Of a stretch of DNA of 64,000 bases, positions 1 to 64,000 are shown piece by piece. The translations under genes and the position numbers were made by a program. Below the pieces are notes generated by a model that worked only from the letters and a program-made list of their open reading frames with translations, was not told where the DNA came from and did not search any database. Source of the stretch: Halorarum halophilum (GTDB taxonomy: Archaea; Halobacteriota; Halobacteria; Halobacteriales; Haloferacaceae); the NCBI RefSeq assembly GCF_013401515.1, contig NZ_CP058529.1, positions 1,860,001 to 1,924,000 of the forward strand, in the 5' to 3' direction. The first letter of the stretch is position 1, and each line of letters begins with the position of its first letter.

Positions 1-365
1 CGGTCGCTCGGCGCCTTGAACTCCCGCATCCGGGCGCCGTCGGCCTTCACGAACACGGGGTCGTCGTGGGCCGCCGCGAGGCCGTCCACGACGTCGCGGT
101 CGTACCCCCTGTAGCGGTCCGGGCGCTCCTGCTCAGGGACGAGGCCGAGCGGGAAATCCCCGGCGTCGGCGTCCGCGAGCGCCGCGATCGGGTCGTCGGT
201 CGCCTCGACGCGCGCCACGTGCTCGTCGAAGATGGGGATGCGGACCGTCGCGGTGACGACCGCGCGATCCGTGGCTCCGGCGAGCGCGTACAGCGTGGTC
301 TTCTTCCCGCCGGCGCCCACGACCGCCACGAGACCGTCGGACGGGAGCGCCTCGGCCGGGGTCAT
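1..365 (-). CDS. yqeC: YqeC-family selenium-cofactor/molybdenum hydroxylase accessory protein (partial, C-terminus off the window)
   Basis: The reading frame runs from an ATG at 365-363 leftwards off the window edge, giving about 121 residues. The N-terminus contains a P-loop-like GAGGKKTT (about residues 17-24), followed by TATVRIP and a VKADGAR motif near residue 110. These fit the YqeC family, which is linked to maturation of selenium-dependent molybdenum hydroxylases; that role is family knowledge and partly putative. The start lies 6 bases after the stop of the membrane gene upstream, so the two are probably co-transcribed. The hydroxylase itself is not visible here. Confidence 0.75.
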   Translation of the reverse strand, partial: MTPAEALPSDGLVAVVGAGGKKTTLYALAGATDRAVVTATVRIPIFDEHVARVEATDDPIAALADADAGDFPLGLVPEQERPDRYRGYDRDVVDGLAAAHDDPVFVKADGARMREFKAPSD

Positions 366-371
366 GCTGGA

Positions 372-829
372 TCAATCGTCGGCCGCCGCCGAGAAGCTTC
401 CGCCGCGGACGAGCCTCAGGCCGGTGCCGGCGATACCGGCGACGACGAACGAAGCGGTCCGGGAGACGGCGCTCACCGCGCCGACTGTCTCGATCGCGAT
501 CGCCCCGCCGTCGGTGAGCGGCGGGATTACGACCGCGCCGACGCAGAACGCGAGTAGCCCGGCAACCGCGAACGACGCGACCGTGTTCCCCAGCGAGTCG
601 GTCAGCGCCCCGGCCGTCGCGGCGGCGTACCCTGCTGCCATCGCCGCACAGAGCGTGAACGTTTGCACGACCGCGCCTCCAGCGACGACGAGCCAGATGG
701 TTTCGGCGGTAACTCCGACGGAGGAGATGACGAGGCTCCGGGCTATCGAGAGGAGGACCGCGACTCCCCGGCGAGCAGCGCGAGCAGGAACCGTCGTTCA
801 CGGGTTGTGGGATCGGACGTGGAGGGCAC
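372..829 (-). pseudogene. Small multi-spanning membrane protein, apparently broken by a one-base deletion
   Basis: The downstream frame (stop at 372-374) encodes a hydrophobic protein with about four membrane segments. As an intact frame it can only start at GTG 668, which cuts off clearly hydrophobic coding sequence before it (reading IWLVVAGGAVV just upstream). That upstream coding frame has no start codon before a TGA. A second frame starting at GTG 829-827 reads a plausible N-terminus ending in FLLALLAG. The two join smoothly if one C is added to the CCCC run at 766-769. I therefore infer one gene of about 150 residues carrying a frameshift, either real or a sequencing error. Function unknown. 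It lies directly upstream of yqeC. Confidence 0.55.
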
Positions 830-864
830 GTGTTGTCCGTCGAAAGGCGGACACCTAACGCTTG

Positions 865-1383
865 CTACGGGTCGCCGGCCGCCCGTATCTCCGTCGCGAG
901 TTCGTCGGTGTCGGGGAACGTCAGCGGCTGGTCCGCGCTCCAGGTGTAGGTGACCGTGCCGTCGGGGTCGACGACGAACACCGCCCGGTTGGCGATGCCC
1001 CGGAGGGGGCCGTCCTCTCGCTGGACGCCGAACTCCGCGATGACGTCGGTGTTGAACCCGGAGACGAGCGGGTAGCTCAGGTCGTACTCGTCGATGAACG
1101 CCAGCAGCGACCACGGCGTGTCGGCGCTGACGCCGTAGACGTTCGCGTCCAGCTCCGCGAGTTCCGCGCGCCAGTCGCGCAGCTCGCACAGCTCCCGGGT
1201 GCAGGTTCGCGAGTAGACGCCGGGGTAGAACGCCAGGACGACGGGGCCGTCCTCGAGGACCGTCTCGAGGTCGAACTCGGCCACGTCGTCGCTGGTGTAG
1301 TTCCCCCGTTCGGCGTCTCGTGCCGCTTCCGGCGTCGCCATCGGCGCAGTGACGCTCGGTGCGGGGTCTCCTTCGGTCAGCAT
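865..1383 (-). CDS. Peroxiredoxin-like redoxin domain protein
   Basis: A 172-residue thioredoxin-fold protein of the AhpC/TSA-Bcp type that would reduce peroxides in the cytoplasm. The active-site segment is FYPGVYSRTC (residues 52-61). Cys61 is the expected peroxidatic cysteine in a PxxxSxxC arrangement, with Ser where Thr is usual, and Cys66 follows five residues later as a possible partner. The motif VSADTPW and a late NRAVFVVDPDG strand are typical of the family. The gene is transcribed toward the frameshifted membrane gene and yqeC, 35 bases away from the likely start of the former. Subfamily and reductant are not determinable. Confidence 0.85.
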   Translation of the reverse strand: MLTEGDPAPSVTAPMATPEAARDAERGNYTSDDVAEFDLETVLEDGPVVLAFYPGVYSRTCTRELCELRDWRAELAELDANVYGVSADTPWSLLAFIDEYDLSYPLVSGFNTDVIAEFGVQREDGPLRGIANRAVFVVDPDGTVTYTWSADQPLTFPDTDELATEIRAAGDP

Positions 1384-1469
1384 GGTTCGGGGTTGGATTC
1401 CGGCGCGATAAGGCTTGGTGGCGCTTCAGGAGCACCGACAGCAGGACTCCGGAGACCAACCCGAAAGCC

Positions 1470-1561
1470 CCGGTTTCTGCGCTCGCGCGGCACGCTCCGC
1501 GCTCCCGGCTCACTTCGTTCGCCTGCGGTGCTTGAGGTACCGTGCTTCGCGCAGAAACCGG
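1470..1561. repeat. 92-base fold-back element in the peroxiredoxin-hyuB gap
   Basis: A perfect 13-base inverted repeat (CCGGTTTCTGCGC at 1470-1482 and its complement at 1549-1561) flanks GC-rich sequence with further short palindromes such as CACTTCGTTCG. RNA from this region could fold into a long hairpin. It may be a haloarchaeal intergenic palindromic element or a terminator-like structure. The rest of the 318-base gap 1384-1701 shows no convincing gene. Confidence 0.5.
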
Positions 1562-1701
1562 CCCCTTTCAGTCCCACTCGAGGGAGATCCGGTCCAGCGA
1601 AGGCCCGGACTACCGCGTTGACGACCGCGGGTAGTCGGCCGAGCATCGCCTGAAGCAGTGTTGGAGTACCGCGGAAGCGATTCAGTCGACGTCGTCCGCG
1701 G

Positions 1702-3501
1702 TCAGTTCCCGTCGTCGCCGTCGGGGGCGTAGCCGTACGCCTCGCTAGCGGCGGTAGGCGTTAGTTTCCCGAGGCGGAGGTCCCGCTCGATTCGTTCGGG
1801 GTCACGGTCGGCCGGGTCGCCGTACCCGCCGCCGCCGGGTGTGCGAATGCTGACGACCGACCCCGGCGGGAGGTCGCGGGTGTGTTTGGCCGCGAGTTTC
1901 TCGAGTTCCTCGCCATCTTCATCGCCGGACTGCGTCCGGCTGCTCGCGGAGCTTTGCTCCGCGTAGTCGACCAGGTAGGCCGCGCCGTTTCCACCGGGTT
2001 CGCCGCCCGCCAGGCCGTACGGTCGGGACTCGTGGCGCTCGGCGAGCAGGCTGAACCGCGCCTCGTGGTCGCGGACGCGGATGTCGCGCCGGAGACCGAG
2101 GCCGCCGCGGAACTCGCCGGCTCCGCCCGAGTCCGGCCGGTAGGCGTAGCGTTCGACGCGGAGCGGATAGGCGGTCTCGAGCACCTCCGCGGGCGTGTTC
2201 ATCGTGTTGCTCATGTGGACGTGGACGCCGTCCATCCCGTCGCCGGTCGCCCGGCCGCCGAACCCGCCGCCCTGGGTCTCGTAGAAGGCGTACGGGCCGT
2301 CCGTCCGGGGGTCCGTCCCGCCGAAGGTGACGTTGTTCATCGTCCCCTGGCACGCCGCGACGACCGCCTCCGGGTCGGCTTCGGCGAGCGCGCCGAGCAC
2401 GGCGTCGGTGATGCGCTGGGACGTCTCGAGGTTCCCGCCCACCACGGCCGCCGGAGGGTCGGGGTTCACGATGGTCCCCTCGGGCGCGTGGATCTCGATC
2501 GGCCGGTAGCAGCCGTGGTTCGGGGGGATGTCCGGATCCGTCACGCAGCGCACGGCGTAGTACGTCGCCGACGCGGTGACGGCGAAGACGGCGTTGACGG
2601 GGCCGTCCGTCTGCTCCGCGGTGCCCTCGAAGTCCACGACCACCGAGTCGCCGTCGACCTCGACCGCCACCTCCACCGGCAGGTCCTCGTTCCCGCGCCC
2701 GTCGTCGTCGAGCAGGTCGGCGAACTCGTAGGTCCCGTCGGGCAGGTCCGATATCTCCGCCCGCATCCGGCGCTCGGAGTAGTCCTTGATCTCCTCGAGT
2801 GCGGGTCCGAGCAGGTCGCCGTGCTCGGCCGCGACCTCCCGGAACCGCCGCCGACCGGTCGCGTTCGCGGCGGTCTGCGCCCGGAGGTCGCCCCGGCGCT
2901 CCTCGGGCGTGCGGACGTTCGCGAGGATCATCGAGAGCACGTCGTCGCGGACCTCGCCAGCTGATTCGAACTTGACTGGCGGGATCCGCAAGCCCTCCTG
3001 GTAGATCTCCGTCGAGTCGGCCGCGACGCTGCCCGCAGTGGAGCCCCCGATGTCGGCGTGGTGTGCCCGGTTCGCGGCGAACGCGAGCAGCTCCTCCCCC
3101 GATTCGTCGAACACCGGCGTCACCAGCGTCAGGTCCGGGAGGTGGGCGCCGCCGCGGAACGGGTCGTTCAGCAGCACGGAGTCGCCGGGCGAGAGCGTCT
3201 CCGGCGGGAACGCCTCGACAGCGGCGGCGACCGAGAACGGCATCGCGCCGAGGTGGACGGGCATCGTCTCGGCCTGCGCGATCATCTCGCCGCCGGCGTC
3301 GAACAGCGCCGTCGAGCAGTCGCGCCGCTCCTTGATGTTCGGCGAGTAGCCCGTCCGGACGAGGTTCGCGTTCATCTCCTCCGCGACCGCCTCGCAGGCG
3401 TTGCGGATGACCTCCAGCGTCACCGAGTCGACGCCGCGGTCGTCGGCCTCACCCGCGTCTCCGGCGTCGGCGCCACCGCCGTCGGCGTCGTCGGCCATCA
3501 T
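1702..3501 (-). CDS. hyuB: Hydantoinase B / oxoprolinase family protein
   Basis: A 599-residue protein of the HyuB family, the subunit that pairs with HyuA in ATP-dependent hydantoinases, 5-oxoprolinases and related acetone carboxylases. Family marks include TLEVIRNACEAVAEEM near the N-terminus, LNDPFRGGAHLPD (about residues 110-122), the glycine-rich YETQGGGFGGRATG stretch and the C-terminal TPGGGGYGDP motif. Its start overlaps the hyuA stop by four bases, the usual translational coupling of this pair. The N-terminal 25 residues are Asp/Gly/Ala-rich and could be non-essential. The substrate cannot be told from sequence. Confidence 0.92.
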   Translation of the reverse strand: MMADDADGGGADAGDAGEADDRGVDSVTLEVIRNACEAVAEEMNANLVRTGYSPNIKERRDCSTALFDAGGEMIAQAETMPVHLGAMPFSVAAAVEAFPPETLSPGDSVLLNDPFRGGAHLPDLTLVTPVFDESGEELLAFAANRAHHADIGGSTAGSVAADSTEIYQEGLRIPPVKFESAGEVRDDVLSMILANVRTPEERRGDLRAQTAANATGRRRFREVAAEHGDLLGPALEEIKDYSERRMRAEISDLPDGTYEFADLLDDDGRGNEDLPVEVAVEVDGDSVVVDFEGTAEQTDGPVNAVFAVTASATYYAVRCVTDPDIPPNHGCYRPIEIHAPEGTIVNPDPPAAVVGGNLETSQRITDAVLGALAEADPEAVVAACQGTMNNVTFGGTDPRTDGPYAFYETQGGGFGGRATGDGMDGVHVHMSNTMNTPAEVLETAYPLRVERYAYRPDSGGAGEFRGGLGLRRDIRVRDHEARFSLLAERHESRPYGLAGGEPGGNGAAYLVDYAEQSSASSRTQSGDEDGEELEKLAAKHTRDLPPGSVVSIRTPGGGGYGDPADRDPERIERDLRLGKLTPTAASEAYGYAPDGDDGN

Positions 3502-5534
3502 ACCTCACCCCCGGTTTCGACGACGAGGTTCGCGTCGCCGTCGACCCGCGCTCGCTGGTCGGGATGCACGACGACGGTGCTCTCCGAGCCCTCCACGACC
3601 GCCGGCCCGTCGAAGGCCGCCTCGGTGGGCAGGCGCTCTCGGTCGTACACCGGCGTCCCGTGCTCGTCGCCGTCGAACAGCACCTCGCGCGTCGCTCCCA
3701 CCGCGTCGGCCGGGTCGCCCGCACGGTCCTCGACGGCCAGTTCCGGGGGTTCGACGACGCCGCGGGCGCGCAGTCGGACCGTCACCAGCTCCACCGGCTC
3801 GTCGCGGTAGGCGTGGCCGTACCGGCGCCCGTGGGCCTCGTGGAAGCGTTCCGCGACGGCGTCGAGTTCCGCGTTCCCCACGTCGCCGACCGGGACGCGG
3901 AGGTCGAACGACTGGCCGGCGTAGCGCAGGTCCACGGCGCGCTCGAACCGCCGGTCCGCCTCGTCGTGGCCCGCGGCCGCGAGTTCCTCCCGGCCCTCGG
4001 CCTCGAACTCGGCGAAGGTCGATTCGAGGTTGCCGGGGGACACCTCCTCCCACCGGCGGACCATCGATGTCGAGTAGTCGTAGGTGACGTCGCTGATGAG
4101 CAGCCCCAGCGCGGAGAGCACGCCCGCCGCGCGGGGCACGACCACCTCGGGGATGTCCAGCGCCTCGGCGAGCGCGGTCGCGTGGAGCGGCCCCGCCCCG
4201 CCGAACGCGACGAGGGCGAACTCCCGCGGGTCGTACCCGCGCTCGACGGAGACGACGCGGAGGGCCCGCTCCATGTTCGCGTTGGCGACGTCCAGCACGC
4301 CGGCCGCGGCGTCCTCGACGCTCCCGCCGACGGCGTCGGCGAGCGATTCGAACGCCTCCTGCACCGCCGCCGCCTCGCGGGAGAGCGCGTCAGGGAGGAA
4401 CCCGGTCGGGTCGATGCGGCCGAGGAGCAGGTGCGCGTCCGTGATCGTCGGGTCGGTGCCGCCCCGGCCGTAGCAGATGGGTCCGGGCTGTGCGCCGGCG
4501 GACCGGGGGCCGACGCGGAGCGCGCCGCCGGCGTCGAGGGAGGCGATGGAGCCCCCGCCGGCGCCGACCGTGTGGATGTCGACCGTCGGGACGGACACGG
4601 GGTAGTCGCCGACCTCGGTGTCGGTCGTCACCAGCGGGTCGCCGTCACGGACGAGCGAGACGTCGCAGGAGGTGCCGCCCATGTCCATGGTGATCAGGTC
4701 GGAGACCCCGCGTCGGCCGGCGACGTGGGTCGCCCCGCGGACGCCCGCCGCGGGGCCGGAGAGCAGGGTGTTCACGGGGCGTTCACGCGCGGCGGGGGCG
4801 GCCATCAGCCCCCCGTTCGAGCCCATCACGCGGAGCGGCGCGTCGAGTCCCATTTCTGCCGCGCCGTCCGAGAGCGCGCCGAGGTAGTCGTCCATCACCG
4901 GCTTCAGCGCGGCGTTCAGGCTCGTCGCGAGCGTTCGCTCGTACTCGCGGATCTCGGGCAGCACGTCAGAGGAGAGCGAGATTGAGGCGTTTACTCCCGC
5001 GTCCCGCAGGAGGTCGCGTACCCGGCGCTCGTGGTCGGGACGCTCGAAGGAGAACAGCAGGGAGACGGCGACGCTCTCGACGCCTGTCTCCTTGAGTTCG
5101 GCGGCGACGCCGCGGACGGCGTCCTCATCGAGGGGCGTCAGCACCTCACCGCGCTCGTCCACGCGCTCGGGGACGCCGTAGCGGCGGTCGCGCTCGACCA
5201 CCGGCGTCTGCTTCTCGGCGGCGAAGTCGTAGATGTCGGGGCGATTCTGCCGGCCGATCTCGAGCGCGTCGCGGAAGCCGGCCGTCGTGAGCAGCGCCGT
5301 GTCGGCCCACTCTCCCTCCAGGACCGCGTTCGTCGCGACGGTCGTCCCGTGACCGAGAAATCCCACGTCCGCGAGCGGGGCGTCGAGATCGCCGAGGCCG
5401 GCCAGCACGCCCTCCTCGGGCGCCGACGGGGTGGATGGCGTCTTGTCGACGCGGACGCGGCCGTCCCGGACCGTCACGAGGTCCGTGAACGTGCCGCCGA
5501 CGTCGACGCCGACGCGGGTTCCGGTGTCGTCCAT
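3498..5534 (-). CDS. hyuA: Hydantoinase A / oxoprolinase family protein
   Basis: A 678-residue HyuA-type subunit. The N-terminus has the actin-fold phosphate loop VGVDVGGTFTDLV. The central DMGGTSCDVSL motif (about residues 285-295) and VGAGGGSIA are typical of the ATP-binding hydantoinase A domain, and the C-terminal third matches the HyuA C-terminal domain. It is the first gene of a two-gene operon with hyuB. In the family the pair hydrolyses cyclic amides such as hydantoins or 5-oxoproline using ATP. No transporter or amidohydrolase lies beside it to narrow the substrate. Confidence 0.92.
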   Translation of the reverse strand: MDDTGTRVGVDVGGTFTDLVTVRDGRVRVDKTPSTPSAPEEGVLAGLGDLDAPLADVGFLGHGTTVATNAVLEGEWADTALLTTAGFRDALEIGRQNRPDIYDFAAEKQTPVVERDRRYGVPERVDERGEVLTPLDEDAVRGVAAELKETGVESVAVSLLFSFERPDHERRVRDLLRDAGVNASISLSSDVLPEIREYERTLATSLNAALKPVMDDYLGALSDGAAEMGLDAPLRVMGSNGGLMAAPAARERPVNTLLSGPAAGVRGATHVAGRRGVSDLITMDMGGTSCDVSLVRDGDPLVTTDTEVGDYPVSVPTVDIHTVGAGGGSIASLDAGGALRVGPRSAGAQPGPICYGRGGTDPTITDAHLLLGRIDPTGFLPDALSREAAAVQEAFESLADAVGGSVEDAAAGVLDVANANMERALRVVSVERGYDPREFALVAFGGAGPLHATALAEALDIPEVVVPRAAGVLSALGLLISDVTYDYSTSMVRRWEEVSPGNLESTFAEFEAEGREELAAAGHDEADRRFERAVDLRYAGQSFDLRVPVGDVGNAELDAVAERFHEAHGRRYGHAYRDEPVELVTVRLRARGVVEPPELAVEDRAGDPADAVGATREVLFDGDEHGTPVYDRERLPTEAAFDGPAVVEGSESTVVVHPDQRARVDGDANLVVETGGEV

Positions 5535-5615
5535 GTCCGAGGGTCAGCCGGGAGGACTGTATGCGTTCGCTTCGCGGACGGTCGGGGCGAGAGGTCGGGG
5601 GCGGAGGACCGGCGG

Positions 5616-6041
5616 TCAGTTCCGGACGAGCGCCGCCCCCGCCACGGCCGCGACCGTGGCGACGACGACCGGACGGATCACGGTCAGCATGAAGCCGGCG
5701 AGTTCCATCAGCGAACTTGCACCGGTGCCGACGGAGTCGGGCCTCACGGCGAGGGCGATACCCACCGCGGCCAGGCTCGCACCGACGCCGACCGCGAGGC
5801 AGACGAGCCCCGTCCGTTCGAGGTCGGGTTCGCCGATCGACGCACGACCGCCCGCGTAGCCGACGACTGCCGTGCCGAGGGGGACGAGGAAGAGCGAGAG
5901 CCACGCCGTCGCGGTGTAGTAGCCGGCGACGACGGTCACTCCGCCGTCGACCCAAGCGTGGACGTAGGTGACGACCAGGTTTCCGAGCGTGACGAGTCCG
6001 GCCAGCAGGCCGGCGAGCGCGGGGTATCTGGTGGGAACCAT
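5616..6041 (-). CDS. Haloarchaeal four-helix membrane protein of unknown function
   Basis: A 141-residue, strongly hydrophobic protein with about four transmembrane segments: residues about 8-28, 37-60, 80-100 and 113-138. A polar loop GRASIGEPDLERTG sits in the middle. The length and topology resemble small haloarchaeal DUF membrane proteins (DUF5518-like), but I cannot confirm a family. It lies 81 bases downstream of the hyuA start region on the same strand and 24 bases after the SHOCT-domain gene, so it may be co-transcribed with that gene. Confidence 0.7.
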   Translation of the reverse strand: MVPTRYPALAGLLAGLVTLGNLVVTYVHAWVDGGVTVVAGYYTATAWLSLFLVPLGTAVVGYAGGRASIGEPDLERTGLVCLAVGVGASLAAVGIALAVRPDSVGTGASSLMELAGFMLTVIRPVVVATVAAVAGAALVRN

Positions 6042-6065
6042 GCCCGATAGGTCGGAGCGAGCCCG

Positions 6066-6344
6066 TTAGTCGTTTCGACCGGTGTGCTCGCGCAACCGCT
6101 CGCGGGCGGTCGCCGGGTCCGTGTCCTCGGTGTCGAGCAGGAGGCCGAGCCTGCGTTCGAACTCGGCCTCGTCGATCTCGCCCTCGGCGTAGCGCTCGCA
6201 GAGGCGATCGAGGGGGTCGCTCGGGTCGGGTTCCCGCGTCTCCCAGGTCCCCCACCACGGGTTTGGCACGTCGACCGGCCGGTCCCCGTCCGCTCCGTCG
6301 CCATCGGCGACGTCGCGCTCCCCGACCCCTGCTTCCATGCCCAC
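6066..6344 (-). CDS. SHOCT domain-containing small protein
   Basis: A 92-residue acidic protein. Its C-terminal half DPLDRLCERYAEGEIDEAEF matches the SHOCT (short C-terminal) domain, a small helical module of roughly 30 residues often found in membrane or nucleic-acid-associated proteins. The start may be GTG at 6344 or ATG at 6338. A TATA-like TTAGTATA (complement of 6367-6376) lies about 27 bases before the GTG, favouring leaderless initiation there. The function is unknown. Confidence 0.75.
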   Translation of the reverse strand: MGMEAGVGERDVADGDGADGDRPVDVPNPWWGTWETREPDPSDPLDRLCERYAEGEIDEAEFERRLGLLLDTEDTDPATARERLREHTGRND

Positions 6345-6672
6345 TCGCCAGTTCCATAGCCAACAGCATATACTAATGGTATGAAAACGTTGCTACGCGC
6401 GGTGTTCCGGAGTCGGGGCCGCCCGTTCCGACACCGAACATTCCCGGACGTCGCGGCCCTCTCGGCGCACGTACGGCATCGATTTGTCACTGCCGCATGG
6501 GCGCACGAGTGCGATGAAGAGGTCAGAAGGAGGAGCGGGAGTACGGGAAAGCACGAGGAAGGAGAGTCCCCGGATGAAGGCGGAACGTGGAGACGCCGGC
6601 GGTCCCCGGTAATCTCACGAGCGAATGAACTGCCGCCGAGAAGCTCGCCCCGTTCCGTGGGTTCGGTCCCGT
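6345..6672. other. Gene-free interval with promoter of the SHOCT gene
   Basis: This 328-base stretch holds the AT-rich promoter of the SHOCT gene at about 6360-6380. A frame on the plus strand begins at ATG 6381, but it is arginine-rich, runs into the opposite-strand winged-helix gene and has no haloarchaeal acidic bias, so I regard it as non-coding. Nothing else is evident. Confidence 0.5.
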
Positions 6673-6966
6673 TCAGGCCTCGACGACGCCGTCGAGGTGG
6701 TCGTCGATCTGCTCGTCGAAGTCGCGCTCGCCGTACTCCTCCCGGAGTTCGGCGGCCGCCGCTCCCCGGTCGGTGATCTCGTAGAGGCCGCTGTTCGGCG
6801 CCGGGCCGACCCGCTCGACCAGCCCGTAGTCGGCCAGGATGGGGAGGCGCGTGTTGATGTACGAGCGGTTCTTGTCGAGTTCGTACGAGAGGTTCGCCGC
6901 GTTGTTCCGATTCCCGTCCGCGAGCGCCTCCAGGATCTCGAAATCCGTCGGGGACGTGAGCTTCAT
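6673..6966 (-). CDS. PhiH1 repressor-like winged-helix DNA-binding protein
   Basis: A 97-residue wHTH protein. Residues 5-65 form the helix-turn-helix and wing (DFEILEALADGNR, NRSYINTRLPILADYGLVER, SGLYEITDRG), the pattern of the haloarchaeal PhiH1-repressor family; a short acidic tail follows. A TATA-like box on the minus strand (complement of 6992-6999) lies about 27-30 bases before the ATG, suggesting a leaderless transcript. CCAAC/GTTGG half-sites at about 6988-7010 flank that box and could be an autoregulatory operator, which is inference only. No prophage genes surround it. Confidence 0.85.
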   Translation of the reverse strand: MKLTSPTDFEILEALADGNRNNAANLSYELDKNRSYINTRLPILADYGLVERVGPAPNSGLYEITDRGAAAAELREEYGERDFDEQIDDHLDGVVEA

Positions 6967-7086
6967 TGTCGGTGTAAACGAACCGTACCAACTAAAATAC
7001 CGACGGTTGGGAAATCAAATATAAGATAGGCGAACGATTACGGCGGATAAAACGGGGAACGGCCCCTCGTGTGCCGAGTTTTGGAA

Positions 7087-7362
7087 CTATTCGTCGGGTT
7101 CCTCGACGATCTCCTCGACGCAGTCCCGCGCCAGGGAGAGGTCCTCGATGATCTTCCGGTGGCGTTCGATCGCCTCCTCAATGTGCTGGGCCGCGTTCTC
7201 CGGCGCCGACCCCTCCCGATACCGCGTCCTGAGGAGGTACGCCTGGAGCGCACGCGACGTGTAGTCCTGCGCCTGGATCAGGGAGTTGATCACGGCCCAG
7301 TCCATCTCGTCGGAGGCTCCCGGCCCCTCCTGAGCCTCGGAACCGATCCGGGAACCTACCAT
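7087..7362 (-). CDS. Haloarchaeal helical protein of unknown function
   Basis: A 91-residue protein, almost entirely alpha-helical by appearance (MDWAVINSLIQAQDYTSRAL, then EEAIERHRKIIEDL and an acidic tail). I chose the ATG at 7362-7360 because a TTTAAG box (complement of about 7388-7393) lies about 27 bases upstream, fitting a leaderless mRNA; the longer reading frame upstream is arginine-rich and unlikely. It has no recognised domain. It is the gene after arcS on the same strand, separated by 94 bases. Confidence 0.65.
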   Translation of the reverse strand: MVGSRIGSEAQEGPGASDEMDWAVINSLIQAQDYTSRALQAYLLRTRYREGSAPENAAQHIEEAIERHRKIIEDLSLARDCVEEIVEEPDE

Positions 7363-7456
7363 TGGTAGTTGAAACCTGTTGGTGAGACTTAAACCTTGGA
7401 TGCCTGTCAACTCCGTCCGGCTCGGCGGATCCCGATCTCGGTGAAAGAAAGGGCGC

Positions 7457-9265
7457 TCAGCGCTCCTCGGAGTGGCGGACCTGCACGGATTCGCCACGCG
7501 TCGAGGAGCGCATCTCCGGTCCCGACATCGTCGCTCGCCCGACCGCGAACGCCTTCGGCCCCTCGACGACGACCTCGTCGCCGACGCGGATGTCGTCGTC
7601 CGCGTCGAGGACCCCCGGGGCGAGGACGCTCCCGCGCGGGACGAAGCCGTCGATCTCCACCCGCTTGGTCGGGGCATCGCTCTCGACCCATCGCCGGGCG
7701 CCGGCGAGCGTGAACGCGAGCACGCCGTAGTTCGGCACCATCGTCGCCAGTTGCTCCCCCTCGTCGTCGCGGACCTGGAGCTTGGGGTACCGGCTGGTCG
7801 TGTTCAGTTCGTCGAACAGATCGTCGCCGGCGCCGTCGCCGAGCATGTAGTCCGCCAGCGCCCGGACGGTGTTGTGCTGGCGCTCGCGCTTGCCGTACTT
7901 CAGTTCGCCGTCGAGCGTGGACATCAGGTTCGCGATGGAGTCGGTCGTCGTCGGGTGCTCCTCGACTGTGTACTCGAACGGCACGTCCACCTCCCCCTCG
8001 ACGCGTTCGCAGATGTCGCGGTAGCCCTCGCCGGGGACGTGCGCGATCACGCGGGGGTACTTGTTCCGCTCGAGGTAGCGCCGGAGCACCGCGGCGACGA
8101 ACGCCTTCTCGTCCTCGCTCCAGCGCCCCGTGACGACGGTGTCGTAGTGCTGGGCGGGGTAGGTGAGTTCGAGTTCCTGCGGGACGACGCCGATTGGCGA
8201 GGTCATCGACGCGAGGTGGGCGCGGTACTGGATCGCGTCGTGGAACTGCGAGTGGCTCTGGCTCTCGGAGTACGGTTTCACGGCCGAGCAGGGAACCAGC
8301 ACCAGCGGGTTCCGGAATCGGTTGACGTACCTGTTCGTCACGCGCTCGGCGAACCGCTGGATCTCGACGCGGCGGAGCGTGTCCTCCGTGGCCGCCGTCA
8401 CCTCGGAGTCGCGGACGAGCGGCGTCCGCTCCTCCAGGTAGCCGTACTGCTGGTCCAGTTCGCGGAACGTCGCGGTGAGCCACTGCTCGTGGCGGGCCTG
8501 TCCCTCGATGTAGTCGCGCAGGCGGCCCTCGCGGATCCGCTGGCGGACCCGCCGGAGTTCGGCAGCGAGGGCGTTGACGTTGTGCTCCTCGCAGTCGACC
8601 CGGTCGAACTCCGCCCGTGGAACCTGACACACCGGGCAGGAGCACGGGAGTTCGTCCAGGTCCTCGAGGAACCGCTCGCCGTCCGTGGTGAGGTACTTCC
8701 CCTGCGAGCCCCTGATCCGCGCCCGCTTGGCGTCGAGGAGGTCGACGCCGGCGTAGACGAGCGTCGCGACGTTCGCGGGCGTGGCGACGCCGGGGAGGTA
8801 CAGCGCGGTGTCGGCCGGCACGGTTTCGCGGACCTCGACGACGGCGTCGACGAACGCCGACGCGTGGCCGACGAACCCCTGGGCGTCCGAGAGGGCGTAG
8901 GCGTCGACGGGTGCCGAGGCGGCGCCCGCCGCGTCGGCGGCGTCGCTCTTGACGACCGCCGCGGTCGGCGCGTCCACGTCCGGGTACTCGGCGGCGAACG
9001 ACTCCACGACGGGGTCCCTGGTACCGCTCGGGAACGCTCGGTGGGGAAGCACCGTCAGCGCGTTCGAGTCGCCGTCGGGGATCTCTCGGTCGGCGCTCCA
9101 GAGCGAGCCCGAGTCCCGGAGCTGAACGCGGGACTCCGACCCGCTCTCGGAGGCGCTGTGCGCCTCCCCGCCCACCAGTGCCGGCGTGATTACCGGCGAG
9201 GAGAGACGGAGCTCCGCGAGGCGGGCAGCCGCGTCCCGCTCGTGGACCTCGAAGTAGTCGGTCAT
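7457..9265 (-). CDS. arcS: Archaeosine synthase alpha subunit ArcS
   Basis: A 602-residue protein that converts preQ0 at tRNA position 15 into archaeosine. It has the TGT-like N-terminal region, a zinc motif CSCPVC (Cys208, 210, 213) with a following His, and the diagnostic ArcS core PCSAVKPYSESQSH at residues 325-338. The C-terminal about 80 residues (from WVESDAPTKRVEIDGF) form a PUA RNA-binding domain. It lies 24 bases downstream of tgtA on the same strand, the usual partnership: TgtA inserts preQ0 and ArcS modifies it. Confidence 0.95.
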   Translation of the reverse strand: MTDYFEVHERDAAARLAELRLSSPVITPALVGGEAHSASESGSESRVQLRDSGSLWSADREIPDGDSNALTVLPHRAFPSGTRDPVVESFAAEYPDVDAPTAAVVKSDAADAAGAASAPVDAYALSDAQGFVGHASAFVDAVVEVRETVPADTALYLPGVATPANVATLVYAGVDLLDAKRARIRGSQGKYLTTDGERFLEDLDELPCSCPVCQVPRAEFDRVDCEEHNVNALAAELRRVRQRIREGRLRDYIEGQARHEQWLTATFRELDQQYGYLEERTPLVRDSEVTAATEDTLRRVEIQRFAERVTNRYVNRFRNPLVLVPCSAVKPYSESQSHSQFHDAIQYRAHLASMTSPIGVVPQELELTYPAQHYDTVVTGRWSEDEKAFVAAVLRRYLERNKYPRVIAHVPGEGYRDICERVEGEVDVPFEYTVEEHPTTTDSIANLMSTLDGELKYGKRERQHNTVRALADYMLGDGAGDDLFDELNTTSRYPKLQVRDDEGEQLATMVPNYGVLAFTLAGARRWVESDAPTKRVEIDGFVPRGSVLAPGVLDADDDIRVGDEVVVEGPKAFAVGRATMSGPEMRSSTRGESVQVRHSEER

Positions 9266-9289
9266 GGCCGAGCGTGCGAGGGGGACGGG

Positions 9290-10786
9290 TTAGGCGCTTT
9301 CGTTCCCGCCGCCCAGCCCGGAGAGGTCCTCCAGCGTCACCGACTCGGGCACCCGCGAGAGCGCGGCCGCGTGCCAGCCGTCGTGTGCGAGCGTGATCTC
9401 GGCGTCCGGGTTGGCGGCCGCGAGCGCGGCCACGCCGTCGGCGGCCGATCGTTCGGCTGCCTCGTCGGTTCGCTCGGGAGTCTCCGCGGTCAGCGGGTAG
9501 GTCTCCGAGAGCGACCGGGGGAACGGGCCCAGTGGCGGGACCACGCGCCACACCTCGTCGTACTCGTGGTTCGAGGGGGCGCCGTACTCCGAGAGGAGGA
9601 GGCGGTCGGGGACGGCGAGCCGGTCCAGTCGCTCGTGGTGTCGGAGGACTTCGGGTCGTCGGGCCGACTCGTGGGAGACGGCGAAGAACGACCCCTTGCT
9701 GGCGTGGTCTTCCCGCTCGAGCTGGTCGGCGTGATCGAGGAGCGCGCGGTAGCCGTCGAGCATCGCCGGGTGGGCGCGGGCGCGCTGGTCGACCAGTTCC
9801 AGCAGGTCGCCGTCGCGGATCGACTGCTTCACGCGCCTGATCTCCTCGAAGGTGACGTGGAGGTTGTGCTCGGCGAGCAGCCGCTCCCGGTCCGCGGTGC
9901 CCGCCGCGCGAAGCGCCTCGGCGGAGTGTTCGTGACAGATCGGGCACGAACAGGGGAGGTACTCGAGGTCCTCCAGGTGCTCGGTCCCGGACACCGTCAG
10001 GTACCGCCCGTCGCGGGCGTAGAGCGCGTAGGCCGCCGAGTCGAAGAGGTCGCAGCCGAGCGCGACCGCGACCGCGAACATCATCGGGTGGCCGGCGCCG
10101 AACAGGTGGACCGGGCAGTCGACGTCCAGCCCGCGCTTGGCGGCGGCGACGGCGTCGACCATGTCGTCGTAGCGGTAGGCGTTCATCATCGGCACGACCG
10201 CGCCGACGGGGAACACGTCGAGGCCGGTCGCGGCGGCCGCGCGGCCGGCGCGCTCGCGGAGGTCCGGATACGTCGCCCCCTGGACGGGGGCGTTCACGAG
10301 CATGTCGCCGACGTCGACGGCGGCGGCGTCGGCGAGCGCCTCGGCCGTCGTCTCGAGGTCCGCCTCCGCCTCCTCGCGGGGGACGTCCGGCGGCGTCGGG
10401 ATGTCGACCGGCGTGCCGATGTCGCTCCCGATGTCGCGCTGGAAGGTGAGGATCTCGCGCGTCGTCGTGTCGATCTCGCCGTACTCCGCGAGCTGGAAGC
10501 TCCCCGAGTCGGTCATGATGGCGCCGTCGAAGCCGAGCAGCTCGTGGAGCCCCTCGCGCTCGGCCCGCTCGCGGAGGTCCTCGTCGTTGCGGATGATGTA
10601 GGAGTTCGTGATGAGGATCTCGGCGCCGAACTCCGACGCCAGGCGCTCGGGCTCGACGGTGAGGAGGTTCGGGTTGATGACCGGCAGCAGCGCGGGCGTC
10701 TCGACGGTGACCCCCGCGCGGGGAACGGTCAGTTCCCCGATGCGGCCCGCGACGTCGGCCGCCCGGACCTCGAAGTGCTCGCGCAT
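9290..10786 (-). CDS. tgtA: tRNA-guanine(15) transglycosylase (archaeosine TGT)
   Basis: A 498-residue enzyme exchanging guanine-15 in tRNA for preQ0. The family motif TDSGSFQ at residues 92-98 includes catalytic Asp93, GCDLFDS near residue 244-250 supplies the second catalytic Asp, and CSCPIC (Cys279, 281, 284) plus a later His bind zinc. The ATG at 10786 was chosen over an arginine-rich upstream extension because it begins the conserved MREHFEV core. The C-terminus lacks an obvious PUA domain, which instead sits at the end of ArcS. First gene of the tgtA-arcS operon. Confidence 0.95.
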
Positions 10787-11042
10787 GGCCGGGAGTTCCG
10801 CTGGCCCGTCGGTAAGGGTTGCGTTCGGCGGTGCGTCCGCTCTCGGTCGGGTTGACAGGCGACACGAGGTGGCCGAACCGGGGAGGGGACGCCCGCGGCG
10901 GCCGGGACGCGCGGCGCTGTGTCGCACCCCGCGCCGAGACGGTCGACGGCGCGAGGACACTACCGCTGAACGTCGCGCGGTGGCGGTTACGTCACGCCAC
11001 GGGGTGGTCTCGTTCCCGTACTTGAACTCTCGGGGCCTCAGG

Positions 11043-11825
11043 TCAGCCCAGCAATGAGAGCAGGACGGCCGCCGCGCCGCCCTCCTGGCCGAACTCGATC
11101 GAGATGTACAGGCTGGTGAAGATGAACGCGTTCCAGATTCCGTGGATGAGCGCCGGGACGACGAGGTTCTCGGTGTACTCGTACACGATCCCGAAGACGA
11201 AGCTGGGAACGAGGAGGATGCCGATACTGACTGCGATGGCCTCCAGCCCGCCGACGAGTGCCATTACGTGGATAGAGGCGAACAGGATCGCAGTGAGCGT
11301 AATGGCGACGGGCGCGGAGAACGACTCTCGAAGGCGGTTCTGGACCGTACCGCGGAACAGCGTCTCCTCGCACGGACCGATGACGACGAGGGACGCGACG
11401 ATGAACAGCGGGATGAGTCGCGACTGCTCCTGGGCGAGCTGTCCGGCGGAGTTCTCCGCCGGAGTCAGCCCGAGTACTTGGGTGACGAGGTAGATGGTGC
11501 CGAGCGCGAGCCCGAGGATGGTGAAGAATCCCGCCACGACGACGCCGAGTTCGCTGAGCGACGGGACGCGAACCCCGAGGTATGATCGAATCCGCACCCA
11601 GCTCATTCCCCTAATTCGGCGGAAATAGACGAGCGGAAGCCCCATGAACGGGAGGTACTGTCCGAACACGAAGCTGACGACGAGGAGGACTGCCGTCGAG
11701 GAGACGCCGACGAGCGCGAGTCCGAGGGCAGCCGGGAGCGTCAACAGAAATGCGAGCACACCGCCGCCGATCCCCAGACCGTATCCCACGGCGAGCGAGC
11801 GTGAACGGGGGGAGAGCGTGACCAT
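11043..11825 (-). CDS. CPBP family intramembrane glutamic endopeptidase
   Basis: A 260-residue membrane protein with about seven transmembrane segments. It carries the CPBP/CAAX-protease motifs in order: CEETLFRG (Glu153, Glu154, Arg158), FASIH (His186) and IHGIWNA (His228, Asn232). All expected catalytic residues are present, so it is likely an active membrane-embedded protease; substrates of such archaeal enzymes are unknown. The start at ATG 11825 is preferred to an upstream ATG that adds 15 residues. Its neighbours give no functional hint. Confidence 0.9.
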
Positions 11826-11930
11826 ACCGGATGGCACGACGGCCCGGCCCAAGACGCTTGCCACTCCCACGACGTGCAGTCGGATGAGTATCCTGAACGG
11901 AAGCCGGAGTACGAGGAGGAGCGCGGTCGG

Positions 11931-12563
11931 CTACCCGTCAGCCGGTTCGTCGTCGAGTTCCTCGGGGTGGGCCTCGTAGCGCGAGACGGCGAGGATCGCC
12001 CTGCCGTCGCGGATCTCGCCGTCGAACACGGCCGTCCGAAACGCGTCGTAGTCGGCGACGACCGGGCGGATGCTCTCGTTGAAGTCGAGGTCCTGCTCGG
12101 CGGTCGGGCGGCAGCCGCGCGCGAGGAAGTGGTGGTGGATGGAGTTCGCGATCCCGTTCTCCGGTTCGACCGTGACGAGGTGGGTCAGCGAGTCGGCCTT
12201 GTGGCCGGTCTCCTCGCGGAGTTCCCTGCGAGCGGCCGCTTCCAGGTCGACGTCGTCGCCGGCCTCGACCGTTCCGGCGGGGAGCCCGCGGTTCACGCGG
12301 CCGACCGCCTGGCGCCACTCCTCGACGAGCACCACGTCGCCCTCGGGCGTGAACGGGAGCACGACGACCGCGGGCGGCTCGTCGACGTAGTGGAAGTCGG
12401 TCTCGGTGCCGTCGGGGAGCCGCACGTCGTCGCGGCGCACGTCGAAGCCCGGGCAGGTGTAGTCCACCTCGGACCCGAGGGTCTCCCAGTCGAGGGGAGT
12501 ATCGTCCGGGTTCTCGGGATCGCTTGCGGGGCCGTCGTCGTCATCGGGGTCGTCCGCGTCCAT
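11931..12563 (-). CDS. Nudix hydrolase (ADP-ribose pyrophosphatase-like)
   Basis: A 210-residue protein with a complete Nudix box starting at GTVEAGD (about residue 97) and ending RELREETGHKAD, giving the G-x5-E-x7-REUxEExGU pattern with the metal-binding glutamates. A preceding strand VVVLPFTPEGDVVLVEEWRQ and the PAG before the box resemble ADP-ribose/NADH-type Nudix enzymes. The N-terminal 30 residues are highly acidic and probably disordered. The substrate is not defined by sequence. Confidence 0.88.
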   Translation of the reverse strand: MDADDPDDDDGPASDPENPDDTPLDWETLGSEVDYTCPGFDVRRDDVRLPDGTETDFHYVDEPPAVVVLPFTPEGDVVLVEEWRQAVGRVNRGLPAGTVEAGDDVDLEAAARRELREETGHKADSLTHLVTVEPENGIANSIHHHFLARGCRPTAEQDLDFNESIRPVVADYDAFRTAVFDGEIRDGRAILAVSRYEAHPEELDDEPADG

Positions 12564-12653
12564 GCGCCCCGGTCGCCGGCGGCGGGGAAAAATCGGGGGG
12601 TCGGCGCGGCGACGAGACAGATTCGAGTCGATCCGTTCGAGACCCGAGTCGGC

Positions 12654-13994
12654 CTAGTCGAGCCACGAACGGGCGCGGAGGGCCGCGCCGGCGAGCACCA
12701 GCGCGAGCGCGACGAGCGTCAGGCCGATCTGCGTCTCGGCGAACCAGACGGGCGCCCAGGGAGCGACCGCCCGGAGGCCGACGACGAGCGTCGAGAGCAC
12801 CGGGATTCCCCCCGCGCGCTCGACGCCGGTCCCGTCGCCGTCCGAGCGCGGGAGGTCGGCCGACGCGTCGCCCGTCAGCTCTCGCGGCACGCGGTCGGCC
12901 TCGTAGGGGATGCGGTCGGTGGCGTAGCTCCAGACCACCGTTCCGTTCTCGTCGATCTCGAAGACGCGGCGGTTCAGCGTGTCCGTGACGACCGTGTGGC
13001 CGTTCGGTAACCGGTCCGCGTCGCGGGGCCAGCGGAGGTCCATCCCCTCGGCGCGGTCGAGCACCCACGCGGGCTCCCAGGTCCCGTCGTCAGTCCGGTG
13101 GAGTTCGACCACGCGGTCGTTGTCGGAGTCCGCGACGAGGACGGCGCCGTCGTCAAGCCACTGGGGGTTGTGCTGGTGGTTCAGGACGTCGGGGTCGCCA
13201 CAGCGCACGTCGCCGTCGGTGTCGCGGAGCTGGCCGTTCTTGGTGCACGACGCGTCGCTCCCGCCCGTGTCCTCGTTGATGATCTCGACGACCTCGCTCC
13301 CGCCGTCGTCGGTTCGCTCGACGATCACGAGCTGGTTCGCGTTGCGGACGGAGACGAGGAATCTGTCCTCGCCGATCCGGTCGATGTCGTTGATGTGGAG
13401 CCAGTCGGTCCGGGTCGGGTCCTCGGGCGCGTCGTACAGTTCCGAGGCGTTCCACTGCCAGGTGATCTCGCCGTCCTCGACGACGATGACCCGCTCGTGG
13501 TCCATGTCGGTCATGGCGTACCCCCCGTCGGGGAGCGGTTCGGCGTCGTGGATCTCGCTGTTGGACTGGGACCTGACGGGGAAGCTGTACTCCTCGACGA
13601 CCTCCGGCCCGCCGTCGGCGCTGGGGTCGATGATGCGGATCCCAGTGCGGGCGCAGGGCGACTCGTACGGGCCGCACTCCTCGTATCCGGAGTGCATGAA
13701 CCCTGCGAGGACGGTACCGTCGTCCAGCCGCTGGACGTCGAAGTAGCTGTCCGCGCTGTCCTCCTGCCAGACGACGTCGGCGCCGTTCAGCAGGTAGACG
13801 CTCCCGTACTGGTGCCAGCCGGGACCCCCGCCCTGCGACCCGACGAGGGTCTCGCGGGCGCCGTCTGCCGTCGGATCTCCCGGCAACCCGGGCGTCCCCG
13901 CGCGGTCGGGCGCGAGGACGCCGCTCACGGCGACGGTGAGGACGAACAGGAGGACGCCGGCGAGGACCAGCCGCGTCCCGCGGTCTGCGGTCAT
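12654..13994 (-). CDS. Arylsulfotransferase (ASST)-like beta-propeller membrane-anchored protein
   Basis: A 446-residue protein with an N-terminal membrane segment (residues about 8-28) and a C-terminal one (about 420-440) enclosing a repeat-rich beta-propeller. Motifs such as NSEIHDAEPLPDGGYAMTD, WLHINDIDRIGEDRFLVS, LNHQHNPQWLDDGAVLVADSDN and PRDADRLPNGHTVVTDTLN match the arylsulfotransferase/ASST-like family. It probably sits outside the membrane. The start is ATG 13994, which begins the signal-like segment; the longer frame is spurious. Sulfotransferase activity is uncertain because many haloarchaeal members are uncharacterised. Confidence 0.8.
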   Translation of the reverse strand: MTADRGTRLVLAGVLLFVLTVAVSGVLAPDRAGTPGLPGDPTADGARETLVGSQGGGPGWHQYGSVYLLNGADVVWQEDSADSYFDVQRLDDGTVLAGFMHSGYEECGPYESPCARTGIRIIDPSADGGPEVVEEYSFPVRSQSNSEIHDAEPLPDGGYAMTDMDHERVIVVEDGEITWQWNASELYDAPEDPTRTDWLHINDIDRIGEDRFLVSVRNANQLVIVERTDDGGSEVVEIINEDTGGSDASCTKNGQLRDTDGDVRCGDPDVLNHQHNPQWLDDGAVLVADSDNDRVVELHRTDDGTWEPAWVLDRAEGMDLRWPRDADRLPNGHTVVTDTLNRRVFEIDENGTVVWSYATDRIPYEADRVPRELTGDASADLPRSDGDGTGVERAGGIPVLSTLVVGLRAVAPWAPVWFAETQIGLTLVALALVLAGAALRARSWLD

Positions 13995-14163
13995 CGGCGA
14001 ATCCAACGCGGGTTTCGGCAAAAACTTTCGGTATCGCCGGCAGTGCGGGCACGCGGTCGGCCGCTGACTGGGAGCGTGGCAGGGTATCGCTCGGAGTGTC
14101 GAACTGGCGGACGACCAAGGGTGACCCCCCTCGTCGGCAGGGGCGGGTTTTTGGAAATCGTGA

Positions 14164-16515
<2,352 letters not shown>

Positions 16516-16643
16516 GCTCGGCCGTGAACCTCCACTAGGTCACCTGGCTCCTCGGCGACCACGGTATCCCCCGCGACCCTTTTCCCTCGGAAACGCACGA
16601 GCGCGGACCTCGACAGCGCCGAGCGCCGTGATCCGTGTCCGGA

Positions 16644-17144
16644 TCAGTAGTGCGCGGCCACCTGCTCGCGGGTCCGCGGGAGGTCGCCGGAGTTGTCCAC
16701 CCTCAGGTCCGGCGTTCCCACCGCCTCGAACTCCTCCGCGAGGAGTTCGTGGACGGCGAAGTCCGCGTCGCTCTCGTCGCCCTCGCGGGCCGCGATCCGT
16801 TCGCGGACGACCTCCGCGCTGCACTCGACCTTCACGAGTTCGAACGTCGCGCCGACGTCGGCGGCCACCTCGCGGGCCGCCGCGCGGAGGCGCTTCCGGC
16901 GGAAGGTGCCGTCAAGGACGACGACTCCGCGCTCGTCTACGCCCGCGGCGGCGCGGTCGAGGAGTTCGTCGTACACCCGGCGCGTCTCCTCGGGGGTGTA
17001 GTCGGGGTCCGGCACGACGTCCTCGCGAACGACGTCGGTACGGAGGAGTTCCGCGTCGATCCGCTCCGCGATCTCCCTCGACACGGTCGTCTTCCCCGCG
17101 CCCGGCAACCCGCAGACCACCACGAGCCGTTCCTGTCGTGACAT
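16644..17144 (-). CDS. P-loop AAA-family kinase-like ATPase
   Basis: A 166-residue protein with Walker A GLPGAGKT (residues 12-19) near the N-terminus, LLRTDVVRED, a VVVLDGTF strand and a C-terminal lid and Arg-rich segment, the layout of small zeta-toxin/adenylylsulfate-kinase-like AAA_33 proteins. It probably phosphorylates a small molecule, but the substrate cannot be named. The gene lies between katG and the monooxygenase, transcribed opposite to both, with its start 161 bases from the monooxygenase start. Confidence 0.82.
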   Translation of the reverse strand: MSRQERLVVVCGLPGAGKTTVSREIAERIDAELLRTDVVREDVVPDPDYTPEETRRVYDELLDRAAAGVDERGVVVLDGTFRRKRLRAAAREVAADVGATFELVKVECSAEVVRERIAAREGDESDADFAVHELLAEEFEAVGTPDLRVDNSGDLPRTREQVAAHY

Positions 17145-17305
17145 CGGTCGGACTCGGGTGGACGGTGACCCGGCGGGGTATAGTCGATTGCGTTTCGGGC
17201 GCCGGCCGCGGGAAACGAGCAGCGGAGCGCGAGATCGGGAGGCGGGTAGCCGGCACGGACGGCCGATTTCGCCGGGCCTACGGGCCGCGAGTGCGAGGGG
17301 AGGGT

Positions 17306-18679
17306 ATGCACGGGGACGACCGAGCGGGGACCGACCACCTCCACCTCAACCTCTTCACCATGAACTCGGTCGAGCACGTCTCGCCGGGATCCTGGACGTA
17401 TCCGGGTGACCAGTCGCACCGATACACCGACCAGGAGTACTGGACCGACGTCGCCCGGACCGCCGAGCGCGGCGGCTTCGACGCGGTGTTCTTCGCAGAC
17501 GTGCGCGGGGTCTACGACGTGTTCGGCGGCGACCGCGAGACGGCGATCCGGAAGGGCGTGCAGACGCCCTCGAACGACCCGAGCTACCTCGTGCCCGCGA
17601 TGGCCGAGGTGACCGAGGACCTGGGGTTCGCGGTCACGCGCTCGACCACCTACAGCCACCCGTACCAGCTCGCCCGCGAGTTCTCCACGCTCGACCACCT
17701 CACGGACGGCCGGGTCGCGTTCAACGTCGTCACCTCCTACCTCGAGTCCGCGGCGGCGAACCTCGGGCTGGACGGGCGCATGGACAAGGCGACCAGATAC
17801 GACCGCGCCGACGAGTTCCTGGAGGTCTGCTATCGGCTGTGGGAGGACTCCTGGGACGAGGACGCGGTCGTCCGCGACGCCGAGCGCGGCGTCTACACGG
17901 AGCCCGAGAGGGTCCGCGCCATCGACCACGAGGGCGAGTTCTTCGACGTACCCGGTCCCCACGGCTGCGAGCCCTCCCCGCAGCGGACGCCGGTCATCTT
18001 CCAGGCCGGCTCGTCCGACCGCGGGCGGGAGTTCGCGGCCGCCAACGCCGAGGCCGTCTTCTGCTCGCAGCCGACCGAGCGCGGCGTGGTGGAGTACATG
18101 GACGACCTCCGGGAGCGCGCGGCCGCCCTCGGCCGCGACCCCGACTCGCTGGCGTTCTTCCCCGGCATCGTCCCCGTGGTCGGCGAGACCGAGGCGCAGG
18201 CCGAGGCGAAGTACGAGGCGCTCGTCGAGCACGTCGACGTCGAGGCCGCGCTCGCGCTCCTCTCGGGGTTCATCGACATGGACCTCTCCGAACTGGACCC
18301 GGACCGGAAGATCGAGCACATCGAGACCGACGCCATCCAGGGGACGATGAACGCCTTCACGAAGTCGGACCCGGACCGCGAGTGGACCGTCCGCGAGGTG
18401 GCGGAGTTCTCCGGACTCGGCACGACGTCCCCCGTCGTCGTCGGCACGCCCGAGGAGGTCGCCGACGAACTCGAGCACTGGTACCGGGAGGTCGGCGCCG
18501 ATGGCCTCAACGTCAAGGAGGTCGTCCGCACCGGGAGCCTCGACGATTTCGTCGACCTGGTCTGTCCCGTGCTCCGCGAGCGCGGCCTGCTCCCGGAGGA
18601 GCCACGCGGCGGGACGCTGCGCGAACGCCTCTTCGGCGCCGGGCCGCACTTGCCGCCCGACCATCCGGCGCGACAGTGA
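17306..18679 (+). CDS. LLM-class flavin-dependent monooxygenase (NtaA/SnaA/DszA type)
   Basis: A 457-residue TIM-barrel FMN-dependent monooxygenase. Characteristic segments are the N-terminal LHLNLFTMNSVEH, RGGFDAVFFADVRGVYD, the substrate/flavin loop STTYSHPYQLAREFSTLDHL, GRVAFNVVTSY, RYDRADEFLEV and PVIFQAGSSDRG. These place it in the NtaA/DszA/SnaA branch, which needs FMNH2 from a separate reductase. ATG 17306 was chosen as the first Met after arginine-rich non-coding sequence. Substrate unknown; no reductase or sulfur-uptake genes are adjacent. Confidence 0.88.
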   Translation: MHGDDRAGTDHLHLNLFTMNSVEHVSPGSWTYPGDQSHRYTDQEYWTDVARTAERGGFDAVFFADVRGVYDVFGGDRETAIRKGVQTPSNDPSYLVPAMAEVTEDLGFAVTRSTTYSHPYQLAREFSTLDHLTDGRVAFNVVTSYLESAAANLGLDGRMDKATRYDRADEFLEVCYRLWEDSWDEDAVVRDAERGVYTEPERVRAIDHEGEFFDVPGPHGCEPSPQRTPVIFQAGSSDRGREFAAANAEAVFCSQPTERGVVEYMDDLRERAAALGRDPDSLAFFPGIVPVVGETEAQAEAKYEALVEHVDVEAALALLSGFIDMDLSELDPDRKIEHIETDAIQGTMNAFTKSDPDREWTVREVAEFSGLGTTSPVVVGTPEEVADELEHWYREVGADGLNVKEVVRTGSLDDFVDLVCPVLRERGLLPEEPRGGTLRERLFGAGPHLPPDHPARQ

Positions 18680-18810
18680 CGGATCGACGACCGGGTGCGT
18701 GCAGATTTCGACCGCGGTCTCGCGCCCGAAACACACAACCGGCGGAGAGTTGACCGCGGGGGTTCCCGCCGGCGGCGCCATCGTTAAGTACATCCGGGTG
18801 CTGGCTTCAG

Positions 18811-18905
18811 GTGACGCTTCGTCTGGAGGGCCGAAGCGTCAGCGGGGACCAATTCGGGGCGGCACCCGCACCGCACTACTCTTTCGCGGTGCGTGCCGCC
18901 CTTCG
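18811..18905 (+). ncRNA. Candidate structured RNA with two strong hairpins
   Basis: The 313-base gap 18680-18992 has no convincing ORF but two good stem-loops in tandem. The first pairs TGACGCTTCG (18812-18821) with CGAAGCGTCA (18832-18841). The second pairs GGGCGGCAC (18857-18865) with GTGCCGCCC (18893-18901), and inside it CACCGC (18869-18874) with GCGGTG (18886-18891). A TATA-like TTAAGTA at about 18784-18790 would place a transcript start close to the foot of the first hairpin. It could be a small RNA, a bidirectional terminator or the end of a lost mobile element. Strand is inferred from the TATA-like box. Confidence 0.35.
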
Positions 18906-18992
18906 TTTCGACACATCCGAGCGACAGCGACGTCGGGCGACGTAGTAACGAGGGAACCGGAACTCAGCGTCGAGTACCGTCCGCGCCACCGC

Positions 18993-19181
18993 TCACCCGT
19001 CGCTCGGCGGGTTGACGACCATCCCGTCCACGAGCGCCGCGATCGCGATCGCGACCGCGACGCCGAAACCGACCGCGAACGGAAGCGCCGCCAGGCTGGC
19101 GGCGAGGAGCGCGACCACCAGGGAGACCCCGATGATCGCGAGCAACGCGTCCGCGCGGGTCGGCGCGTTCCTGGGGAGCAT
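18993..19181 (-). CDS. Small two-helix membrane protein
   Basis: A 62-residue protein with two hydrophobic segments (residues about 13-34 and 35-55) and short polar ends. Codon use and a clear start at ATG 19181 support a real gene. An AT-rich stretch (AATTATATCTAATTAG, 19185-19200) just upstream can supply the promoter and is shared with the divergent side. The function is unknown. Confidence 0.6.
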   Translation of the reverse strand: MLPRNAPTRADALLAIIGVSLVVALLAASLAALPFAVGFGVAVAIAIAALVDGMVVNPPSDG

Positions 19182-19248
19182 CGTAATTATATCTAATTAG
19201 GAGGCTTGTGTATCTTGGGGCTGCACGTGTCGATCCGAACGGGGGGTT

Positions 19249-19902
19249 TCAGCCGCCCTCCGCGTCCGTCCCGGCGTCGTCCACCCCGGCTTCGTCGGCC
19301 GTTCCTCCGTCGTCCGTCGACGGCTCGGCGGCCTCCGTATCGTCGTCGGCCGTGGCGCCATCGGTCTCGTCGCTCGTCCCGTCAGCGGCCGGCCCCGCTT
19401 CGGCCGTTCCATCGTCGTCCGTTTCGTCCCCTGTCGGCTTCGGGTTCGGAACCATGGCCGCGAGGGTGTTACGGACGTACCGCATCCCGGAGGCGATGCC
19501 CATCAGGCCGTCCATCAGCGCCTGCTGGTTGGCCTCGTCCGGGTAGATCCGGTACTCCGTCTGGATCACCTCGGCGTTCCTGAACTCGCAGGCGGCCCCC
19601 TCCTCGTCGAGGAACGTGTAGAAGCCGGGCGTCGCGGCGAGCATCGGGCCGATGCGCTGGAGCAGCACCTGCCGGTCCTGGTCGTCGCGCAGGAGCGCCC
19701 GCGACCGGTCCGTGTCGAACGCGGTCTTTCCGACGACACGGAGCGGTCCCCACGTCTCCTCCTTGATGACGTGGATCGGCAGCCGTGAGAGCCGGAGTTC
19801 GTAGTTGAACTCCGTCTCCTCGTCGTCGTGGTTCGTCACCTCCCGGACGGCGTTGTCGTCGATCCAGCGTCGGACCTGCTCGCCACTGACGTGGGTGGTC
19901 AT
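19249..19902 (-). CDS. DUF2299-like conserved protein with long acidic tail
   Basis: A 217-residue protein. Residues 1-145 form a compact domain (SGEQVRRWIDDNAV, FNYELRLSRLPIHVIKEE, then a CEFRNAEVIQTEYRIYPDEAN segment) resembling the archaeal DUF2299 family; this is from memory and tentative. The last about 65 residues are a low-complexity Asp/Glu/Ala/Thr tail, typical of haloarchaea. ATG 19902 begins the conserved part; an upstream Met adds 16 unlike residues. Function unknown. Confidence 0.7.
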   Translation of the reverse strand: MTTHVSGEQVRRWIDDNAVREVTNHDDEETEFNYELRLSRLPIHVIKEETWGPLRVVGKTAFDTDRSRALLRDDQDRQVLLQRIGPMLAATPGFYTFLDEEGAACEFRNAEVIQTEYRIYPDEANQQALMDGLMGIASGMRYVRNTLAAMVPNPKPTGDETDDDGTAEAGPAADGTSDETDGATADDDTEAAEPSTDDGGTADEAGVDDAGTDAEGG

Positions 19903-20040
19903 GTCCCCCGTTACGTCGTGCGGCCGAAAAGGGCAGAGCCTGCGTGTCAAGGTCTATGGGTGGATATCGGGTCCACGAGCATCGAGAGATCGCTCACCCG
20001 GAATCCTTCCGGAAGCACTCGGGGCCTTCGGCCCCACTCA

Positions 20041-20179
20041 TGCGAGGGAAGGGATTTGAACCATGGTCGGACGTGCTCGGCTCGCTTCGCTCGCCTATGC
20101 GCGACCTCCCTGGTTCGAATCCCTTCCTTCTCGATTTTATCGCTCCGCTCGAAAATCTGCGAGGGAAGGGATTTGAACC
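20041..20179. repeat. Duplicated tRNA-Leu 3' end (possible att scar)
   Basis: The 22-base sequence TGCGAGGGAAGGGATTTGAA plus CC occurs at 20041-20062 and again at 20158-20179, where it is the acceptor and T-arm end of tRNA-Leu. The copies are direct repeats 117 bases apart. A third, inverted and imperfect T-arm-like copy (GGTTCGAATCCCTTCC, 20112-20127) lies between them. This is the arrangement left by integrases that target tRNA 3' ends, but no integrase is present. The short frames here reading GKGFEP are artefacts of the T-arm sequence. Confidence 0.6.
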
Positions 20180-20242
20180 CTCGAACCCCTACGGGAGCGG
20201 ATCTTAAGTCCGCCGCTTTTGGCCTGGCTCAGCCACCCTCGC
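20159..20242 (-). tRNA. tRNA-Leu (anticodon UAA)
   Basis: An 84-base class II tRNA on the minus strand. The acceptor stem GCGAGGG pairs with CCCTCGC. The anticodon stem GCGGA/TCCGC holds loop CTTAAGA with anticodon TAA. There is a variable arm of about 13 bases (TCCCGTAGGGGTT region), and the T loop is TTCAAAT. No intron is seen and the CCA is not encoded. Confidence 0.95.
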
Positions 20243-20283
20243 GCGGATAGACCCTTCCGGGGAGAGCCGTTTGTCGGTTTCGG

Positions 20284-20625
20284 TTACCAGTCGACGCTCA
20301 GGGTGCCGTCGCCGTGGGGGTTCGGCGCGAGTTCCTCGTCGGTCCGGCGGTCGACGACGTGGATGCAGCCGACGTCCTTCTTCGCGGGGCACACCTCGGC
20401 CGCGCGGAGGTTCTCGTCGAGGTCGTCCTCGCCGACGTAGTACGACTTCGGTCGGGCCATCCCGGAGGCGATGTCCATCTCCCAGTTGTCCGCCACTTCG
20501 GCGCACTTGCCGGCGCCGAAGCAGGCGTTCGCCTCGAAGATGATCTTGTACGGCTTCTCCTCGACGGGGGGGCCGTCCCCCCCGTAGTCGCTCGCGGTCT
20601 GCACCTTGGCGTCCGGGTCGCTCAT
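20284..20625 (-). CDS. Ferredoxin (single-cluster type)
   Basis: A 113-residue acidic electron carrier. Cysteines sit in ACFGAGKC (Cys35, Cys41) and EVCPAKKDVGC (Cys79, Cys87). The C-x5-C ... CP spacing is that of single-cluster 3Fe-4S/4Fe-4S ferredoxins that serve oxygenases and similar enzymes, not the plant-type 2Fe-2S ferredoxin of haloarchaea. Partner proteins are not adjacent. ATG 20625 starts the acidic N-terminus; the longer upstream frame is arginine-rich and unlikely. It is downstream of, and divergent in context from, tRNA-Leu. Confidence 0.8.
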   Translation of the reverse strand: MSDPDAKVQTASDYGGDGPPVEEKPYKIIFEANACFGAGKCAEVADNWEMDIASGMARPKSYYVGEDDLDENLRAAEVCPAKKDVGCIHVVDRRTDEELAPNPHGDGTLSVDW

Positions 20626-20915
20626 TCGTGTGCGGGTTGTCGGTGGGCCGTCTTTCGTCTGTCGGTCGCTGTGCATTGGATTCGGCGGGAGAACCGATTC
20701 TCCGAAACGACCCGTTGACGACGGAACGAGGTCCTCGCGTCGGTGGTGAGTGATGTCGATCTCCCGTTCGTCGCACTCCCGGAACCGTCGTGCCTCCGGC
20801 AGGGGATCGGCAAACGGACGCCCTGACTCACCGGATACCCGATCGCGCCACACCACCCGCCCCCCGACCCGGTTCCGGCGGGGAGAAACCTCGACGGGTC
20901 GCCGTGGTCTTCGAT

Positions 20916-21515
20916 CTAGACGCCGAGCCAGTCGTCGTTCCGGACCTCGTATCCGTTCGACCGGCAGAACTTCGCCGCTTGCCGGCGTACCGCCCGGGAC
21001 CCCGGGAGCTTCTCTTTGTCGCGGATCCGCTCTACGATCCAGTCGGTGGTGGCTGCGATCCCCTCGTCCTCGTCGTCGGCGTCGATCGCTTTGAGTTCCC
21101 TGAGCGTCTTCTCGTAGGCCTCCCGCTGTGACCCGCCGAGCTCCTCGTTCCGGAGCGTCTCGCTCGCCTCCACGATCCGTTTCATGGCCGCGGCGATCGT
21201 CGGCCGCTGTACCCGCACGCGGACGGCGGCGGGCGAGTCGAACCGCTCCTCGTCCGTGTCCGGAACGAGTTCCTCGACGGTGTAGGCCCCCTCGACCGAT
21301 TCGACCTCCCGGTCGCCGACCGCAGCGACGACCTCGCTCCCCGTCGCCGGGAACGTCAGGGAGTCGAGTTCCGTCTCGAACTCGTCGAGCTCCGCCTCGT
21401 CGGTCGGCGGCTCCGTCTCGTCCCCGCGTTCGAGCTCCGCGGCGATATCGCGCTCACGCTGGCGTCTCTCGGCGTCCTGCGCTTGCTTGTCCCGGCCGCG
21501 TTTGTCGTCTGCCAT
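20916..21515 (-). CDS. Conserved haloarchaeal protein (DUF5789-like)
   Basis: A 199-residue protein with a charged helical N-terminus (DKRGRDKQAQDAERRQRERD) and a conserved core beginning LTFPATGSEVVAAVGDREVE, followed by EELVPDTDEERFDSPAAVR. This pattern resembles a haloarchaeal domain I recall as DUF5789, which I could not verify. The C-terminal part is longer than the core alone and contains KLPGSRAVRRQAAKFC. It has no known function. It stands alone between the ferredoxin and ahbAB genes. Confidence 0.72.
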   Translation of the reverse strand: MADDKRGRDKQAQDAERRQRERDIAAELERGDETEPPTDEAELDEFETELDSLTFPATGSEVVAAVGDREVESVEGAYTVEELVPDTDEERFDSPAAVRVRVQRPTIAAAMKRIVEASETLRNEELGGSQREAYEKTLRELKAIDADDEDEGIAATTDWIVERIRDKEKLPGSRAVRRQAAKFCRSNGYEVRNDDWLGV

Positions 21516-21670
21516 CCCCGACTGTAGACTGCCTGGCCGGATAACCCTGTGGCCGGAGCGGTGTTTTCTCCGAGCGGAAAAGCCATACCGGAACGGGTCG
21601 AGGAACGCCGCACGACCGGATCGGTTACTGGTTCGATACGACTATCGCGGGGGAACGGAGTCAGATCGCC

Positions 21671-22714
21671 TCACTCGGCGCCGACCAGATCCTCGTACTG
21701 GGCGCCGGTCTGCTTCAGGGTCTCCGTCGAGTACAGTCGCTCGTGGTCGAACGGGAGGTACTCCGCGGCGAGTTCGTCGATCTTCGCGTCCACCGCTTCC
21801 GCCTCCCGGCCGTGGACCATCGTGAACAGGCTGTAGTTCCAGCCCAGTTCGGGCCGGCGCGGCCGGTGGTAGCACAGCGTGACGAACGGGAGCTCCCCGA
21901 CCCGTTCGCCCAGTTCGTCCAGCCGGTCGTCCGGCACGTCCCAGACGACCATGCAGTTGTTCCGGAAGCCCGTGACGACGTGGTTCACCACGCAGCCGAT
22001 GCGCTTGATGCAGCCCCCGGCGCGAAGCCGCTCGACGGCGGCGAGCACGTCGGTCACGTCGGCGCCGACCGCGTTCGCGACGTCGCGGTACGGCGTCGCC
22101 GACAACGGGAACCCGTCCTGGATCTCCAGCAGCACCCTCGCTTCGAGGTCCGTCAGGCCGCCGACCGCGTCCTCCGAGATCCGCGTCGCGGACGCCTCGG
22201 TGTGTTCGATGGACTCCCGCGCGAACGCGTCGTCGTTGAACACGGGGAACTCCAGGTCGATGTAGAAGTCGGTCAGCATCGGGAGGTTCAGCACGTCACA
22301 CCCGGTCCGCTCCTCGATCTCCGCGAGGATCCCGTCGCGCCGCTCCCGCGTGCTCGCGGTGACGACGAACCACATGTTCCACTCGTGGTCGCGCCGGTAG
22401 TTGTGGTTCACCTGCCGGAAGCCGTTGATCACCGCCGCGATCTCGGCGAACCGATCCTCGGGCGCTCGGACGGCCGCCAGCGTGGAGGAGCCGATGACCG
22501 GCGGGTTCAGGACGGCGCCGAAGCGCCGGAAGACGCCCCTGTCGTACAGGACGCGGACGCGCTCGACCGCCTCCTCCTCGGGGATGCCGAGCTCCTCGCC
22601 GACGACCCGGAACGGCCGCTCGACGACGGGGAAGCCGCTCTGGTAGTCGTCGACGAGGCGGGCGTCGATCTCGTCGAGGCCCTCGCGCCAGCCCTCGTCC
22701 TCCAGTGCGCGCAT
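21671..22714 (-). CDS. ahbAB: Siroheme decarboxylase, fused AhbA-AhbB type
   Basis: A 347-residue protein made of two AsnC/Lrp-like units (about residues 10-165 and 180-340), each a winged helix followed by a ferredoxin-like domain. The first unit contains NHNYRRDHEWNMWFVVTAS and the second CYHRPRRPELGWNYSLFTMV, the His/Arg and Trp-Asn signatures of siroheme decarboxylases. Separate AhbA and AhbB subunits convert siroheme to didecarboxysiroheme in the alternative haem pathway; here both are in one chain. It could be mistaken for a transcription factor because of the HTH parts. No other haem genes are adjacent. Confidence 0.88.
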   Translation of the reverse strand: MRALEDEGWREGLDEIDARLVDDYQSGFPVVERPFRVVGEELGIPEEEAVERVRVLYDRGVFRRFGAVLNPPVIGSSTLAAVRAPEDRFAEIAAVINGFRQVNHNYRRDHEWNMWFVVTASTRERRDGILAEIEERTGCDVLNLPMLTDFYIDLEFPVFNDDAFARESIEHTEASATRISEDAVGGLTDLEARVLLEIQDGFPLSATPYRDVANAVGADVTDVLAAVERLRAGGCIKRIGCVVNHVVTGFRNNCMVVWDVPDDRLDELGERVGELPFVTLCYHRPRRPELGWNYSLFTMVHGREAEAVDAKIDELAAEYLPFDHERLYSTETLKQTGAQYEDLVGAE

Positions 22715-22830
22715 TAGCGGGAATTGGGTGTCGGGCTATCTACCGGTTTCGGAGTCGGCCGGGTGGACGGGCGTCCAGGTCGCGCGACCGAACGGGACCC
22801 TTTTTGCGCCGACAGGACCAAGCCGGCGAC

Positions 22831-23907
22831 ATGGAACAAGCGACCGAGGAGTTCGGGGAGTGGCCCCTCAAACGCCTCATGACGGAGGTCTGCGGCTCGG
22901 GTCCGAAGTCGGCCGACGACATGACCCGCGAGCAGGCGACCGAGGCGATGCGGCGCATCTTCGCCGGCGAACCCGACGACACCACGCTCGGGGCGTTCTG
23001 GCTGGCGAACCGCTGGAAGCGCAACAACCCGGAGGAACTGGCGGCCTACGTCGACGAGATGTGCTCGCGCGTCGAGTACGCCAGGCCCGACGCCGACCCG
23101 GTCGACTGCGGCGCGAACTACGACGGGAAGGGCGAGACGGCCATCCTCGGCGTCGGCGCGGGCATCGTCGCGGCCGGCGCGGGCACCCCGGTCGTCGTCC
23201 ACTCGGGCGACCGCGTCCCGACCCAGAAGCAGGACGCCTACAAGCACGTCCTCGACGAACTCGGCGTGACGACCGAACTCGACCCCCGGGAATCGGCCGA
23301 CATGGTCGACGAGGCCGGGTTCGGCTTCTACTACCAGCCGTCGTTCAACCCCGACGTCCACGCGCTGTGGGAGCGCCGGGACACGATGGGCGTGCGGACG
23401 TTCCTCAACACGATCGAGACGCTGGCGAACCCCGCCGACGCGGACGTCCACCTCGGGTCGTTCTACCACCTCGCGTTCGCGAAGAAGGTCGTCGACACCT
23501 TCGAGCGGTCGGAGTTCCACGACCTCGGCCGCGTCATCATGTTCCAGGGGATGGAGGGGTACGACGACATCCGGCCGGGGTACACCAAGGTGGCCGAGTG
23601 GACCGCGGGTGACGGCGACGGCGCGGAGTTCACGGACTACGAGATCGAGACGCCCGAGTACGGGATGGACTTCGAGGAGGCGGACCTCGAGGTGGACGAT
23701 GTCGCCGCCGACTCGGGCCGCATCGCCGAGGAGGTCGTCTCGGGCGAGCGGGAGGACCACTGGCGCGACGCGGTCGCGCTCAACGCCGCCTTCCGCATCT
23801 ACGCCCGCGAGGACGTCGCGGACCTGGAGGAGGGGCTCGAGGTCGCCCGGGAGGCGATCGACGACGGGAGCGCCGCGGCCGTCCTCGAGGACCTCCGCGC
23901 GTTCTAA
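22831..23907 (+). CDS. Anthranilate phosphoribosyltransferase-like (TrpD2-type) protein
   Basis: A 358-residue protein of the glycosyltransferase family 3 fold. The N-terminal helical domain contains DDMTREQATEAMRRIFAGE, and the phosphoribosyl-site region reads GANYDGKGETAILGVGAG. A further segment HSGDRVPTQKQDAYKHVLDE replaces the canonical His-Gly-Asn-Arg motif of TrpD. The canonical GTGGD motif is missing, so this is a divergent paralogue rather than the tryptophan enzyme, and no trp genes are near. The start is ATG 22831, 30 bases after a TTTTTG tract. Divergent from ahbAB. Confidence 0.75.
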   Translation: MEQATEEFGEWPLKRLMTEVCGSGPKSADDMTREQATEAMRRIFAGEPDDTTLGAFWLANRWKRNNPEELAAYVDEMCSRVEYARPDADPVDCGANYDGKGETAILGVGAGIVAAGAGTPVVVHSGDRVPTQKQDAYKHVLDELGVTTELDPRESADMVDEAGFGFYYQPSFNPDVHALWERRDTMGVRTFLNTIETLANPADADVHLGSFYHLAFAKKVVDTFERSEFHDLGRVIMFQGMEGYDDIRPGYTKVAEWTAGDGDGAEFTDYEIETPEYGMDFEEADLEVDDVAADSGRIAEEVVSGEREDHWRDAVALNAAFRIYAREDVADLEEGLEVAREAIDDGSAAAVLEDLRAF

Positions 23908-23960
23908 CGGGTGATATTCGGCCGCGAGAGTTTATCAGTGGTACCGCCACAGACGCACGC

Positions 23961-24482
23961 ATGAGCGGTGTCGCGACCGCGAACGTCTACGGCCTGTTCT
24001 TCCTCGCGGCCAGCGCCGCCGTCGTGCTCCTCGCGCTCACGACGTACGTGGTCGGTCGCCAGATCGGCCACGAGCGTGCGGTGGTCGCGATGTTCGGGCT
24101 GGTCGGCGCGTTCACGCTCGTCGGCGGTGTCGGTGGGCTCGGCCCCGACGGGGCACGCGTCCCGGTCCTGCTGGGCGTCGCGTTCCTCTACGTCCCCCTC
24201 GTCGTCGGCGGAGCCGTCGCCAGGGGTGTCACGGCGCGCGGCTGGCGCGAGGTGTGCCGGACCCTCCTCGGCGGCTGGATGGCCGCCCTCGTGCTCGCGC
24301 TCGTGACGCAGGCGGCCGGCGCGTCCCTCGATGCCGTCATCTCGTGGTCGCCGGGACTGTTCGGCGTCGACTGGTACCTCGGCTTCCTCGCGTACATGGG
24401 GATCGTCGGGCTGGTGGCGGGCGGAGCGACGGTTGCGTTGCTCTCGCGGTCACTCCGCGAAACGAGCGTGTCGGCCGCCTGA
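23961..24482 (+). CDS. Haloarchaeal membrane protein, about five helices
   Basis: A 173-residue protein with about five hydrophobic segments (residues about 8-30, 40-58, 65-85, 100-122, 138-162). It follows the TrpD-like gene by 53 bases on the same strand, with its own TTTATCA-like promoter element at about 23931. No recognised domain; possible roles are unassigned. Confidence 0.65.
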   Translation: MSGVATANVYGLFFLAASAAVVLLALTTYVVGRQIGHERAVVAMFGLVGAFTLVGGVGGLGPDGARVPVLLGVAFLYVPLVVGGAVARGVTARGWREVCRTLLGGWMAALVLALVTQAAGASLDAVISWSPGLFGVDWYLGFLAYMGIVGLVAGGATVALLSRSLRETSVSAA

Positions 24483-24503
24483 GGTCGTCGAACCGCCCTG
24501 TCG

Positions 24504-25151
24504 TCAGACGACCTCGAACAACGCACCCGGGGTCCCCTTCTCCGCGTCTTCGTCGCCGGACAACGGTACGTCCCGGACCCCGAAGCAGTGGAGTCCCGGT
24601 TCGAAGTCGACGCCGCCGGCCGCACGATGGGCGGTGTCGGCACCGCCGTCCCCGACTTCGACGGGGACGGTCCACGTGTACGTCCCACCGGGTTCGATCT
24701 CGGCACCGAGGTCCTCGACGGCGTCGCGGGGGTCGACGTTCGTCCACCCGTCGTCGTCCTCGCGCCAGACGGTCCAGTAGTACGGGCCGAAGAAGACCGA
24801 GCCGTCGCTCCGATTGACGAGCGACAGCTCGACCGTCCCGTCCAGTTCGACCTCCTCCGCCGACGGGTGGACGAACACGGGCGTCTCGGCGGTGGCCCGA
24901 TGGTAGCAGCCGTCGAGCATCGGCGGACACGGCCGGTCCGCGAACCGCGACTCGCCCGGCGGGTCGGCAGTCGCGGTCGGGTCGGGTAAGTCGGTCGTCC
25001 CCCGAGTCGTCGTCACGGTGTCGTTCGCTGTTCCCGGACGCGTCGGACTCGGTTCCGTCCGGGACGGTGACGGTGCTGACTGCGTTCCGGTACAGCCTGC
25101 GAGCCCCGCCAGCGCGGCGAGGACGGCCCGGCGGGAGGGATCGGGGACCAT
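24504..25151 (-). CDS. Tat-type lipoprotein of unknown function
   Basis: A 215-residue secreted lipoprotein. The N-terminus SRRAVLAALAGLAGC has a twin-arginine and a lipobox ending in Cys24. A Ser/Thr/Pro-rich linker (about residues 28-70) follows, then a beta-rich domain with SVFFGPYYWTVWRE, resembling immunoglobulin-like haloarchaeal exported domains. ATG 25151 is chosen because it places the twin-arginine motif close to the start. It is convergent with the membrane-protein gene. Confidence 0.75.
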   Translation of the reverse strand: MVPDPSRRAVLAALAGLAGCTGTQSAPSPSRTEPSPTRPGTANDTVTTTRGTTDLPDPTATADPPGESRFADRPCPPMLDGCYHRATAETPVFVHPSAEEVELDGTVELSLVNRSDGSVFFGPYYWTVWREDDDGWTNVDPRDAVEDLGAEIEPGGTYTWTVPVEVGDGGADTAHRAAGGVDFEPGLHCFGVRDVPLSGDEDAEKGTPGALFEVV

Positions 25152-25253
25152 GCGCGGGTTGTCACACAATCGGGATAAGTATCTTCTCCCGGTCGGCCGG
25201 GACGACGTTCGGATCGGACGGATCGAACGGGGACTGCGGTGCGGGGCGGCGGC

Positions 25254-26216
25254 TCAGTCCAGCCGGATCGCTACGCCCACGAGCGTCTGGCCCGCCGTCA
25301 CGGTCGCCTCCCGCGCGACCGAGTACACGATCCCGGAGCGGTCAGCGTGCGCCTCGTGGAGCGTCTCGTAGGTCGTCGGGTCGAACACCTCGCCGACGTA
25401 GTCGCCCTCCTCGACCTCGTCGCCGATCGCCAGCCCGTCTGCCGCCCGGAACAGCCCCGAGTCGCTCGCCTTCACGCGCCCGAGGTGGTTCCGGGCGCGG
25501 GTGCCGTCCCAGTCGGGCACCGGCTCCCCGTCGTCGAGGACCCCTGTGTGCCGGAGCACGCGCTTCATCCCCGTCACGCCCGCGTCGATGGCGTCCTCGA
25601 CGAGTTCCTTGTTGTGCGCGAGTTCGGGCGTGATCGAGGGGATCCCCTCCCTCGTCGCGGCGACGCGGAGCTTCCCGCCGAAGCTCCGCTTCTCCCACTC
25701 GTCGTCGGCGTCCTCGCCCGCGGCCTCGGCGAGCAGGAGGTCCGTGCCGAACGCCTCCGCGAGCTCCCGGCAGCCCTCGTCGCCCTTCAGGTATACCGTA
25801 TGGGTGAGCATCTCCGGGCTCCCGGTGTGGAGGTCGACGATGTGGTCCGCGTCGCCGGCGTACTCCCACAGCGCGGCGGCCATGCGCTCGTGGAGGCTGC
25901 CGTCGGGGTCGCCCGGCCAGCAGCGGTTCATGTTGGGGTTCACCGAGTCGTACGCCTCGGGCGTGGTGTAGGAGACGGCGTCGAAGGTGAGCGGGTCCGC
26001 GACGGGGACGGCGTGGAGGGTGCCGTTCAACTCCACCCCCTCCAGCTCGTCGTGCAGGCGCCGGAGCGCGGCGCTCCCGTTGATCTCGCGGCCGTGCTGG
26101 GCGGCCTGCGCGTACACCACCGGGTCGCCGTCGCCGTAGGTGTGGACGGTCGTCTCGACGGCGACGCCGGACGGGAGTCGGGCCAGCGTGACGCGGTCGC
26201 GTGTGTACTCGGCCAT
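25254..26216 (-). CDS. Succinylglutamate desuccinylase/aspartoacylase family protein
   Basis: A 320-residue M14-like zinc amidohydrolase. The zinc-binding HGREIN motif gives His41 and Glu44, and DLHTGS gives the third ligand His130. NPNMNRCWPGDPDG supplies the substrate-binding Asn/Arg. TPELAHN is the probable catalytic-Glu segment. The C-terminal about 80 residues form a biotinyl-lipoyl-like beta domain (EEGDYVGEVFDP, GQTLVGV), common in this family. The exact acyl-amino acid substrate is unknown. It is divergent from the cyclophilin gene, about 180 bases away. Confidence 0.88.
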   Translation of the reverse strand: MAEYTRDRVTLARLPSGVAVETTVHTYGDGDPVVYAQAAQHGREINGSAALRRLHDELEGVELNGTLHAVPVADPLTFDAVSYTTPEAYDSVNPNMNRCWPGDPDGSLHERMAAALWEYAGDADHIVDLHTGSPEMLTHTVYLKGDEGCRELAEAFGTDLLLAEAAGEDADDEWEKRSFGGKLRVAATREGIPSITPELAHNKELVEDAIDAGVTGMKRVLRHTGVLDDGEPVPDWDGTRARNHLGRVKASDSGLFRAADGLAIGDEVEEGDYVGEVFDPTTYETLHEAHADRSGIVYSVAREATVTAGQTLVGVAIRLD

Positions 26217-26399
26217 GGACGGGCCGAGGGAGTGGACGGGCTTGTAACCCCCTACTCGCACGCTGCTCGCGGCCGCGTTCGTCTCCCGGCTGTTCGCCAC
26301 GTTCGTCTCCCGGCCGTCCGCCGCCGAAGGACCACCGCACGCTGTCCGTCGCCGCGGTCGATGGGACGACTTTTCCCGTTCGCCCACGCAGTCGGGAGC

Positions 26400-26954
26400 A
26401 TGAGTGACGACTTGCCGACGGCGACGTTGCACACGAACCACGGCGACATCACGGTCGAACTGTACGCCGACCGTGCCCCGCGCACGGTCGAGAACTTCGT
26501 CGGCCTCGCGCAGGGCGCCGACGACTACGACTCCGCCGAACCCGGCCCCGGCACGGGCGCCTGGGAGGACCCCGAGTCGGGAGAGAAGCGGATCGACCCG
26601 CTGTACGACGACGTCGTCTTCCACCGGATCATCTCGGACTTCATGATCCAGGGCGGCGACCCGACCGGGACGGGACGCGGCGGCCCCGGGTACGAGTTCG
26701 ACGACGAGTTCCACGACGAGCTCCGCCACGACGACGAGGGGATCCTCTCGATGGCGAACTCCGGTCCGAACACGAACGGCTCGCAGTTCTTCATCACGCT
26801 CGGCGCCCAGCCGCACCTCGACGACCGGCACTCGGTGTTCGGCAAGGTCGTCGACGGCATGGACGTCGTCCGGGAGATCGGCTCGGTCCCGACCGGCCGG
26901 AACGATCAGCCGCGGGAGGACGTCGTCCTCGAATCGGTGACGATCAAGGAGTGA
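26400..26954 (+). CDS. Cyclophilin-type peptidyl-prolyl cis-trans isomerase
   Basis: A 184-residue single-domain cyclophilin that catalyses prolyl isomerisation in protein folding. It has the conserved VVFHRIISDFMIQGGDPTG segment with the catalytic Arg, GPGYEFDDE, LSMANSGPNTNGSQFFIT and the C-terminal HSVFGKVVDGMDVV. A short acidic insertion (about residues 40-62) lies before the active site, a known haloarchaeal feature. No signal peptide, so it is cytoplasmic. It stands as a single gene. Confidence 0.95.
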   Translation: MSDDLPTATLHTNHGDITVELYADRAPRTVENFVGLAQGADDYDSAEPGPGTGAWEDPESGEKRIDPLYDDVVFHRIISDFMIQGGDPTGTGRGGPGYEFDDEFHDELRHDDEGILSMANSGPNTNGSQFFITLGAQPHLDDRHSVFGKVVDGMDVVREIGSVPTGRNDQPREDVVLESVTIKE

Positions 26955-27069
26955 CGGCCTGAATCCGGGCTGAACAAGGCCCGACTGACTGAGTTTCACT
27001 TCCACCGAATCCACCACTTTCACTCCGGTCTCGGCGGGAGTACTTACCCGGCGGACGACTACGTCTGAT

Positions 27070-27516
27070 ATGAGGTCCGGCCGCCAAACGACCAGGTTCA
27101 ACAAGGCGAACGCGATCGCGCTCTGGCTCCGTCGCGTCGGGTTCCCACCGGTCGACGTCGTCGCGTGGAAGCTTCGAAACGGGTACGTCGCGTTCTCCGT
27201 CGAGTTCGAGGACGGGGCGCAGCCGGCCGCGTTCCAGGAGGGTCGGTTCGACGCCTTCGTCGAGGATCACCCGTGCGTCCTCGACCACGGGGAGTTGCCG
27301 ATGATCTGGCCGCGGAACCTCCAGGCGATCGCGAAGCTTCCCGACCCGATAGGGGAGTGTGATCACGACGGGTGCGACGTCCCGGCGACGGAGTACATCA
27401 TCTTCCCCTCCCTCGGGAAGGTCAGCACGTACTGCGAACTGCACGCCGAGCACGCCCGCCAGTGCTTCGCCGACGGAGGGGACGGCCCTTACGAGGACGG
27501 TACGCCCGATCGATGA
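27070..27516 (+). CDS. Hypothetical protein with Cys/His-rich C-terminus
   Basis: A 148-residue protein not recognised. The N-terminal half is mixed alpha/beta (NKANAIALWLRRVGFPPVDV, YVAFSVEFEDG). The C-terminal third has CDHDGC, then YCELHAEHARQC, spaced like a treble-clef or zinc-ribbon binding site. The start at ATG 27070 follows a promoter-like GTACTTACC. Its codon use matches its neighbours. Zinc binding is inference. Confidence 0.6.
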   Translation: MRSGRQTTRFNKANAIALWLRRVGFPPVDVVAWKLRNGYVAFSVEFEDGAQPAAFQEGRFDAFVEDHPCVLDHGELPMIWPRNLQAIAKLPDPIGECDHDGCDVPATEYIIFPSLGKVSTYCELHAEHARQCFADGGDGPYEDGTPDR

Positions 27517-28198
27517 TTCAACGGTGAGCGTTCCCCCGCCGGATCTCGGGTGAGGGCTGGAGACGTCACGTCCGGTTCCTCGCGAACGGCCTCGAGTTAC
27601 CGCGCTACCATCTCCTCCGGAACGTGGTTGGAACACGATCATCCGTGGCCGCGTGCCAGAATTAACAGATCCGATATTATGATGAAATAATTATCTTTTC
27701 TCCGAGTTTCGTTCGGGAGGCTCGTTCCGAGTCGGAACGGATCCGCCCGTACGTCGCCTCGACGCGTCGAACCCCTGGCATCGGACGATGTCGAACTGGA
27801 TCGACGCTTAACGACCTGATTCGACGACCGCAGTCAGCGGATTCGGGCGACTTCCTGACCCCACCGCGCTGGACACGATAGGCCGAAGAGCAAGTCGTTG
27901 GTGCATCCACAGCGCAGATTTCGATCGTCCCCCCTCCTTCGCTCCTGCCGTTCGTCGACCGGGTCCACCAGTAGTCGTTCGAATTACTCTGTAGTTATCC
28001 CGACCGTCGAAGGAAATGATGGAATCCGTATTATATGTCCTTTCGCTAACTTTCCAGGTATTTCTAACGGAGCGCCGCTGGCCGCAAAACTTATTGTCTT
28101 CCGTCTAAGGAACCACCGCTCCACGTACCCGGACCACTGACCGGCCGCCGGAACTCGGGACGGCAAGTTCTTTAACCACCGGTGTGGCACGTAGGGTC
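27517..28198. other. 682-base gene-poor interval before the sugar locus
   Basis: AT-rich patches occur at 27660-27700 and 28000-28060. A near-perfect palindrome CGTTCCGAGTCGGAACG lies at 27724-27740 (arms of eight, centre of one). Short frames on both strands lack haloarchaeal acidic composition and I do not call them. The 3' end holds the aldolase promoter. This interval marks the left border of the sugar locus. Confidence 0.5.
28168..28176 (+). promoter_or_regulatory. TATA-like box of the aldolase gene
   Basis: GTTCTTTAA ends about 23-27 bases before ATG 28199, the spacing expected for a leaderless haloarchaeal transcript. This supports ATG 28199 over the upstream GTG at 28184. Confidence 0.5.
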
Positions 28199-28966
28199 AT
28201 GCCCACTGGTGAGATTCGACGCCGGTTACTAGACGGTGAAACCGTCGTCGGAACGTTCCAACTGCTCGACTCGGCGATGGTGTCCGAGATGATCGGGATC
28301 GCTGGGATGGACTTCGTCGTCTACGACCAGGAACACGGTCCCCTCACCGCGGAGACGACGCTCGAACTCTCGGCGGCCGCCCAGAATCGCGGGATCGCGC
28401 CCATCGTGCGCGTTCGGTCGAACGAGGAGGCCGAGATCCAGCGGGCGCTCGACATCGGGTCGGCCGGCGTCCAGGTGCCGCAGGTCGAGACCAGCGAGGA
28501 CGCTCGGGCGGCCGTCGAGGCGGCGCGGTTCGACCCCATCGGGAGCCGCGGGCTCTCCAAGTACGTCCGCGCCGGCGACTACTGGGGGAGCGAGACGTAC
28601 ACCGACGAGCAGAACGAGGACGTCCTGCTCGTCGTGCAGGTGGAGGGGAAGCGCGGCGTCGACAACATCGACGAGATCCTCGCCGTGGAGGGGATCGACG
28701 CGGTGTTCCTCGGTCCCTACGACCTCTCGCAGTCGCTCGGCATCCCCGGCCAGGTGACCCACGAGCGGGTCGAGGCGCTGATGGAGGAGGTGTGCGAGCG
28801 CGCCGCCGAGACCGACACCGCCGTCGGCGCGTACGCGGACACCCCGGAGATCGCCAACCGCTGGATCGACGCCGGGGTCCAGTACGTCACGCTGGGCGTG
28901 GAGGCGTCGCTGTTCACCTCGCACCTGGAGACGCTCGCCGACGCGGTCGACGTGCCGGAGCAGTAA
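28199..28966 (+). CDS. HpcH/HpaI family aldolase (2-keto-3-deoxy sugar acid aldolase-like)
   Basis: A 255-residue class II pyruvate-dependent aldolase. Family residues are visible: DQEHGPL (Glu45, His46), VRVRS (Arg71), VQVEG with metal-ligand Glu149, and GPYDLSQSLG with Asp175. Relatives cleave 2-keto-3-deoxy acids such as 2-keto-3-deoxyrhamnonate to pyruvate and an aldehyde. Its position at the edge of a pentose locus suggests cleavage of 2-keto-3-deoxypentonate to pyruvate and glycolaldehyde, but this is inference. Leaderless start at ATG 28199. Convergent with the isomerase-Gfo operon. Confidence 0.87.
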   Translation: MPTGEIRRRLLDGETVVGTFQLLDSAMVSEMIGIAGMDFVVYDQEHGPLTAETTLELSAAAQNRGIAPIVRVRSNEEAEIQRALDIGSAGVQVPQVETSEDARAAVEAARFDPIGSRGLSKYVRAGDYWGSETYTDEQNEDVLLVVQVEGKRGVDNIDEILAVEGIDAVFLGPYDLSQSLGIPGQVTHERVEALMEEVCERAAETDTAVGAYADTPEIANRWIDAGVQYVTLGVEASLFTSHLETLADAVDVPEQ

Positions 28967-28982
28967 TCGCCGGGATTCGTTA

Positions 28983-29011
28983 GTCGACCGCATCCGCTTC
29001 CGGCGGTCGAC
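28983..29011. terminator. Hairpin between convergent aldolase and isomerase genes
   Basis: GTCGACCGC (28983-28991) pairs perfectly with GCGGTCGAC (29003-29011) around an 11-base loop, followed on the plus strand by the pyrimidine-rich CTCCCTTCTCCTC. It sits 17 bases after the aldolase stop, a reasonable terminator position. Confidence 0.45.
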
Positions 29012-29085
29012 GACTGCTCCCTTCTCCTCGATTCGGTGGTCGTTCGACCCGTCGGAGCGCCGCTAGCCGGTACGACGGGTCCCGT

Positions 29086-29877
29086 TCAGGCAGGACGGAT
29101 GTCGAGCACGTCCTCGACCGTCTCGTCGACCGGTCGGCTTGGTGCGTACTCCAGCCCGACGTACCCCTCGTACCCGACGTCGTCGAGCGCCGCGAACACG
29201 CGCTCGTAGTTGAGCTCGCCGGTCCCCGGCTCGTGTCGCCCTGGTACGTCCGCGACGTGGACGTACCCGACGAAGTCGACGTGCGCCCGGAGGTTCGCGA
29301 TCACGTTCCCCTCGGTGACCTGCTGGTGGTACACGTCGAACAGCACCGAGACGGCCGGGCTGTCCACCGCGTCGACGATCTCGTACGCCTCGTACGACGA
29401 CTCCAGGTAGTAGCCAGGGTGGTCGACGCGCGTGTTGAGCGGCTCGAGGACGAGGTCGATCCCCGCCCGTTCCGCCGCGGGCGCCGCGTCGCGGAGTACG
29501 TTGACGATGGCCCGGTGTTCGGTCCCCGGCGGGAGGTCCGCCCGCGCAGGGCCGACGGTGACGACGAGCGCGTCGACGCCGACGGCCTCCCCCAGTTCCA
29601 GAGAGCGCTCGACGTCCGCGACGGCCTCGTCGTGCACGGAGGGGTCGGTGAGCCCCGGTCCGCTGCCGCTCGCGTTCGCGGCGACGCCGACGCAGGTCGA
29701 CGCCGAGAGCGCGACGCCGTGCTCCTCGCTGGCCGCGCGGATCGCCTCGGCGTCTGCGCTCGCGACGTCCCAGAACTCGATCGCGTCGACGCCGAGCGCC
29801 GCCGCGTGTTCGATCGCCTCGATCGGCCGGTCGTGCCCGAGCGTCATCGACGCGTTCGCGCTCAGCGGGAAGCTCAC
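29086..29877 (-). CDS. Sugar phosphate isomerase/epimerase (AP-endonuclease 2 fold, hydroxypyruvate isomerase-like)
   Basis: A 263-residue TIM-barrel protein. Marks are GVDAIEFWDVAS, LVLEPLNTRVDHPGYYL with the metal-binding Glu, SVLFDVYHQQVTEGN, VHVADVPGRHEPGTGELNY and YVGLEYAPS, close to hydroxypyruvate isomerase Hyi and tagatose-epimerase-like enzymes. I take GTG 29877 as start because it overlaps the TGA of the upstream oxidoreductase gene (GTGA), which implies translational coupling. In this locus it may isomerise a sugar or hydroxy-keto intermediate; the substrate is unknown. Confidence 0.83.
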   Translation of the reverse strand: MSFPLSANASMTLGHDRPIEAIEHAAALGVDAIEFWDVASADAEAIRAASEEHGVALSASTCVGVAANASGSGPGLTDPSVHDEAVADVERSLELGEAVGVDALVVTVGPARADLPPGTEHRAIVNVLRDAAPAAERAGIDLVLEPLNTRVDHPGYYLESSYEAYEIVDAVDSPAVSVLFDVYHQQVTEGNVIANLRAHVDFVGYVHVADVPGRHEPGTGELNYERVFAALDDVGYEGYVGLEYAPSRPVDETVEDVLDIRPA

Positions 29878-30839
29878 TGCTCGACCACCTGGGGCTCCCC
29901 GGCGTCGAGCGCCCGGTTGACGGCCAGCGTCGTCTCGAACGTCCGCCGCGCGTCCGCGTACGGCGACCGGAGCAGCGTCCCGTCGCGCGTCCGCACGGCC
30001 TCGACGAACGCGTCCATCTCCCGCTCGTACCTCCGGCCGCCCCCCTCGAACTCGACCGGTTCCCCGTCGACCATCCCGACGAGTCGGTCCGCGGGCGGGT
30101 CGAGTTCGAGCTGGAACCCGTCGCCGACCAGGTCGACCGTGAGGTCGGTCTCGACCGCGGTCGACGTCGCGGAGACGTGGCTCGTGACGCCGTTCTCGTG
30201 GATCATCGACGCCGAGGTCGCGTCCGGGAAGTCGATGACGTCGGTGTTCACGCGCTGGCCCCCGACCGCGTGGACCGCGTCGATGTCGCCGGCGAAGTAC
30301 CGGACGAGGTCGTAGGTGTGCGTGGCCTGTTCGAGCACCTGGCCCCCGGACCGGTCCGCGACGCGCCACCAGGCCGTGTCGGGGACGCCGCACCACCACC
30401 GCCCGTCGACGAGCGAGAGCGTCCGGTCCCCGATCAGTTCGTCCGCCCGCTGGACCGACTCCGCGTAGCGGTTCATGTGACCGACCTGGGTGAGTATCTC
30501 CGACTCCGCGATCGCCCGTTCGTTCTCGCGGGGGGTCGCGGCGTCGAGTGCGAGGGGCTTCTCGACGAAGAGGTCGACGCCGTGCTCGACCGCGAGGCGC
30601 TCCTGGTCCGCGTGTGCGAACGGCGGGATTCCGACGACGACGGCGTCGAAATCGAGCGACTCGTAGAGGTCGCGGTGGTCCGTGAACGCCTCCGCGCCGT
30701 GGGCCCGTGCGACCGACTCGGCGGTCGACTCGTCGACGTCGCAGACGCCGACGACCGACGCGTCCGTTCGGTCAGCGAGATAGTCGAGGTGTATCGAGGC
30801 GATACCGCCGGCGCCGATGAAGGCGAAGTCCACCGTCAT
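29874..30839 (-). CDS. Gfo/Idh/MocA family NAD(P)-dependent oxidoreductase
   Basis: A 321-residue dehydrogenase with N-terminal Rossmann fold (GAGGIA, residues 9-14; VCDVDES), EKPLALD with the catalytic Lys, and a C-terminal beta-sheet domain with GGQVLEQATHTYDL that contains the catalytic His. Haloarchaeal pentose dehydrogenase XacA also belongs to this superfamily, but this protein is shorter than I expect for XacA and I cannot assign it. It forms an operon with the isomerase gene and is divergent from the GH2 gene, with 114 bases of shared promoter between the two starts. Confidence 0.85.
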   Translation of the reverse strand: MTVDFAFIGAGGIASIHLDYLADRTDASVVGVCDVDESTAESVARAHGAEAFTDHRDLYESLDFDAVVVGIPPFAHADQERLAVEHGVDLFVEKPLALDAATPRENERAIAESEILTQVGHMNRYAESVQRADELIGDRTLSLVDGRWWCGVPDTAWWRVADRSGGQVLEQATHTYDLVRYFAGDIDAVHAVGGQRVNTDVIDFPDATSASMIHENGVTSHVSATSTAVETDLTVDLVGDGFQLELDPPADRLVGMVDGEPVEFEGGGRRYEREMDAFVEAVRTRDGTLLRSPYADARRTFETTLAVNRALDAGEPQVVEQ

Positions 30840-30953
30840 CGTCCTCCAGACTCCCCCGCCCGTAATCAATCTACGGTCGGACCGGGCCGGCGAACTCGTC
30901 GTTCGGAAACGGTAGCTATACCTCGCGCCCGTGCAAGTCCGTACCACGATACG

Positions 30954-33740
30954 ATGGACAACCGATCGAGCGGGGAAGCCGGCGCGAGCGCGGAGTCCGA
31001 CTACCGGGCGGAGACCGACGTAACCGGGACCTGGCAGTTCGCGACGGATCCCGACGGGGTCGGCAGGGACGAGGCGTGGTACGAGCCGGACGTCGGCTGG
31101 CCGGACGAGGCCCACACGGTCGACGTCCCCCACGCGTGGCAGGAACGCGACGACTATCGCGAGTACACCGGGACCGCGTGGTACCGCCGAACCGTCGAAC
31201 ACGAGGACGGCGACGGCGACCGGGCGGTGCTGACGTTCGGTGCCGTCGACTACGAGACGACCGTCTGGGTGAACGGCGAGCGCGTCGGCTCGAACCGTGG
31301 GGGGTACCTCCCGTTCTCGTTCGACGTCACCGACGCGCTGCGGGCCGGCGAGAACGTGGTCGTCGTCGAGGTCGTCGACCCCGACGACATCAGCGAGATC
31401 CCGCACGGGAAACAGGGCGCGCCGTGGTACCAGCGCGTCAGCGGGATCTGGCAGGACGTGACCCTCTCGGTCGTACCCCCGACCCGCGTCGAGGACATCA
31501 GGGTGACGCCCGACCTCGAGGCGGACGTCGCCCGCGTCGATGTCGGGGTGACGACGGGGGCAGGCGACGTGACGGACGCGACCGACGACGGCGCGACACC
31601 CGCGTCCGATGGACTCGACGGCCTCACCGCCACGGTCACCGTCCTCGACGACGGGGAACCGGTCGGGGACGCGACCGTCGAGGTCGTCGAGGACGGGGAC
31701 GAAAACAAGGACGGGGACGACGGCCGGAAGGGGACGGCGACCGCGACGGTGTCCGTCCCGGACGCCGACTACTGGACCCCGGAGTCGCCGACGCTGTACG
31801 ACGTGACCGTCGAACTGTCCCGCGACGGCGACGTCCTCGACCGGCACGGCGACTACTTCGGGATGCGGAGCGTCGAGTCGCGGAACGGGCGACTGTTCCT
31901 CAACGGCGAACCGTTCACGATGCGGGGCGCGCTCGATCAGGGGTACTACCCGGGGACGCTGTACCGGCCGTTCGACGACGCGCTGTTCGAGGAGGAGATA
32001 CGGACGGCGAAGGAACTCGGCTTCAACCTGCTGCGCAAGCACATCAAGCCGGCCCACCCCGAGTTCCTGGAACTGGCCGACAGGCTCGGCATCCTCGTCT
32101 GGGAGGAGCCTGCGAACCCGACCGTGCACACCCAGCGGTCGAAACGCGAGGTCCGCGAGCAGATCCGCGGGCTGATCGACCGGGACTACAACCGGCCGAG
32201 CGTGGTCGTCTGGAGCCTCTACAACGAGGAGTGGGGCATCGGCAACCCGCAGGGGCTCGATGAGGAGACCTCGCTGTGGGAGGACGAGGCGAAGCAGGGG
32301 TACCTCGCCGACCTGTACGAGGAGGCGAAGGCGTGGGACCCGACCCGCCTCGTCTGCGACAACTCCGGGTGGGCCCACGTCGCCACCGACGTCAACGACT
32401 ACCACCGCTACTTCGTGAGCCCCGACCGGGCGGACGCCTGGGCCGCCGACATCGACGCGATGACGTCGGCGCCCGAGGAGAACTACGCGGCGACGGAGAC
32501 CGACCCGGCGGAGGCCCCGCTGATCGTCTCCGAGTTCGGCACCTGGGGGATGTGCGACCTCCCCGCCATCGAGGAGTTCTACGGCGGGACGCCCCCCTGG
32601 TTCGACTACGACTTCTTCGACCACCCGATCAAGCGCCCCGCGGGCGCGTACGAGCGGTTCGAGGGGACGACGCTTCCGGCCGTCTTCGAAGACTGGGGGG
32701 CGCTCGCGACGGCGTGGCAGGAGCGCGAGTACCGGTCGATCAAGGACGTCATCGAGCGGATGCGCGTCGACGACGGCGTCGCCGGCTACGTCATCACGGA
32801 GTTCTCCGACATCGAGTGGGAGTTCAACGGGATCCTGGACTACCGCCGGGAGGAGAAGGCGTTCCACGACGACTTCGCGCGCGTCAACGACGACGTGCTC
32901 GTCCGGATCGACGTGGCGGACCACGTCGTCAGCGCGGGGGAGACGCTCGCCGCGGACGTCGTCGTGTGCAACGACACGACCGACGCCATCGACGACGAAC
33001 TCGAGTGGTCACTGTTCGGGCGGTCCGGGTCGGTCGCGGTGACGCTCGACGGCTTCGGGACCGCGCGCGTCAGCGACGCGATACAGGTGGAGGTCCCGTC
33101 GGTCGACGAACCGACGACGGGCACCCTCGCCGCGTCGCTGCCGGCGGCCCCGCCGAACGAGGAACGGATCACCGTCGTCCCCTCCCCCGATGCGGATCCC
33201 GAGATCGCGGTGTACGCGGACGCCGAGTCGATCTTGGCGGCCCTGGAGGACGCCGGGTTCGCGTCGGCGCCGACGCTCGCGGCGGCCGACGTCGCCGTCC
33301 TCACCGACCCCGACGCCGATGCCCGCGTCCACGTCGAGGACGGCGGCGACGTCCTGGTCGTGCCCGACGGGGACGGCCACGTGGCCGACGGGCAGTTCTT
33401 CGAGTACCGCGACCTCCCGGAGGAGGAGAGCTGGAACCTCGTCGCGTGCCTGTTCTACCGGGACGACGAGGCGCTCGCGCCGCTCGTCGACGAGGTGCCC
33501 GGCTGGGAGTTCGAGGGGCTGTACCCCTACGACGTCGTCGCCGACGTCACCCGTGAGGACGACGTACGCGTTGGCTACGTGGAGGGCTGGATCGCGAACT
33601 GGTCGGCTGCGGCGGTCACGCGGGAGTTCGGGGAGGGGAGCGCGACCGCGTTCACGTTCAGGGTCGCGGGCGCCGGGAGCGACCAGCCCGTCGGCGTGGC
33701 CTCCCTCGCCGCGCTGATCGAGGACGTGGCGTCGAACTGA
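30954..33740 (+). CDS. Glycoside hydrolase family 2 (beta-galactosidase/glucuronidase-like)
   Basis: A 928-residue cytoplasmic enzyme without signal peptide. Domains in order: jelly-roll (about residues 20-175), Ig-like (180-300, with an Asp-rich insertion at about 203-260), TIM barrel (305-620) and an extra C-terminal region. The acid/base is Glu425 in SLYNEEWG and the nucleophile Glu527 in VSEFG, both conserved. The last about 290 residues do not match a standard GH2 end and include a possible GATase-like alpha/beta fold. Start ATG 30954 lies 10-15 bases after the expected start of transcription from CTATAC (30915-30920). The sugar specificity is not fixed. Confidence 0.9.
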   Translation: MDNRSSGEAGASAESDYRAETDVTGTWQFATDPDGVGRDEAWYEPDVGWPDEAHTVDVPHAWQERDDYREYTGTAWYRRTVEHEDGDGDRAVLTFGAVDYETTVWVNGERVGSNRGGYLPFSFDVTDALRAGENVVVVEVVDPDDISEIPHGKQGAPWYQRVSGIWQDVTLSVVPPTRVEDIRVTPDLEADVARVDVGVTTGAGDVTDATDDGATPASDGLDGLTATVTVLDDGEPVGDATVEVVEDGDENKDGDDGRKGTATATVSVPDADYWTPESPTLYDVTVELSRDGDVLDRHGDYFGMRSVESRNGRLFLNGEPFTMRGALDQGYYPGTLYRPFDDALFEEEIRTAKELGFNLLRKHIKPAHPEFLELADRLGILVWEEPANPTVHTQRSKREVREQIRGLIDRDYNRPSVVVWSLYNEEWGIGNPQGLDEETSLWEDEAKQGYLADLYEEAKAWDPTRLVCDNSGWAHVATDVNDYHRYFVSPDRADAWAADIDAMTSAPEENYAATETDPAEAPLIVSEFGTWGMCDLPAIEEFYGGTPPWFDYDFFDHPIKRPAGAYERFEGTTLPAVFEDWGALATAWQEREYRSIKDVIERMRVDDGVAGYVITEFSDIEWEFNGILDYRREEKAFHDDFARVNDDVLVRIDVADHVVSAGETLAADVVVCNDTTDAIDDELEWSLFGRSGSVAVTLDGFGTARVSDAIQVEVPSVDEPTTGTLAASLPAAPPNEERITVVPSPDADPEIAVYADAESILAALEDAGFASAPTLAAADVAVLTDPDADARVHVEDGGDVLVVPDGDGHVADGQFFEYRDLPEEESWNLVACLFYRDDEALAPLVDEVPGWEFEGLYPYDVVADVTREDDVRVGYVEGWIANWSAAAVTREFGEGSATAFTFRVAGAGSDQPVGVASLAALIEDVASN

Positions 33741-33762
33741 CCTGCGGGCCGAAGTCAGGGAG

Positions 33763-34404
33763 TTACCAGGGGGCCGAGCCGGACCCCCCGTCCTCGTCGT
33801 CGTCCTCGATGGGTTCGAGCACGGTCTCGAGGTGGAACGTGAAGGAGAGCCCCGCGAACACGACGACGAACGCGATCGTCAGCAGGGCGGTGACGAGGAA
33901 CACCACGACGGTCGCCATGGCCATCGTCACCGCCCCGGTCGCGTTCCGCGCGGTCCACCCGACCGCCGCCCGGAGCGCGGGCTCCAGTTCGACGCCCGTG
34001 GCGAGGCCGGCGAACGTCGGAACGAGCACCAGCGCGGTGTAGGCCGCGGCGTACGTGGTCACGACGCCGAGCGCGAGCGAGAGCGTAGTCGGGTCCGCGA
34101 GGTACTGTCGGACGTAGAGGGACGCGATCGCCGCGAGGACGAGCGGCACGCCCGTTAGGAGCGCCGCGGAGATGCCGTGGCGCTTGAGGACGCTCACGAC
34201 GTAGCCGCGGTCGATGTAGTGGTCCCGCCGGAGCGACGCGAGGGCGGCGTACGTGCCGAGCGTCGCGGGACCGACGGTGACGAGGGGGAGCGAGCAGACG
34301 AACCAGATGGCGCTCAGGGCGATGAGCCTGGGTCCGTTGTGGTAGAAGAAGCGGACGGCGGAGACGAACGCCCGGTACACCGTTTCAGTGTCGGCCTCCC
34401 TCAT
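33763..34404 (-). CDS. YesL/DUF624-like membrane protein
   Basis: A 213-residue membrane protein with about five helices (residues about 25-55, 78-98, 108-130, 145-178). The N-terminal pattern YHNGPRLIALSAIWFVCSLPLVTVGPAT matches the YesL (DUF624) family, whose members are typically encoded beside carbohydrate ABC transporters. It is the last gene of the transporter operon here, 28 bases after the MalG-like permease. A role as accessory transport or regulatory protein is inferred from context only. Confidence 0.8.
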   Translation of the reverse strand: MREADTETVYRAFVSAVRFFYHNGPRLIALSAIWFVCSLPLVTVGPATLGTYAALASLRRDHYIDRGYVVSVLKRHGISAALLTGVPLVLAAIASLYVRQYLADPTTLSLALGVVTTYAAAYTALVLVPTFAGLATGVELEPALRAAVGWTARNATGAVTMAMATVVVFLVTALLTIAFVVVFAGLSFTFHLETVLEPIEDDDEDGGSGSAPW

Positions 34405-34432
34405 TACGCCGAGGGAGGGAAGGGACCGTTAA

Positions 34433-35299
34433 CTAGGTTACCCCTTGCATCTCGACGGCCGCGATGAGCTGCTCCTGGAGCAGCAGGAACACCACGAACA
34501 GCGGCCCCGACGCGAGGATGGCCGAGGCCATCGTCAGCGACGGCTGGTAGGTGAACGTGTCCCGGAGGACGACGATCCCGATCGGGAGGGTGTAGGCGGC
34601 CTCGTTCTGGAGGACGATGAGCGGCCAGAGGAACTGGTTCCAGCTCCAGACGAAGATGAACAGCCCGAGCGCGGACAGGATCGACTTCGACAGCGGGAGG
34701 ATGACGTGCGTGTAGATGCGCACCGTCGAGAAGCCGTCGAGCTGGGCCGCCTCCTGGAGCTCGTACGGGATGTCCCTGAAGAACTGCACCAGCAGGAACA
34801 CGCCGAGCGGTCCCGCGACGAACGGCAGGATGACCGCAAGGTAGTTGTTGATCAGCCCGAGCTCGGAGATGAGCGAGTACAGCGGGATGATGTTGACGAA
34901 TCCCGGCACCATGAAGCTCGCGATGATGAGCCCGAGGACGTACCGCTGGCCCGGCCAGTCCAGCCGCGTCAACGCGAACGCGATCATGGAGTCACAGAGC
35001 AACACGAGCAGCGTCGTGACCGACGCGATGAGGATGGTGTTGATCGTCCACTCGAGGATCAGCGAGCCCGTGAACAGCTGCATGTAGGACCCGACCGAGA
35101 CGGGGTTCGGGATCCAGTTCATCCCGGAGGCGATAGCGTCCTCGCGCGTCATGAGCGACGTCGAGATCATCCAGAGGTAGGGGAGCACAAACAGGAACGC
35201 GGCCCCGTACATGACGACGTGCAACAGCGCGTTACGGACGCTGGTGTCGCTGATCGAGAGCGATGCGAGCCGGTTCGCCGAGGGTGTCGATTCAGTCAT
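34433..35299 (-). CDS. Carbohydrate ABC transporter permease (MalG type)
   Basis: A 288-residue inner-membrane permease with six transmembrane segments and the EAA loop YELQEAAQLDGFST (about residues 190-204), which contacts the ATPase. Its start overlaps the stop of the MalF-type permease gene by eight bases, so the two are coupled. By order and similarity it corresponds to the XacI-like component of the haloarchaeal pentose transporter; the substrate here is probably arabino-oligosaccharide, by inference. Confidence 0.93.
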   Translation of the reverse strand: MTESTPSANRLASLSISDTSVRNALLHVVMYGAAFLFVLPYLWMISTSLMTREDAIASGMNWIPNPVSVGSYMQLFTGSLILEWTINTILIASVTTLLVLLCDSMIAFALTRLDWPGQRYVLGLIIASFMVPGFVNIIPLYSLISELGLINNYLAVILPFVAGPLGVFLLVQFFRDIPYELQEAAQLDGFSTVRIYTHVILPLSKSILSALGLFIFVWSWNQFLWPLIVLQNEAAYTLPIGIVVLRDTFTYQPSLTMASAILASGPLFVVFLLLQEQLIAAVEMQGVT

Positions 35300-36215
35300 T
35301 GGAGCCTCCGAGGAAGTAGTAGTTCGCGATGGAGACGACGACCAGGATCCCCGTCAGCACGTAGCCGACGGCCGCGGCGTAGCCGAAGCTCCGCTGGTTG
35401 AACGCGGCCTGGTACAGGTACATGACGAGCGTCTCGGTCGTCTTCCCCGGCCCGCCGCCCGTCATGATGTATGGCTGTCCGAACACCTGGAACCCCCAGA
35501 CGAGGTTGATGATGATCACAAAGAAGATGGCGTGTCGGATCTGGGGGAGGGTGACGTCCCTGAACATCCGCCACGAGCCCGCGCCGTCGAGGCGGGCCGC
35601 CTCGTAGAGGTACTCCGGCACGCTCTGGCGCGCCGAGAGCAGGATGACGAAGCTGAACCCGGCCAGCCACCACATCGTCATAATCGCGAGCGCGGGCATC
35701 GCGAACAGGCGGGACTGGAGCCACTGGGGCGGGTTCGACATGACCATCCCCAGGTAGTGGTTGATGACGCCGTACTGCGTCGAGTACAGGTCGATCCAGA
35801 CGATGGACGCAACCGAGACCGTCAGGATGTACGGGCTGAAGAACACCGTCCGGAGGATGCCCTTCCCCTTGATGTCGCGGTTGACGCCGAGCGCGAGCCC
35901 CAGGGCGACGACGACGATCCCGGGAACGGTGATCGCGACGAAGTACAGGGTGTTGCCCAGCGCGTTCCAGAAGGCCGGGTCCGCGAACATCGTCGTGTAG
36001 TTCTCGAGCCCGATGAACGTGGACTCGGCCGGCGTGATCGCGTTCCAGTCGAAGAGGCTCATGTACCCGCCCATCACCAGCGGGTACAGCAGGAACACGA
36101 CGAAGATGGCGAGGTACGGGAGCGAGAAGAGGACCCCCTCGATCAGCTCCTTCCGCGAGCGGTTCTCAGAGCTCACCAGCCGTCTGATCGCGTCCACCCG
36201 TTCTGTGACTGACAT
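35292..36215 (-). CDS. Carbohydrate ABC transporter permease (MalF type)
   Basis: A 307-residue permease with about six transmembrane segments, a long periplasmic-side loop (about residues 55-105) and the EAA loop YLYEAARLDGAGSW (about residues 205-218). It lies 12 bases after the solute-binding protein gene, in the standard order binding protein, MalF, MalG. It would form a heterodimeric channel with the MalG-type partner. Confidence 0.93.
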   Translation of the reverse strand: MSVTERVDAIRRLVSSENRSRKELIEGVLFSLPYLAIFVVFLLYPLVMGGYMSLFDWNAITPAESTFIGLENYTTMFADPAFWNALGNTLYFVAITVPGIVVVALGLALGVNRDIKGKGILRTVFFSPYILTVSVASIVWIDLYSTQYGVINHYLGMVMSNPPQWLQSRLFAMPALAIMTMWWLAGFSFVILLSARQSVPEYLYEAARLDGAGSWRMFRDVTLPQIRHAIFFVIIINLVWGFQVFGQPYIMTGGGPGKTTETLVMYLYQAAFNQRSFGYAAAVGYVLTGILVVVSIANYYFLGGSND

Positions 36216-36227
36216 TTATTGTTCGTG

Positions 36228-37601
36228 CTACAGGTTGGAGTTCCAGGTCTTCACGCCCTGCTGGACCGCCTCCTTCGGCGAGACGTTGTGCGCGTAGCCG
36301 TCGGTGAACCAGGTCCAGTTGCTGGCGGCGTAGAGGTCGGCGTTCGGGAGCTGGGGCCAGTAGGCGAGCTGGTCCTCCTGGGCCATCTCCGTGTACTTCT
36401 TCAGCGTCTTGTCCCAGAGGTCGGAGTTCTGGAGCGCGTCGCCGTTCAGGATGGGGTTGTACGCCGGAAGGTGGCCCGCCTCCGTCCCCCACGAGGGGTT
36501 CTCCTGGGTGATCCACTCCGCGGCGGCGACCGCCTTCTGGACCCGTTCGTCGCTCGCGTCGGAGCTCGCCGGAACGATGATGGTGTGGCTGTCGGCCGTC
36601 GTCGCTAGCTGGGAGGCGTTCGGCGTGATGCGGGGCTTCTGGAAGCCCCAGTTGAAGTCCACCTCGCGCATCACGCCAACGTACCACGTGCCGTTGACCG
36701 TCATGGCGATTTCCTGGTTCTCGAACCCCACCGTCCCCCGGTCCTCGGAGGTGTCGGCCTTGTCCCACTCGCGCTCGCCGGAGACGCTAGCGTAGTACTC
36801 CATCGCCGACAGGCCGGGCCCCTCGTCGAACACCGCCTCGCTCATGTCGTCGTTGAACACGTTCCCGCCGAGCTGTTTGACCGACATGAACCACTGCCGG
36901 AAGCCGCCGCCGCCGCCCCAGTACGGGTCGGGCGTGAACGGTAGCGCGTCCGTGTTCTCCTTGATGGCGTTGCACGCCTCCTCGAACTCGGAGAAGTTCT
37001 GGAACGGCGGCGAGACGCCCGCCTCGTCCATGATGTCCTGGTTGTAGTACAGGCCGACCGGGTGGGAGTCCATCGGTACGGCGTACTGGCTCCCGTCGAG
37101 CGTACAAGCGTTCCAGATGGTCTCGACGTAGTCGTCCGAGGAGATGTGGTCGCTGATGTCCGTCAGCGTGTCCTGGAACCGTCGGAGGTACGACGCGTGC
37201 GAGATCGCCAGGTCGGGGGCGTTCCCGCCGGTCATCGACGTGAACAGCCGGTTGTAGTGTTCGTCCCACGGCGTCCGCTGGCGGTTGATGGTGACGCCCT
37301 CGACCGGTTGTTCCTCGTTGAACTTATCGATGATCGACTTCATAACGGCGCCGTCGCCGCCGGTGAACAGCGTCCAGTAGCTGAGTTCGATGTCGCCACT
37401 TCCGCCGCCACCGCCACCGCCGCCACCGCCGCCGCCGTTTCCGCCACCGCCGCCGATTCCGAAACAGCCGGCGAGCGCGGCCGCACCCGTTACGCCGACC
37501 CCTTCGATGAACCGGCGCCGCTTCGAGCCGGTTCGACCTCCCTGCCCCCCCGACTGGGAGCTGTCACTATCCTGCCCACAATCATTGCTATTCGATAGCA
37601 T
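36228..37601 (-). CDS. Extracellular sugar-binding lipoprotein of the ABC transporter
   Basis: A 457-residue Tat-exported lipoprotein. KRRRFIEG (twin-arginine) and ALAGC (lipobox) are followed by a long poly-glycine linker encoded by a GCC/ACC-type repeat at about 37395-37455. The rest is a family 1 solute-binding protein (NEEQPVEGVTIN, WITQENPSWG). It would capture the sugar outside the cell. The start may be ATG 37601 or the adjacent GTG 37604. A TATA-like TATTATTTA (complement of 37622-37630) sits about 25 bases upstream, implying a leaderless transcript. First gene of the transporter operon. Confidence 0.92.
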   Translation of the reverse strand: MLSNSNDCGQDSDSSQSGGQGGRTGSKRRRFIEGVGVTGAAALAGCFGIGGGGGNGGGGGGGGGGGGSGDIELSYWTLFTGGDGAVMKSIIDKFNEEQPVEGVTINRQRTPWDEHYNRLFTSMTGGNAPDLAISHASYLRRFQDTLTDISDHISSDDYVETIWNACTLDGSQYAVPMDSHPVGLYYNQDIMDEAGVSPPFQNFSEFEEACNAIKENTDALPFTPDPYWGGGGGFRQWFMSVKQLGGNVFNDDMSEAVFDEGPGLSAMEYYASVSGEREWDKADTSEDRGTVGFENQEIAMTVNGTWYVGVMREVDFNWGFQKPRITPNASQLATTADSHTIIVPASSDASDERVQKAVAAAEWITQENPSWGTEAGHLPAYNPILNGDALQNSDLWDKTLKKYTEMAQEDQLAYWPQLPNADLYAASNWTWFTDGYAHNVSPKEAVQQGVKTWNSNL

Positions 37602-37621
37602 CACAGTGTGGTCACGAGTGG

Positions 37622-37630
37622 TAAATAATA
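37622..37630 (-). promoter_or_regulatory. TATA-like box of the sugar-binding protein gene
   Basis: On the minus strand this reads TATTATTTA about 25 bases before ATG 37601. It gives a leaderless start and an independent promoter for the binding protein-permease-permease-YesL operon. Confidence 0.5.
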
Positions 37631-37656
37631 AATGTTCCCCATAGACGGACGGAGCA

Positions 37657-37673
37657 TTCCGGTGCTACCGTTC
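37657..37673. promoter_or_regulatory. Degenerate TTCCG-N7-CGGAA site before the binding-protein gene
   Basis: TTCCGGTGCTACCGTTC keeps 14 of 17 positions of the perfect palindrome found before the IclR gene; only the last three bases differ. A second weak look-alike (TTCCCCATAGACGGAC, 37635-37650) lies between it and the TATA-like box. Weak evidence on its own. Confidence 0.3.
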
Positions 37674-37877
37674 CGTTCATCGGAGACGGATCGAGAGCTA
37701 ATCGGGCCACGTTGCGAACCGACCACGTCGGGAACCGAGGACATTCGGAGGAGTATCGCGGGGGAAACGGGACTCCACTTCGGACGCGGACAGTCGTTAC
37801 GTCCCTGGGTCGGTCGCCGTCGATGCTAGCGGGACTCGTCCCACCGGCGACCGTCCGGAAGATCCGGCCGCCCGACC

Positions 37878-39017
37878 TCAGGTCTGCTGGACCGTGGGTT
37901 CGTGCGTCCGCGACGTCGTCCGGCCGGTGTCGGTCATCACGTTGTTGCCGCTGTTCCGGTCGAAGATGTGCATCTTCGACTCGTCGAAGGTGACGAGGAT
38001 CTCGTCGCCCTCCGCGAAGGCGAAGTCGCCCATCGTGCGCATCCGGAACTCGACGTCGTTCGACTGGAGGTAGAAGTAGTTGTCGTCGCCGACGGGTTCG
38101 TGGACGTCGAGGATCGCGGAGATCACGTTGTCGTCCCCTCGCTCGGCGAACGTCACGTGCTCGGGCCTGATGCCGAGGACGAGGTCGTCGGTCGTCGCCC
38201 GGTCCCGGATCCGGTCCGCGACCTCGCCGCTCACGTCGTAGGAGAACGCCTCGCTCTCCAGCGTGTTCCCGGCGAGCCGGACGTCGAAGAAGTTCATCGA
38301 GGGGCTCCCGACGAAGTCCGCGACGAAGAGGTTCGCCGGCTCGTTGAACACCTCGTCGGGCGTCCCCACCTGCTGGAGTTCGCCCTGGTCGAGGATGACC
38401 ACCCGGTCGCTCATGGTGAGCGCCTCCTCCTGATCGTGGGTCACGTACACCGTCGTCGTCTCCAGGTCGTCCTGGAGGCGCTGGAGTTCGGTCCGCATGT
38501 GTGCCCGGAGTTTGGCGTCGAGGTTCGACAGTGGCTCGTCCATCAGGAACACGGCGGGCTCGCGGACGATGGCGCGGCCTGTCGCGACGCGCTGTTGCTG
38601 GCCGCCGGAGAGGGCGCTCGGCTTCTTCTCCAGCTGGCTCTCGATCCCCATCATCTCGGCCGCGTTCTCGACCCGCTCGTTGATCTCGGCCTTCGAGAGG
38701 TCCGAGGTGAGCTTCAACCCGTAGGACATGTTCTTCCGGACGTTCATGTGCGGGTAGAGAGCGTAGTTCTGGAACACCATCGCGACATCCCGGTCCTGCG
38801 CGGGCACGTCGTTCACCACCCTGTCGCCGATGGAGATCTCCCCGTCGGTGATGTCCTCGAGACCGGCGAGGAGCCGGAGCAGCGTGGACTTGCCGGACCC
38901 GGACGGGCCGACGATCGTGACGAACTCCCCGTCCTCGATATCCAGGTTGAACCCCTCGACTGCCACGATGTCCCCGTCGTATACCTTCCGGACGTCGTCG
39001 AACTGAACCTCACTCAT
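37878..39017 (-). CDS. ABC transporter ATP-binding protein (UgpC/MalK type)
   Basis: A 379-residue ATPase that energises sugar import. Walker A GPSGSGKS (residues 37-44), Q-loop in VFQNYALYPH, signature LSGGQQQR (137-143 region) and Walker B FLMDEP (157-162) are intact. The C-terminal about 130 residues form the TOBE/OB regulatory domain (LGIRPEHVTF). It lies upstream of the binding-protein gene on the same strand with a 273-base gap that holds that gene's promoter. Haloferax has two such ATPases in its pentose locus; here only one is seen. Confidence 0.94.
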   Translation of the reverse strand: MSEVQFDDVRKVYDGDIVAVEGFNLDIEDGEFVTIVGPSGSGKSTLLRLLAGLEDITDGEISIGDRVVNDVPAQDRDVAMVFQNYALYPHMNVRKNMSYGLKLTSDLSKAEINERVENAAEMMGIESQLEKKPSALSGGQQQRVATGRAIVREPAVFLMDEPLSNLDAKLRAHMRTELQRLQDDLETTTVYVTHDQEEALTMSDRVVILDQGELQQVGTPDEVFNEPANLFVADFVGSPSMNFFDVRLAGNTLESEAFSYDVSGEVADRIRDRATTDDLVLGIRPEHVTFAERGDDNVISAILDVHEPVGDDNYFYLQSNDVEFRMRTMGDFAFAEGDEILVTFDESKMHIFDRNSGNNVMTDTGRTTSRTHEPTVQQT

Positions 39018-39140
39018 GCTCTACTCGGAGGAACGCTGGGCTCTTTCCCACATAGCCTTTTTCATTAACTATCAGTCACTTCCGTCCTCGGGTTCTGGAA
39101 TCGGCCCGGTCCGGGGGCGATGCGGGCGGTTTTCCCCGCG

Positions 39141-40007
39141 CTAGACGACCGTGACCTCGTTCACGAGCTCGCCGAGGGAGTCGATCGAGATCGTGACGGT
39201 GTCGCCCTCGCGGAGCGTGAAGTCGTCCTCGGGGACGAGCGACGTCCCGGTCATCAGCACCGCGAGCTCCGGCACCGCGTTGTGGCGCGTGAAGTAGGAG
39301 ACCAGCTCCTCGCACGTCCGGTGCATCTTCGCGGTCGAGGTCCCGTCGTCGTACAGGGACTCGCCGTCGCGGGTGATGGTCATGTTCATCGTGAGGTCGT
39401 GCGGGTCGGGCACTGCGTCGACCGGCGTGATTCCGGGTCCGAGCGAACAGCAGCGGTCGTACACCTTGGCCTGCGGCAGGAACAGCGGGTTCTCGCCCTC
39501 GATCGACCGGCTGCTCATGTCGTTTCCGATGGTGTACCCGACCGTCTCGCCCCGGTAGAGGACGATACCGAGCTCCGGCTCGGGGACGTCCCAGGTGGAG
39601 TCGCTTCGGATGCCGACCTGCTCACCGGGTCCGACGGTCCGGCTCGCGGTCGCCTTGAAGAAGAGCTCCGGGCGGTCCGAGTTGTACACGTCCATGTACA
39701 CGTCCGGCCTATCGCTCTCCTCCTCGCGCGCCGCCTCGCTGATCTCGTAGGTGACGCCCGCGGCCCACACCTCGTCCGGCGAGAGCGGTCGGACGAGGTC
39801 GTCCTCGATCCCCGTCGCCGGGAGCTCCTCCGCGGATGACGTGAGTCGTTCGGTAATCTCGGTCAGGCCGGTCCCGCTCAGCCGCGAGGCGTTCGCGAGT
39901 TCGCGGAAGGACTCCACAGGGGTGTCCGACGTCCCGAGATCGTACGTCCTGTCGTCGGCTCTGACGACCAGTCCAACGTCCGGCGTGTCGACTTGGTAAT
40001 ACTGCAT
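39141..40007 (-). CDS. xacE: FAH-family 2-keto-3-deoxypentonate dehydratase-like protein
   Basis: A 288-residue fumarylacetoacetate-hydrolase-fold protein. Metal ligands fit Glu143 and Glu145 in PEPELG, with GNDMSSR (Asp163) and Lys181 in PQAKVYD. Haloarchaeal and Sulfolobus relatives dehydrate 2-keto-3-deoxy-pentonate to 2-oxoglutarate semialdehyde (XacE, KdaD). With the neighbouring ALDH and enolase-superfamily genes this is the natural assignment, though FAH proteins vary widely in activity. A TATA-like GATTTAAGG (complement of about 40031-40039) precedes ATG 40007 by about 27 bases. Confidence 0.8.
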
Positions 40008-40365
40008 GTACAGGGTACGCGTGGAGTTCGACCTTAAATCATTGGTCGGATACCCCCGCGATTTTCCGTCAACAGCGCGTCAGTCCGGCGGTTCCGTCCT
40101 CCGGTATTCGGAACGATCTCCCCCTCGGACGGGATTCGCTCCACAATGCGGCACGAGCGACGGTTTCGGTGGCCCGTCCCGGTCGCGCTCGGCGGGACCG
40201 AGCACGGCGATGGCGAGTACGGGCCGGCCGCGACGGGCGGCGGAACGGTCGAAACGTGACCGGTCGAGGGCGATCGTTCCGAACTGTGGGACCCACCTTC
40301 GCCGATGGTGGCTCGGTGACGGGCTGGCCCTCCGTCGCGCGTCCACTGGGGGACGACTCCAGTCG
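40008..40365. other. 358-base interval between GH127 and FAH genes, with inverted repeats
   Basis: No gene is evident. TTCGGAACGATC (40107-40118) and GATCGTTCCGAA (40272-40283) form a perfect 12-base inverted repeat 153 bases apart, with partial matches extending beyond. GTTCCG/CGGAAC half-sites at 40091-40114 resemble the locus operator half-sites but with a 12-base centre. The 5' end holds the FAH promoter. Confidence 0.45.
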
Positions 40366-42315
40366 CTACCGCCCCTTCGCCGCGTCGACCCAGACCCGCA
40401 TGGCCGACGCCTCCCGGTTGTCCCAGGCGTAGTACGGAACGGCCGTGAACGACGCCGACTCCACCTCGCAGTCGTCCGCCGGTCGGTAGAGTTCGTCCGC
40501 CCACTCCTCCACCCGGGGCGCGACGGCGTCGCCGGAGAGGACCGTCACCCCGCCGAGCAGATCCTCGTCGAACTCGGCCGTGACGTCGGAGTCGGTTGGA
40601 ACCCGCAGGTGGTGGAGCGGTCGGTCGTTGTCGACGCCCTCCAGGCAGTACACCAGCGGACCCCGCCGGAGCGCCACGCGACCGGCGTCCGCCTCGACCT
40701 CGGGGTGGGCGACGAGTCGCTCGACCGGCATCGGGAGCGAGAGCGCGACGGTGTCGCCCGCGCGCCACTTGCGGTCGAGCGTGGCGTAGCCGCCGGTCGC
40801 GTCGATCGGGACGGGGTCGCCGTTCACCGCGAGCGACGGGTCGTCACACCACCCGGGTAAGCGCAAGTTAAGATCGAACTCGGCCGTTCCCGCCGACCCG
40901 TCGACGGCCTCGACCTCGACGGTGACGTCGCCGTCCCAGGGGTAGTCCGTCCACTGGGAGAGCGTCACCGCCGTCCCGCCGATGTCGACGTCGGCCCACC
41001 CCTCCACGAAGAGGTCGACGTACGCGGCACCGTCGCCCGCGGCGTACACGTACCGTTCGAGCGAGGCGAGCAGGCGGGCGACGTTCGGCGGACAGCAGGC
41101 GCAGTCGAACCAGCCCGCGCGGTGGTGATCGCCGTCGCTCTCCAGCGGGTTCTCGTAGAAGAACTCCGTCCCGTCGAGCGAGACGCCCGCGAGGAAGCCG
41201 TTGTACAGCGCCGTCTCGAGCGCGTCGACGAAGCGTGACTCGCCGGTGAGCCGCGCCATCCGCTCGTTCCACATGACGCTCCCGACGGCGGCGCACGTCT
41301 CGGCGTAGGCGGTCGCGTTCGGGAGGTCGTAGTCGTCGGTGAACCCCTCGTGTGCGCGCTCCGGGCCGATGCCGCCGGTGACGTACGACCGTCTGGTGGT
41401 CACGTTCTCCCAGAGGCGTTCGAGCGCCTCGCGGAGTTCCTCGTCGCCCGCACCCGCCAGCAGGAGGTCCGTGGCGCCGCTGTAGAGGTACATCGCTCGG
41501 ACGGCGTGGCCCTCGGCGGTCGACTGCTGGCGGAGGGGCGCGTGGTCCTGGGCGTACCGGCGGTCGTGCGCGCCGTCGTCGTCCAGGAACACCGACCGGG
41601 TTCCCTCGTCGACGTCGGCAGAGCCGGCGATCTCGTCCAGGTTCAGCGTCTCCCACTTTAGCCTCGAGTCGGGCGCGCCCCGCCGGTCGACGAAGAACTC
41701 CGCGAGGTCGAGGTAGCGCCGCTCGCCGGTGACGCGGGAGAGTTCGACGAGCGCGAGTTCGATCCCCTCGTGGCCGGGGACGCCGTCGCGCCCGTCCGGC
41801 CCGAAGACCCCGTCCACGTGGTCGGCGAGGGCGAGGGCGACGTCCAGCAGCGACGTCCCGCCGGTGACCTCGTGGTGGGCGACAGCGGCCTCGATGAGGT
41901 GGCCGGCGCAGTACAGTTCGTGCATCATCGCCAGGTTCGTCCACTTCCGGTCGGGTTCGACGAGCTGGAAGTACGTGTCGAGGTAGCCGTCCGGTTCCTG
42001 TGCGGCAGCGACGAGGGAGACGACGCGGTCGAGGCGTTCACGCCGCTCAGGCGTCGGCTCGCTCGCCTGTGCGTAGCTCGCCGCCTCGATCCACTTGTAG
42101 GCGTCCGAGTCCTCGAACCACATCCCCTCGAACTCGCCGCCGTCGCCCGCGGCCCGCCGGAAGTTGTCCAGGCAGCCGCCCGCCTCCAGCTGCTCATACT
42201 GGTGGTCGACGGTGACGTCGCGGTTGACCTCCCGCCGCGGCGACCAGAAGTCGTCGTCGATGGTGACCGCCGTTAGGGGAAGCCGTCGAAGCGGCGCTCG
42301 TTCGGAGTCGGTCAT
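40366..42315 (-). CDS. GH127 beta-L-arabinofuranosidase
   Basis: A 649-residue glycosidase of family 127, without signal peptide. The zinc and nucleophile residues of characterised HypBA1 are all recognisable: Glu339 and Cys341 in AYAETCAAVG, and Cys407/Cys408 in DCACCPPN, with Cys407 the expected nucleophile. Other segments typical of the family are GYLDTYFQL and MHELYCAGHL. The enzyme releases beta-L-arabinofuranose from oligosaccharides such as arabinobiose. It is divergent from the ALDH gene, with an IclR-type palindrome between them. Confidence 0.9.
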   Translation of the reverse strand: MTDSERAPLRRLPLTAVTIDDDFWSPRREVNRDVTVDHQYEQLEAGGCLDNFRRAAGDGGEFEGMWFEDSDAYKWIEAASYAQASEPTPERRERLDRVVSLVAAAQEPDGYLDTYFQLVEPDRKWTNLAMMHELYCAGHLIEAAVAHHEVTGGTSLLDVALALADHVDGVFGPDGRDGVPGHEGIELALVELSRVTGERRYLDLAEFFVDRRGAPDSRLKWETLNLDEIAGSADVDEGTRSVFLDDDGAHDRRYAQDHAPLRQQSTAEGHAVRAMYLYSGATDLLLAGAGDEELREALERLWENVTTRRSYVTGGIGPERAHEGFTDDYDLPNATAYAETCAAVGSVMWNERMARLTGESRFVDALETALYNGFLAGVSLDGTEFFYENPLESDGDHHRAGWFDCACCPPNVARLLASLERYVYAAGDGAAYVDLFVEGWADVDIGGTAVTLSQWTDYPWDGDVTVEVEAVDGSAGTAEFDLNLRLPGWCDDPSLAVNGDPVPIDATGGYATLDRKWRAGDTVALSLPMPVERLVAHPEVEADAGRVALRRGPLVYCLEGVDNDRPLHHLRVPTDSDVTAEFDEDLLGGVTVLSGDAVAPRVEEWADELYRPADDCEVESASFTAVPYYAWDNREASAMRVWVDAAKGR

Positions 42316-42380
42316 CTGATGCGTGACGGGTCAGCGTCGGGACGCATAGGTGTTCGGGACGTCGTCGAACCGTATCGAGA

Positions 42381-42397
42381 TTCCGCCTAGACCGTAA
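42381..42397. promoter_or_regulatory. Putative IclR/XacR operator before the ALDH gene
   Basis: TTCCGCCTAGACCGTAA differs from TTCCG-N7-CGGAA at one base. It ends 33 bases before ATG 42431, immediately upstream of where a TATA/BRE element would lie for a leaderless ALDH mRNA (a CGTATGG at about 42402). That position suits an activator. It also lies 66 bases from the GH127 start. Confidence 0.5.
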
Positions 42398-42430
42398 GAA
42401 CCGTATGGGTGAGCGAGAGAAGTACTAGCG

Positions 42431-43879
42431 ATGACGGACACAGAACGGAACTACGTCGACGGGATCTGGACGGAGAGCGAGACGGGGGAGACGTTCGACG
42501 TCGAGAACCCGGCGGACCCGAGCGAGGTCGTGACCCGCTATCAGCAGTCGAACGAGGCCGACGCCGAGGAGGCCGTCGAGGCCGCCGCGGCAGCACAGGC
42601 CGAGTGGGAGCGCACCCCCGGCCCCGAGCGCGGGGCCGTACTCCGGGAGACGGGGAACATCCTCGCCGACCGCAAGGACGAGCTGACCGACCTGCTCATC
42701 GCCGAGGAGGGGAAGGCCCGGCCCGAGGCGGCCGGCGAGGTCCAGCGCGCCATCGACATCTTCTACTACTACGCGGGGAAGGCCGCGGACCTCGGCGGCA
42801 CCGTCAAGAGCCCGAGCGCCGCCGACAAGACGCTGTACACCCGCAAGGAGGCCGTCGGCGTCGCCGCGCTCGTCACCCCCTGGAACTACCCGATCGCCAT
42901 CCCCGCCTGGAAGCTCGCGCCAGCGCTCGCGGCCGGTAACTCGGTCGTGCTCAACCCGGCCTCGGACGCCCCCGGCGTCGTCGTCGCCCTCGCGGAGGCC
43001 CTCGACGAGGCCGGCCTCCCCGACGGCGTCCTCAACGTCGTCACCGGTCCCGGCAGCGTCGTCGCCGACACGTTCGTCGGCCACGACGACGTCGACGCCG
43101 TGTCGTTCACCGGCAGCGGGAAGACCGGCCGGATCGTCTACGACAAGGCCACCGACTCTGGAAAGCGGGTCCAGACCGAACTCGGCGGCAAGAACCCGAC
43201 CATCGTCTCCGAGACCGCGGACCCCGCCGAGGCGGCGGAGATCGTCGCGTCCGGCGGCTTCGGCACGACGGGCCAGTCCTGTACGGCCTGTTCCCGCGCC
43301 ATCGTCCACGATGACGTGTACGACGAGTTCGTCGACGAACTCGTCGCCGAGGCCGAGGCCATCGACATCGGGCCCGGCACCGACCACGAGATGGGGCCGC
43401 AGGTGAACCAGGACGAACTGGACTCGACGCTCGAGTACATCGACGTCGCGGAGACCGAGGGCGCCACACTCGAGACCGGCGGCGGCCAGCCGGAGGGCGA
43501 CGAACTCGGTGACGGCTACTTCGTCGAGCCGACCGTGTTCACCGACGTCGAGTCTGACTACCGCATCGCCCAGGAGGAGGTGTTCGGCCCGGTCGTCGCG
43601 GTCATCCGCGTGAGCGACTTCGAGGAGGCGATGACGGTCGCCAACGACGTCGACTACGGCCTCTCGGCCTCCATCGTCACCGACAGCCACTCCGAGGCCA
43701 ACCGCTTCATCGACGACATCGAGGCGGGGGTCGCCAAGGTGAACGAGAAGACCACCGGCCTGGAGCTCCACGTCCCCTTCGGCGGGTTCAAGCAGTCCTC
43801 CAGCGAGACCTGGCGCGAACAGGGTGACGCCGGGATGGAGTTCTACACCATCGAGAAGACCGTCTACGACGGCTACTGA
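42431..43879 (+). CDS. xacF: Aldehyde dehydrogenase, probable 2-oxoglutarate semialdehyde dehydrogenase
   Basis: A 482-residue NAD(P)-dependent ALDH. General base Glu250 is in QTELGGKNP and nucleophile Cys284 in TGQSCTACS; PWNYP and FTGSGKTG form the cofactor site. In the oxidative pentose route this enzyme makes 2-oxoglutarate, and XacF does so in Haloferax. One oddity: the usual LKPA lysine that contacts the adenosine ribose is replaced by Asn in VLNPASD (about residue 175), which could change cofactor preference. It is divergent from GH127 and convergent with GH51. Confidence 0.9.
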   Translation: MTDTERNYVDGIWTESETGETFDVENPADPSEVVTRYQQSNEADAEEAVEAAAAAQAEWERTPGPERGAVLRETGNILADRKDELTDLLIAEEGKARPEAAGEVQRAIDIFYYYAGKAADLGGTVKSPSAADKTLYTRKEAVGVAALVTPWNYPIAIPAWKLAPALAAGNSVVLNPASDAPGVVVALAEALDEAGLPDGVLNVVTGPGSVVADTFVGHDDVDAVSFTGSGKTGRIVYDKATDSGKRVQTELGGKNPTIVSETADPAEAAEIVASGGFGTTGQSCTACSRAIVHDDVYDEFVDELVAEAEAIDIGPGTDHEMGPQVNQDELDSTLEYIDVAETEGATLETGGGQPEGDELGDGYFVEPTVFTDVESDYRIAQEEVFGPVVAVIRVSDFEEAMTVANDVDYGLSASIVTDSHSEANRFIDDIEAGVAKVNEKTTGLELHVPFGGFKQSSSETWREQGDAGMEFYTIEKTVYDGY

Positions 43880-44155
43880 ACGGTCCGGTCGGCCTCTCAA
43901 CCCGCTTCGTTTCTCGCGATCGTTCGTTTTCCGCACCTGGTAGTCAGCGTGGAGAACGGGAACTGTTCACTACGCACGTACTATCCGCCGGTATTACCGC
44001 CACGCCCCCTACAACACGTGTCGACGTCGCCCAGGTCGAGCGTCCGAGGGCGTTCGTGGGGTCGGTGTTCGCCGCTGCTCGGGCAGCACGGTCACTGGAA
44101 CTCCGCTCCGATCGGCGGCGATATCGAGAGGAGAAACCGGCCGCGACGGGCGGGC

Positions 44156-45655
44156 CTACCGAACGGAGATGCCGGCCACTGTCGACGGCGCCAGGTCCGC
44201 GGTGAGCGTCCCGTCGTCGTCGATCGAGACGTCCAGTTCCTCGGCCCCGAACTCGTCGGCGTTGTCGGCGTCGACCTCGACGTCGGGGTCGTGCTCGGCG
44301 AACAGCACGTTCGCGTCGACGTCGCCGTCGGCCGGCGCCGCGCCCTCGAGTCGGACCTCGACCGTGTGGCCCTCGCGGCAGTCGAGGTTCGTGACGGTGA
44401 CGTACGTCCCGTCGCCGTCGATCGACGCCGACGCGCCGACGAGCGGCAATTCGTCGTCCTCAAGTTCCCGTGCGGGCGTGTCGACGGACGTCCGGACCGC
44501 CTCGTTGCCCTTGTGCGGGGCGTACAGGTCGAAGACGTGGTAGGTCGGTCGCGCCCAGGCGTCGTCGCCGTCGGTCTCCACGAGGCACTGGAGCACGTTG
44601 ACGGTCTGGGCGATGTTGGACATCGTCATCACGTCGCTGTGGTGGTTGAAGACGTCGAGGACGGCCGCCGCCGACAGCGCGTCGAGGACGGTCCCCGGCT
44701 GTTCGAGCCCGTTCGACGCGACGGCGTCGAGGTGCCACGCGCCCCACTCGTCGATGATGACGCCGATGTCGCGGGTCGTCGCCACCGCGTTGATCGCCGC
44801 CGCGATCCGCTCGATGTGCTCGTCCATCTCGAGGGCCTCGGCGAGGAACCGATCGTACTGGTCCTCGTCGGCGTCGGCGACGGTCATCTCCCGCCCGTAG
44901 TAGTGGTGCAGCGTGAGGTGGTCGAGCGGGAAGTCGACGCCCCAGGCGGTGTGGCCGATCTCCTCCATGAAGCGCCGGTTCCACTCGTGACCCTCGAAGC
45001 CGCAGGCGATGAGTTCGAGGTCGTGATCGAGCATCAGGTTGTCCATGGACCCGACGTAGGTCGCGTACCGGCGGTACTCCCGCGCGTACTGCTCGGGCGT
45101 CATCTGCCCGCCGCAGCCCCAGTTCTCGTTGCCGAGCCCCCAGTAGCGCACGCCGTAGGGCTCCTCGTGTCCGTTCTCCCGGCGGCGGTCCGCGAGCTCC
45201 GTATTGCCGTCGTAGTTGCAGTACTCCACCCAGTCGGCGGCCTCCTGCGGGTCCCCCGAGCCGATGTTCGCCGCGAGGTACGGCTCGGTCCCGATCCGCT
45301 CGCACAGCTGCAGGAACTCGTCGGTGCCGAAGCGGTTGGACTCCTCGGGGATCTCGTCGCGCCCCTGCGCCCAGAAGAGGTTCCGTCGGCGCGGCCGGTC
45401 CTCCTGGGGACCGACGCCGTCCTCCCAGTGGTAGTCGTCCGCGAAACACCCGCCGGGCCAGCGGAGGACGGGGATCTCGAGGTCCGCGAGGAGCGAGACG
45501 ACGTCCTCGCGGAACTCGCCGTCGCCGGCGCCGTCGGCGGTCCAGAGCCCGTCGTAGACACACCGGCCCAGGTGCTCGGAGAAGTGGCCGTGCATCTCCG
45601 GCGCTATCTCGTCGATACCCGCCTCAGTGTGAACTGTGACACGTGCGTCTGCCAT
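44156..45655 (-). CDS. GH51 alpha-L-arabinofuranosidase
   Basis: A 499-residue cytoplasmic alpha-N-arabinofuranosidase. The acid/base Glu177 lies in GLGNENWG and the nucleophile Glu303 in IIDEWGAW; RWPGGCFADDYHW is the typical substrate-site loop. A C-terminal beta domain follows (VTVTNLDCREGHTVEV). There is no signal peptide, so it acts on imported oligosaccharides. ATG 45655 was chosen because the upstream frame has no conserved sequence and a TATA-like box lies just before it. Divergent from the enolase-superfamily gene, sharing a 462-base regulatory region. Confidence 0.93.
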   Translation of the reverse strand: MADARVTVHTEAGIDEIAPEMHGHFSEHLGRCVYDGLWTADGAGDGEFREDVVSLLADLEIPVLRWPGGCFADDYHWEDGVGPQEDRPRRRNLFWAQGRDEIPEESNRFGTDEFLQLCERIGTEPYLAANIGSGDPQEAADWVEYCNYDGNTELADRRRENGHEEPYGVRYWGLGNENWGCGGQMTPEQYAREYRRYATYVGSMDNLMLDHDLELIACGFEGHEWNRRFMEEIGHTAWGVDFPLDHLTLHHYYGREMTVADADEDQYDRFLAEALEMDEHIERIAAAINAVATTRDIGVIIDEWGAWHLDAVASNGLEQPGTVLDALSAAAVLDVFNHHSDVMTMSNIAQTVNVLQCLVETDGDDAWARPTYHVFDLYAPHKGNEAVRTSVDTPARELEDDELPLVGASASIDGDGTYVTVTNLDCREGHTVEVRLEGAAPADGDVDANVLFAEHDPDVEVDADNADEFGAEELDVSIDDDGTLTADLAPSTVAGISVR

Positions 45656-45682
45656 GTACCGTTGGGGTCTTTCCCGGAAACT

Positions 45683-45690
45683 GTATAAAT
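45683..45690 (-). promoter_or_regulatory. TATA-like box of the GH51 gene
   Basis: On the minus strand this reads ATTTATAC, 28-35 bases before ATG 45655, so the 5' leader would be short or absent. It supports this start codon. Confidence 0.5.
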
Positions 45691-45789
45691 TGACCGATTC
45701 CACCAACTGGCCCGACAGGTAGCGCGGTGGACGGAACCGGTACTCGTCCGATCGAGCGAAGATCCCCGCCGACGGGGCGACCGACAGAG

Positions 45790-45806
45790 TTCCGGCCACA
45801 CCGGAA
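45790..45806. promoter_or_regulatory. Putative IclR/XacR operator, GH51 side
   Basis: TTCCGGCCACACCGGAA has perfect six-base arms around a five-base centre and fits the 17-base motif. It lies about 100 bases upstream of the GH51 TATA-like box and about 310 bases before the dehydratase start. Confidence 0.5.
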
Positions 45807-45823
45807 ACCACCGGCCCGCCGAA

Positions 45824-45843
45824 TTACAGACGTATGCCTGTAA
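45824..45843. promoter_or_regulatory. TTACAG-N8-CTGTAA inverted repeat
   Basis: Two perfect six-base arms around ACGTATGC. It lies between the two perfect 17-base palindromes and has a different sequence, so a second regulator may bind here. No protein can be named. Confidence 0.3.
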
Positions 45844-45903
45844 AGCGGAGTGGGGCACGGCCGCTATTCGTGCGAACGTCGGCGGTTGCGGTGTTGATCG
45901 GGT

Positions 45904-45920
45904 TTCCGCTGATAGCGGAA
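45904..45920. promoter_or_regulatory. Putative IclR/XacR operator, dehydratase side
   Basis: TTCCGCTGATAGCGGAA is a perfect seven-base-arm palindrome with a three-base centre. It overlaps a further palindrome GGAACGATTCGTTCC (45917-45931). It lies about 165 bases before the dehydratase TATA-like box. Confidence 0.5.
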
Positions 45921-46085
45921 CGATTCGTTCCGTGACTGGACCGATGGTACTGGCACGTGCGAGCGCGAACGACAACGCAGGTCGACCGGCGTTCGCGAAC
46001 TCGACGGGCAGCGTGCCGGGGATTCGACTGCCACGTCGGCGGTGGAACGAGGGACGGGGCGACCGCCCGGCCGAGTCCCGGCAGA

Positions 46086-46093
46086 TTTAATAT
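46086..46093 (+). promoter_or_regulatory. TATA-like box of the sugar-acid dehydratase gene
   Basis: TTTAATAT lies 25-32 bases before ATG 46118, suggesting a leaderless transcript. Confidence 0.55.
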
Positions 46094-46117
46094 CTCGCTT
46101 CTACGCTTTCCTCGTAG

Positions 46118-47287
46118 ATGTCGGAAGTGAGTATCACGGACGTGGAGACGTACATCGTCGCGAACCCGTGGAAACCGTGGGTGTTCGTTCGCCTCGAGAC
46201 CGACGCCGGCGTCACCGGGCTGGCGGAGGCGACGACCCACGACAAGCCGCGGACCGTCGCCGCCTCGCTCGAGGAGATGTCGGACTACTTCGTCGGGAAG
46301 GACCCGTTCGACACCGAGCAGATTTGGCTGGAGATGTACCGGGACGAGTGGTTCTCGAAGAACGTCATCAACACGACCGTCTGCTCGGCCGTGGACATGG
46401 CCTGCTGGGACATCAAGGGCAAGCTACTCGACAAGCCCGTCTACGAGCTGCTCGGCGGCAAGGTGCACGGCGACCGCCTCCGCACGTACGCGAACGGGTG
46501 GTACACCGACGCCCACGGGGAGCCGGAGGGGTTCGCCCGGGCGGCGGAACGGGTCGTCGACGACGGCTACGACGCGATGAAGTTCGACCCGTTCGGCACC
46601 GCGTGGCAGTCCATGTCGAAAAAGGACAAGAACCACGCCGTCGACATCGTCGGCGCCGTCCGCGACGCGGTCGGCCCGGACGTCGACCTGCTCATCGAGT
46701 GTCACGGCCGGTTCTCGGCCGGGCAAGCGGTCGACATCGCGCGGAAGCTCGACGAGTTCGAGCCCACCTGGTTCGAGGAGCCGTGTCCCCCGGACTCGAT
46801 CAACAGCCTCGCCGAGGTGGCCCGCAAGTCGCCCATCCCGGTCGCGACCGGCGAGCGCCACATCTCGAAGCACGACTTCTTCGAACTCGTCACGCGGACG
46901 GAGATCGACGTCTTCCAGCCCGACCTGATGAACACGGGCGGGATCACCGAGGGGAAGAAGATCGCCGGCCTCGCCGAGGCCGACCACGTCGACATCGCGC
47001 CGCACAACCCGCAGGGGCCGGTCGCCAGCGCGATCTACTCGCACTTCTGTGCGTCCATCCCGAACTTCCGGATCCAGGAGCTTTTCCAGACGTACGACGT
47101 CGAGTGGGTCGACGAACTGCTCGTCGAGCCGCTGGTCGTTGAGGACGGGTACATGGAGATCCCCGAGGGCCCCGGGTTCGGCATCGAACTCGACATGGAC
47201 GTCGTCGAGGAGCACGCGTACACCGAGGACCAGGTCCACACGATCAACCTCTTCGAGAAGGGCTGGGAGACCCGCGAGTTGGAGTAA
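46118..47287 (+). CDS. xacD: Enolase-superfamily sugar-acid dehydratase (xylonate/arabinonate type)
   Basis: A 389-residue mandelate-racemase/galactonate-dehydratase-like enzyme. Lys155 is in MKFDP. Metal ligands are Glu194 (LLIECHGRF), Glu220 (WFEEP) and Glu246 (TGERH); His296 in APHNPQGP acts as general acid or base. This subgroup removes water from aldonic acids; Haloferax XacD, an enolase-superfamily protein, dehydrates xylonate and arabinonate. With the FAH and ALDH genes nearby this is the likely first dehydration step. The gene symbol is given by analogy. Confidence 0.87.
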   Translation: MSEVSITDVETYIVANPWKPWVFVRLETDAGVTGLAEATTHDKPRTVAASLEEMSDYFVGKDPFDTEQIWLEMYRDEWFSKNVINTTVCSAVDMACWDIKGKLLDKPVYELLGGKVHGDRLRTYANGWYTDAHGEPEGFARAAERVVDDGYDAMKFDPFGTAWQSMSKKDKNHAVDIVGAVRDAVGPDVDLLIECHGRFSAGQAVDIARKLDEFEPTWFEEPCPPDSINSLAEVARKSPIPVATGERHISKHDFFELVTRTEIDVFQPDLMNTGGITEGKKIAGLAEADHVDIAPHNPQGPVASAIYSHFCASIPNFRIQELFQTYDVEWVDELLVEPLVVEDGYMEIPEGPGFGIELDMDVVEEHAYTEDQVHTINLFEKGWETRELE

Positions 47288-47403
47288 GGCACGCGCTCGC
47301 GAACGACTTCTACCCCTCCAGGGGACCTCGTTTCTCACGCCGGTGACGCCGAACGCCGTCGGCGATGCCGCGTCGATCAGTCTGGATCCGCCTGAGCCGA
47401 AGG

Positions 47404-48165
47404 CTACTGGTACTTCATGTTGACCTCGATGACGTTCGCCGTCCGCAGCACCAGCTCCGGGATGTCCTCGAAGAAGCGCTCGTCCTGCATGCCGCTCTTC
47501 GGCCCGGAGACGCTCACCGCGCCGAGTACGTCGCCGTCGCCGTCGGTGAGCGCCGCGCCCACGCAGCGGACGCCCTGGATCCGCTCTTCCGTCTCGGTCG
47601 CGAACCCCTGGTCCCGGACCGCGTCGAGTTCCTCGAAGAGGGTCTCCCTGTCGGTGATCGTCTGGTCGGTGATCCTCGGGAGCCCGTGCGTGTCGATGAT
47701 CCCCTCGACCTCCTCGTCCGGGAGCTCGGCGAGGATGGCCTTCCCTGCGCCCGTGGTCTGGAGGTGGACCCGCTTGCCGACGTGCGTGTCGAGCTGGAAC
47801 GCGTCCTCGCCCTCGGCTTTCGCGTAGAAGACGCCCTTGCCGAACTCCTCGATCATGAGGTTGGCGTGCTCGCCGGTCTTGTGGGCCATCTTCTGGATCT
47901 CGGGCTCGGCGATCCGGTAGAGGTGGTCGTTGCTCCGACAGTAGCCGCCGATCTCCAGGAACTGGCTCCCGAGGACGTACTCGTTGCCCTCCCGGCGGAC
48001 GAACTCGTTCTGTTCGAGCGTCCGGAGGTGATCGAACGCCGTGCTCGTCGGCACGTCGAGGTGCTCGGCCACCGCGGACACGCCGGCCGAATCGAGTTCC
48101 CGCAACGCCCGGATGACACGGATCGTGGTCTGTGTCGCCCGAACCGGAGCGTCATCGGTTGCCAT
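47404..48165 (-). CDS. xacR: IclR-family transcriptional regulator (XacR-like)
   Basis: A 253-residue regulator. The N-terminal winged helix (residues about 8-70: TIRVIRALRELDSAGVSAVA, VPTSTAFDHLRTLEQNEFV) is followed by an IclR effector domain (HANLMIEEFGKGVFYAK, TTGAGKAILAELPDEE, GVRCVGAAL). It sits convergent to the dehydratase gene within the pentose locus, as XacR does in Haloferax, where it activates pentose genes. A perfect 17-base palindrome lies 36 bases before ATG 48165, so autoregulation is likely. The symbol is by analogy and context. Confidence 0.88.
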   Translation of the reverse strand: MATDDAPVRATQTTIRVIRALRELDSAGVSAVAEHLDVPTSTAFDHLRTLEQNEFVRREGNEYVLGSQFLEIGGYCRSNDHLYRIAEPEIQKMAHKTGEHANLMIEEFGKGVFYAKAEGEDAFQLDTHVGKRVHLQTTGAGKAILAELPDEEVEGIIDTHGLPRITDQTITDRETLFEELDAVRDQGFATETEERIQGVRCVGAALTDGDGDVLGAVSVSGPKSGMQDERFFEDIPELVLRTANVIEVNMKYQ

Positions 48166-48200
48166 GATACTCGAAGACAGGAAACTCACCCCCATAATCG

Positions 48201-48217
48201 TTCCGGTGGCACCGGAA
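48201..48217. promoter_or_regulatory. Putative IclR/XacR operator before the IclR gene
   Basis: TTCCGGTGGCACCGGAA is a perfect palindrome with seven-base arms and a three-base centre. It ends just upstream of an ATTATG box (complement of about 48193-48198), about 28 bases before ATG 48165, and may overlap the BRE of this promoter. Confidence 0.6.
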
Positions 48218-49052
48218 ACTCCTTCGGAGGGGAAGGCCTCGCACTTCGTGGCCGGTCATGGACCGTCTCGACGGGGAAATACCTCGGAGCGCCCGTTCTC
48301 GGGGTTCGGAGGAGCGAGTGACCGAGTTCCATTGATCGAGTCGACGACGCGGGTGGATGCAACCGCGAACGAATCGGCAGGGTCACCCGTCATCCACACT
48401 GCCCGTGAGCGCTATAGGGGATGGTACCTACATATCAACCTAGCACTCATTATTCTTTAGTACTATAATTCTGTCTTGTAGTGGATCGCCGTAATCGAGG
48501 AATCCGTCGCGACGGCGGTGACCGGCGAACGTTCCAACGACTGCCGGTCAGCAGATCCAGAGTTAGCCGTACATCAGCATTTCAGACCTTTAGAGCGTCG
48601 TGCGTCGGGGCAGTCGTAGTGAGGTGTCCGTCAAAGCGGTACTAGATCTGCGGCGGGTTCGGAAGTTAGAGGTCCGCATCCAATCTGCACCAGTAGTATT
48701 AAAGACTCACCCCCTTCCCACCACGGATAGCAATTTCCTGCACTATTTGCGCTTGAGAGCTGCGGAATTTAAATTCTCTGTGGCCAGTAGATGCCTGATT
48801 TCGTTCCCAGAGGCTGAACGAACAGAGATAGTTGAAGGCAGAGTTATCTGATTTCAATCTATAATATTTTTCCGAGTTTTCTAGTTTCCCTTCGGTCCCA
48901 CGACCGAGCGTACCGAAGCCCGTCACCGACACGAACTCCTCCCGAGAACGTTCGGTGGAGACTCAGCCTCGGCGATAGGAGTCGAGCTAGTTCGAGGAAA
49001 ACGAGCAATGTCTCGTGAGGGGCACACTCCGATCGATACCGGTCGGAAACCG
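48218..49052. other. AT-rich gene-poor island right of the sugar locus
   Basis: About 835 bases without a supported gene. 48420-48480 and 48690-48890 are markedly richer in A and T than the surroundings. Short frames at 48600-48851 (plus) and 48699-48932 (minus) overlap each other, lack acidic bias and match nothing I know. This could be a decayed insertion or the border of a transferred block. Confidence 0.45.
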
Positions 49053-50927
49053 TCAGTCTGGACGCTTGACGCCGGTGAGTTCGAAGCGCGCACCGCCGTC
49101 GCGTCCCTCGGTCGCGGTCACCCCCCACCCGTGGGCGTCCGCGATCCGCTCGACGATCGCGAGCCCGAACCCCGTCCCGTGGTCGGTGCCGGAGTACCCG
49201 GCCTCGAACAGCCTGTCCCGATGTTCTGAGGGGATACCGGGACCGTCGTCTTCGACGGAGAAGCCCGTCCCCAGGTCGGCGACCGTGACAGTGACGTCGG
49301 GGCCGCCGTGCTCGATCGCGTTGCGGAAGAGGTTCTCCAGCAACTGCTGGAGCCGACCCCGGTCCGCCAGCACGACGCCGTTCGCCTCGACTTCGAGCCT
49401 CGCGTCCTTCGTCTCGACGTGCCCCCAGCTCTCGTCGATGGCCGCCGGGAGGTCCACCGTCTCGACGTCGATCGCAGTCTCGCCCTCCCGCGCGAGGACG
49501 AGGAGGTCCTCGATCAGCCGCTGCATCCGGTCGTGGGCGCGCGCGACGACCGCGAGGTGATCGCTGTCACGCTCCTCCCTCGCCATCCGAAGTCGACCCT
49601 GGGCGACGTTCAACGGGTTCCGCAGGTCGTGCGAGACGACGCTGGCGAACCCGGCGAGGCGTTCGTTCTGCTGGCGGAGTTCCCGCTCCCCCTCCAGCCG
49701 TTCGAGCGCCTGGGCGGTGTGCGCGACGAGGAGTTCAGCCAGTTCCAGGTCCCCCTCGTCGAAGGCGCCAACGTGCTCGCTGACGGCCTGGAAGACGCCC
49801 AGGTTGCCGATCGGAACGCTGATCGCCGCCCGGTAGGGTCCCTGCGGGTTCGCCTCCTCGAGCTCCCGGACGTCGTCGGTGAGGACCGACTCGCTGTTCC
49901 GGTACGTCCGCCCCACGATCCCCTCGTCGGCCGACATCGTCGTCACACCGTCGGGCGGAATCCCGTCCGAGATGGCGACGATCGGCAACGTGCCGTCCTC
50001 CTCCAGGTTGATCACGCACCGGTCGAAGTCGAGGACCGACTCGGCGGCCTCGATCGTCCGCCGACAGACCGCATCCCGGGTCTCGTCGGTCGTTATCTCG
50101 GTGGCGATGCCGTGTAGCGCCTTGAGCACGTCCTCCCGCTCCGCGTACTCGGTGAAGTCCGTGATGAAGCCCTCCAGCGCCTCCAGTTCGCCGTCCGCGG
50201 AGTAGACGCCGCGCCCTCGTTCCCACACGCGCTTCGTCGCCCCGTCCTTCGTGACGATGCGGTACCGGGTCTCGAACGGCTCCCCCCTATCGAGTGCGTC
50301 CTGCACCGCGTCCCACGCCCCCTGCTGATCGGCCGGATGCATGACGTCCGTTCCCCACAGCACGACGCCACCCTCCAGGTCGGTCGCCGTATAGCCGGTG
50401 ATGGCCTCGCAGTCGCCCGCGACGTACTCCATCGGCCACTCGGGCGCGTTACGACAGCGGTACACGATACCGGGGAGGTTGCTGATGAGCGTCTCGAGCC
50501 GTCGGTTGCGGTCCTCGAACGCCCGCCGCGTCCGATCGCTCTCGACCGCGTTCCGGATCCGATTCGCCAGCAGCGCGTATTGTTCCGTCCCGGTCCCCTT
50601 CTGGAGGTAGTCCGTGACCCCCGCCGAGATGGCCTCGCTGGCGATCTCCTCGCTCCCCTTCCCGGTGAAGAGGACGAACGGGAGGTCCCCGTGTCGCTCG
50701 CGGACGACCTCCAGGAACTCGATCCCCTTCAGATCCGGCATGTCGTAATCCGAGACGACGCAGTCGACGTCCCGTTCGTCGAGCGCGTCGAGCGCGGCCC
50801 GTGTGCTGGCCGCCGTGAGGACCTCGATCCGCTGGTCCTCCCGTTCCAGGTACGTCGCCGCCAGCTCCGAGAAGTCCGGGTCGTCGTCGACGTGCAGGAC
50901 CCGGATCGCCTCTGCAGTCGCGTTCAT
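49053..50927 (-). CDS. Hybrid response regulator-PAS-GAF sensor histidine kinase
   Basis: A 624-residue soluble sensor kinase. Domains in order: receiver (about 8-125, phospho-acceptor Asp60 in VVSDYDMP), PAS (about 140-265), GAF (about 275-410), HisKA with phospho-His433 in VSHDLRNPL, and HATPase (about 515-620; N-box ENLFRNAIEHG, GPGIP and GTGFGLAI loops). No transmembrane helix, so it senses a cytoplasmic signal. The receiver-first order is common in haloarchaea. No output regulator is adjacent. ATG 50927 is chosen because the upstream extension is not conserved in character. Confidence 0.9.
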   Translation of the reverse strand: MNATAEAIRVLHVDDDPDFSELAATYLEREDQRIEVLTAASTRAALDALDERDVDCVVSDYDMPDLKGIEFLEVVRERHGDLPFVLFTGKGSEEIASEAISAGVTDYLQKGTGTEQYALLANRIRNAVESDRTRRAFEDRNRRLETLISNLPGIVYRCRNAPEWPMEYVAGDCEAITGYTATDLEGGVVLWGTDVMHPADQQGAWDAVQDALDRGEPFETRYRIVTKDGATKRVWERGRGVYSADGELEALEGFITDFTEYAEREDVLKALHGIATEITTDETRDAVCRRTIEAAESVLDFDRCVINLEEDGTLPIVAISDGIPPDGVTTMSADEGIVGRTYRNSESVLTDDVRELEEANPQGPYRAAISVPIGNLGVFQAVSEHVGAFDEGDLELAELLVAHTAQALERLEGERELRQQNERLAGFASVVSHDLRNPLNVAQGRLRMAREERDSDHLAVVARAHDRMQRLIEDLLVLAREGETAIDVETVDLPAAIDESWGHVETKDARLEVEANGVVLADRGRLQQLLENLFRNAIEHGGPDVTVTVADLGTGFSVEDDGPGIPSEHRDRLFEAGYSGTDHGTGFGLAIVERIADAHGWGVTATEGRDGGARFELTGVKRPD

Positions 50928-51033
50928 GCGTCTCACGCTCTCTACAGTCCCTATGCACGCTCCACTTATAGTTTGGGCGCGGTTCGGGGGTCGACCGGAC
51001 GCGGTCCCCCGTCGTTCCCCCGCCGGTCCCGTG

Positions 51034-51186
51034 TCACGCGAACAGCGGTTCGACGTCCCTCTCGTAGCAGCCCCGACAGAGGTAGTGGTCGACCACGCCG
51101 TCCTCGGTGCGCGTGTGAACGACGACGTGGACGGCGCTGGCGAACGGCACCGGGTCCCCACAGACGCCGCACGGTTCGGTCGACAT
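51034..51186 (-). CDS. Small zinc-ribbon protein
   Basis: A 50-residue protein with paired motifs CGVCG near the N-terminus and CRGC near the C-terminus (four cysteines), a classic small zinc finger, with an HVVVHTRTEDG strand between. ATG 51186 begins MSTEPCG. Such micro-proteins are frequent in haloarchaea and some affect stress or biofilm behaviour, but this one has no known role. It is divergent from the thymidylate kinase gene. Confidence 0.75.
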   Translation of the reverse strand: MSTEPCGVCGDPVPFASAVHVVVHTRTEDGVVDHYLCRGCYERDVEPLFA

Positions 51187-51342
51187 GCTCGGTCGAATGA
51201 GATTCGATGACACACCACAAAGGTCTTGCCCGGGTGACCCCGTTCCCGGCACCTGCCGTGGGCTGTCCGAATCGACGCGCCAGCACGATGCGGCGGGCGA
51301 CACGCAAACCGTAAAGCCCGTCACCGAGAGGCGTGCGCACGG

Positions 51343-51933
51343 ATGCTCATCACGCTCGAGGGGCTCGACGGGAGCGGCAAGACGACGGCGTGGGAGGCGC
51401 TCCAGGACGTCTACCCCGACGCCACGTTCACGCACGAGCCGACCGACTCGTGGTACGGGAAGGCCGTCCGGCGCTCCGAGGGGAGGGACGACGCCGACCC
51501 GCTCGCCGAACTGTTCCTGTTCACCGCCGACCACGCCGACCACCTCTCGCGGGTCGTCAAGCCCGCGCTCGCCGACGGCGACCTCGTGATCTCGGATCGA
51601 TACACGGACTCGCGGTACGCCTATCAGGCGGCGAGCCTCGCGGACTCGGACCTCCAGCGTCCCCTCGAGTACATCCGCGGCATCCACCAGGCGTTCACGC
51701 GCGAACCCGACGCCACTCTCTACTTTGATCTCGACCCCGAGACGGCTGCCGCCCGCGCGGGCGCAACGAACAAGTTCGAGCACGCGTCGTTCCTCTCCGA
51801 GGTGCGGGCGAACTACGAGCGACTCGTCGACGCCGAACCCGGACGCTTCGTCCGCATCGACGCCTCGCGCTCGCCCGAACAGGTGCTGGATTCGGTAGAG
51901 GACGCCGTCGCCCGACTGCTCGAGGATCGATAG
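51343..51933 (+). CDS. tmk: Thymidylate kinase
   Basis: A 196-residue dTMP kinase that makes dTDP for DNA synthesis. P-loop GLDGSGKTT (residues 7-15) is followed by the TMP-site motif [24 protein letters not shown] and [12 protein letters not shown]. Length and motif order are normal for the family. It is monocistronic or followed by the lipoprotein genes 44 bases later on the same strand. Confidence 0.93.
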
Positions 51934-51977
51934 TTCTCCGAAGGAACATCTTTGAGAAGGGCGTGTGATGGCGCGTC

Positions 51978-52844
51978 ATGGCCCGCCTGCCCTCCATCGT
52001 GGTCGCGCTAGTACTCCTGCTCGCCGGCTGTAGCGGTCTCACCGGCCCGGCCGACGAGCGACGGACGGTGAACCCGAACCTCGACACGACGCCCACGTCG
52101 ACGGCCACGCCCGCACCCGACGAGAGGTATCCGCCGGGCGTCTCGGCCGACGGCGTCGACGCCGGGCGGCTCACGGATGCGCACGCCGACGCGCTGGAGG
52201 GGGAATCGAAGACCGTCAGGGTCCAGACCACCATCGTCGCAACCAACGGCACGACCCTGCTCTCCCGGACGACGACGACCCGGACGGACGGCGACACCCT
52301 GTCTGCCTCGGTGAGCGCCGTCGGTGCCTCGCCCGAGTTCCTCGGCCCCTTCCGCGACTTCGGCTACTGGAGCGACGGGGACCAGACGTTCGTCCGCCAG
52401 GAACAGCCGAACGGGACCGTCCAGTACCGGGAGCGTCCGGGCGACTCCATGCCGACCTTCGGCATCAGCCCCACCGGACGATCGACGGTCGAACCGCTGC
52501 TCTACTACGCCGAGTTCCAGCACGTCGGGACAGAACGACGGGGGAACGCGACCTATCACGTCCTCACCGCGGAGCCGGGGACGTTCGAGCTGAGCGAGGA
52601 CGCCCGGAACGTCAAACTCACCGTCGCGGTCACCCAGGAGGGCCTCGTGGAGTCGACGTTCCTCCGCTACGACACGGTGCTTCGGGGGGTTGAGGTCACC
52701 TACGTGGTGCGCTTCCGCGCGTCCGACGTGGGGTCTACAACCATCGAGAGGCCAGGCTGGATCGACGAGGCCACGACCGAGGGGACGAACGCCTCCGAGC
52801 GGAGCACCACACCGACCGCGACGACCACGAACGGAACCGACTGA
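51978..52844 (+). CDS. Exported lipoprotein, tandem paralogue 1
   Basis: A 288-residue lipoprotein. The signal peptide MARLPSIVVALVLLLAGC ends in a lipobox with Cys18, followed by a Thr/Pro-rich linker and a beta-rich domain (TDAHADALEGES, FRDFGYWSDGDQTFVRQ). This is a Sec-type signal, unlike most haloarchaeal lipoproteins. It resembles a haloarchaeal DUF7537-like family, though I cannot check that. The next gene is a paralogue. The function is unknown. Confidence 0.8.
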   Translation: MARLPSIVVALVLLLAGCSGLTGPADERRTVNPNLDTTPTSTATPAPDERYPPGVSADGVDAGRLTDAHADALEGESKTVRVQTTIVATNGTTLLSRTTTTRTDGDTLSASVSAVGASPEFLGPFRDFGYWSDGDQTFVRQEQPNGTVQYRERPGDSMPTFGISPTGRSTVEPLLYYAEFQHVGTERRGNATYHVLTAEPGTFELSEDARNVKLTVAVTQEGLVESTFLRYDTVLRGVEVTYVVRFRASDVGSTTIERPGWIDEATTEGTNASERSTTPTATTTNGTD

Positions 52845-52877
52845 CCCATTTATCCGTCCCCAGGACAACCCGGTGAC

Positions 52878-53699
52878 ATGCGAACGCGGCTCGTCGTCGC
52901 GGTGGTCCTCCTCCTCGCGGGCTGTAGCGGCCTCTCGGGGGGCGACGACGCCGGAGGGCGGACCGTGAACCCCAACCTCCAGGGGACCGTGTCGCCGACG
53001 GCGAGTCCGACGCCGACCCCGGAGTACCCCTCCGGCGTGACCGCCGAAGGCGTCGACCCGTGGATCCTCGCCAACGCCCACCACCGGACGCTCGCATCCG
53101 ACGGCGCGACCGTCAGGTCGAATCGGACCATCGTCGGACCCGACGGAGTGACGCTCGCGACCGTCGAGAGCAGGTACGAACGATCCGGAAGCCGGGTCGC
53201 CTCCGGCTTCACGGTCGGCGGAGCGGCGCCGGAACGGGTCGGCGTTCCGGGCTTCGACTACGCGCTCTGGAGCGACGGAAACGAGACGGCGACGATGCGG
53301 ACCCGCCCGGACGGCGAGGCGGAGTACTCCCACTTCACGGGGAGTCCGCCCTCGTCGCTCGTCGTCCCGGGAACTGGACGCGACGCCGTCTACCGCGTCC
53401 TCGCGGACGTGAACGTCACCGTCGCCGGACCGGAGGTCGTCGACGGCGAGACTCGCTTCCCGCTCCGCGCGGAGAGCGACCGGGTCGAGCGAGTCGGCGC
53501 GCCGACGCGCTCGAACTACTCGCTCGTCGCTTCTGTCACCGAAGATGGCGTCGTCCGGTCGTACCGCGTGCGGTACGAGGAGGAGCGCGAGGGCGTGGGC
53601 GTCGTCTCGATCCGCGAGGAGTTCCGGGTGAGCGATCTGGGGAACACGACCGTCCCGCCGCCGCAGTGGGTCGAGGACGCGCGCCAGGAGAGCGAGTAG
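52878..53699 (+). CDS. Exported lipoprotein, tandem paralogue 2
   Basis: A 273-residue lipoprotein starting MRTRLVVAVVLLLAGC with Cys16 in the lipobox. It shares with the preceding gene the pattern LLLAGCSGL, a TVNPNL segment, a Thr/Pro linker and segments such as DYALWSDGNETATMR, so the two arose by tandem duplication. They are 33 bases apart and probably co-transcribed. Anchored outside the membrane; the ligand is unknown. Confidence 0.8.
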   Translation: MRTRLVVAVVLLLAGCSGLSGGDDAGGRTVNPNLQGTVSPTASPTPTPEYPSGVTAEGVDPWILANAHHRTLASDGATVRSNRTIVGPDGVTLATVESRYERSGSRVASGFTVGGAAPERVGVPGFDYALWSDGNETATMRTRPDGEAEYSHFTGSPPSSLVVPGTGRDAVYRVLADVNVTVAGPEVVDGETRFPLRAESDRVERVGAPTRSNYSLVASVTEDGVVRSYRVRYEEEREGVGVVSIREEFRVSDLGNTTVPPPQWVEDARQESE

Positions 53700-53773
53700 T
53701 CGAACCGCCTGGAGAACTCGAGGGGGACCGGGGTGCCAGTCCCGGCGCTCGACCGGTCCTGGGGGAGGTCGTC

Positions 53774-54085
53774 TCAGCCGGTCTCGGGGAGGTCGTACTC
53801 CTCGGGCGGCGGGACGTACAGCAGGTCGATGGTGAACCCGAGCGCGAGCGGGAGGCCGACGAACACCGCGAGCAGGAGCACCGCGCTGTCGAACAGCGGG
53901 GGGATGACGATGCCGGAGAGGATCGTCGTCACGGTGAGGACGACCGGCGTGATGACCAGCGTGTAGACCACCCACCCCCACTGCGTGTCCAGCCGGATGC
54001 GGAAGAAGCGCGCCAGCACCGCCGTCAACAGGGTGTTGACCGCCAGCACCACGACGGTCAGCGCGAGCGCGAGGAGCGAAGCCAT
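53774..54085 (-). CDS. Small membrane protein, about three helices
   Basis: A 103-residue hydrophobic protein with segments at about 5-25, 38-62 and 66-88, and a polar C-terminus DLLYVPPPEEYDLPETG. ATG 54085 starts directly with a membrane segment. It is 69 bases downstream of the larger membrane-protein gene on the same strand, so the two may be co-transcribed. Unrecognised family. Confidence 0.7.
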   Translation of the reverse strand: MASLLALALTVVVLAVNTLLTAVLARFFRIRLDTQWGWVVYTLVITPVVLTVTTILSGIVIPPLFDSAVLLLAVFVGLPLALGFTIDLLYVPPPEEYDLPETG

Positions 54086-54154
54086 AGCCCCGATTGGGTG
54101 GTCGTGGACTTCGACCTGTCGGAGCGGGGGGACGGGGACGGTGGTGTCGTCGGG

Positions 54155-54838
54155 CTACGGGAGCCCCACGCTCGTGTACCGCTTGTAGAGGTAGTAGCCG
54201 AGGTACGGGAGGCTGAACAGGACGGTGACGACGCTGACGTACGCGAGCGTGAACTGCATCGTCGGGTTCGGATCCCACCCAGCGTCGCTCTCGCGAACGT
54301 ACTCGGCGTCCTTGTACACGCCGACGGGAAGGAGGAGGGCGAACCCGGTCGCGAGGGGGAACAGGCCGAACGTGCTCGTCGCCGATGCGAGCGCGCCGAC
54401 GACGACCGGGACGACGAGTCCGCCCACCGCGAGCAACCACCAACGACCGTCCCCCGCGTCGTCGCGGACGACCTCCTGTCGCTTGTAGAGGTAGTGGAGC
54501 ACCGTCAGCCCCGAGAACAGGAAGCCGAGTACGACGTACAGGCCGGGGTTCGGCGTCCAGTCGAGTTCGTGCTCGCCGAGTTCCTTCGCGTCGAAGTAGA
54601 GCAGCACCGGGACGGCGACCGCGAGCAGCAGTCCCAGGGGAATACTCAACAGCCACACGGCCGCGACGCCGTACGCCAGTTCCACCTCGGCCAGCGAGAG
54701 CACCGCCATCCCCGCGCTCACCAGCAGGAACAGGACCGGGATGCCGAGAAGCAGTCCCTCCAGCACGTCGTACGAGCGGGACTGGACGTCCCGAGTGGTC
54801 AACGCGACGCCGCCGTCGGTTCGTGTCGTATCTGCCAT
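54155..54838 (-). CDS. Membrane protein with internal duplication
   Basis: A 227-residue protein with about six hydrophobic segments in two similar halves. Each half has a charged segment followed by a helix and a LYKR end: FDAKELGEHELDWTPNP ... LHYLYKRQE in the first and YKDAEYVRESDAGWDPNP ... YYLYKRY in the second. The Trp-x-Pro-Asn-Pro motif recurs at equivalent places. This indicates duplication of a three-helix unit. Function is unknown; it stands with the small membrane-protein gene. Confidence 0.75.
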   Translation of the reverse strand: MADTTRTDGGVALTTRDVQSRSYDVLEGLLLGIPVLFLLVSAGMAVLSLAEVELAYGVAAVWLLSIPLGLLLAVAVPVLLYFDAKELGEHELDWTPNPGLYVVLGFLFSGLTVLHYLYKRQEVVRDDAGDGRWWLLAVGGLVVPVVVGALASATSTFGLFPLATGFALLLPVGVYKDAEYVRESDAGWDPNPTMQFTLAYVSVVTVLFSLPYLGYYLYKRYTSVGLP

Positions 54839-55053
54839 CAGGTTCCGTCTCCCAGTTCGTTACTTGAAACCGGGGACCGAGTTATCATGGCAGATAAACT
54901 GGACGATCGAAGGAGGGTTCCCGGTCCACCGCCCGGAGATCGGCTTTCCTCGCGGCCTCCGATGCCGCTCCCGGTCGCACACGGTCACGGCACCCGGTAC
55001 CGCTCGCGGCCACATCCGCCCCAATTTATGACGAAGGCGGGACACCGCCACGC

Positions 55054-56109
55054 ATGAACCGAACCATCGGCGAACGCGCCCTCGCCGACACGCCCTTCGA
55101 CGCGGCGGACGCCCGCGAGGCGCTCACGGACATGGTGCGAACCCGGCGCTTCGACGAGCGGGCGCTCGCGCTCCAGCGGCGGGGCTGGATGAGCGGCTAC
55201 CCACCGTTCAAGGGGCAGGAGGCCGCGCAAGTCGGCGCCGCCCACGCGATGCGGGAGGACGACTGGCTGTTCCTCACCTACCGCTCGAACGCCCTCCAGA
55301 TCGCCCGCGGGGTGCCGATGAGCGACATCCTGCTGTTCCGCCGGGGGTTCCCGGAGTACCACTCCGACCACGACGTGCCGGTGTTCCCGCAGGCGGTCCC
55401 CATCGCCTCGCAGATCCCCCACGCGGTGGGCGCCGGGATGGCGGCGAACTACGGGGGCGAGGACTACGCCTCCCTCGTCTGCTTCGGCGACGGCGCCACC
55501 TCCGAGGGCGACTTCCACGAGGGGCTCAACTTCGCGGGCGTGTTCGACGCGCCGACGGTGTTCTTCTGCGAGAACAACGACTGGGCCATCTCGCTACCTC
55601 GGAAGAAGCAGACCGCCAGCGAGTCGATCGCCGTGAAGGCGGAGGCGTACGGATTCGAGGGCGTACAGGTGGACGGGAACGACCCCCTCGCGGTCCGCGA
55701 GACGGTCCAGGAGGCGTTCGAGTCCGCCCGCCGGGGGGACCCGGTGCTGGTCGAGGCGCTCACGTACCGCGCCGGCGCCCACACGACCGCCGACGACCCA
55801 TCGGCCTACCGGGAGGAGAACCCGGACCTCCCCGAGTGGCGCAAGCGCGATCCGCTCGAACGGTTCGCCGAGTGGTGCGAGGCGCAGGGGATCGTCGACC
55901 AGGAGTTCGTCGAGGACGCGGTCGACGCCGCGAACGAGGAGCTCTCGGACGCGGTCGACCTGGCCGAGTCGGTGCCGCGTCCGGAGCCGGAGGAGGTGTT
56001 CGACGAGGCGTACGCGGAGCTCCCGCCGGACATCGAGAAACAGCGGGCGGAACTACGGCGCTTCGTCGACGAGCACGACGACCACGACGTGTACGAACTC
56101 GACCGATAA
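55054..56109 (+). CDS. Thiamine pyrophosphate-dependent dehydrogenase E1 alpha subunit
   Basis: A 351-residue E1-alpha of the pyruvate/branched-chain 2-oxoacid dehydrogenase type. The TPP motif runs from GDG (residues 145-147) to NN (174-175) in FGDGATSEGDFHEG and FFCENNDWAIS. The YPPFKGQEAAQVGAAHAM segment and HTTADDPSAYR loop are also conserved. An E1-beta subunit, E2 or E3 gene should accompany it but none is adjacent, so it is an orphan here and must use a distant partner or have another role. The substrate is undefined. Confidence 0.88.
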   Translation: MNRTIGERALADTPFDAADAREALTDMVRTRRFDERALALQRRGWMSGYPPFKGQEAAQVGAAHAMREDDWLFLTYRSNALQIARGVPMSDILLFRRGFPEYHSDHDVPVFPQAVPIASQIPHAVGAGMAANYGGEDYASLVCFGDGATSEGDFHEGLNFAGVFDAPTVFFCENNDWAISLPRKKQTASESIAVKAEAYGFEGVQVDGNDPLAVRETVQEAFESARRGDPVLVEALTYRAGAHTTADDPSAYREENPDLPEWRKRDPLERFAEWCEAQGIVDQEFVEDAVDAANEELSDAVDLAESVPRPEPEEVFDEAYAELPPDIEKQRAELRRFVDEHDDHDVYELDR

Positions 56110-56171
56110 ACCGGATCTGGCTCTGGGGGTGGAACCCCGGTCGGCCGCTTCTCCCGCCGGTCAGCGGCTCC

Positions 56172-56405
56172 TCACTCGTCCATCGAGACGTACGTCCGCG
56201 TGTCTGTGACGCCCGGGAGGCTCTGCACGTCGCTCGCGACGGCGTCGAGGAGCTGGTACACCTCCTCGGCGGTGACCTCGGCGATGACGTCGTACTCCCC
56301 GGCGACGACGTGGGCCTCCGACACCCCCTCCAGCCCCCGGATCTGCTCGGCGACGTTCCCGGCCTCGCCCGCCCCGGCCTTCACCATCACGAACGCGTGG
56401 ACCAT
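56172..56405 (-). CDS. Stand-alone AsnC/Lrp ligand-binding (RAM) domain protein
   Basis: A 77-residue protein consisting only of the Lrp/AsnC C-terminal RAM fold: MVHAFVMVKAGAGEA at the start, LEGVSEAHVVAGEYDVIAEV in the middle and GVTDTRTYVSMDE at the end. It has no DNA-binding half. Such domains usually bind an amino acid or small effector. It is a paralogue of the protein encoded just after trkA and is divergent from trkA by 82 bases. Confidence 0.88.
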   Translation of the reverse strand: MVHAFVMVKAGAGEAGNVAEQIRGLEGVSEAHVVAGEYDVIAEVTAEEVYQLLDAVASDVQSLPGVTDTRTYVSMDE

Positions 56406-56487
56406 GGTGTGGCATCGATTGACACGGCTAAAAACCTTCCCCCGGCACGGGGGTACAGTTATCCCTTGCGACGTCATACCACGCCCC

Positions 56488-57186
56488 ATGCGATTCATCG
56501 TCATCGGTTCCGGGCGGGTGGGTCTACGAACCGCGCGGGTGCTTCGGGAGGAGGGCCACGACGTCGTCATCGTCGAGCGCGACACCGACCGGGCGGAGCG
56601 GGCCCGCAGCGACGGCTTCGAGGTGTTCGAGGGGGACGGGTCGCACGAGAACACGCTGATCGAGGCCGGCGTCGACGCCGCGGACGCGGTGGGGGCGCTC
56701 ACCGGCGACCTGAACTCGAACTTCGCGGCCTGCATGATCGCCAAGCACCACGGCTGCCGGACCGTGATGCGCATCGACGAGGACTACCGCGAGGAGATCT
56801 ACCAGAAGTACGCCGACGAGGTCGACGAGATCATCTACCCCGAGCGCCTGGGCGCCATCGGCGCCAAGAACGCCCTGCTGGGCGGGAACATCCAGGCGAT
56901 CGCCGACATCGCCGAGCACCTGCAGGTGCTGTTGATCACCGTCACGAACGCCTCGCCGATGCAGGGCTACACCCTGAGCGAGGTCGCGCTCCCGTCGGAG
57001 GCCCGGATCCTCGCGTTCGGCAAGGAGGACCAGCCGATGGGTATCCCGCTCGCCGACGATTCGCTGGAGGAGGGCGACCGCCTCGCCGTCCTCGCCGACT
57101 TCGACGTGCTCGACGACGTGCGCCAGCTGCTCGTCGGCAACGGGGGGAACGACGCCGTGGCCGCGCCCGCGGGGGGTGACCAGTGA
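56488..57186 (+). CDS. trkA: TrkA family potassium uptake regulatory protein
   Basis: A 232-residue cytoplasmic gating subunit of a Trk-type K+ transporter. The N-terminal RCK_N domain has the NAD-binding GSGRVG (residues 7-12) and VIVERDTDRAERA with the acidic end of strand two. TrkA_C follows from about residue 140 (GYTLSEVALPSEARILAF, LEEGDRLAVLAD). No TrkH membrane pore gene is adjacent. Its stop overlaps the next gene by four bases, coupling it to a RAM-domain protein. Confidence 0.92.
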   Translation: MRFIVIGSGRVGLRTARVLREEGHDVVIVERDTDRAERARSDGFEVFEGDGSHENTLIEAGVDAADAVGALTGDLNSNFAACMIAKHHGCRTVMRIDEDYREEIYQKYADEVDEIIYPERLGAIGAKNALLGGNIQAIADIAEHLQVLLITVTNASPMQGYTLSEVALPSEARILAFGKEDQPMGIPLADDSLEEGDRLAVLADFDVLDDVRQLLVGNGGNDAVAAPAGGDQ

Positions 57187-57416
57187 CCGTCACCGCCTAC
57201 GTCATGGTGAAGGCGAACACCGGCGACGCCGACCGCGTGAAGGAGGAGATCGAGGCCATCGAGGGCGTCGAGGAGGCGCACATCGTCGCCGGCGACGTGG
57301 ACTTCGTCGCCCGGGTGCGCGTGGACGGTCCGAAGGAGGTGAAGGCGGTCACCGCCGACGGCGTGCTGAACATCGAGGGCGTCGAGGACACGAAGACGTA
57401 CATCGCGATGAACTGA
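57183..57416 (+). CDS. Stand-alone AsnC/Lrp RAM domain protein coupled to TrkA
   Basis: A 77-residue RAM-only protein starting at GTG 57183, overlapping the trkA stop by four bases. It has MVKANTGDADRVKEEIEAIE, then VEEAHIVAGDVDFVARV and the EDTKTYIAMN end, closely similar to the divergent RAM protein upstream of trkA. Co-translation suggests a metabolite-sensing partner of the potassium system, which is inference. Confidence 0.88.
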   Translation: MTVTAYVMVKANTGDADRVKEEIEAIEGVEEAHIVAGDVDFVARVRVDGPKEVKAVTADGVLNIEGVEDTKTYIAMN

Positions 57417-57480
57417 GTCGGCCAGTTTTTCGCGTCGACGCCGCTGTTCTCCCTTCTCACAACGGACGCGCGCTTCGAAC

Positions 57481-58002
57481 TCAGGCGTCGTCGCCGCCCG
57501 CACCGCCGGCGGCCCGCGCCCGGTCGATGAGCCCCGTCACCGGTTCTCCGTACTCGTAGCCCGGAATGACGCCCTGGACGTACGTCCCCTCGACGTAGTC
57601 CACGACCGCGGCCGCGTCGTCGACGCCGCGGCGCTCGTTGATGTCAGCGAACGACGCCTCGACGACCGCCTCGTCGCCCTCGCGGGAGACTGCCGGGTCG
57701 AGGTCGTGGCCCGCGCTGGTCACGTCGCCGATCGCGGCGATCCGGCGCTCGAACGTCTCGTACCACCCATCGACGACCACGTCGTCGACGTGCTCCTCGG
57801 CGACGGCGTCGATGGTGGGCACCCGAACCGTCACGTCGAACTCGAGGCGCCCGTCGTCGCGCTCCGCGACGGCGACGCCGGCGTCGAAGGGCGTACTGGT
57901 GTCGGGGAACCCGACATCGGTGTCGCCCGCGTCGTCGGGGTCGTCGGCGAACGCGTCGTGGTCCCGGAGGGCGCGGCGGACGCGCCCGGGAAGCTCGCTC
58001 AT
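57481..58002 (-). CDS. Conserved haloarchaeal protein (DUF5813-like)
   Basis: A 173-residue acidic protein. The N-terminus PGRVRRALRDHDAF and core LEFDVTVRVPTIDAVAEEHVD, followed by GWYETFERR, match a haloarchaeal family I recall as DUF5813, not checked. A C-terminal segment EGTYVQGVIPGYEYGEPV is conserved in character. ATG 58002 starts MSELPGRV; the upstream extension has no conserved features. Function unknown. Confidence 0.75.
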   Translation of the reverse strand: MSELPGRVRRALRDHDAFADDPDDAGDTDVGFPDTSTPFDAGVAVAERDDGRLEFDVTVRVPTIDAVAEEHVDDVVVDGWYETFERRIAAIGDVTSAGHDLDPAVSREGDEAVVEASFADINERRGVDDAAAVVDYVEGTYVQGVIPGYEYGEPVTGLIDRARAAGGAGGDDA

Positions 58003-58621
58003 GGGAGTGTGGAGGTGGCGGTTCCGGTTAAGCGCCGCGCTCTTTGGTTTCCCTCGCTGATCGTTTTTCTCGGTTTCTGGGCGAACTGTTGCCGTTCCTC
58101 GATGGGCTAGCATACTCACAGTTCCTCGGTCGGCGAGCAAGACCACTACCCCAAGCGTCACGAGACACCACCGGCCTCCCTTACCTCGGAGCACGCTCCT
58201 CGGAAGTCACACTCGCTGACGCTCGCGTGACCAGCCGATTCGCTCTCAGTCGGCGCTTCACGAGACTCACTTCGTTCGACTCGTGTGGTCTCGTTCGCTC
58301 TCTACGGTCCCTCACGAGACCGCCACGAGGGCGCGCCGGCTCGCTTCATCCCTCGCGCGCGTCTGCTCGCCTTCGGCTCGCAGTCACGCGCGCCAACCGC
58401 CAGATTTCGCCAGAATGCTGGGCCGATTGCAATGCAAATCCGAAAGCGGCCGGAGCGAACGTGCGCCGCATGCCGCACGAGCGCGGCCGGTGGGGGCTTT
58501 CGAGGCCATCCCCTCGGCATCGTCCCCAAAGCTAATCCTACGAAACGAAGTCGCGTCACCGTCCACGGCAGAGAACGCCGATTGACAGGGGTCTTTCCCG
58601 CCCACACACGAACGGACGCCA
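58003..58621. other. 619-base interval rich in short inverted repeats
   Basis: No gene is evident. The stretch 58190-58400 consists of repeated palindromic pieces built on TCG and CGA, for example GGTCTCG (58287-58293) with CGAGACC (58315-58321) and CACTTCGTTCG-like units, a style common in haloarchaeal intergenic DNA. The right end holds the promoter of the ATP-grasp gene. Confidence 0.4.
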
Positions 58622-59860
58622 ATGGCCGACACCTTCCACGACACGGCGGACCTCCTCGACGCCCTCGAATCAGCGTCGTTCGACCGACCGCCCGCCCTCG
58701 TCGCGAACGCGCACATCACCGGCGTGAGCGTCGCCCGCGCGCTCGACGCCCACGACGTACCGGTAATCGCCCTCGACCGCAACGAGAACGGGGTCGCCTG
58801 GCCCTCCGACGCCATCGACTTCGCCGGGGAGGTGACCTACCCCCTCGACGACGCCGACGGCTTCCGTGCCGACGTGGAGGACGTCGTCGCGGCCGCCGGA
58901 ACCGACTGCGTCGCGTTCGCCTGCATGGACGAGTGGGTCCGCGGCTTCGCGGAGACCGAACCCGAGGGCGTCCGGCTCCCCTTCTCCGATCTGGAGGGTA
59001 TCGAGCGCGTGCTCGACAAGGACAACCTCTACCGGCTCTGCGAGGAGCTCGGCGTCCCGTACCCCGAGACGTACCGGCTCTCGGAGACGCCCGCCGACGA
59101 GGTCGTCGAGGCGCTCGGCTTCCCGCTCGTCATCAAGCCCGCGCACAAGCGGAAGTTCGAGGAGGCGTTCGGGACCAACGTCATCGAGGTCGACGACCGC
59201 GAGTCGTTCGACGAGACCATCGCGGCCGCGGCGGACGCCGGCGCGAACGTCCTCGTCCAGGAGAAGGTTCCCGTGAAGACCGGCGCGGACACGTCGCTCG
59301 CCTCCTACGTCCCGCCCTCGGGCACGGACGACGCCGTCTCCGTCGTCGGCAACGCGGCCGTGCGCTTCCCCCGCCAGTTCGGCACCTCGTGCATGGTGGA
59401 GACTGTCGACCGGCCCGCCGTCCGCGACCGGGCGCTCTCGGTGCTCGCGGAGACCGGCTACCACGGCATCAGCGAGTCGGAGTTCGTCTACGACGAGGAC
59501 CGGGAGGAGTACGTCCTGCTCGACATCAACACCCGCCCCTGGAAGTGGATCTCCATGCCCGTCCGGGCGGGCGCGAACCTCCCGATGGCCGCCTACGCGG
59601 CCGTGACCGACGCCGAGTACGGGGTCGACGACGTCGGCGAGGGGCGCTGGGTGTACCTCCGCGACTACCTCGAACTGTGCGCCACCGACCCGGCGTTCTG
59701 GGACGTGCTCTCGACCGAGGACTGGGCGAGTCTCGTCTCGGGGAGCTTCGAGGACGCGGGGGACCTCACGACCGGCGTGTACCGCCCCTCGGACCCGGAC
59801 CCGGCCGCCAGGCTGGTGGAGACGGAGTTCACCGACCGCGAGTACTACTGCTCCTGTTGA
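58622..59860 (+). CDS. ATP-grasp carboxylate-amine ligase
   Basis: A 412-residue ATP-grasp enzyme that would join a carboxylate to an amine. Order of features: pre-ATP-grasp Rossmann-like domain (about 20-110), LDKDNLYRLCEELGVPYPETY, the ATP-binding FPLVIKPAHKRKFE, VLVQEKVPVKTGADTSLASY, and the Mg-binding VLLDINTRPWKWIS with Glu/Asp/Asn ligands. Similar haloarchaeal proteins are annotated only as carboxylate-amine ligases. The C-terminal YYCSC ending is unusual. Substrate unknown. Confidence 0.88.
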   Translation: MADTFHDTADLLDALESASFDRPPALVANAHITGVSVARALDAHDVPVIALDRNENGVAWPSDAIDFAGEVTYPLDDADGFRADVEDVVAAAGTDCVAFACMDEWVRGFAETEPEGVRLPFSDLEGIERVLDKDNLYRLCEELGVPYPETYRLSETPADEVVEALGFPLVIKPAHKRKFEEAFGTNVIEVDDRESFDETIAAAADAGANVLVQEKVPVKTGADTSLASYVPPSGTDDAVSVVGNAAVRFPRQFGTSCMVETVDRPAVRDRALSVLAETGYHGISESEFVYDEDREEYVLLDINTRPWKWISMPVRAGANLPMAAYAAVTDAEYGVDDVGEGRWVYLRDYLELCATDPAFWDVLSTEDWASLVSGSFEDAGDLTTGVYRPSDPDPAARLVETEFTDREYYCSC

Positions 59861-59908
59861 GGGGCCTCGGCTCGGACACGATCACGATGCGCCGGAGGCG
59901 GCGGCGGT

Positions 59909-61282
59909 TCAGTCGGAGACGTCCGCCCGCTCGGCCATCATCTCCGCGGCCTTGTCCGCCCACCCGCCCCACAGGAACCCGCCCGTGACCACCAGCGCCC
60001 ACCAGGCGTAGCTCAGCGCGATCCCGGCGTACACCCCGGGGAGTCCGTAGTCGAAGGTGATGCCGACCACGTAGGCGAAGCCGAGCATGAACAGGACCGT
60101 CCCGCTGAGCCGGGCGTAGAGGGGGGTCCGCGTGTCACCCGCGCCCCGGAGGCTGCCGGCGATGGGGGAGAACACGCCGAAGGAGAGCATCGAGACCCCG
60201 AAGACGCGGGTGAACGTGACGGCGTACTCGAGGGTTTCGGGGTCGCTCGTGAAGACCCGGGCGATCCTCCCGGCGCCGGCGAAGAGGACGACCCCGGCGA
60301 GCCCCAGCGTGAGGACGCTCAGCGCCGTGATGGCGACGCCGGAGAACCGCGCCTCCTCCGGCTTGCCCTCTCCGAGGGTCTGGCCGACGACGATGCTGGA
60401 GGCGGTGCTGTAGGAGCGATACAGCGGACCGCCGAGCTGCTGGTAGATCCGGCGGCCGATGTGGTAGGCCGCGTTGACCTCCGTCCCGAAGGTGAGCAAC
60501 AGGGCGTTGAACGGGAAGTTCGAGAGCGACGTGCTCATCCCCTCGGCGAAGGTGGGCAGGCTCACGGCCACCAGCTGGCGCGTGATCGTGAGATCCGTCG
60601 GCCGAGCGAGCGAGAGATCGGTCCGACGGTTCGCGATGGCGGCCGTCATGACGACGGCCTCGAACGTGCGACTGATCGCGTTCGCCAGCCCGACGCCGAC
60701 GATGCCGAGGTCCGGGAGCGGCCCCAGGCCGAGCCCGAGACCGACGGTCGAGAGGATGTTGATTCCGTTCGCGGTCCCGTTGACGAACATCGGCGTGCGC
60801 GTGTCGCCGGTCCCCTGCAGCGACCGGGCGCCGACGAGCCCGATGATGCGCATCGGCGCGGCCGCGAAGACGATCGCGAGGTAGCGGCCACCCATCCTGA
60901 CGACCTCCGATTCGGCGCCGAGGACCGCGATGAGCGGGGCTGCGAGCGTGAGCCCGGCGACGATCAGCGGGAGGCCGGCCAGGAACCCGATGAGGAGCGC
61001 CTGGGTGATCGCCTGGTCGCGCGCGGTGTCGGCGCCCCGCCCGGTGTCCTGGCTGGAGAGCGCGATCGCGCCGGTTCCGAGCCCGAGACCCATCCGCAGC
61101 GGGATTTGCGCGTAGAGGTCCGCGAGCCCGACCGCGGCGACGGCTGCCGGCGAGAAGAGACCGGTCACGACGACGTCGACCGTCCGCATCAGCGTGTTCA
61201 GCGTCTGCTGGACGGCGATCGGCCACGAGAGCGAGAACGTCCGCTGCCAGATGGCGAGCACGCGCTCCCGGCGATCGCCCAT
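59909..61282 (-). CDS. MATE family efflux transporter
   Basis: A 457-residue 12-helix exporter in two homologous halves. N-half marks are SWPIAVQQTLNTLMRTVDVVV and AAVGLADLY; C-half marks are GVFSPIAGSLRGAGDTRTPLY, the counterpart of ARSLQGTGDTRTPMF in the N-half. It is driven by Na+ or H+. The start is ATG 61282 (MGDRRERV); an upstream ATG at 61303 adds seven residues and cannot be excluded. Convergent with the ATP-grasp gene. Confidence 0.92.
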   Translation of the reverse strand: MGDRRERVLAIWQRTFSLSWPIAVQQTLNTLMRTVDVVVTGLFSPAAVAAVGLADLYAQIPLRMGLGLGTGAIALSSQDTGRGADTARDQAITQALLIGFLAGLPLIVAGLTLAAPLIAVLGAESEVVRMGGRYLAIVFAAAPMRIIGLVGARSLQGTGDTRTPMFVNGTANGINILSTVGLGLGLGPLPDLGIVGVGLANAISRTFEAVVMTAAIANRRTDLSLARPTDLTITRQLVAVSLPTFAEGMSTSLSNFPFNALLLTFGTEVNAAYHIGRRIYQQLGGPLYRSYSTASSIVVGQTLGEGKPEEARFSGVAITALSVLTLGLAGVVLFAGAGRIARVFTSDPETLEYAVTFTRVFGVSMLSFGVFSPIAGSLRGAGDTRTPLYARLSGTVLFMLGFAYVVGITFDYGLPGVYAGIALSYAWWALVVTGGFLWGGWADKAAEMMAERADVSD

Positions 61283-61417
61283 ACACCGTTCGAAAAGCGG
61301 CACCGTCCGATTGAGCGTATCGGTTCCAGTGACGCCCGGGGGGTTTCTAGACGAGGGCCATCGCTAGTTCGTCGAGCCTCCCGGCGTGTGCGGGCTCCAC
61401 GAAAGGGAAACCGTCCG

Positions 61418-62308
61418 TCAGAGCAGGTGGAGCGTCGCGGTCCAGAACCCCTCGAACGCGTCGTCGAGCGCCTCCTCCGGGTCGCCGGTCGCGTCGCTGC
61501 CGGCGGTGTGGTCCGCCAGGTCCCGGAGTTCGGTCAGCACCGTTCGCTCGCCGACCAGGATCAGCCGGTCCGCCTCCGCGCAGTCGAGCGCCTCACGACA
61601 GCGGTCGAGGTGCTCGTCGACCTGCTCCTGTCGGAGCCGCTCGAAGCGCGCCTGGGAGTAACCGCCCTTGTCGTGTTCGCTCATCACGTCGGTCGTGAAC
61701 CCCTCGTACTCCACCCGCTCGGCGTCCTCGTACACGCCGAGTGCGAACGTGTCCGACCGGGCGAGCGCGAACGCCAGCCGCCCCGTCGGCCGGAACCACG
61801 ACCGCTCGACGCGGAACCCGTCGCTCCACTCGCAGAACCGCTCGGGCGGGAGCGCCGGGTCGAGTGCGCACGAGACGACGCCGGCGTCGTCGCGGTAGAC
61901 CAGCGTCGGCGCCGCGCTGCGGGCCAGGGGCGCCCGCTCACCGAACTGGTCCCGAACTGCCTCGGGCACCTCGTCGCCGGTCACCATCGCCGAGAGCGCG
62001 CCCTCGGCGCCGGCCTCGACGCTCCGGAGCCGCCTGAGCACCGAGTCGAGCCGGGCGCCGCGGAGCTCCTCGGTGCCGCGGAACTCGGGGACGTCGTCGT
62101 CCGTCTCGGCGCGTTCGACCCTGTCCTCCAGCTCCTCGATCCGGTGTTCGAGCTCGTTGACGCGCTCCTCGGCGTCCTGACGTCGGTGAACGGCCTCGCG
62201 GCGTCGCTCCTCCTCCCCCTCCAGCCGTCCGCGGAGACTGTCGCGTTCGTCCTCCAGTTCCTCGACGCGCGCTTTCAGCCCGGCGCGCCCGAGGAGTCGG
62301 TCGAGCAT
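61418..62308 (-). CDS. Vms1/Ankzf1-type (VLRF1) peptidyl-tRNA hydrolase/release factor
   Basis: A 296-residue protein. Residues about 12-70 form a coiled coil (VEELEDERDSLRGRLEG, then NELEHRIEELEDRVER). The C-terminal domain resembles the eRF1-like VLRF1 fold and contains GGYSQARFER (Gly215, Gly216, Gln219), the motif equivalent to the GGQ loop of release factors, which in eukaryotic Vms1 frees peptides from stalled large-subunit tRNA. This suggests a ribosome rescue role in the archaeon; that is inference from the family. It is 36 bases from the DUF5802-like gene on the same strand. Confidence 0.85.
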   Translation of the reverse strand: MLDRLLGRAGLKARVEELEDERDSLRGRLEGEEERRREAVHRRQDAEERVNELEHRIEELEDRVERAETDDDVPEFRGTEELRGARLDSVLRRLRSVEAGAEGALSAMVTGDEVPEAVRDQFGERAPLARSAAPTLVYRDDAGVVSCALDPALPPERFCEWSDGFRVERSWFRPTGRLAFALARSDTFALGVYEDAERVEYEGFTTDVMSEHDKGGYSQARFERLRQEQVDEHLDRCREALDCAEADRLILVGERTVLTELRDLADHTAGSDATGDPEEALDDAFEGFWTATLHLL

Positions 62309-62344
62309 ACACGGGTGCGCGGCGCCGGCCGGGAAAAAGGTGCC

Positions 62345-62701
62345 TTACGCGCTCGACTCCCCGTCCCAGCCGGTGTACTGGAGCAGGTCGCTCGCGCGCT
62401 CCGCGTTCGCGAGGAACACTTCGCGACGGCCGGGGAGCTTCCCCTCGAGGTCGTCCGGCACCGCGTCCGCCGGAAGCGCGAGCGTTCCGGTGGGGACGTC
62501 GTCGTCGCCGACGACCGGATAGTGGCGCGTTCCGACCTTCATCACGAGCGGGTTGTCGAGGCGCTCCACGCCGTCCCCGGTGGCGTAGAGCTGTTCGTTG
62601 ACCCGCTCGTGGTCGTCGCGCCTGATAGCCGCCTCGTCCTCGCCCCGGGGCTGGACGTACAGGCTCCCGAGGTAGTATCCGCTTGAGAATCGTTCGAACA
62701 T
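62345..62701 (-). CDS. Conserved haloarchaeal protein (DUF5802-like)
   Basis: A 118-residue protein beginning MFERFSSGYYLGSLYVQP, a pattern I associate with the haloarchaeal DUF5802 family (not verified). It continues with YATGDGVERLDNPLVMKV and ends LLQYTGWDGESSA. It is upstream of the VLRF1 gene on the same strand with a 36-base gap, so both may be in one transcript. Function unknown. Confidence 0.75.
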   Translation of the reverse strand: MFERFSSGYYLGSLYVQPRGEDEAAIRRDDHERVNEQLYATGDGVERLDNPLVMKVGTRHYPVVGDDDVPTGTLALPADAVPDDLEGKLPGRREVFLANAERASDLLQYTGWDGESSA

Positions 62702-62926
62702 GCTGTCCGGTTGAGGGTAGTTGCCGAAGGTGTGTTAAGTGTTACCGCAAACCATTATATGGTCGTACAATCAGCGGGTCGCGTCCGGTGCCGCCGTCCG
62801 TCGATCTGCCGCGGTTTCCCGGGAACGAGTGGAACGCGTCGAAGCGACGGGAGTGCTCGTGTACGCGATCGCCTCATGCCCTGGTTACACACTGGCGTGG
62901 GGATTCAGAAATCCCGGTCGTGGTCC

Positions 62927-62950
62927 GTCTGACGTGCGTCAGACGCACGT
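62927..62950. promoter_or_regulatory. Two overlapping palindromes before the DUF7344-like gene
   Basis: GTCTGACGTGCGTCAGAC (62927-62944) is a perfect inverted repeat with eight-base arms. ACGTGCGTCAGACGCACGT (62932-62950) is a second perfect one with nine-base arms. They share 13 bases. They lie 106-129 bases before ATG 63056, and the gap 62702-63055 holds no other gene. Probably an operator. Confidence 0.5.
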
Positions 62951-63055
62951 CTCACGAAAAACTATGCTGTATGATACCTTGGCACAATTCGGTGTGTTTC
63001 CGAGACCGAACACGGGGCCCGAATCGCGGTCCCGGTTCCAAGGAGGGGCAAGACC

Positions 63056-63586
63056 ATGGCATCATCATCGACGGTCGAGACGGTGGGGGAGGAATCGGGG
63101 GCGGTCGACGCCGACGACGACCGGCGCACGGACGGTAACGCGTCACCGGTAGGGTCATCGGGCGACACGGAGGAGCCGAGCGACTTGCCGAGCGACGTCG
63201 TCTTCGGGTTGCTGTCGGCCGAACGGAGGCGCAACGTGCTCAGGTATCTGCACGAGACCGACGGGGAGGCCACCATCGGCGAGGTCGCCGAGTACGTCGG
63301 CGCGGAGGAGAACGGGATCGAGGAGCGTCGTCTCTCCTCGACGCAGCGTAAGCGCGCGTACGTCGGGCTGTACCAGAACCACCTCCCGAAACTGGACGAC
63401 GCGAACGTGATCGACTACGAACGAGCGCGGGGGACCATCGAACTCGGGGAGGGGGCGGAGCAACTGTTCCCCCACCTGTACCTCGATTCGACGGACCCGG
63501 AGGGGGGCGACTCGGGGGACGAGGTCGCGACGTCGAACTGGCTCGACGTGCTCCGGGCCAGAATACGGGATCTGATCCCGTTCTGA
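63056..63586 (+). CDS. DUF7344-like winged-helix protein
   Basis: A 176-residue putative transcription regulator. After a disordered acidic N-terminus (about 1-45) comes the core VFGLLSAERRRNVLRYLHE, IGEVAEYVGAEE, KRAYVGLYQNHLPKLDDAN, VIDYERARG, the pattern of haloarchaeal DUF7344 winged-helix proteins. A strong Shine-Dalgarno sequence AAGGAGGGG (63040-63048) seven bases before ATG 63056 fixes the start and contrasts with the leaderless genes elsewhere in the window. Palindromes upstream may be its operator. Confidence 0.82.
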   Translation: MASSSTVETVGEESGAVDADDDRRTDGNASPVGSSGDTEEPSDLPSDVVFGLLSAERRRNVLRYLHETDGEATIGEVAEYVGAEENGIEERRLSSTQRKRAYVGLYQNHLPKLDDANVIDYERARGTIELGEGAEQLFPHLYLDSTDPEGGDSGDEVATSNWLDVLRARIRDLIPF

Positions 63587-63814
63587 GTCGACGCGGCCGT
63601 CCAGCCGTGACGGCCCCGGGACACCGGCGGAATCACCCGCCATCGGGGTACCGATTCGTCCGAGAGACGCGCTTCAATCCGGTCGCGTCCCACGAGGGAC
63701 ACGTCTGGCACACGGATACGACGGATAGTTCCTGTAGGTTCGCGCAGTTCGCAGTCGGCGGCGACCGTCACCGCGACCGACGGATTCACCCGAGCGGCGG
63801 GTGAACGTCGGGCC

Positions 63815-64000
63815 ATGCCGTCGTTCCACCGGTTCGGTCAGGGGACCTACAAGCTCGAAGGTGAGCAGTGCGCCGAGAGCGTCGAGACCGCGCTCGACCT
63901 CGGCTACCGCCACGTTGACACGGCCCAGAGCTACGACAACGAGGAGTACGTCGGCGAGGCGCTGGCCGCGTCCGACGTGGACCGCGAGGACGTGTTCGTC
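63815..64000 (+). CDS. Aldo/keto reductase (partial, C-terminus off the window)
   Basis: The frame from ATG 63815 runs to the window edge, about 62 residues. It reads FGQGTYKLEG, then ALDLGYRHVDTAQSYDNEEYVGEAL, the aldo/keto reductase N-terminal beta strand with catalytic Asp and Tyr in HVDTAQSYDNE. It would reduce aldehydes or ketones with NADPH. Substrate is not determinable from the part seen. Confidence 0.85.
   Translation, partial: MPSFHRFGQGTYKLEGEQCAESVETALDLGYRHVDTAQSYDNEEYVGEALAASDVDREDVFV

What the first reader, a model, noticed from the sequence alone, without database searches (positions are those of the whole stretch)
20041..20242. tRNA-Leu(UAA) 3' end duplicated 117 bases downstream
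The 22-base 3' part of the tRNA gene recurs as a direct repeat downstream, and an inverted imperfect T-arm copy lies between. Integrative elements commonly leave such repeats at tRNA genes. No integrase is left, so the element may have excised, or this may be a minimal element or a decoy.
Basis: partly seen in the sequence, partly recalled or inferred. Interest (0 to 1): 0.5.

Follow-up and report, generated by a model that had tools for sequence, protein, structure and literature searches.

The report
tRNA-tail hairpin repeats in haloarchaea
Behind this tRNA gene sits one copy of a widespread but apparently unnamed family of roughly 100-base hairpin repeats that sit singly or in rows behind many different tRNA genes in salt-loving archaea, most copies carrying a duplicate of the local tRNA gene's tail.

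Summary
In detail: the last 22 bases of tRNA-Leu(UAA) recur exactly 117 nt downstream, with an inverted T-arm copy between. It is neither an isolated scar nor chance but one member of a Halobacteria-wide repeat family. Each unit reads, in tRNA sense: spacer hairpin H, inverted T-arm, core hairpin, copy of the local tRNA 3' end. In this genome 8 of 44 chromosomal tRNA genes have such a tail copy downstream, 0 of 44 upstream. Of 92 model hits, 88 lie just downstream, same strand, of tRNAs for 14 amino acids. A core pattern found at 21 places in GTDB lies behind a tRNA gene or tRNA fragment in all 20 testable cases. Cores are shared between different tRNAs, units turn over (16 arrangements in 30 Halorubrum loci, rough typing), two cores are inverted, and a same-genus genome lacks the unit. 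Helix mismatches show no RNA-like G-U preference, unlike tRNA stems. Best reading: miniature, gene-less, tRNA-targeting mobile repeats acting as DNA hairpins; the enzyme is unknown. Integrase-bearing elements use the same tRNAs and displace such arrays.

The parts
20158..20242 (-). tRNA-Leu(UAA) gene, the target; its 3' end (G52 to N73) is 20158-20179
20133..20157 (-). H: spacer hairpin directly behind the tRNA (tRNA-sense GATTTTCGAGCGGAGCGATAAAATC)
   Evidence: sequence, fold; most other units also have a hairpin-like stretch of variable sequence here (by eye)
20112..20130 (-). inverted T-arm arm, complementary to the local tRNA tail and to the tail copy
   Evidence: arms fit the local tRNA better than permuted tails
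20063..20111 (-). type-A core hairpin (tRNA-sense AGGGAGGTCGCGC...GTCCGACCAT)
   Evidence: conserved in alignment A1; model R2, in whose training set it is, scores 81.4 bits here
20041..20062 (-). exact 22-nt copy of the tRNA-Leu 3' end
20016..20040 (-). hairpin directly after the tail copy, nearly the same as the H spacers of L049 unit 1 and L007 unit 2; probable remnant of a second unit
   Evidence: sequences; inference

Best explanation
The feature is one unit of a family of roughly 80-170 bp, gene-less, hairpin-forming mobile repeats of Halobacteria that sit, often in tandem, directly behind tRNA genes, with a duplicate of the target tRNA's 3' end (T-loop to discriminator base). Shown: the anatomy; the linkage to tRNA genes for 14 amino acids; local identity of tails and local fit of arms; near-identical cores behind different tRNAs; presence/absence and replacement at corresponding tRNAs of same-genus genomes; tandem duplication; two cores lying inverted between the inverted T-loops. 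Inferred: the units act as DNA hairpins and enter by recombination at the dyad-symmetric T-loop, probably served in trans by a tyrosine recombinase of the kind carried by tRNA-integrating elements; tandem copies then grow and shrink by recombination between tails; cores flip or are swapped by recombination at the T-loop palindromes. The enzyme has not been identified.
For: Family: 122 of 148 same-family genomes match the 100-nt unit (the query contains the 22-nt tail, so some matches are tRNA tails alone). Model R2 hits 22 of 24 Halobacteria in a phylum sample and 9 of 12 relatives; a 23rd of the 24 (G277) has a weak but visible unit. Linkage: 88 of 92 R2 hits within 700 nt downstream, same strand, of a tRNA gene, 0 nearest to an opposite-strand tRNA, 4 without an intact tRNA in the fetched region. 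GTDB pattern scan: 19 of 21 are 38-268 nt behind a tRNA, one follows a truncated tRNA, one has only 9 nt of room. Tail equals local tRNA in 72 of 88 (<=2 of 19 mismatches; mean 1.23 versus 6.37 permuted, 0 of 200); arm fits the local tRNA (9.41 versus 8.27, 0 of 1000). Cores at the same tRNA in different genomes are no more alike (0.584) than cores at different tRNAs (0.585); in G226 one 27-nt core is identical at Lys-TTT and Arg-CCG and one base off at Leu-TAG and Arg-TCT. Turnover: 16 arrangements in 30 Halorubrum loci; type-C unit in G000 and G001 versus type-A unit with another H in G002 at Lys-CTT; no unit in G002 at the window's tRNA. Inverted cores L217, L237. DNA rather than RNA pairing: G-T versus A-C mismatches 79:68 (P), 7:20 (core), 16:16 (H), against 82:8 in tRNA stems.
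Against: No recombinase or transposase is tied to the units; none was searched for genome-wide. No excised form or new insertion was seen. The same-genome similarity excess of cores is small (0.606 versus 0.585; 12 of 1000 permutations reach it). No match in IMG/VR for two exact core patterns, nor by blastn in phage or plasmid records. G007 has no unit in three searches. Inversions and tandem copies can arise without an enzyme, and the two inverted cores come from multi-contig assemblies. The G002 site is syntenic only on the downstream side and may hold an H remnant, so it may be a loss. The tRNA-sense strand folds better than its complement in most units, which an RNA role would also predict; for the window's own unit the complement folds slightly better as DNA. 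Units are related by descent and many tested ones were found through the model, so counts are not independent.
Confidence: 0.55

Rival explanations
1. Passive DNA dynamics only: inverted T-arm copies and tandem units arise and are corrected by replication template switching at the near-palindromic T-loop and by homologous recombination between tails; no dedicated enzyme.
For: Arms follow the local tRNA sequence, as quasi-palindrome correction would give; cores inverted between inverted repeats; near-identical tandem units behind own Lys-TTT; no enzyme found.
Against: Does not explain why the same core families recur behind tRNAs for 14 amino acids and across genera.
Confidence: 0.2
2. Functional RNA: the units are tRNA trailers (terminators, processing signals or small RNAs) kept for function.
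For: On the tRNA strand and directly downstream in 88 of 92 hits; the tRNA-sense strand folds better in 75 of 87 units with RNA and 77 of 87 with DNA parameters; 24-pair structure paired in 83.4% of cells, 0 of 500 shuffles as high. PMC7237163 (passages read) reports a hairpin that can terminate transcription in Haloferax volcanii.
Against: Only a minority of tRNA genes carry a tail copy (8 of 44 here); rapid turnover; helices show no G-U preference while tRNA stems do; an exact acceptor-strand copy has no obvious role in a trailer.
Confidence: 0.13
3. Decoy landing pads: tail copies are kept because they divert integrases from the tRNA gene.
For: Tails duplicate the T-loop-to-N73 region; [quoted passage not shown] tyrosine-recombinase elements sit at the same tRNAs.
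Against: In the five integrated elements examined the intact tRNA comes first and the displaced 3' fragment (four cases) or the orphan unit (one case) follows the element, so in these cases the element had entered at the tRNA gene and not at a unit.
Confidence: 0.07
4. Scar of one excised or decayed integrative element.
For: Tail duplication at a tRNA 3' end is the usual island footprint.
Against: The inter-tail sequence is a recurring structured unit at many tRNAs; no integrase seen in a limited look behind related tRNA-Leu genes.
Confidence: 0.05

Closest known systems
tRNA-integrating elements with tyrosine recombinases (archaeal islands and viruses)
   Same: Use of a tRNA gene 3' end, with the dyad-symmetric T stem loop as one known sublocation; direct repeat of the tRNA tail on both sides; tandem integration at one locus is reported (PMC8371274, passages read).
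   Different: Units are about 100 bp, hold no gene, share a conserved hairpin core and an inverted T-arm, and occur behind tRNAs for 14 amino acids.
Small mobile repeats, PATEs and MITEs of Haloquadratum
   Same: About 80-110 bp for SMRs, no transposase, terminal inverted repeats, mobilisation of SMRs unknown (PMC3119063, passages read).
   Different: SMR-As are reported to target IS605-type elements and PATEs and to make no target duplication; these units sit at tRNA 3' ends and carry a 19-22 nt duplicate of the target.
Integron attC cassettes / CALINs (features recalled)
   Same: Row of short units, each ending in an imperfect palindrome whose two ends are inverted core sites, with bulged bases and a variable terminal hairpin; sites join with a resident site.
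   Different: No genes in the units in this sample, no integron integrase looked for or found, arms are tRNA T-arms rather than the attC core sequence.
rtT repeats behind E. coli tyrT (recalled; a paper search returned no description)
   Same: Tandem repeats behind a tRNA gene that each include a copy of the tRNA 3' end.
   Different: One locus, about 178 bp and unrelated sequence (recalled); no Rfam family other than tRNA reached its gathering score here.
REP/RAYT and other palindromes (recalled)
   Same: Short non-autonomous DNA hairpins, many copies per genome, no gene inside.
   Different: Those are intergenic and not tied to tRNA genes; RAYT or TnpA genes were not searched for here.

Membership tests
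Integrated tRNA-targeting genomic element | Tail of the tRNA duplicated as direct repeats flanking the insert | tested here: met
Integrated tRNA-targeting genomic element | Carries an integrase gene | tested here: not met
   gaps between successive tail copies (<=3 of 19 mismatches, up to 2.9 kb downstream where held) never exceed 250 nt at 220 tRNA genes
Integrated tRNA-targeting genomic element | Precise empty site in relatives | tested here: inconclusive
   G002 lacks the unit with the downstream gene conserved, but the upstream gene was not found in that locus and a possible H remnant remains
MITE / SMR | Short, non-coding, multi-copy, palindromic | tested here: met
MITE / SMR | Terminal repeats matching a known transposon (MITE) | not tested
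   no transposon library was searched
MITE / SMR | Targets IS605 elements and makes no target duplication (SMR-A) | tested here: not met
   units sit at tRNA genes and carry a tail copy
Integron cassette array | Imperfect palindromic site with inverted ends and variable terminal structure | tested here: met
Integron cassette array | IntI-type integrase nearby | not tested
   no genome-wide search for it was made
Integron cassette array | Gene cassettes between sites | tested here: not met
Structured RNA family | Helices keep G-U but not A-C mismatches | tested here: not met
   with tRNA stems as positive control (counted at fixed positions, the units by hairpin alignment)
Structured RNA family | Stable transcript | not testable with these tools
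   no expression data held

The most novel reading that the evidence does not exclude
Halobacteria possess an integron-like cassette system whose attachment sites are tRNA T-loops: each unit is a miniature cassette consisting of little more than a folded single-stranded recombination site (inverted T-arm, bulge, G-A internal loop, variable terminal hairpin, T-arm), captured behind tRNA genes by a recombinase that recognises the hairpin strand, with the resident tRNA tail re-templated into every new copy.
Probability: 0.13. Interest if true: 0.88.

Novelty: new variant of a known kind. Interest (0 to 1): 0.62.

Why it matters
If units of this kind lie behind a good share of tRNA genes in most haloarchaeal genomes and turn over between species, then the ends of tRNA genes in a whole archaeal class are being continually rewritten by a short DNA element whose mover is unknown. 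It offers a testable case of a mobile repeat that acquires a target-specific tail and a matching arm at each site, may confuse island finders that look for duplicated tRNA tails, and gives a natural assay for T-loop recombination in archaea.

Tried and rejected
Known RNA family: only tRNA passed its Rfam gathering score; microRNA-like matches are below threshold and look like palindrome artefacts. Presence outside Halobacteria: 8 of 124 other genomes of the phylum sample had one weak hit each; the 3 of 8 inspected are ordinary tRNA genes. Gene-bearing cassettes: none. G-U test as support for RNA: went the other way. First covariance model R1 predicted only 9 pairs and was replaced by R2 with a hand-written structure, which may favour that structure. 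A1 holds 32 sequences that I picked from the 44 type-A units; 19 further units were skipped there by the type-A pattern. A first regular expression for inverted cores missed the two real cases; the second also returned many normal units read on the other strand, and only L217 and L237 are inverted relative to the tRNA (and by eye). Of 105 R2 hits I used 92, leaving out 9 reverse-strand shadows, 3 duplicates (L204-L206) and one match to the tRNA gene itself; one search used 91 of the 92 and one search used 87 (identical sequences or cores removed). The arrangement types come from simple patterns; some loci stay untyped in part and some second units were missed. In one search protein 3 was cut short because the printout was capped. 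Literature: ten searches in an open-access library found no description; subscription journals are not covered.

Full report
OBSERVATION. tRNA-Leu(UAA) lies at 20158-20242 on the minus strand. Its last 22 bases (G52 to N73) recur exactly at 20041-20062, 117 nt further on in the direction of transcription, and an inverted copy of the T-arm lies between. The finding is confirmed. Of the 70 Rfam tRNA hits in this genome, 44 are on the main contig and 26 on contig C4. In the fetched regions around the 44, ARAGORN tRNA genes (one doubtful): 8 have a copy of their own last 21 nt within 400 nt downstream at 2 mismatches or fewer, none has one upstream, and tails of other tRNAs match in 4 of 1834 comparisons. 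The eight are Met, Lys-TTT, Lys-CTT, Gly-TCC, a second Met-CAT gene, Tyr, Arg-TCT and Leu-TAA. Arg-CCG (6 mismatches) and Val-TAC (no clean tail) carry units by eye; both also match model R2.

ANATOMY. Read in tRNA sense, the units share one order: after N73 a spacer H of variable sequence, usually hairpin-like and often of the form C-GA-NC-GNNA-GN-GA-G; then an arm complementary to the T-loop and part of the acceptor strand; then a core hairpin; then GGTTCRAATCC through N73 of the local tRNA. Three core types recur: A (CAGGGAG ... CGACCGTGG, as here), B (AGTCGCAGC ... GGACCGTCTT) and C (GTAGACGAGACG ... CGTCTCGACGTGG); further variants occur. The inner stem varies in sequence and length while staying complementary. 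On 32 type-A units (A1), a 24-pair structure is formed in 83.4% of cells against 77.6 +/- 0.7% after shuffling (0 of 500) and at most 43.1% when slid; the structure was written by hand on this alignment, which favours it. Units are often tandem: two near-identical 121-nt units behind own Lys-TTT, three behind Leu in G085, four R2 hits behind Ser in G226.

DISTRIBUTION. The 100-nt unit matches 122 of 148 genomes of the same family; that query includes the tail, so some of these matches are to tRNA tails only. Model R2 hits 22 of 24 Halobacteria in a phylum sample (3-18 hits each; G007 and G277 had none) and 8 of 124 others, one weak hit each (the 24/124 split assumes that the 98 unlisted genomes without a match are, like the last ones listed, outside the order). 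In a second search with laxer filters 9 of 12 relatives have hits; G005, G007 and G036 have none. G277 proved to have a weak but visible unit behind tRNA-Phe; 3 of the 8 outside genomes were inspected and their hits are ordinary tRNA genes. A GTDB-wide scan for a 24-base pattern (arm T-loop plus core, no tail) found 21 places, all in records titled as Halobacteria. Nineteen lie 38-268 nt behind a tRNA gene on the same strand; one (L095) follows a truncated tRNA-His 3' end; one (L084) has only 9 nt of upstream sequence.

LINKAGE AND LOCAL MATCH. Of 92 R2 hits in 75 fetched regions, 88 lie within 700 nt downstream of a tRNA gene on the same strand, none has an opposite-strand tRNA as its nearest, and 4 have no intact tRNA in the region. 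The tRNAs, as ARAGORN names them, cover Leu, Met, Ser, Arg, Lys, His, Gly, Val, Glu, Asp, Trp, Pro, Ala and Phe. The unit's tail matches the local tRNA (mean 1.23 of 19 mismatches, 72 of 88 at 2 or fewer; 6.37 after permutation, 0 of 200), and the arm fits the local tail better than permuted tails (9.41 versus 8.27, 0 of 1000). Most regions were chosen from strong R2 hits, and some units are in R2's training set, so these are not random samples; the GTDB scan is the cleaner test.

MOVEMENT. Cores at the same tRNA in different genomes are no more alike (0.584) than cores at different tRNAs in different genomes (0.585); same-genome cores at different tRNAs are slightly more alike (0.606; 12 of 1000 permutations as high) (91 units). 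In G226 one 27-nt core is identical behind Lys-TTT and Arg-CCG and differs by one base behind Leu-TAG and Arg-TCT, each with its own tail. Within the window's genus, Lys-CTT carries a related type-C unit in G000 and G001 but a type-A unit with another H in G002. At the window's own tRNA, G002 has the same downstream gene (83% over 156 aa) and no unit, although the upstream gene was not found in that locus and the first bases behind its tRNA may be an H remnant; G001, with the same upstream gene (86%; ferredoxin-like by eye), also has no tail copy. Two Halorubrum units (L217, L237) carry the core in reverse between unreversed arm and tail, which implies recombination between the inverted T-loops in DNA unless both are assembly faults.

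DNA OR RNA. In a strand-symmetric hairpin alignment, isolated G-T and A-C mismatches (sense strand) are 79:68 in 112 P hairpins, 7:20 in 87 cores and 16:16 in 88 H spacers, whereas acceptor and T stems of 142 tRNA genes from the same loci, counted at fixed positions, give 82:8. RNA helices under selection should look like the tRNA stems. The tRNA-sense strand does fold better than its complement in most units, with RNA (75 of 87) and with DNA parameters (77 of 87); the RNA result survives a correction by mononucleotide shuffles (75 of 87). Purine-purine mismatches outnumber pyrimidine-pyrimidine ones (G-G and G-A 95 versus C-C and C-T 12), which I take as the cause. For the window's own unit the complement folds slightly better as DNA (-28.2 versus -25.5). 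I read the whole as a preference for one folded single strand, in DNA rather than RNA; an RNA role is not excluded.

REAL INTEGRATED ELEMENTS. Three of the four R2 hits without an intact tRNA (L155, L164, L187) follow a truncated tRNA 3' end, as do L057, L068 and probably L054. For L164, L187, L057, L068 and the fourth orphan unit (L165), fetching 20 kb showed the intact tRNA 6.1-9.4 kb upstream; for L155 and L054 no intact copy was found within the stretch. Tyrosine-recombinase genes lie in four of these five intervals (Pfam; proteins 1 and 3 fall just under the Phage_integrase cut-off, at 27.0 and 26.9 against 27.1 bits, but pass an N-terminal integrase domain; protein 3 was cut short by me). 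In the G001 element the N-terminal part lies in another frame, so that gene may be broken. In the fifth (G054) I saw no integrase in a partial look. So ordinary elements enter the same tRNA genes and the array ends up behind the displaced tRNA fragment; the arrays themselves hold no gene (largest gap between tails 250 nt at 220 tRNA genes). No unit was seen in the 330 nt behind the intact tRNA in the five cases (by eye).

MECHANISM. The facts fit a gene-less mobile repeat that duplicates the target tail on entry. The T stem loop is one of three known integration regions and has dyad symmetry (PMC8371274, passages read), so a tyrosine recombinase acting in trans at the T-loop is the likeliest mover; this step is inferred. 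How the arm comes to match each new tRNA is the least explained point: re-templating by hairpin-guided repair is my guess.

NOVELTY. Ten searches of the open-access library and the passages seen of PMC3119063, PMC5217627, PMC7237163, PMC8371274 and PMC9897764 held no description of such units. The nearest printed observation is a palindrome about 10 bp behind about half of the tRNA genes of Methanopyrus kandleri (PMC5217627), which is a different motif.

Noticed in passing
G000:C4:44000-62000 (locus L111), outside the window: A 149-kb secondary contig of this genome carries 26 Rfam (32 ARAGORN) tRNA genes within about 13 kb; none has a downstream tail copy at 2 mismatches or fewer. It resembles the tRNA clusters of large haloviruses (recalled) or a plasmid.
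   Followed up: no
L241 (G054), between the intact tRNA-Arg(TCG) and its truncated copy: An interval of about 8.3 kb carries 22 further ARAGORN tRNA genes, like the cluster on G000 C4.
   Followed up: partly
L041, L042, L043, L045, L046 (G000): The GCTCGCTTCGCTCGC-type hairpin of the core also occurs in this genome with no tRNA gene within the 3-kb locus; the tandem G-A hairpin may be a general haloarchaeal intergenic motif.
   Followed up: no
L055, L112, L072 and others, tail copies; L061, L036, L119, arms: Several tail copies or arms carry one extra base in the T-loop relative to the tRNA (by eye).
   Followed up: no
L165/L245 (G001): An orphan unit 9.4 kb behind tRNA-Val(CAC), next to an integrase gene that may be split by a frame change, has H and core but no tRNA fragment in front.
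   Followed up: partly
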